Positions 1 through 20,803 of a stretch of 20,803 nucleotides of DNA are shown piece by piece. Under the pieces are notes generated by a model, which saw only the letters and a list, made by a program, of their open reading frames with translations, did not search any database and had not been told where the DNA came from. The stretch is taken from positions 1-20,803 of IMG/VR virus record IMGVR_UViG_3300004369_000191. One strand, 5' to 3'. The stretch's first letter is position 1; the number at the start of each line of letters is the position of its first letter. Position numbers and translations under genes: made by a program. The stretch is from a virus.

Positions 1-2541
1 ACCGCTAAATCCTGAGTTAGCTGTAATTGTTGTACCAGTAATTGCCGCTGCCGCGTTAGCACCAATAATCGCTCCATCGACAGCACCACCATTAATGTCT
101 ACAGTTGCAAATGTGCTTGTACCACTGGATGAAATGTCACCTGTAACATCACCTGTTACGTTTCCTGTTACGTTACCAGTCAAGTCACCTGTTACATCGC
201 CTGTAACATTACCTGTTACGTTACCTGTTACGTTACCAGTTACATCACCAGTCAAGTCACCTGTTACATCACCTGTTAGGTTGCCTTCAAATGTTGCGGC
301 AACTAGTGTGCCTGCTGTAATTGTTAAATCACCTGTGCTTGCACCCGTAGCTGATGTTGTACCAACAATAAACTTGTCTGCGCTTTCATCAAATCCGATA
401 AAGCCATTGTCACCTGTTGAACCACGCTCTAAAATTAGACCTAGGTCATTTGAGTTAGCGCCAGCGTTTCCTGAACCTAGTTCAATCAATGCGTCTTCAA
501 TGGTTGTGTTTGTTGCGTTGTTTGTAACCGTAGAACCGTTAACTGTTAAGTTACCGGTAATAGTTATGTTACCACCAATACTAGCATCATTGGTTACTGT
601 TAGATCGTTGCCAATGGTTACGTCAGATGGTAGACCAATTGTTAGTGTGTCTGACCCGTCAGTGCTTATTGCAACTTCAACTTCGTTAGCTGTGCCTGCT
701 ACTGTTAGTGCATCGCCACTACCAATAGTTTCTGTATCAGAACCAACTATAATATCCCATGTACTGGAAACACTTGCTGTTGTTACCGCTGTGATTAAAC
801 CTTTACCGTTAACAGTAATAACAGGAATAGAAGTTGTACCACCAAATGATCCTGTATCAGTATTCACTGTTGCTAGTGTAGTTGAAATAGTTGCTGTATC
901 GCCTGCGTCTTGGAATGTAGCGGTACCGGTTGCGTCACCACTTAGTGCTACTGTAACTGCACTGCTCAATCCATCTGCATCATCTGCTACACCTGTTAAA
1001 TTACCAGTTACGTTACCAGTTACGTTACCAGTAACATCACCAGTAACATCACCAGTGAAAGTAGCGTCTGTTCCGTCAGTTCCGCTATCAAGGATAGTTG
1101 TTCCATTAGATGATTTAACATCACCTGTTACGTTACCTGTTACGTTACCTGTTACGTCGCCAGTGACATCACCAGTGAAGGTAGCATCAGTTCCGTCTGT
1201 ACCCGAGTCAAGAACCGTAGTGCCGTTAGATGATTTAACATCACCTGTCAAGTCACCATTTACATTTCCAGTAACATTACCAGACAGATCTCCTGTTACG
1301 TTTCCAGTAAAGGTAGCGTCTGTTCCGTCAGTGCCTGAGTCAAGAACCGTAGTACCATTTGCAGCCTTTACGTCTCCAGTAACATCGCCTGTTACGTTAC
1401 CTGTTACATCACCAGTCAAGTCACCTGTTACATCACCTGTTAAGTTACCGCTAAATCCTGAGTCAGCTGTAATTGTTGTACCAGTAATTGCCGCTGCCGT
1501 GTTAGCACCAATTACTGTGTCGTCAATATTACCACCATCAATGTCTACAGTTGCAAATGTTGATGTGCCGCTGGATGAAACATTACCTGTTAAATCGCCA
1601 GTTACGTTTCCTGTTAAAGTGCCAGTAATTCCGCCACTTGCACTTAATGTTGTAAAAGCACCTGTACTTGCTGAAGTAGCGCCAATTGATGTTGCATCAA
1701 TAGCACCACCATTAATGTCAACTGTAGCAAATGTGCTTGTACCACTGGATGAAACATCACCAGTTACGTCACCAGTTACGTCACCAGTTACATCGCCTGT
1801 TAGATCGCCTGTAAGATTAAAAGAAGCATTTGAAACTGTAGCACCGTTTAGGTTAACTGTTCCGCTAAACGTTGAAGTTCCTGCTGAAGTGATATTTCCT
1901 GTAACGTCACCTGTTACGTTACCTGTTACGTCACCTGTTACATCACCAGTCAAGTCACCTGTTACATCACCTGTAACATTACCTGTTAGGTTGCCTGTTA
2001 CGTCACCAGTTACGTCACCAGTTAGGTCGCCTGTAAAGGTAGTTGCTGTTAAACTACTAACACCAGTAATATTGCCACCTGTAATACTAACAGTACCATC
2101 TGTTAGTTCGCTACCTGTGATTACTGCGGCTTGAAAATCTGCATAAGAATCTCTAGTCACTGTACCAGCGGTGTTGCCAGTTTCAGTAGTGAGCATAGCT
2201 TCGAACTGTGCAGTATCTTCTTTCCAAACAAATGCGGCGTTAACGTTGTTTCCTGCACCGCCTACTTGTGTTAAGTTTCTGTTTGCAAGAATACCGATAT
2301 CTCTATTGGGTGACCCGGTATAGCCGTTGTTGAAAACGATCAACGGATCGTTAACATATGTATTGGTGCTTGATACTGTTTGAGTTGCACCACTTACTGT
2401 GAGGTTACCTGAAATTGTGATGTTTGAGGAAAATGTTAAGTTGGCTGCAAACAGACCACCGGTAAGTGACCCTGTTTCAACCTTCGCCGCATTAATCTCA
2501 CCATCACCAATTTGGTTATTTAAAATTCTGGTGATCGCCAT
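1..2541 (-). CDS. Repetitive fibre-like virion protein, C-terminus beyond the window (partial)
   Basis: The minus-strand frame is open from an ATG at 2541 to the left edge, giving 847 codons with no stop, so the C-terminus lies outside. The start (MAITRILNNQIGDGEINAAK) has AGGAG about 10 bases upstream. After a non-repetitive N-terminal module, the protein carries long runs of a Gly-Asp/Asn-Val/Leu-Thr tetrapeptide (GDVTGNVTG type), at roughly 2033-1897, 1812-1756, 1631-1582, 1449-1372, 1305-1243, 1177-1120, 1054-988 and 288-133. These alternate with recurring units: a GTTVLDSGTDGTDATFTG unit three times and an SSGTSTFATVDI unit three times. No signal peptide or membrane segment is visible. 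Repetitive Gly/Thr proteins of this kind are common fibre or virion components in marine T4-like phages; a role in a fibre, whisker or neck appendage is inference. Confidence is high that the gene is real and modest for its location in the particle. Confidence 0.88.
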   Translation of the reverse strand, partial: MAITRILNNQIGDGEINAAKVETGSLTGGLFAANLTFSSNITISGNLTVSGATQTVSSTNTYVNDPLIVFNNGYTGSPNRDIGILANRNLTQVGGAGNNVNAAFVWKEDTAQFEAMLTTETGNTAGTVTRDSYADFQAAVITGSELTDGTVSITGGNITGVSSLTATTFTGDLTGDVTGDVTGNLTGNVTGDVTGDLTGDVTGDVTGNVTGDVTGNITSAGTSTFSGTVNLNGATVSNASFNLTGDLTGDVTGDVTGDVTGDVSSSGTSTFATVDINGGAIDATSIGATSASTGAFTTLSASGGITGTLTGNVTGDLTGNVSSSGTSTFATVDIDGGNIDDTVIGANTAAAITGTTITADSGFSGNLTGDVTGDLTGDVTGNVTGDVTGDVKAANGTTVLDSGTDGTDATFTGNVTGDLSGNVTGNVNGDLTGDVKSSNGTTVLDSGTDGTDATFTGDVTGDVTGNVTGNVTGDVKSSNGTTILDSGTDGTDATFTGDVTGDVTGNVTGNVTGNLTGVADDADGLSSAVTVALSGDATGTATFQDAGDTATISTTLATVNTDTGSFGGTTSIPVITVNGKGLITAVTTASVSSTWDIIVGSDTETIGSGDALTVAGTANEVEVAISTDGSDTLTIGLPSDVTIGNDLTVTNDASIGGNITITGNLTVNGSTVTNNATNTTIEDALIELGSGNAGANSNDLGLILERGSTGDNGFIGFDESADKFIVGTTSATGASTGDLTITAGTLVAATFEGNLTGDVTGDLTGDVTGNVTGNVTGNVTGDVTGDLTGNVTGNVTGDVTGDISSSGTSTFATVDINGGAVDGAIIGANAAAAITGTTITANSGFSG

Positions 2542-2593
2542 TTGCTTGTTGCTCCTATGTGATCCTACAATGGAATGTATTAATCTACATGAA

Positions 2594-2601
2594 TATTTAT
2601 C
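2594..2601 (-). promoter_or_regulatory. T4-type late promoter GATAAATA
   Basis: The minus strand reads C-GATAAATA, a one-base variant of the T4 late consensus TATAAATA. It lies about 53 bases upstream of the ATG of the repetitive fibre-like gene, which would give a leader of roughly 45 bases containing the AGGAG ribosome binding site. Confidence 0.6.
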
Positions 2602-2671
2602 GTAGTCGTGACGAAACGTTCCGTAGACGATATATTCCACAGAATTTTATTAAACGAGTATCAAAAGGAAT

Positions 2672-2712
2672 TTTTATTGATGTGTATTAGCTTTATTTAT
2701 ACATCAATAAAA
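2672..2712. repeat. 12-bp perfect inverted repeat around a late promoter
   Basis: The arms TTTTATTGATGT (2672-2683) and ACATCAATAAAA (2701-2712) are perfect complements with a 17-base loop. The right arm encodes the last residues of the 575-residue virion protein and its stop codon lies at the loop edge. The loop contains most of the TATAAATA late promoter. On the minus transcript the stem is not followed by a clear U tract, so it is at best a weak terminator. Confidence 0.6.
2694..2701 (-). promoter_or_regulatory. T4-type late promoter TATAAATA
   Basis: This is a perfect match to the T4 late consensus on the minus strand. It overlaps the TAA stop codon of the upstream gene and would give the repetitive fibre-like gene a second transcript with a leader of about 150 bases. 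Confidence 0.65.
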
Positions 2713-4424
2713 GAAACAGTATATTTAACAACACTAGTTCCGCTACTGCTAGTGCCTTGAAATAACATGTTTCCAGAGTTGACAGTAACCGTATATGTAA
2801 TAAATTGTGCGTTAGTTACAATTTGTGAATATTGATTTCTATATGCTGTTGTTCCGTTGTGAATGATTAGCATTTCGTCAACTTGATAATCCGTACCATT
2901 AGTAGCTTGCACTACAACTTTTGCACTTCTGTGTTTAGTCATGTCAAATGATATAATAGTTGTAGCACTGGTTCCAACACTGACGCCCGCCAATGGCGAC
3001 ACCGTAGAAAGTTTATTCCACGAAGTTCCATTGTATGCGTAGAATGTTCCGTCTGAATCAGCCCAATACTGCCCAGTAAGATTACCGCCGGTGCTAGTTG
3101 TAGGAGGCGATAACAAATCATTTCTATACATATTTTCTCTAACAACCTGCGATGCTAGATATCTAATATCAACTTCGTCTGTGGCTAGAGGAGCTTCAGA
3201 AAATGTAATCTGTTGATTTAATATTGAATAACTTGTAGTGTGTTGGACAACACCGTTCCATGTAATAAGAACAGAATCTACAGTTGCATCGTTAGACAGA
3301 TTAAATGTAGTTGTGTTTCCGTCGCCAACAAAATCTTGTTGATATAATGTCGTTTGTCCAACCGGAGCCCAAGCAGACCCGTCATTGAACTCTACTAATG
3401 AGGTTTCTGAGTTAAACCTGATTTGACCTAAACTATTAGCAGGACGTTGACTGCTTGTGCCTGTTGGTAATACCAATGAGCCTGTAGAATCAATTTCTAA
3501 TACAGTTGTAGCAGAATAAGGTTTCCACAAGTCAACTGCTAGTCCATCAGAATCAAACAGTGCTTTGCCTGTTCCGTTGATAGTTATTTCAACGTCTTGT
3601 GCAGTATCGTCTGCAATAACAGTTGTTGTTCCATCAATTATTCTATCTTGATTAAATCCTGCCAGAGCAGTATCAACATAATTTTTAGTTGCCGCATCCT
3701 GTGCGTCGGTAGGATCGGCAACGTTAATAATAGGTGCGCTTTCGACACTGATTGATCCAGTGCCGTCTGGATCTAAAACAATGTTGCTATTTCCGCTAGA
3801 AGTGTAAATCTTATAGCCGGTAATATCTAAGTCGCCGCCTAGTACCGGATTAGTGTCATCAAGTAAATCTCCAATGACGCCAAACGTTCCAATATATCTA
3901 GCACCTACTACGAAAACACTTTTTCCAGTGACGCCCGTTGCAAGCTCTGATGGTAAGTTGTCACCAATAAAGTGAACAACACCGCTTTGATAATCAAAGA
4001 ACCATTCATCATCGTTGCCACTACCAGCCGCTAGTAACTGTGTACCAGTGCTTTGTGGTGTAGTACTTCCAGCAGTATCAATATAAATCTTAATAAGATA
4101 GGTAGCACCAAACTCTGTAGGAATCCAGTCTGTTAGACCAGTTAACCAAGTTCTGTTATCGCTGGAGGTAATATCTTCTGTACATTCTACTGTAGCTGTT
4201 CCGTTACCCGTGTCATCATAGATTTCAACCTGCGAAGAACTAGCACTAGGTTTAACTGCTGGGATGTCTCCACTGTCCTGCCAAATTCTATCACCGCGGA
4301 TTAGTAATGGACTTGCTATACTTTCGTTGAATGCTCGCTTGAATGCAAGAGTGTCTGTTTTAGTAACACCGTAACCTAGTTTCTTAAATAGGTAGTCAAC
4401 TTTTTGGGTATCTGAAATAGCCAT
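2697..4424 (-). CDS. Fibre-like virion structural protein (575 aa)
   Basis: The start ATG shares its A with the TAA stop of the preceding gene (TAATG), so translation is probably coupled. The N-terminus (MAISDTQKVDYLFKKLGYG) is compact and charged. It is followed by a region with DDTNPVLGGDLDI and NVADPTDAQDAATKNYVD, the latter a motif often seen in phage tail fibre and collar proteins. The middle contains an IRFNSETSLVEFNDGSAW segment and a VGDG-x-TT-x-FNL segment, both shared with the 146-residue gene at 7783. The C-terminal quarter is a beta-rich Thr/Ser/Val region. No catalytic motif is visible. It is most likely a neck, tail or fibre component of the virion; the exact position in the particle cannot be read from the sequence. 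Confidence 0.85.
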   Translation of the reverse strand: MAISDTQKVDYLFKKLGYGVTKTDTLAFKRAFNESIASPLLIRGDRIWQDSGDIPAVKPSASSSQVEIYDDTGNGTATVECTEDITSSDNRTWLTGLTDWIPTEFGATYLIKIYIDTAGSTTPQSTGTQLLAAGSGNDDEWFFDYQSGVVHFIGDNLPSELATGVTGKSVFVVGARYIGTFGVIGDLLDDTNPVLGGDLDITGYKIYTSSGNSNIVLDPDGTGSISVESAPIINVADPTDAQDAATKNYVDTALAGFNQDRIIDGTTTVIADDTAQDVEITINGTGKALFDSDGLAVDLWKPYSATTVLEIDSTGSLVLPTGTSSQRPANSLGQIRFNSETSLVEFNDGSAWAPVGQTTLYQQDFVGDGNTTTFNLSNDATVDSVLITWNGVVQHTTSYSILNQQITFSEAPLATDEVDIRYLASQVVRENMYRNDLLSPPTTSTGGNLTGQYWADSDGTFYAYNGTSWNKLSTVSPLAGVSVGTSATTIISFDMTKHRSAKVVVQATNGTDYQVDEMLIIHNGTTAYRNQYSQIVTNAQFITYTVTVNSGNMLFQGTSSSGTSVVKYTVSFIDV

Positions 4425-7400
4425 TATGAAGCCGCTCCTATCGCAATGCTATCAATGTAGTCACCGCTTTCTAGTCTTATACGCACAAGACAGTTTTTAC
4501 CTGTTGCGTTGGATAAGTTTTCGCTACCCAATGTTTGTGTATAACGTTGGTTGTTGATTACTGTGTTTAAAGGTATTCTATCACTGCTGGTTAACGCACA
4601 GCCTGCGCTACCGTTGCCGCCTGCACCTGTGTTAGTTCCGGGAAGGCCAGCTCCGCCATAGCTTGCATTGCAATCAATCCAGCCATTGGTTGAGCTAGCC
4701 GAAGCATCGATGCCTGTGCCTGGAGCGGCAATCCAAACACCATGCACTTTGCCTGTTAGTATAATGTCAAAGTTTGCTAGGTTGGATCGTCTAAATGCAA
4801 ATGTAAAATATTGTGCTCCACTACGTCCAGTAAATAAGTCTGGACCTACTGGCAAATAGCCCGAGCTGTAATCTGTTGTAAAATGTTTTAATTGCCCCCA
4901 ACGCACGATTGCTTCGTCTGTTCCTGCTACTGTTTCTGCTCCACTCCATGCATTATTAGTATAAAAGTCTGCGGGAGTATAAGATGGGTTATCGCCGCCG
5001 AGGCCCAATGCTACACGTTTTCCGTCATCGCTAAATCCACTGCCTAATGTGTTTAAGACGTCGATATTTCCTTCATCAAACCCTGAAATGCTTTGATTGT
5101 ATACATTAATTTTTGTCGGAAATGTCACTGTGGTACTAGTACCATTAACATTGTTAATACTTGCTTGTAGTTGTGCAACTGCTCTTGCACTGCCATTGAT
5201 GTTTACGCTCAATGCACCAAACGTATACGCTACTGTTCTTCCTGTGTCTGCTTGGGGATGACCTCCTGTCAGATATGCGGATACACCTTCCAAGTCTGCA
5301 TAAGTTTTAGTTTGTGTACTAATAATTGCGCCGCTAGTATTTTCATCATTTGGTCCATCAACAACACTCAAAGGACTGCCACTTCTATAAGTTTGTCCTA
5401 TCCAATTGGTCACAGCTAATCCATTGATATCTACAACACCGCCTGTATTATAATAAGGAATGCCTGAGATGTATGTTAGACTGCCAGCAGTATTTTCAGT
5501 TAGTGTAACACCACTAATATCTAGTGTTGGTACTGCACTTAAAGAATCGTTTACAAATCCTATAGCATTTGTATCGCCTGTAGTACTATGACTCAGTTTA
5601 TATTCATGATAACCAAAATCTGTTACTGTCTTGCTAATACTTGCACTAAAAACTTTATAAAAACCTGATGGATATGTGCTAGAACTAATCGCATTATGTG
5701 CATCTGCATCTTCTGAAATTATCAAGCTACCTGTAGTTCCTACATTGTTACTTGTTGTTGTAAATGTTACATTACCATCATCAATACCATCAATTAATGC
5801 TGTAAGTGTTCCTGTCGTAGCATCGTATACGTCGGTAATTGAGGATGATACAAAAGTTCCACCTTGATATCGAGTAACGCTAGTTCCTGCGGCAGGAATA
5901 TTGCCACCCGTATAGTCTGTTGCATTTGCAGTTAATAACGGACTAGTACCTGTGCTAGCAGTACTCATCGATAGTGTTCTTGAACTTAGTCCGGTGGGTT
6001 GACTTGGATTGGTTCTTATGGTAATATAGTTACTACGTGTTTCTGTATCTGTTTGTGTTAGTGATGCAGGTTGACCTGTTACTGCCAATGCGACAGTTTT
6101 GTTGCCTGTTGAAGTATAAGTGTGTTGAATAGCCCCGCCTGATACCGTTCCTGCGGCACCTTCAGCAATATTGACGTCTGTTTGACCATCGCCCCATGTC
6201 CAATTATATGTGTCAGCGTGTTGACTGGTTGTTGTAAATTCAAATACGTTGAACGGTGTGCCATCTCTGTAGTCTGTAAACACATATCCGTCTTGTGCAT
6301 CATCGCCAGTTCTGTCACTTTGATGTGTATTAGCACCAGCAAAGTTGCTACGCACATCGGGCTCAACTGTAATAGTAGTTATAGCACTTGAAAAAGGACT
6401 AGCACTATGCAGATTAATGGCATCTAGTGTAACATCGAATGTTGCGCTTGTTCCGTTGTTTTGTTCTGTTGCTGTTAGCGAAAATGTATGATTGATTGTT
6501 GTGCTCGGATTTCCCGATAAACCGTTTTGAACATTGATAGTATTTGTGTCTCCGTCTCCCCAGGTCCATTTGTATCTATTAGAACTAAATGTGCTAGTTA
6601 ATCCAAGCCCAGCTGGGGTAGTGTTTGTAAAGGTAACAACACCACCACTGGTTGCTTCTTCGTTAGCAACAACTATAGTGTTAGTTGTAAAGGCTGGTGT
6701 GTGTATTCCATATACTCTAATATCTTGCGGTGTGCCGTTTACTGTAACTGGTGTAGGGCCAGCCGTTGAACTAGTTGCATCTAGTTGAATTTGATATTCA
6801 GTATCTACGCCAGGATTTGAGTAAACATGATTTAGTGTGGTCCAGTTAACTGTTGGCGCATCTGTTGTGCTATCTCCCCAATCTAATGCAAAACTTGTTG
6901 CAAACTGACTGTTATTAGTAATTGTTCCGTTTGACCCACTATCAATATCTGTATCAGTAATAGTAAATGCAGGTATTGGGTTTGGGGTATAAAGGGTGAT
7001 ATAATTATTTCGTGTAAAGTCATCCCAGCTACCAACTGCACCCAATGAAGGATCACCGCTCAGTGTTCCGGTGCTGTTGTATGCTCTAACGGTAACTGTG
7101 AACTGTCCGCCTTGTGTATTATTATAAGTATGGGTTGGGTCCTCAGACGTACTAGCATTTCCGTCACCAAAATCCCATTCGTAAGAATCAGGATTGCCTG
7201 TATAACTTGGTGTAAAGCGAACAGTCATAGGACTAGGACCAGCAACTACGTTTGCTGTAAAGGTAACTTCGCCAACATAGGTATTTTTTGCAATGTTTAA
7301 TGCTGTTTGGTTTAGATCATCGATAGCATTAGTAACTTTAGTACTGCTAGTCCACCCATCCCAGGCAGCATTAGTTACTAAACTAGAATCTGATGGAGTT

Positions 7401-7768
7401 CCTAGATCAATCTGCATACCAGTAGATCCAGTGCTAGCTAATAGTGATCCAACACTTGCCCAACTTAGTACACCGTTACCGTCTGTGGTCAAAACGTAAC
7501 CAGTAGTGCCACCGGAAATGGTAATGTCAGTAGGAGAACCTAAGTCAACAGATGAAGCACCTCTGATAGTATCACCTGTAATAGTAATAGTGCCAATTTG
7601 AGCACTACCTCCATTGAGGTCAAGACTATGTTGTGGACTATTAGTATTAATACCAATGCGCTGATTGGTTACATCAATATATAATAAATCAGTTTCAAAT
7701 GCTAGATCATTGCCGTCCCGTTCTAGGTTAGCATATAGCATTGATCCTGAAATTCTACCTAATGCCAT
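4424..7768 (-). CDS. Large PKD-repeat virion structural protein (1114 aa)
   Basis: The start has GGGAG about 10 bases upstream and lies 14 bases after the preceding stop. The N-terminal 110 residues look like a fibre attachment module (RIGINTNSPQHSLDLNG, then a TTGYVLTTDGNGVLSW unit). Residues from about 165 to 570 hold four PKD/Ig-like units, recognised by WDFGDG (198-203), LDWGDS (295-300), WTWGDG (401-406) and WTWGDG (523-528), each followed 10 to 30 residues later by an H-T-Y/F or H-V-Y strand. The remaining 540 residues are Thr/Ser/Gly-rich, with a Gly-rich stretch before the C-terminal segment ending IRLESGDYIDSIAIG. PKD and Ig-like domains on phage surfaces often mediate weak carbohydrate or cell-surface binding; that role here is inference. 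It is probably an exposed appendage protein. Confidence 0.87.
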   Translation of the reverse strand: MALGRISGSMLYANLERDGNDLAFETDLLYIDVTNQRIGINTNSPQHSLDLNGGSAQIGTITITGDTIRGASSVDLGSPTDITISGGTTGYVLTTDGNGVLSWASVGSLLASTGSTGMQIDLGTPSDSSLVTNAAWDGWTSSTKVTNAIDDLNQTALNIAKNTYVGEVTFTANVVAGPSPMTVRFTPSYTGNPDSYEWDFGDGNASTSEDPTHTYNNTQGGQFTVTVRAYNSTGTLSGDPSLGAVGSWDDFTRNNYITLYTPNPIPAFTITDTDIDSGSNGTITNNSQFATSFALDWGDSTTDAPTVNWTTLNHVYSNPGVDTEYQIQLDATSSTAGPTPVTVNGTPQDIRVYGIHTPAFTTNTIVVANEEATSGGVVTFTNTTPAGLGLTSTFSSNRYKWTWGDGDTNTINVQNGLSGNPSTTINHTFSLTATEQNNGTSATFDVTLDAINLHSASPFSSAITTITVEPDVRSNFAGANTHQSDRTGDDAQDGYVFTDYRDGTPFNVFEFTTTSQHADTYNWTWGDGQTDVNIAEGAAGTVSGGAIQHTYTSTGNKTVALAVTGQPASLTQTDTETRSNYITIRTNPSQPTGLSSRTLSMSTASTGTSPLLTANATDYTGGNIPAAGTSVTRYQGGTFVSSSITDVYDATTGTLTALIDGIDDGNVTFTTTSNNVGTTGSLIISEDADAHNAISSSTYPSGFYKVFSASISKTVTDFGYHEYKLSHSTTGDTNAIGFVNDSLSAVPTLDISGVTLTENTAGSLTYISGIPYYNTGGVVDINGLAVTNWIGQTYRSGSPLSVVDGPNDENTSGAIISTQTKTYADLEGVSAYLTGGHPQADTGRTVAYTFGALSVNINGSARAVAQLQASINNVNGTSTTVTFPTKINVYNQSISGFDEGNIDVLNTLGSGFSDDGKRVALGLGGDNPSYTPADFYTNNAWSGAETVAGTDEAIVRWGQLKHFTTDYSSGYLPVGPDLFTGRSGAQYFTFAFRRSNLANFDIILTGKVHGVWIAAPGTGIDASASSTNGWIDCNASYGGAGLPGTNTGAGGNGSAGCALTSSDRIPLNTVINNQRYTQTLGSENLSNATGKNCLVRIRLESGDYIDSIAIGAAS

Positions 7769-7782
7769 TATATACTAACTCC

Positions 7783-8223
7783 CTAGACCGCGTCGGTACT
7801 GTTTACACCATATAAAACTACTATCCTATTGGGGTTACTCACGCCGGGCGATGGTGGAGGACTAGTAAATGCCAGTGTAGTTACACCTAGCGTAGTAGCC
7901 ACCGTGTAGTTTGATATCGGTTGTTGATATACTCCCCCAACAAACACTACGATATCAGTTGCATCTGTAACTGTTTGATTGAGTGTAAAGTCTGTTGCGA
8001 TACCATCACCCACAGTATCCTGTGAAGTAATAATAGTATTACCAACTTTAGCTATTTTTCGCCAGACATTGTTTATCGCAAACTCGATACAACTATTTTG
8101 AGTATTGTATCTAATCATTCCATCAACTAGTGCAGGTGGAGCGTCGTTGCCAACTGATACTGGTAGTTTGATTGCTTTAGAGCCTGCCTGGTCTAACGAA
8201 GGTGTTTTTAAAAATCTTGACAT
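7783..8223 (-). CDS. Small virion protein with VGDG-type module (146 aa)
   Basis: AAGGAAGG lies just upstream of the ATG and overlaps the end of the preceding gene, which indicates one operon. The first 30 residues (MSRFLKTPSLDQAGSKAIKL) precede an IRYNTQNSCIEFAINNVW segment and a VGDG-x-ATDFTL ... GVYQQPISNYTV segment. Both correspond in order to the central part of the 575-residue protein at 2697, so the two share a domain pair. No enzyme motif is present. It is probably a small structural or fibre-connecting protein; the precise role is unknown. Confidence 0.82.
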   Translation of the reverse strand: MSRFLKTPSLDQAGSKAIKLPVSVGNDAPPALVDGMIRYNTQNSCIEFAINNVWRKIAKVGNTIITSQDTVGDGIATDFTLNQTVTDATDIVVFVGGVYQQPISNYTVATTLGVTTLAFTSPPPSPGVSNPNRIVVLYGVNSTDAV

Positions 8224-8234
8224 AACATCCTTCC

Positions 8235-8543
8235 TTAAATTTCTGTATAACTACATGTTGCAATTACTACGTTATCTACAGAAGCATCGGCTTGTATTAA
8301 ATCTCCATCATCCAACAACACCTTTTCTGTATCTACTACCAACGTATCGCCTGCGGCAATTGATACATCTTGATAAATCTTTGTGCTTGCACCTGCTACA
8401 CTACCGCTTGGCACTGCATAAACAGTTACGGTTACTGCGCCGCTGTGTGTATTACAAAAATATAATACTGTTACAGCTCTTGCGTTTGTAGAGGGAAGCA
8501 ATGATGTTGATGTTGCAGTTAATGCTGTGTTTTGTATTGACAT
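8235..8543 (-). CDS. Small beta-rich virion protein (102 aa)
   Basis: The protein is a compact, Val/Thr/Ala-rich chain with no Lys-rich tail, signal peptide or membrane segment. Alternating hydrophobic residues (AVTVLYFCNTHSGAVTVTVY) suggest a beta-sandwich. An AGGG sequence about 10 bases upstream of the ATG overlaps the end of the gene at 8551. Its position in a run of virion genes is the main evidence for a structural role. I do not recognise a specific T4 counterpart. Confidence 0.75.
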   Translation of the reverse strand: MSIQNTALTATSTSLLPSTNARAVTVLYFCNTHSGAVTVTVYAVPSGSVAGASTKIYQDVSIAAGDTLVVDTEKVLLDDGDLIQADASVDNVVIATCSYTEI

Positions 8544-8550
8544 TGTCTTA

Positions 8551-9078
8551 TTACCCTAAAATTAATGAATAAACTATTGCTTTACGTTTTGTTACAAGTT
8601 CTTGGTTTGTGCCAAGACTGTTTGTAACATACACACCGCTGCCTCCTCCAGCTTCGGTGTTTAGTACTAGTGAAACCCCAACACTTGATCTTTCGATATT
8701 GTTAGTACCAATCTCTAAATTTCCACCTAGTTCAGGTGTAGTATCATCAGCCACTTGGGTTAATGCGCCACTTTGAGTTGTAAGTAAAGGAAAATATGAA
8801 GTGCCAGCATCAATTGAAACTTTCCAAGTATCATCGGCTTCATCAAACACAAGTCTTGCATCTGGTGCAATACCTCTGTCGATTTGTATTCCGACTTTTT
8901 CTTGTCCAGTAACACCGTTAGCTGTTTCGCCGCTGTTTAATGTAATTATTCTATCAGCAAGCTCTGCTTCTGTTGTGGTAATTGAAGCAGAGTTACCAAT
9001 AACTGTTAGGTTACCGGTAATAGTAACTTCTGGAGAAGTAACATAATAATGATCACTGACTTTTTTAATTGCGGGCAT
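8551..9078 (-). CDS. Virion protein with GNLTV fibre module (175 aa)
   Basis: AAGGTG lies about 11 bases upstream of the ATG, and a CATAAATA late promoter sits about 30 bases upstream, so this gene heads its own transcription unit. The N-terminal half contains ITGNLTVIGNSASITTTEAE, then ADRIITLNSGE and RLVFDEADDTWKVSIDAG. This order of elements also occurs twice in the repetitive fibre-like protein at 1-2541. The middle has DDTTPELGGNLEI, a motif also found in the 575-residue protein at 2697. It is therefore built from the same parts as its larger neighbours and is probably a small fibre or neck component. Confidence 0.83.
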   Translation of the reverse strand: MPAIKKVSDHYYVTSPEVTITGNLTVIGNSASITTTEAELADRIITLNSGETANGVTGQEKVGIQIDRGIAPDARLVFDEADDTWKVSIDAGTSYFPLLTTQSGALTQVADDTTPELGGNLEIGTNNIERSSVGVSLVLNTEAGGGSGVYVTNSLGTNQELVTKRKAIVYSLILG

Positions 9079-9107
9079 GTTGGTATCACCTTATCTATTT
9101 GTTGTTG

Positions 9108-9115
9108 TATTTATG
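9108..9115 (-). promoter_or_regulatory. T4-type late promoter CATAAATA
   Basis: The minus strand reads CATAAATA, one base from the T4 late consensus. It sits between the stop at 9127 and the ATG at 9078, giving a leader of about 24 bases with the AAGGTG ribosome binding site. Confidence 0.65.
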
Positions 9116-9126
9116 CGTAGATAAAT

Positions 9127-9477
9127 CTAGAGTGAAACTAAGCCTACGGTGTCTCCAAAAGCATTTTTTGCACCCACTACCCAAGGATACTTATTGCCGT
9201 TTGGATGCAATATCCACTCGGGAGTAATCTCTAGAATATTAAATGTACCTAACATATAGTGCGTAGCTGTGATAGTCATCTGTCCTGGAGCTCCGATTCT
9301 ACGAACTAGTTTGCAGACAGCTTTTCCTTCTGTAGTTTTTGTTAAAAATTCTGTAGAAGATATTTGATCTAGTATGTCGCCCACCAATGGTTGTTTGATT
9401 ACCATTGCAGTGCTAGATATCAAATCTCGATCACCATTATAATACTTTTTATCTATCATGCCAATATTTATAGCCAT
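9127..9477 (-). CDS. Unknown small protein after gp23, probably leaderless (116 or 110 aa)
   Basis: I do not recognise this family. The protein is 116 residues from the first ATG, or 110 from the second ATG at 9459 (MIDKKYYNGDRDL). It is mixed alpha/beta with one Cys and a hydrophobic C-terminal half (HPNGNKYPWVVGAKNAFGD). It directly follows the gp23 terminator: the hairpin ends 2 bases before the first ATG, so there is no purine-rich ribosome binding site. A perfect TATAAATA late promoter covers codons 2-5, and by T4 spacing its +1 would fall on the A of the second ATG. The gene may therefore be translated from a leaderless late transcript beginning at 9459. Its place beside gp23 suggests a virion role (for example head decoration), but nothing in the sequence proves this. 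Confidence 0.78.
   Translation of the reverse strand: MAINIGMIDKKYYNGDRDLISSTAMVIKQPLVGDILDQISSTEFLTKTTEGKAVCKLVRRIGAPGQMTITATHYMLGTFNILEITPEWILHPNGNKYPWVVGAKNAFGDTVGLVSL
9465..9472 (-). promoter_or_regulatory. T4-type late promoter TATAAATA inside codons 2-5
   Basis: This is a perfect TATAAATA on the minus strand, preceded by C as at the strongest sites in this window. With the T4 rule (consensus from -13 to -6) transcription would start at 9459, exactly at an in-frame ATG. Confidence 0.6.
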
Positions 9478-9478
9478 A

Positions 9479-9504
9479 AGAAAAGGGGCCGAAGCCCCTT
9501 TTCT
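9479..9504 (-). terminator. gp23 terminator with UUCG tetraloop
   Basis: The minus strand forms a perfect 11-bp stem, AGAAAAGGGGC / GCCCCTTTTCT, closed by TTCG between C and G (the extra-stable C-UUCG-G tetraloop). The U-rich 3' arm gives a typical intrinsic terminator about 20 bases after the gp23 stop. It separates the head operon from the small gene at 9127. Confidence 0.88.
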
Positions 9505-9524
9505 CGTTTGGTTTAAACCAGTTA

Positions 9525-10697
9525 TTACTGGAATGAGAAGTTAGCAACGCTGATCTTCTGTAGGTAATCGGCTGCGTTACCTAGTGAAGAAGCAGAGTTG
9601 GTTAGCTCAACATAACCATAACGTGTCATAAAGCCAACTACTGGCTCTAGTGTTGCTGGATCTAGAACAACACCAGTGCTCATTAGAGGAACATATGGGC
9701 AGTAGAAAGCGGCTGCGTCGCTCTCGCTTGAACCCTTGTAACCAACTAGAACACCTTCGCCGTCTGCTGCCATGCTGTCAACATAGACCTTCATTGCGCC
9801 ATTTAGTGTACCAACCATCTTGGTGTTGGTTGGAGCTTCGAAGGAACCTTCTGTTGTACGTGCAAACGCAGAAGTTGTTGCGCTCTGTAGAACTGTTAAA
9901 GCGGCTGGTGAAACAACTGCCCAGTTACCTGCGCCACGACGTGTTAGCTGAGCAATTCTGTTAGCGGCACGGTTGATTGTGATCGCTAGAGCGGCATGCT
10001 CGTCACCAACGTATGTAGCTGTACCAGAAACTGTTGCTTGGTCATAGCTGTAGTCTGTAGAAGCTAGGCTGCGTAGGCTAGCTAGAACTTCCTGGTCGAT
10101 TTCAACAGTAATTTCTTGAGCTAGTGCTGCCATGATTTCTGCTTCAACGTCAATACCATGCATTGCTTGTGCATCCTGAGCTGCCTCGAATGTCCAACGA
10201 GCTGATAGCTTACGTGAACGGGCTTCTACAGTTTGCTTCATGATCTGTACGTTGATCTTGTTACCAGCGACGCCTTCAAGTGCGCTTGTACTGGCTGCGG
10301 TGCCTGGGTTAGTACCAGTACCGGAGTAGCTTGTTGCAACTTTGAATGGGCTTAGAGCTTCTTCGCCAGCTGTTGCACCGTTTGCACCAGCGTTAACACT
10401 GTCTGCATAACGAACACGTAGAGTGTGAATTTGTGCAACTGGACCTGTCATTGGCTGAACACCAACGATTTCGTTAGCGATAACTGTTGGCATAACACGG
10501 CGGATAACTGGTAGAATTACACGATTTAGTGTAGCTACGTTACCGCTTGTTGTTGCACCAGCTGATGCTTCGCTTAGTAGTGCTTTTTTAGTGTTTTCTA
10601 AGATAACACTCATTGTGGTCTTTTTAGAACCATGTAAGCCTTCTAGTAGGGCTTCTTTTGTCTCGCCCCAGCGGCTTTCTAATAATGCTTGCTTCAT
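9525..10697 (-). CDS. 23: Major capsid protein precursor, gp23-like (390 aa)
   Basis: This is the main shell subunit of the head. The segment LNRVILPVIRRVMPTVIANE (from about residue 56), followed by VGVQPMTGPV, is characteristic of gp23 in marine T4-like phages, and the gene follows gp21 and gp22 as in T4. It is shorter than T4 gp23 (521 residues). The first 43 residues are charged and helical, with three matches to the T4 prohead protease pattern (L/I)-x-E|(A/S/G): LLE|S at 5-8, LLE|G at 17-20 and LSE|A at 41-44. Cleavage at the last would leave a 347-residue mature subunit, parallel to the removal of the T4 gp23 N-terminus. AGGAG and AAAGG precede the ATG. No perfect late promoter lies in the 25-base gap to gp22; TAAAAATA is the nearest variant. 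Confidence 0.96.
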   Translation of the reverse strand: MKQALLESRWGETKEALLEGLHGSKKTTMSVILENTKKALLSEASAGATTSGNVATLNRVILPVIRRVMPTVIANEIVGVQPMTGPVAQIHTLRVRYADSVNAGANGATAGEEALSPFKVATSYSGTGTNPGTAASTSALEGVAGNKINVQIMKQTVEARSRKLSARWTFEAAQDAQAMHGIDVEAEIMAALAQEITVEIDQEVLASLRSLASTDYSYDQATVSGTATYVGDEHAALAITINRAANRIAQLTRRGAGNWAVVSPAALTVLQSATTSAFARTTEGSFEAPTNTKMVGTLNGAMKVYVDSMAADGEGVLVGYKGSSESDAAAFYCPYVPLMSTGVVLDPATLEPVVGFMTRYGYVELTNSASSLGNAADYLQKISVANFSFQ

Positions 10698-10722
10698 TTT
10701 ACCTTTTCTCCTATGGGTATTT

Positions 10723-11832
10723 TTATTTAAGCCCTGCTAGTTTCTTCAATTCGATAACATTAGCATCATTATCTGCATGTTGTTCACGAACTGAGGCGGT
10801 TTTAATAGCAGTTTTATCTCCAGTAACTTCTTTGTTTTCAATAACCATACGTTTTTCAACTTTTGGTTGGTTTCCACCAAGAACGGCTGGAAGATACTTT
10901 TCATATGCAGACTTTAGCTTAGGTGTCTGCACAGATTCTAGTAGCTCGCTCATTACAGCGGCCTTATCCTTATTAAGTGGTTTGAGCAATTCAGATAATG
11001 TATCTTTGCGCTCGGCACTTTCCTTAATAACACGGATCTCTTTATCTTTCGACTCTACAATCTGTTTTGCTTCGCTAATAGCTTGTTCCGCAACAGCTAG
11101 TTTAGCGGCATGTTTTTCAATGGATTCTCTTAACTTTGCAATTTCCTTGTTCTCATTTAAATGAGTACCAGCAAATTCACTAGCAAATGATTCAAAAATC
11201 CTACGCCCAAACATGTTTTCGCGAGCGATTGTAATATCTTCTTTCAATTGAGTCAATTCGGACTCTAGCTTTGACGTAACACTTTCTTTAACAAGATCAG
11301 CACTCTTCTTTACAAATGCGGCTTTCATCTCAGCCATTTTAGTTTTGGCTTCTGATACTAAGCGTACCTTTGTTTCAACAACTGCTTTCTTGTCCTGCTC
11401 AAATTCTTCAATTTCTTCGGCTAGTGCTTTAACAACAAACTTTTCTAGCTTGCCAACAGCATTTTCGTAAGCCTTGCGATCTGAACGAAGCTCTTTAACT
11501 TCTTCAGCTAGCTTACTAACCATGAAATTATCGAACTTCTTTGCATTTTCTAGCATACGTACATTAAACTTTGCACGGTCTTCTGCTAGTTGCTTTTTCT
11601 CAGATTGAAATTCTTCAATTTCAGCAGTTAAGGATTCGGTTACCATCTTGTCTAGAGCTTCTACCATTACATTTTTATCGTGATCATACTTAGATGAGAA
11701 CTCATCACGCATTTCAGCACGGATTGATTCACGTGCTTCACTTAGCTTGGTTTCCCATGCTTCGTTAATTGCTTCACGAGTCTCTTCGTTGATGATACCA
11801 GATTCTAGTAAGGGTTTTAAAGCATCAAACAT
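10723..11832 (-). CDS. 22: Prohead core scaffold protein, gp22-like (369 aa)
   Basis: This is the main scaffold of the prohead core, around which gp23 assembles and which is then degraded by the gp21 protease. The protein is almost wholly charged helix (long Glu/Lys/Ala-rich coiled coil from about residue 40 to 290) with hardly any aromatic residues and no membrane segment. Several L-x-E|A/S-type protease sites occur, including LLE|S near residue 9 and LSE|A near residue 30. The C-terminal 80 residues are less helical and basic. It is longer than T4 gp22 (269 residues). AGGAG lies 9 bases before the ATG and the gap to gp21 is 10 bases. Identification rests on composition plus its position between gp21 and gp23. 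Confidence 0.9.
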   Translation of the reverse strand: MFDALKPLLESGIINEETREAINEAWETKLSEARESIRAEMRDEFSSKYDHDKNVMVEALDKMVTESLTAEIEEFQSEKKQLAEDRAKFNVRMLENAKKFDNFMVSKLAEEVKELRSDRKAYENAVGKLEKFVVKALAEEIEEFEQDKKAVVETKVRLVSEAKTKMAEMKAAFVKKSADLVKESVTSKLESELTQLKEDITIARENMFGRRIFESFASEFAGTHLNENKEIAKLRESIEKHAAKLAVAEQAISEAKQIVESKDKEIRVIKESAERKDTLSELLKPLNKDKAAVMSELLESVQTPKLKSAYEKYLPAVLGGNQPKVEKRMVIENKEVTGDKTAIKTASVREQHADNDANVIELKKLAGLK

Positions 11833-11842
11833 AGACTTTCTC

Positions 11843-12478
11843 CTATAGTTTCAATTCATTGATTAAGCGTGTTACCGCTTCTTTCAAGTACTTTTGTACT
11901 TTTTGATTGTGTACGGCATCTCCTGCCATCTCGAGAGCTTTATGGCCACCGCGCATATTAAGCAAACTTTCATAGATTGCTTTAGGATACGCATGTGGAG
12001 CACTGGGTTGTGCTACGATGTCTACTGTAACAATTTCAAAGTTACTGACATGTCCTGACGATTCGCTTACGTCCCCTGAACCACGTGAACTAACACCTAG
12101 TTTGACACCTGCTTCAAGCATGCTCTTTACTAACTCGCCCATTGGGGTGGGCAAGACTTTTAGTTTACCGTGACCGCATGGTCCATCCATCCACATTTCT
12201 GTGATCATGTGTGAAACACGGTCTAGGTTAATTTTTAAATCGTCTGGGTGATCTACTTCACCAAGGACGCTATACCCGCCTTTGATCTGCTCATTAATAT
12301 TTGATACGGCTTCTTCGATTTCATTGACGGGATATACACGTTGGTTAGCGTTTTTTACGCCGCCTTCGATGAAAATACCCTTCATATAGAGATTCTTACG
12401 TCCGTTGGAGCCTTCCTCAGCCTCAACGACCATTCCTGCTCTATCGAACGTAAGATTTTCTCTTAGATACAAAGCCAT
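11843..12478 (-). CDS. 21: Prohead protease, gp21-like (211 aa)
   Basis: This is the maturation protease of the T4-type prohead, a serine protease with a herpesvirus-assemblin-like fold. The expected His is H77 in VLGEVDHPD, and the nucleophile is one of the serines in GVSSRGSG (S130/S131). DIVAQPSAPHAYP (about 153-165) is the conserved segment that follows in this family. The length is almost the same as T4 gp21. The C-terminal 30 residues are helical and may be a self-cleaved tail. The start has AGGAG about 9 bases upstream. The gene lies between the acidic core protein and gp22, as in T4. Confidence 0.95.
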   Translation of the reverse strand: MALYLRENLTFDRAGMVVEAEEGSNGRKNLYMKGIFIEGGVKNANQRVYPVNEIEEAVSNINEQIKGGYSVLGEVDHPDDLKINLDRVSHMITEMWMDGPCGHGKLKVLPTPMGELVKSMLEAGVKLGVSSRGSGDVSESSGHVSNFEIVTVDIVAQPSAPHAYPKAIYESLLNMRGGHKALEMAGDAVHNQKVQKYLKEAVTRLINELKL

Positions 12479-12490
12479 AAGTTGCTCCTA

Positions 12491-13315
12491 TTATTCAGCG
12501 GATTTTGGCTTAGGGGCGGCAGCTAGTTTGCTTGCCTTACCACCTGGTACGTTGATATTGCCTGCATCGTCCTTCTTTGGAGCGGCAGCTTTACCACCAG
12601 TTTCTTCGCCACCAGCAACAATGTTGCCTGCGTTTCCACCCATGTCGTTCTTATTTGCAACAACTGAAGACTTATTGTCTGCACTGTCTGTATTGCTTAC
12701 ACCAGCAACTTTTTCTACATATTCACGTAGTTTTGCTAGTTCTGCATCAGCGGCAGCTTCATCGATTTCTTCTTCGTCATCGTCTAGATCAACTTCTTCA
12801 GCTTCGACAACTTCTTCATCTTCGTCTTCAGATTCAGCTTCAAACTGTACTGATTCTTCAGCTTCTTCGTGATCGTCCATATCGTGGTCGCCATCGCCAT
12901 CAGCATCTACTGTGCCCATGATTTTGTCGAATTCTGCTTTTAGTTCTTCAATGGCATCTTCTAAGTCCATTACGTCGCCTTTAGTAGCTGGCTCGTCTTC
13001 GCCACCTTCTTCAGCGTCCATGTCCATGTCCATGTCCATGTCATCTTCCATGTCATCTTCCATGTCGTCGCCCATGTCCATTTCCATGTCCATGTCTTCG
13101 TCATCTTCGCTAACGCCTTCTTCATCGGCGGTAACGTCGTTAGCTAAGTCACCAACTTCGTCATCACTCATTTCTGGTGATTCTGCGACTTCATCATCCA
13201 TTAGAGACTCATAAATGCTCTTGCTCTTTTCCACAACGATTTGGTGGAACAGGTCTCGAGCTTTGTCCTCATCTTCGTTAATGATAAACTCGATTAACTT
13301 CTCGTATTTGTTCAT
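12491..13315 (-). CDS. Highly acidic prohead core protein, gp68-like position (274 aa)
   Basis: The N-terminal 40 residues (MNKYEKLIEFIINEDEDKAR, then FHQIVVEKSKSIYESLM) form a helical domain. Residues 40-190 are extremely acidic, with Asp-Met repeats (MDMEMDMGDDMEDDMEDDMD type) and poly-Glu/Asp runs. The last 80 residues are Gly/Ala/Lys-rich and probably disordered. GAGGAG precedes the ATG. In T4 the slot between gene 67 and gene 21 is gene 68, a prohead core protein; position and charge fit that role, but sequence similarity to T4 gp68 cannot be judged here. The acidic tract could balance basic proteins or be released as acidic internal peptides after gp21 cleavage (inference). Confidence 0.82.
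   Translation of the reverse strand: MNKYEKLIEFIINEDEDKARDLFHQIVVEKSKSIYESLMDDEVAESPEMSDDEVGDLANDVTADEEGVSEDDEDMDMEMDMGDDMEDDMEDDMDMDMDMDAEEGGEDEPATKGDVMDLEDAIEELKAEFDKIMGTVDADGDGDHDMDDHEEAEESVQFEAESEDEDEEVVEAEEVDLDDDEEEIDEAAADAELAKLREYVEKVAGVSNTDSADNKSSVVANKNDMGGNAGNIVAGGEETGGKAAAPKKDDAGNINVPGGKASKLAAAPKPKSAE
13016..13098. repeat. Short tandem repeats coding for Asp-Met runs
   Basis: On the plus strand the hexamer CATGTC and its variants recur many times here (CATGTCCATGTC and CATGTCATCTTC units). On the minus strand they encode the Asp-Met/Asp-Asp-Met-Glu runs of the acidic core protein. The repeat number is a likely site of length variation by slippage. Confidence 0.75.
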
Positions 13316-13507
13316 AGGAACTCCTCTCGTGATATTTAAAGGCTTTGCATCTTGTATACCTTTGTAGTGTATTTACAAATATACATATATTATTAGTAAT
13401 AACGGGCTTTTTTTGACGTCAAATAAAAAAAAGGCGCAAAATTACTTTGCAACCTCATTTGCTGTTTGAAATCTAACAAATATGTTAGTTGATTACAAGT
13501 TTATTTA
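13316..13507 (-). other. Structured leader upstream of the acidic core protein
   Basis: This 192-base gap would be the 5' leader of transcripts from the AATAAATA promoter at 13502. It contains three inverted repeats: CTAACA-AATA-TGTTAG (13473-13488), the perfect 12-base palindrome TTTGACGTCAAA (13412-13423, flanked by T and A runs) and TTATTAGTAATAA (13390-13402). Two further one-mismatch late-promoter matches lie closer to the gene: TGTAAATA (13370-13377) and TTTAAATA (13333-13340). No coding frame is supported. Confidence 0.5.
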
Positions 13508-13509
13508 TT
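13502..13509 (-). promoter_or_regulatory. T4-type late promoter AATAAATA
   Basis: One base from TATAAATA on the minus strand. It overlaps the stop codon of the gp67-like gene and would drive the acidic core protein, gp21, gp22 and gp23. Confidence 0.55.
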
Positions 13510-13735
13510 AAAGTGCGGCATCATCCCCACCTGATGCGGCTTTATATTGATCTGTTAGTTCTTCTGCTTTCTGTTCATTCTCAAATTTTCTAACATCATT
13601 AGCACTACGCAGACGATTTAGATGCAGAAGTGTTAGACGTACTTTGCGTGTGTCGTCTAGTTTCAAAGTGCTTTGATCGTCTTTTTCTTTGTACTGCTCA
13701 GTTTTAGCTGAGTTAAAAAATTCTGTTAGTAGCAT
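13508..13735 (-). CDS. Small prohead core protein, gp67-like (75 aa)
   Basis: I place the start at the ATG at 13735 (MLLTEFFNSAKTEQYKEKDD), 13 bases after the gp20 stop with AAGG upstream. The frame stays open further upstream within the end of gp20, but that longer start would overlap gp20 by 41 bases. The protein is small and highly charged, with a central basic helix (KVRLTLLHLNRLRSANDVRK) and an acidic end. In T4, gene 67 follows gene 20 and encodes a small prohead core protein of about 80 residues; position, size and charge match. The assignment rests on gene order and general resemblance. Confidence 0.8.
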   Translation of the reverse strand: MLLTEFFNSAKTEQYKEKDDQSTLKLDDTRKVRLTLLHLNRLRSANDVRKFENEQKAEELTDQYKAASGGDDAAL

Positions 13736-13748
13736 AACACTATTTACC

Positions 13749-15461
13749 TTAAAGCGGATTTCCTGCCGCATCCACACCCGATGCGGCACCTGTGTCTACT
13801 GGTGCTTCTACACCTGCATCAGCACCTGCGTCTGGCTCTTCAGGAACTTCAGCGGCATCGAGGTCGGTTTCGATCCCGCCAGGCGTAATACCAACGTTAC
13901 GCAGACTTGGTTCATCAGTTGATGCAGTATTAGCTTTGCCTTGCTCTTCTTTCCACATAATTTCGTTTTCAGCGATCTCAGCTTCGCTCATGCCTAGATA
14001 ACGTTGCATTAAGAAACGTTTACTTAGATATGCAAAACCTTCTAACTGTGTAAACGTGCCAATTCTAGCGGCATCAACATCTGCTTGACGATACTGTGCA
14101 AAGTTTTGTGGCTCTTCAAACACTAATTCAAAGATCTGACTGTCAATGTTAAATCCTCTCCAACGTAGGAACATTTTAAACTCTGTGTCCAACTTGTCGA
14201 TAATCATCGATTGAATACGTTTGCAGTATTGATTAAAACGCCATTCTTGAATCAATGCTGTGCCAACACGGCCGTCTGTGAAACTTTGTGTGCCGTCGTC
14301 CATGCCAGTTGGCAGATATGAACTAGGAATACGCAAACCACGAAATAGCTTGTTAGTAAAGAAACGTAAATCTGTGATCTCACCTAAGTTACTACCTCCT
14401 GGTAGTGTTTCTACACTAGATCCTCTGCCGTCGGCAGTTTGTGGGAAGAAGTAGTCTTCGTTTGTGCTGAGTGGATTATATGTTGCATCCATCATGTTTA
14501 CACCACCACCGCTTTGTGTTGGAATACGACGTTGATGCACTTCGTTTTTAACACGGTCAACAAATGCCATAGCCATATGACTGGGCATGTTACCTACGTC
14601 AATCTTAAAGATTCTACGTTCTGGCGCACGTTGTACACGATAGATAATAATAGCATCTTCTAGCAGTTCTTTTTGCTTAAACACTTTAAACACATTTTCT
14701 AACACTGAGTTACCAAATGGCCAAAACATGTCTAAACCTTCTGTTAGGCTTAGATGTACTACGTGTTCTGCATCCAGCACTGCTTCGCTTTGTGCTGAAT
14801 TAAAACGTGAACCACTGCTATAAGGCGAATTGGGTTGAATGTAACCATTGCCTGAGTTGTTAGCACCTGCATTAGGTGTACTAACATATGCATCACTTGA
14901 ACTAACCGCTGTAGTTGTTAAATTTTCAAAGTTCGGGTTGAGATCACGGATAACATACTGCTCTGGCTCTTTGCCTTCTGCTTCGTTTACAATAACCTTA
15001 ACAACTTTGTTCATTTCAGTCCAGTATAACTTGAACGTTTCTGGATCACGCAAGAACACTTGATCGCCATACTTGATAGTATTGCGTAGGATTTTAAAGA
15101 TGCGCTGATTAAACTTGTTTAAGTTTACCCAATGAATAAGTTGTTCGTTAATAATCTTTACTTCGTTATCTGTGGGACTTTCATTAAAGTGTAGATCAAA
15201 TGGTGTATTGTTTGCGGTGTTCTTTTGTGTACTAAACTCTGCAATAATGTCCAAGGCGGCATTGATTTCACTGTCCATGTCCATTTGCTCGTATTGATTA
15301 TAACGTTCAATACGGTTTGGATGCCCAATATAGACCTCAGGCAAATGACTTTGATAGTTTCTAAATGCCGGATCTTGAGGCGCACCACCGCCACTGCCAA
15401 CAGGACTTAATAAACCTGCTGTACTAGTATTTGCGGTTTTAAAATATTTTTTCCAACTCAT
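13749..15461 (-). CDS. 20: Portal vertex protein, gp20-like (570 aa)
   Basis: This forms the dodecameric portal through which DNA is packaged and to which the neck and tail attach; it also initiates prohead assembly. The segments YEQMDMDSEINAALDIIAEF (near residue 55-75), KVFKQKELLEDAIIIYRVQRAPERRIFKID and the LRFFTNKLFRGLRIPSSYLP region are characteristic of gp20 in T4-like phages, and the gene heads the gp20-gp23 block. It is slightly longer than T4 gp20 (524 residues), the extra being a Pro/Ala/Asp/Gly-rich C-terminal tail (about the last 55 residues). GGAAGAG lies about 8 bases upstream of the ATG and an AATAAATA late promoter about 31 bases upstream. Confidence 0.96.
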   Translation of the reverse strand: MSWKKYFKTANTSTAGLLSPVGSGGGAPQDPAFRNYQSHLPEVYIGHPNRIERYNQYEQMDMDSEINAALDIIAEFSTQKNTANNTPFDLHFNESPTDNEVKIINEQLIHWVNLNKFNQRIFKILRNTIKYGDQVFLRDPETFKLYWTEMNKVVKVIVNEAEGKEPEQYVIRDLNPNFENLTTTAVSSSDAYVSTPNAGANNSGNGYIQPNSPYSSGSRFNSAQSEAVLDAEHVVHLSLTEGLDMFWPFGNSVLENVFKVFKQKELLEDAIIIYRVQRAPERRIFKIDVGNMPSHMAMAFVDRVKNEVHQRRIPTQSGGGVNMMDATYNPLSTNEDYFFPQTADGRGSSVETLPGGSNLGEITDLRFFTNKLFRGLRIPSSYLPTGMDDGTQSFTDGRVGTALIQEWRFNQYCKRIQSMIIDKLDTEFKMFLRWRGFNIDSQIFELVFEEPQNFAQYRQADVDAARIGTFTQLEGFAYLSKRFLMQRYLGMSEAEIAENEIMWKEEQGKANTASTDEPSLRNVGITPGGIETDLDAAEVPEEPDAGADAGVEAPVDTGAASGVDAAGNPL

Positions 15462-15491
15462 TGGGCATCTCTTCCACTTATATTATATGTG

Positions 15492-15499
15492 TATTTATT
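15492..15499 (-). promoter_or_regulatory. T4-type late promoter AATAAATA for gp20
   Basis: One base from the T4 late consensus on the minus strand, in the 43-base gap between the tape measure stop and the gp20 start. It gives a leader of about 25 bases with the gp20 ribosome binding site. Confidence 0.65.
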
Positions 15500-15504
15500 T
15501 TAAC

Positions 15505-18500
15505 TTATACTGAATTACGAGCTAAAGTTCTTTGGCTATTTGCAGAGTCGTCAAGTAACGCTATAACTTGTCTAAGTAGTTCATTGGTTAATTCTTGTGG
15601 TGGTAATGTTGTTAATCGTTCAGCTTCTTTCTTCTTAGCTTCTTCCACTTTGGCTAGTTGCTCTGCTTCTGCCTTCTTTTTGGCTTCTGCTGCCTGTTTA
15701 GCCATTTCAGTTTGTTTTGCTTCTTCAAGAGGTTTGCCTGTTTGTGCAGAAACTGTTTTAGATGCATCTACGCCAGCGACTGTTTTGGATGCTTGAAGTT
15801 GGTTTAATTGGTTTTCGTAACGTTCTAAGTCTCTCTGCCTCACCTTAGCACGAAATGTGCCTTGAGGACCGTTCTGTTGTTGTTCTTTAAGACGTGCAAT
15901 TCTACTTTTTAGTTGATCAATTTTAACTTGTTTAGGATCTTTTGTTGCTTCTGCGGCTGTATCTTTGCTAGCTTCTTTTTCAGACCCACCAAACAAGCCG
16001 CCAAAGAAATTACCTACTGCACCAGTTACACTTTTAGCGATACTACCTACTTTGTCTTTAATAGCACCTAAGTCAACATTTTCTTTTAGAGATTGCCATC
16101 CTTTACTAGTCCATTCGCCAATAGTATCAAGGCCTTCTCCAATGGTTTCCTTACTTACTAGACCAAATGTCATACCAGATAGTAGCCCACTTGCTTGTGC
16201 TTTAACAGCTTTACCTATATCACCGCTGTTTTTCCATTCATCCCATCCAGCAGTAACGTTTCCGAATTGATTCTCGACCCATCCACCAACTTTGCTTAAT
16301 CCAGCAGATATTGTTTCTTGGTCGATAAGTCCAAATGTTAAACTACTTGCGGCGCCAGCAAGACCTTCTCTAACAGCTCCTTTTAAATTTCCTGATTTTT
16401 TATATTCTTCAATGCCTGCTGTAAATCCATCAAAAATACTCATACCAGCGGTTATTGCAAGACCAACAGGACCAGCGAACTTGGCGGCGCCGCCAAGAAG
16501 TTTTGCGCCGCCTTTTAAAAGACCGCCAGCGGCACCAGCGCCTTTGCTTGCTACACCAGCAACAGCTTGACCGGCGCTACCAGCTTTACTAAGTAAATTC
16601 CCGCCTAGTTTGCCTAACCCTAGTTTACCAGGCATCATAGTCATAGCAACAGTTAACGCTCCGATTGCTGTTGTTAAATATCCAATACCTTCAGTGAGCT
16701 TAAAAGCCCCTATCATATCGTCAACACTCATTTTAGAAAATTCAGTAACTTTTTTCTGTAGTGCTTCGATGTCTTTATTCATCAACGAGATAACGTCACT
16801 ATACTTTACTACTAGTTGATCTGTAATTTGCTGTTGCTTAATGATTAACTGTTGCGATTCAATAGTATTTTGTACAATTTTACCGGTTTCAGTAGTAGGA
16901 TCTGTACCTTGTGCAACTTGTCCTTCGACGTTCTTTCGTGCATTGTCTAATGCTGTTTTTGTTTGCTTGACAGTATCGTCTAGCATACCAACCATTGATT
17001 TAGAAACTTCACCTGCTAAACCGCCGACTCCAGCCATAGCTGCCGCGCCAATGTCTGGACCTCGAGCAAGAATTTCTTTTCGAATCTGGTCTGCGGTATC
17101 GGCTTGTATATCAGCAACTTTTTGAACATTTAATGTTCCTGCGGTAGCAGAATTGCTAAACTGTTCTATACGCTCATTAAATCCAGCACTCATCGAAGCA
17201 AATGCTGCCGCATCTTTACTGACAATCTGTCCATAGACCATCTTTTCTCTAAATGCTTTGGCTTCGATGGCAGACATTTTAGCAGTTGCTTGTTCAACCA
17301 TTTGGGCTTGCTCGGGTCCCATTTGAGCTAGTTTTGCACGGAATGCTAATTCATTGTTCGCTTCTTTAGCAGATGCCATGCGTTTACGTGCATCATCACC
17401 TGTTAAAGCTCCAATTAGTTTTAGGTTGTTTGCATACTCTTTGGTATTTTGTGCAATGGCTGCTTCATCACCCGGACCAACTTGGCCACCTCGACGCATC
17501 ATGGCCATTGTTTCAGCCATGAGCTCGCCTTGTTCTTCAAATCCATATCCGAGGGCAAGTAACTCGGTCTTCATCGACTTGCCACCTGCTTGCATTGCGC
17601 CGCCCATTAACTTAGCGGCTTCAGTTACACCCAAGCCAGACTCAGCAAACGTTGCACTATTTTTCTGTAATACTCTACTGAATTGTTCAGTAGTCATGCC
17701 AGCACCGTATGCACCTTTACGCATGCCTTCGAGACCATCAGCAAAAGCGCCGCCAGCTTGTGTTAAACTATTAAACATTGAAAGATTACGCTTATACGCA
17801 ATCTTGCTCATGTCTATCATTTCTTTAGCAAGTTTTGCACCTGCGCCTGCAATGCTTTCAATAATAGGACCGAGAATGGTCATTGCGGCGCCTACTTTAC
17901 CAGCAGTGCCTCCCATATTTGAAAGTGCTTGTCCTGCTTCTTTAGCAGTTTCGGACATCACTTTAAGTGATTGTTCTGCCGCATTGACATATACATCTAG
18001 CATTGAGCTAGCGATATCTGCCGCATCTGCTCCGTCTTGTAATCCTTTAGCAACGTTGAACAGCCCAGGTACTACTGTACCTGTAACAACCTTGCTCATT
18101 CTCATCATAGTATTCGATGCAAGGCCAACATTTGTCTTATAAATTGCTAAGTTGCGTAATTGTTCTTTCTGCGAACTTAGCATAGTTGCTTCGTACGCAT
18201 TTCCCGACATGGTCAACTCTTTGATGGTTTCGTCGAGATCTTTAAACCCTTCAGCCGCGGCTTGGGTGTTTGCACCTTGCCCTTCGGTAATACGCCTAAA
18301 TAAGTTTAAACCTTTATTAGACTTCTGAACACTATCAGTTAACCGTTTAATTTCAGCCGATGCCGCGGCAAAGTCCTTTCCTGCAACATCAGGAGAAACA
18401 TTTCGAGCGCCGCTGCCGCCAGCCCCTACACTAGGTCCGACGCCTGCTTGTGCTAGTCGAGAAGCTTCTAAAAACGCATCCGATATAGCACGTTTAAACT

Positions 18501-18531
18501 CTTCTGCACTCATACTGCCTAGATCAGCCAT
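15505..18531 (-). CDS. Probable tail tape measure protein (1008 aa)
   Basis: This is a long, mostly helical, Ala/Gly/Lys-rich protein with hydrophobic Gly/Ala segments in the third quarter (GIGYLTTAIGALTVAMTMM, then GGAAKFAGPVGLAITAGMS). That is the usual make-up of tape measure proteins, which set tail length and enter the cell envelope during infection. After the hydrophobic part comes a tandem pair of about 50 residues each with the pattern K-x-SG-x4-AV ... S-x2-TFGL-x3-ETI-x2-GL. A Lys/Glu/Ala coiled coil follows (about residues 890-975), then a short end (ELLRQVIALLDDSANSQ). At about 1.5 angstrom per residue, 1008 residues would correspond to a tail near 150 nm (rule of thumb). It is longer than T4 gp29 (590 residues), and homology to gp29 is not evident by eye; another large tail or internal protein remains possible. 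AAGGA precedes the start, and a shared divergent promoter region links it to gp26/gp51. Confidence 0.8.
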   Translation of the reverse strand: MADLGSMSAEEFKRAISDAFLEASRLAQAGVGPSVGAGGSGARNVSPDVAGKDFAAASAEIKRLTDSVQKSNKGLNLFRRITEGQGANTQAAAEGFKDLDETIKELTMSGNAYEATMLSSQKEQLRNLAIYKTNVGLASNTMMRMSKVVTGTVVPGLFNVAKGLQDGADAADIASSMLDVYVNAAEQSLKVMSETAKEAGQALSNMGGTAGKVGAAMTILGPIIESIAGAGAKLAKEMIDMSKIAYKRNLSMFNSLTQAGGAFADGLEGMRKGAYGAGMTTEQFSRVLQKNSATFAESGLGVTEAAKLMGGAMQAGGKSMKTELLALGYGFEEQGELMAETMAMMRRGGQVGPGDEAAIAQNTKEYANNLKLIGALTGDDARKRMASAKEANNELAFRAKLAQMGPEQAQMVEQATAKMSAIEAKAFREKMVYGQIVSKDAAAFASMSAGFNERIEQFSNSATAGTLNVQKVADIQADTADQIRKEILARGPDIGAAAMAGVGGLAGEVSKSMVGMLDDTVKQTKTALDNARKNVEGQVAQGTDPTTETGKIVQNTIESQQLIIKQQQITDQLVVKYSDVISLMNKDIEALQKKVTEFSKMSVDDMIGAFKLTEGIGYLTTAIGALTVAMTMMPGKLGLGKLGGNLLSKAGSAGQAVAGVASKGAGAAGGLLKGGAKLLGGAAKFAGPVGLAITAGMSIFDGFTAGIEEYKKSGNLKGAVREGLAGAASSLTFGLIDQETISAGLSKVGGWVENQFGNVTAGWDEWKNSGDIGKAVKAQASGLLSGMTFGLVSKETIGEGLDTIGEWTSKGWQSLKENVDLGAIKDKVGSIAKSVTGAVGNFFGGLFGGSEKEASKDTAAEATKDPKQVKIDQLKSRIARLKEQQQNGPQGTFRAKVRQRDLERYENQLNQLQASKTVAGVDASKTVSAQTGKPLEEAKQTEMAKQAAEAKKKAEAEQLAKVEEAKKKEAERLTTLPPQELTNELLRQVIALLDDSANSQRTLARNSV

Positions 18532-18566
18532 TTATTTTTTTTTCCTTAAACAGTCACTTTTTGAGC

Positions 18567-18574
18567 TATAAATA
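18567..18574 (+). promoter_or_regulatory. Late promoter TATAAATA for gp26/gp51
   Basis: This is a perfect T4 late consensus on the plus strand, in the context CTATAAATACA. It lies 48 bases upstream of the gp26-like ATG, giving a leader of about 40 bases with AGGA 8 bases before the start. Confidence 0.75.
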
Positions 18575-18602
18575 CACTATAGTATCAATTATCAATATAT
18601 TG

Positions 18603-18610
18603 TATTTATA
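18603..18610 (-). promoter_or_regulatory. Late promoter TATAAATA for the tape measure gene
   Basis: This is a perfect T4 late consensus on the minus strand, in the same 11-base context CTATAAATACA as the plus-strand promoter at 18567. The two face each other, so each transcript runs through the other promoter. The leader to the tape measure ATG would be about 65 bases. Confidence 0.75.
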
Positions 18611-18621
18611 GGATCAAAAAC

Positions 18622-19557
18622 ATGGAAAATTCAAATGAGCAACAAATGCCATCTAATCTAGGAATGGCACAACTAGGCGGACCTATGCAAGGTGCACCGC
18701 AAGCTATGCAACCAGGACAGAACCCTCTTGCAGGGCATTTTCGTATGCCAAAAATTCATCTGCAATTACCAAGCGGAGGGAAATGGTGGAAACCAGGCTC
18801 ATTAGAGCTTCCGGTTACTGGAGAAGTGCCTATCTACGCAATGAGTGCTAAAGATGAAATACTATTAAGAACTCCAGATGGACTAATGAACGGTAGTGCT
18901 GTTAAACAAGTTATTGAACACTGTTGTCCTAGCATCAAAGATGCATGGGGCATGCCTAGTGTCGATACTGATGCTATTTTAATTGCTATTCGAATTGCAA
19001 CGTTTGGAGAGCAAATGGATATCAATATACATTGCCCTAGTTGCAACGAAGAAAACTCTTACGGGGTTGACTTAGGAAATAGGCTAGCACAAGTTCACAT
19101 TCCAGACTATGATACTCCCGTTGCTATTGACGATCTAGAATACATTTTTCATCCGCAAACATATAACGCTGTTACAAGACTAAACAAAATGCGATTTACA
19201 CAAGATCGAATTGCACAGTTATTGTCAGACAACGATATGAGCGACGAAGAAAAAACCGCAGGACTTACTAAAAACTTTGGTGACTTAGTAGATATTAGTA
19301 TCGATAATTTGGTAGAAAGCACTAAAGCTATTAGAATGCCCGACGGGTCTATAGTTACTCACAAACCTCACATCAAAGAGTACTATAATAATGCAGAATC
19401 TAGACTCATTACTAAACTCAATGAGAAACTTGTTCAATTTGCCGACCAAGCAGGTCTAGGTATCATGGATCTTAAATGTCAACATTGCGAGCATGAATTC
19501 CAAAATGCTATCGAATTCGATTACGCAAATTTTTTCGACGAAGCCTCCTCCAGTTAA
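18622..19557 (+). CDS. 26: Baseplate hub/assembly protein, gp26-like (311 aa)
   Basis: In T4, gp26 is needed to build the baseplate hub. The N-terminal 40 residues are Met/Gln/Pro/Gly-rich and probably flexible; the conserved part starts near FRMPKIHLQLPSGGKWWKPG (40-59). Two CxxC pairs, CPSC (138-141) and CQHC (286-289), could together bind one zinc ion. The region between them is helical and charged. The frame ends DEASSS only six codons after the in-frame slippery sequence at 19527-19536, so a share of ribosomes probably shifts to the -1 frame and continues into the gp51-like part. AGGA lies 8 bases before the ATG. The gene is divergent from the tape measure gene and shares a promoter region with it. 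It is longer than T4 gp26 (208 residues). Assignment to the T4 gp26-type baseplate family is by recognition of the conserved segments and context. Confidence 0.85.
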   Translation: MENSNEQQMPSNLGMAQLGGPMQGAPQAMQPGQNPLAGHFRMPKIHLQLPSGGKWWKPGSLELPVTGEVPIYAMSAKDEILLRTPDGLMNGSAVKQVIEHCCPSIKDAWGMPSVDTDAILIAIRIATFGEQMDINIHCPSCNEENSYGVDLGNRLAQVHIPDYDTPVAIDDLEYIFHPQTYNAVTRLNKMRFTQDRIAQLLSDNDMSDEEKTAGLTKNFGDLVDISIDNLVESTKAIRMPDGSIVTHKPHIKEYYNNAESRLITKLNEKLVQFADQAGLGIMDLKCQHCEHEFQNAIEFDYANFFDEASSS

Positions 19558-19769
19558 AAACCGAGCAAGAAATCGTAGCACTAATCAAACGCTACGAGAA
19601 AGAGGTGGAGGCTATAAGAGATAACTGCTTGCGTTTATGTTGGTGGATGCGCGGTTCAATTTCTTATACCGAGATGTTTGAGTTAGACATCAATGAACGC
19701 GAAATGATTAATAAAATTGTAGAAGGTAATTTAGAGACTACAAAGAAAAGCTCATTGCCGTTCTTTTAA
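19497..19769 (+). CDS. 51: gp51-like reading frame, probably made as a -1 frameshift extension of gp26
   Basis: This frame is open from 19497 to a TAA at 19767-19769 and overlaps the end of the gp26-like gene in the -1 frame. There is no ATG before the middle of its conserved part (YEKEVEAIRDN, CLRLCWWMRG), and no ribosome binding site fits a start at its beginning. A slip at 19530-19536 would join gp26 residue 305 to 77 residues of this frame, ending NLETTKKSSLPFF, giving a 382-residue fusion. The 77 residues form a charged helix, a Cys-Trp-Trp core and a short helical end. Small proteins with this ending are, from memory, annotated as gp51 baseplate hub assembly catalyst in marine T4-like phages; T4 gp51 itself is much longer. 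Initiation at an internal GTG (19605) is the alternative but would cut the conserved part. Confidence 0.78.
   Translation: MPKCYRIRLRKFFRRSLLQLKTEQEIVALIKRYEKEVEAIRDNCLRLCWWMRGSISYTEMFELDINEREMINKIVEGNLETTKKSSLPFF
19527..19613 (+). promoter_or_regulatory. Programmed -1 ribosomal frameshift signal
   Basis: In the gp26 frame the bases read GCA AAT TTT TTC. This contains two overlapping X-XXY-YYZ heptamers, A_AAT_TTT (19527-19533) and T_TTT_TTC (19530-19536). Five bases later a stem begins: AGCCTCC (19542-19548) pairs with GGAGGCT (19607-19613), extended by CC/GG after one mismatch. Its loop holds a second perfect 7-bp hairpin, TCGTAGC (19573-19579) with GCTACGA (19591-19597). Slippery site, spacer and structure are in the standard arrangement, and the -1 frame is open to 19769. 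Confidence 0.8.
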
Positions 19770-19818
19770 GGATCTCTACGAGATCCGTTGTTTCGCTAAC
19801 GCTCACAACATTTTTTTT
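19770..19818 (+). terminator. Terminator after gp26/gp51
   Basis: Immediately after the gp51-like stop comes a perfect 7-bp hairpin, GGATCTC-TAC-GAGATCC (19770-19786). A weaker stem follows, GTTGT (19787-19791) with ACAAC (19805-19809), then a base and eight T residues (19811-19818). The U tract after the second stem makes this a credible intrinsic terminator for the plus-strand unit. Confidence 0.65.
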
Positions 19819-20240
19819 ACTTGAGACTTATTATATATTGAACTTTCACGTAGATTGTTTCAGTCAGACGGAACCTGTTAAGGGTTCCGTCTATCTCGAA
19901 TTTCACGTGAGTTCATCACAGCCGAGACTTGGAAGTAGGTAATTTTCTGCTACACAATGGGCTCTGACCTTTCCCAACCTACGTCGACATATGTAACATA
20001 AAGAGTGCATTAAACGCTTTAATGCTTCCTTTATAGTACATTACCCGTTGCTTCGTTCCTAGTGCATACGGTTTTTATGTGTAATGTGCAGTTTTTCGAT
20101 AGCCAACAGTCTATCTACGTCAACCAGTAGCCCAATCTGTTTGATGGCTTCCACACTCTGGTGTGTCGATCAACGTGTTACGTGTGTTCCGATCAAGGAT
20201 ACTTTTTCCACAGCGGTATTTTCAAACTGGCCCGCTAACC
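19819..20240. other. Intergenic region rich in inverted repeats, no supported gene
   Basis: The gap lies between the 3' ends of two convergent units. I see no convincing coding frame. It holds several inverted repeats: AGACGGAACC / GGTTCCGTCT (19866-19875 / 19883-19892), enclosed by GAACT-TT-CACG / CGTGAGTTC (19840-19850 / 19906-19914); GTAGGT / ACCTAC (19935-19940 / 19977-19982) enclosing GGG / CCC; GCATTAAA-CGC-TTTAATGC (20007-20025); and GTACATTAC / GTAATGTGC (20036-20044 / 20081-20089, one wobble). None has a clear U tract, and no tRNA could be folded by eye. A non-coding RNA, a processing region or a remnant of lost genes are all possible. Confidence 0.5.
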
Positions 20241-20681
20241 TTATGTGTTGGATTGTTTTGCCTGTTCTAGTAGTCTTTGTCTAAGAATCTTTGAGCCGCC
20301 TACTCTTACATTAATAATTCCGTTATAATACTCGTCTGTTTCTAACACACGGCGGTCAAATTGTTCTTTTGCCTCTAAGTATGACATTTCGCCTTTAGTT
20401 TCACAAAAATATAGTATCTCTCTAGTGAATTGATCTACGCCAAGTTGTTCTACATCTGCCTGTAAATGCTCGGACGATCCCCAGTAGTCACGCCAATCGC
20501 TCTCCACTGTTGTACGTCTTTTGCGAGTTTTGCCTTTAAGAGGTGGTCTAGTTTTTTTGAATTGAGCCAGTTTTTTGCCAATATATTTTTGATTTGTCTG
20601 TAGGTTTGTGATCAAATACACAAACCCAAGGACGCCTTCGGGAATTTCTTCAACTAGTGTGCCTTTGTATTGCCATGACAT
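20241..20681 (-). CDS. GIY-YIG family endonuclease-like protein (146 aa)
   Basis: The N-terminal part holds the two signature strands as GFVYLI (19-24) and YIGKK (33-37). These are followed by a basic loop (KGKTRKRRT), then DYWGSS (65-70), a Glu in SYLEAKEQ (E103) and an Asn in YYNGIINVR. The order and spacing of Tyr, Arg/Lys, Glu and Asn match the GIY-YIG nuclease fold, so the protein could cut DNA. It has no separate DNA-binding domain and almost no room for one, unlike typical homing nucleases such as I-TevI. I chose the ATG at 20681 (MSWQYKGTLVEEIPEG), 5 bases after the upstream stop; a TTG at 20711 would extend it by 10 residues but overlaps the upstream gene. The ribosome binding site is weak. 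Its role in the phage is unknown; a mobile or DNA-processing nuclease is inference. Confidence 0.82.
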   Translation of the reverse strand: MSWQYKGTLVEEIPEGVLGFVYLITNLQTNQKYIGKKLAQFKKTRPPLKGKTRKRRTTVESDWRDYWGSSEHLQADVEQLGVDQFTREILYFCETKGEMSYLEAKEQFDRRVLETDEYYNGIINVRVGGSKILRQRLLEQAKQSNT

Positions 20682-20686
20682 TGTTT

Positions 20687-20803
20687 TTATATAGTGTCTC
20701 CGTAGATCCAACCTAAACTTTCAAGTTTATGAATCCATGTGAACACTGGAAGTTCTATTGGTAATTCCCATCTGACATCATTCCAGCAAATGTAATTACC
20801 TTG
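20687..20803 (-). CDS. C-terminal end of an unidentified gene (partial)
   Basis: The minus-strand frame from the right window edge is open for 38 codons and ends at TAA (20687-20689), 5 bases before the GIY-YIG start. The residues are rich in Trp and hydrophobics (CWNDVRWELPIELPVFTWIH, ending LGWIYGDTI). The composition and the tight spacing to the next gene support a real coding region in the same operon. I do not recognise the family, and the N-terminus is outside the window. Confidence 0.65.
   Translation of the reverse strand, partial: QGNYICWNDVRWELPIELPVFTWIHKLESLGWIYGDTI

Follow-up and report, generated by a model that had tools for sequence, protein, structure and literature searches.

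A probable frameshifted tail assembly chaperone cassette and a putative structured RNA in an uncultivated T4-like phage

The window, that is, the whole stretch of DNA analysed here, is an IMG/VR virus record of 20,803 bases. Its minus strand carries T4-like head genes, and a gp26-like gene lies on the plus strand at the right end (Table 1). Positions 1-2640 of the minus strand encode a highly repetitive protein with (GDVTGN)n-type repeats, and the long open frame at 2-2134 on the plus strand is probably the shadow of this protein. At its end, the gp26-like gene reads GCA AAT TTT TTC GAC GAA GCC TCC TCC AGT TAA. Two slippery heptamers, A_AAT_TTT and T_TTT_TTC, overlap in this frame and jointly span 19527-19536, and the -1 frame is open from 19536 to 19766 (77 codons), with a stop at 19767-19769. 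Two products are predicted: a short form of 311 residues (TAC-N), ending at the stop six codons past the heptamer, and a long form of 305 + 77 = 382 residues (TAC-NC), of which the -1 frame would provide the extension (TAC-C). In all these points, the positions of both heptamers included, the geometry agrees with the original prediction.

Table 1. Features of the chaperone locus and its surroundings in the window
Feature	Position	Strand	Basis or remark
Portal protein (T4 gp20-like)	13749..15461	-	phrog_213 E=1.8e-107
Divergent gene for a probable tape measure protein (1008 aa)	15505..18531	-	position, size
TAC-N, gp26-like gene, 311 aa	18622..19557	+	PF12322, phrog_150 matches
Upstream slippery heptamer A_AAT_TTT	19527..19533	+	read in gp26 frame
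Main slippery heptamer T_TTT_TTC	19530..19536	+	in gp26 frame; conserved in relatives
TAC-C, -1 frame extension, 77 aa + stop	19536..19769	+	predicted to be reached only by frameshift
Outer stem, 5' arm (7 bp, mismatch, 2 bp)	19542..19551	+	folding; starts 5 bases past heptamer
0-frame stop TAA of TAC-N	19555..19557	+	six codons past heptamer
Nested 7-bp hairpin in outer-stem loop	19573..19597	+	folding
Outer stem, 3' arm	19604..19613	+	folding
Terminator-like hairpin	19770..19786	+	directly after TAC-C stop; identical in L005
Conserved noncoding stretch, ~400 nt	~19830-20240	+ (presumed)	covariation, conservation

TAC-N belongs to the family of T4 gp26 and gp51. It matches PF12322 (T4_baseplate) with E=4.3e-16, which passes the curated cut-off, and phrog_150 (baseplate hub) with E=1.4e-15; for the T4 proteins themselves, the PF12322 E-values are 8.8e-64 (gp26) and 3.9e-52 (gp51). 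A mixed alignment of 16 TAC-N sequences was too diverse for scanning the collections, and single proteins were used as queries. The predicted structure of TAC-N is confident (mean pLDDT 89.8) and resembles T4-like baseplate hub assembly proteins, while a Foldseek search of the PDB found no solved relative of the model. TAC-C is predicted to form a small helical domain (mean pLDDT 89.2), for which no significant viral match was obtained.

Residues 1-201 of T4 gp51 constitute a complete gp26-type PF12322 domain, and its C-terminal part matches phrog_634. Cyanophage S-SM2, Astolliot and Rhizobium phage RHph_I9 have -1 ORFs that fall into this family as well. T4 gp51 thus combines a gp26-type domain with a C-terminal domain shared with frameshift ORFs, and by this composition it is evidently the long form encoded in one gene: the fusion is hard-wired in T4. 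As in the window, the short form (gp26) and the N-terminal domain of the long form (gp51) are of the same type; the difference is that T4 uses two separate genes and no frameshift. The original description of the -1 frame as gp51-like consequently fits the C-terminal domain of gp51 but not the whole protein. For the window's own extension, hhalign gives a weak profile match to the C-terminal part of gp51, with a probability of no more than 41%, and hhalign comparisons with single T4 sequences had too little power. The T4 gp51 junction VFKLLVNPDEI resembles, by eye, the frameshift junction FFRTKLLISSPEEI of the relatives. Position, architecture and a shared short motif hint at a link between the window's extension and gp51.

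The divergent neighbour of TAC-N is likely the tape measure protein, as judged from the gene layout. The gene order in which the portal gene takes part is the same in jumbo phages, and a divergent ORF of at least 400 aa, mostly of more than 700, is found upstream of TAC-N in 107 cases. In S-SM2, Vibrio phage 6E35.1a and Astolliot, TAC-N, TAC-C and a large ORF follow each other in this order on the same strand. Position and size agree with the tape measure gene that had been proposed here, while profile evidence is confined to weak tape-measure matches for the equivalents in S-SM2, 6E35.1a and XaC1; the 1008-residue protein itself has no tape measure match in Pfam, PHROGs or NCBIfam, and no Pfam hit. 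In the PA5oct record, the portal protein and the neighbour are marked as detected by ESI-MS/MS and the gp26 homologue is not marked, which is no more than suggestive of its absence from the mature virion.

The names gp26 and gp51 could also be taken literally. The frameshift product would then have another role, for example as a true component of the baseplate hub; T4 gp26 has indeed been reported in the hub (PMC3004832), and the homologue in CBB is annotated as a structural protein. In the same review, however, both gp26 and gp51 are classed as chaperones of hub assembly, with gp51 absent from the particle (PMC3004832), and a short and a long form next to a large gene that probably encodes the tape measure protein make up the pattern of tail assembly chaperones. 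A hub role is therefore considered unlikely. Together with the PF12322 match, this pattern supports the chaperone function assigned by the original prediction, and the locus is very probably a tail assembly chaperone cassette of an uncultivated T4-like myovirus, in which a -1 frameshift would give rise to TAC-N and TAC-NC.

Among 123 distinct homologous junctions gathered from isolate records and IMG/VR, 121 contain an in-frame T_TTT_TT(C/T), as T_TTT_TTC in 119 and T_TTT_TTT in 2 cases. In each of these 121, the -1 frame continues for 56-93 residues. The second heptamer, A_AAT_TTT, is present in 65 of the 121. The codon ahead of TTT always ends in T, though it encodes nine different residues. 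After clustering at <60% identity, NNT_TTT occurs in 69 of 69 clusters, where about 23 would be expected from the codon usage of the genes (nominal log10 P -36.8, a value that ignores residual relatedness and refers to junctions picked by their T run, though this pick dropped only 2 of the 123). Elsewhere in the same loci, NNT_TTT is used at only 33 of 407 xFF sites. The conservation of the heptamer is evidently not due to chance, and it supports the frameshift interpretation. The expectation that the heptamers should be conserved in related phages is borne out for the main heptamer.

The two exceptions among the 123 are L122, which has lost T_TTT_TTC and kept A_AAT_TTT, and Vibrio phage D532, in which the canonical heptamer is gone. 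Two more junctions, beyond the 123, were read by hand: that of Rhizobium phage RHph_I9 shows T_TTT_TTG, and a canonical heptamer is absent from that of CBA120 (Ackermannviridae). D532 and CBA120 still encode the -1 frame peptide despite the loss of the heptamer; an ATG lies at the stop in D532, and none lies near the stop in CBA120. One IMG/VR contig (L147) carries two gp26-like genes, at 1784-2886 (+) and 4713-5821 (-), each with its own slippery heptamer and with -1 extensions of 77 and 93 residues.

The -1 frame is open and, by its substitution pattern, evidently constrained as protein: between the window and its relative L033, substitutions at codon positions 3, 1 and 2 number 30, 8 and 2. 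Alternatively, such a frame could be a small gene in its own right, whose translation starts by reinitiation at the gp26 stop or by coupling to it, the T run being incidental. An ATG overlaps or adjoins the gp26 stop in Phosso, Atu_ph07, 121Q and others, and the annotations of Phosso and 121Q place a gene of its own at this point. A good ATG and ribosome binding site for gp51 in relatives had been named beforehand as an argument against frameshifting, and early ATGs do occur in about one fifth of the relatives (25 of 121 within the first 12 codons). They are not maintained, since the ATG that overlaps the stop (RMRLL) is replaced by a Leu or Ile codon in close relatives while the heptamer stays. 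Furthermore, 72 of the 121 have no ATG, GTG or TTG within the first 12 codons of the -1 frame. In the window itself, none of these codons occurs in the first 20, and the earliest possible start is a GTG at 19605 (codon 24), so that 23 codons lack a start; the absence of a usable start codon had been correctly foreseen. Finally, a separate gene leaves the constraint on NNT_TTT_TTY unexplained. This reading is rejected as very unlikely, being disfavoured by start codons that are absent or unconserved and by a constrained heptamer. Coupled reinitiation may add to the output in ATG-bearing relatives; judged from its codons, the window's -1 frame cannot be explained in this way. In six relatives (L013, L014, L009, L015, L017 and L018), the deposited annotation shows a separate small gene after the gp26-like gene, named hypothetical or 'baseplate hub assembly catalyst', with an internal start that drops the first residues.

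An error in sequencing or assembly at the T run, such runs being error-prone in general, might also have broken a single gene into two frames; this reading has a negligible probability and is refuted by the two-frame layout of 121 distinct junctions, finished isolate genomes included.

A -1 frameshift is further supported by the RNA structure after the heptamer. In the window, AGCCUCC (19542-19548) pairs with GGAGGCU (19607-19613), followed by 2 bp. The 85-nt fold at the junction has -24.0 kcal/mol and z = -3.98, with 0 of 200 shuffles as good, which confirms by folding both the 7-bp stem with its 2-bp extension and the nested 7-bp hairpin that had been proposed. The nested hairpin is retained in L005 and L033 only. 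In most relatives, the RNA past the heptamer folds more stably than its shuffled versions, and the mean z of this fold differs with the spacing between heptamer and stop: -3.5 at 3 nt (n=42), -3.3 at 12 nt (n=22), -2.7 at 18 nt (n=6, window included) and -1.5 at 9 nt (n=44). In some distant relatives, namely RaK2 and the four junctions with 33 nt from heptamer to stop, no stem is evident.

Covariation was tested in 35 other relatives, the window's group being left out as its stem pairs are shifted by one base. RNAalifold finds unaided an 8-bp stem, GGCUUUUG/CAAAAGCC, with compensatory changes from UA to CG in 10 sequences and from GC to AU in 3. In both paired cells and covariation score, this stem exceeds 500 of 500 column shuffles, and pairing is lost when the register is slid; its number of pairs with double changes (2) is equalled by 116 of the 500 shuffles. 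The window's stem lies in the same place, with the register shifted by one base. It is identical in L005, L033 and L037, so the compensatory changes anticipated for the stem are those of the 35 relatives and not of the window's exact pairs. The stem is retained along with the heptamer, a pattern that would be expected if it stimulates frameshifting.

Phages lambda (G/GT) and P2 (E/E') produce short and long chaperones by a -1 frameshift beside the tape measure gene. The window's cassette is alike in its short and long forms by -1 frameshift but differs in protein family and heptamer, and no sequence or fold match was found between the window's proteins and solved chaperones. In the proposed mechanism, the majority of ribosomes would stay in the gp26-like frame and end at 19555-19557, giving the 311-residue TAC-N. 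A fraction would be held up by the RNA stem and move back by one base, either on T_TTT_TTC or, as the second option, on A_AAT_TTT; these ribosomes would add 77 codons to yield the 382-residue TAC-NC. By analogy with lambda gpG/gpGT, both forms may cover the tape measure protein, on which the tail tube protein would later replace the chaperone; the 1008-residue product of the divergent gene is probably this tape measure protein. Slipping, its efficiency and tape measure binding are what we infer here.

The chaperone genes of T4-like phages are said to have been identified by Vladimirov, Gautam and Davidson in 2022 (Virology 566:9-15), in an abstract that reportedly names T4 genes 26 and 51 and describes frameshifting as conserved in several other T4-like groups. 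The PRFect paper cites this work for T4-like phages in which the short form and the long fusion are encoded by separate genes (PMC10885494), and a 2025 paper cites poly-T slippery sites in T4-like chaperone genes as known (PMC12846349). The original prediction did not treat frameshifting as established for T4-like phages; by these two citations of Vladimirov et al. 2022, it had already been described. As described there, the T4-like system shares with the window a PF12322-type short form, a poly-T -1 slip, a C-terminal extension and a large adjoining gene that probably encodes the tape measure protein. Compared with the system as the citing papers describe it, the window differs in its uncultivated lineage, in a tape-measure-like gene that is divergent rather than downstream, and in the covarying stem after the heptamer in its relatives. 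In the tail assembly chaperone of the Vandenendeviridae and Andersonviridae (phage Adele), the end of TAC-N likewise carries a conserved poly-T site for a -1 frameshift (PMC12846349); set beside the window by description only, this chaperone differs in its GTTTTT motif and its families. The idea of a frameshifted T4-like chaperone is therefore not new, and the window's cassette is a well-supported new example.

In many phage genomes, the extension goes unannotated or appears as a hypothetical gene of its own, and the gp26/gp51-like pair bears the name of baseplate hub proteins. The 121 junctions, the codon constraint and the covarying stem support re-annotation as one frameshifted tail assembly chaperone in jumbo, cyano-, Vibrio and Rhizobium phages, and the comparative data agree with T4 gene 51 as a hard-wired long form.

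The stretch downstream of the cassette may hold more novelty than the cassette itself. The terminator-like hairpin that immediately follows TAC-C folds, together with a second hairpin, with z=-3.17. Positions 19770-20240 are 91% identical to L005, compared with 73% for the gp26 nucleotides, a contrast that is weak alone because the neighbouring portal and endonuclease genes are 94% identical. The noncoding stretch is nevertheless recognisable by blastn in phages with a distant TAC-N. With 9 sequences, RNAalifold predicts 75 pairs, 19 of which show compensatory changes; with 93 non-redundant sequences, 28 pairs are found at 98.8% pairing, 4 with double changes. An invariant 25-nt core, GGGCTCTGACCTTTCCCAACCTACG, occurs in 139 loci, some of them overlapping, and lies downstream of TAC-N on the same strand in 87 of the 87 loci with TAC-N in reach. 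The ~400-nt stretch has no match in Rfam, and blastn found none in isolate phages. On these grounds, it seems fairly likely that ~19830-20240 represents a new structured RNA family of uncultivated T4-like phages, which follows the chaperone gene on its strand and is possibly co-expressed with it. On the minus strand, a small gene at 20241-20711 matches homing endonuclease PHROGs; the PHROG with the highest score bears the name NAD synthetase, which is probably a wrong label within that family. A gene similar to this endonuclease adjoins the RNA element in L175.
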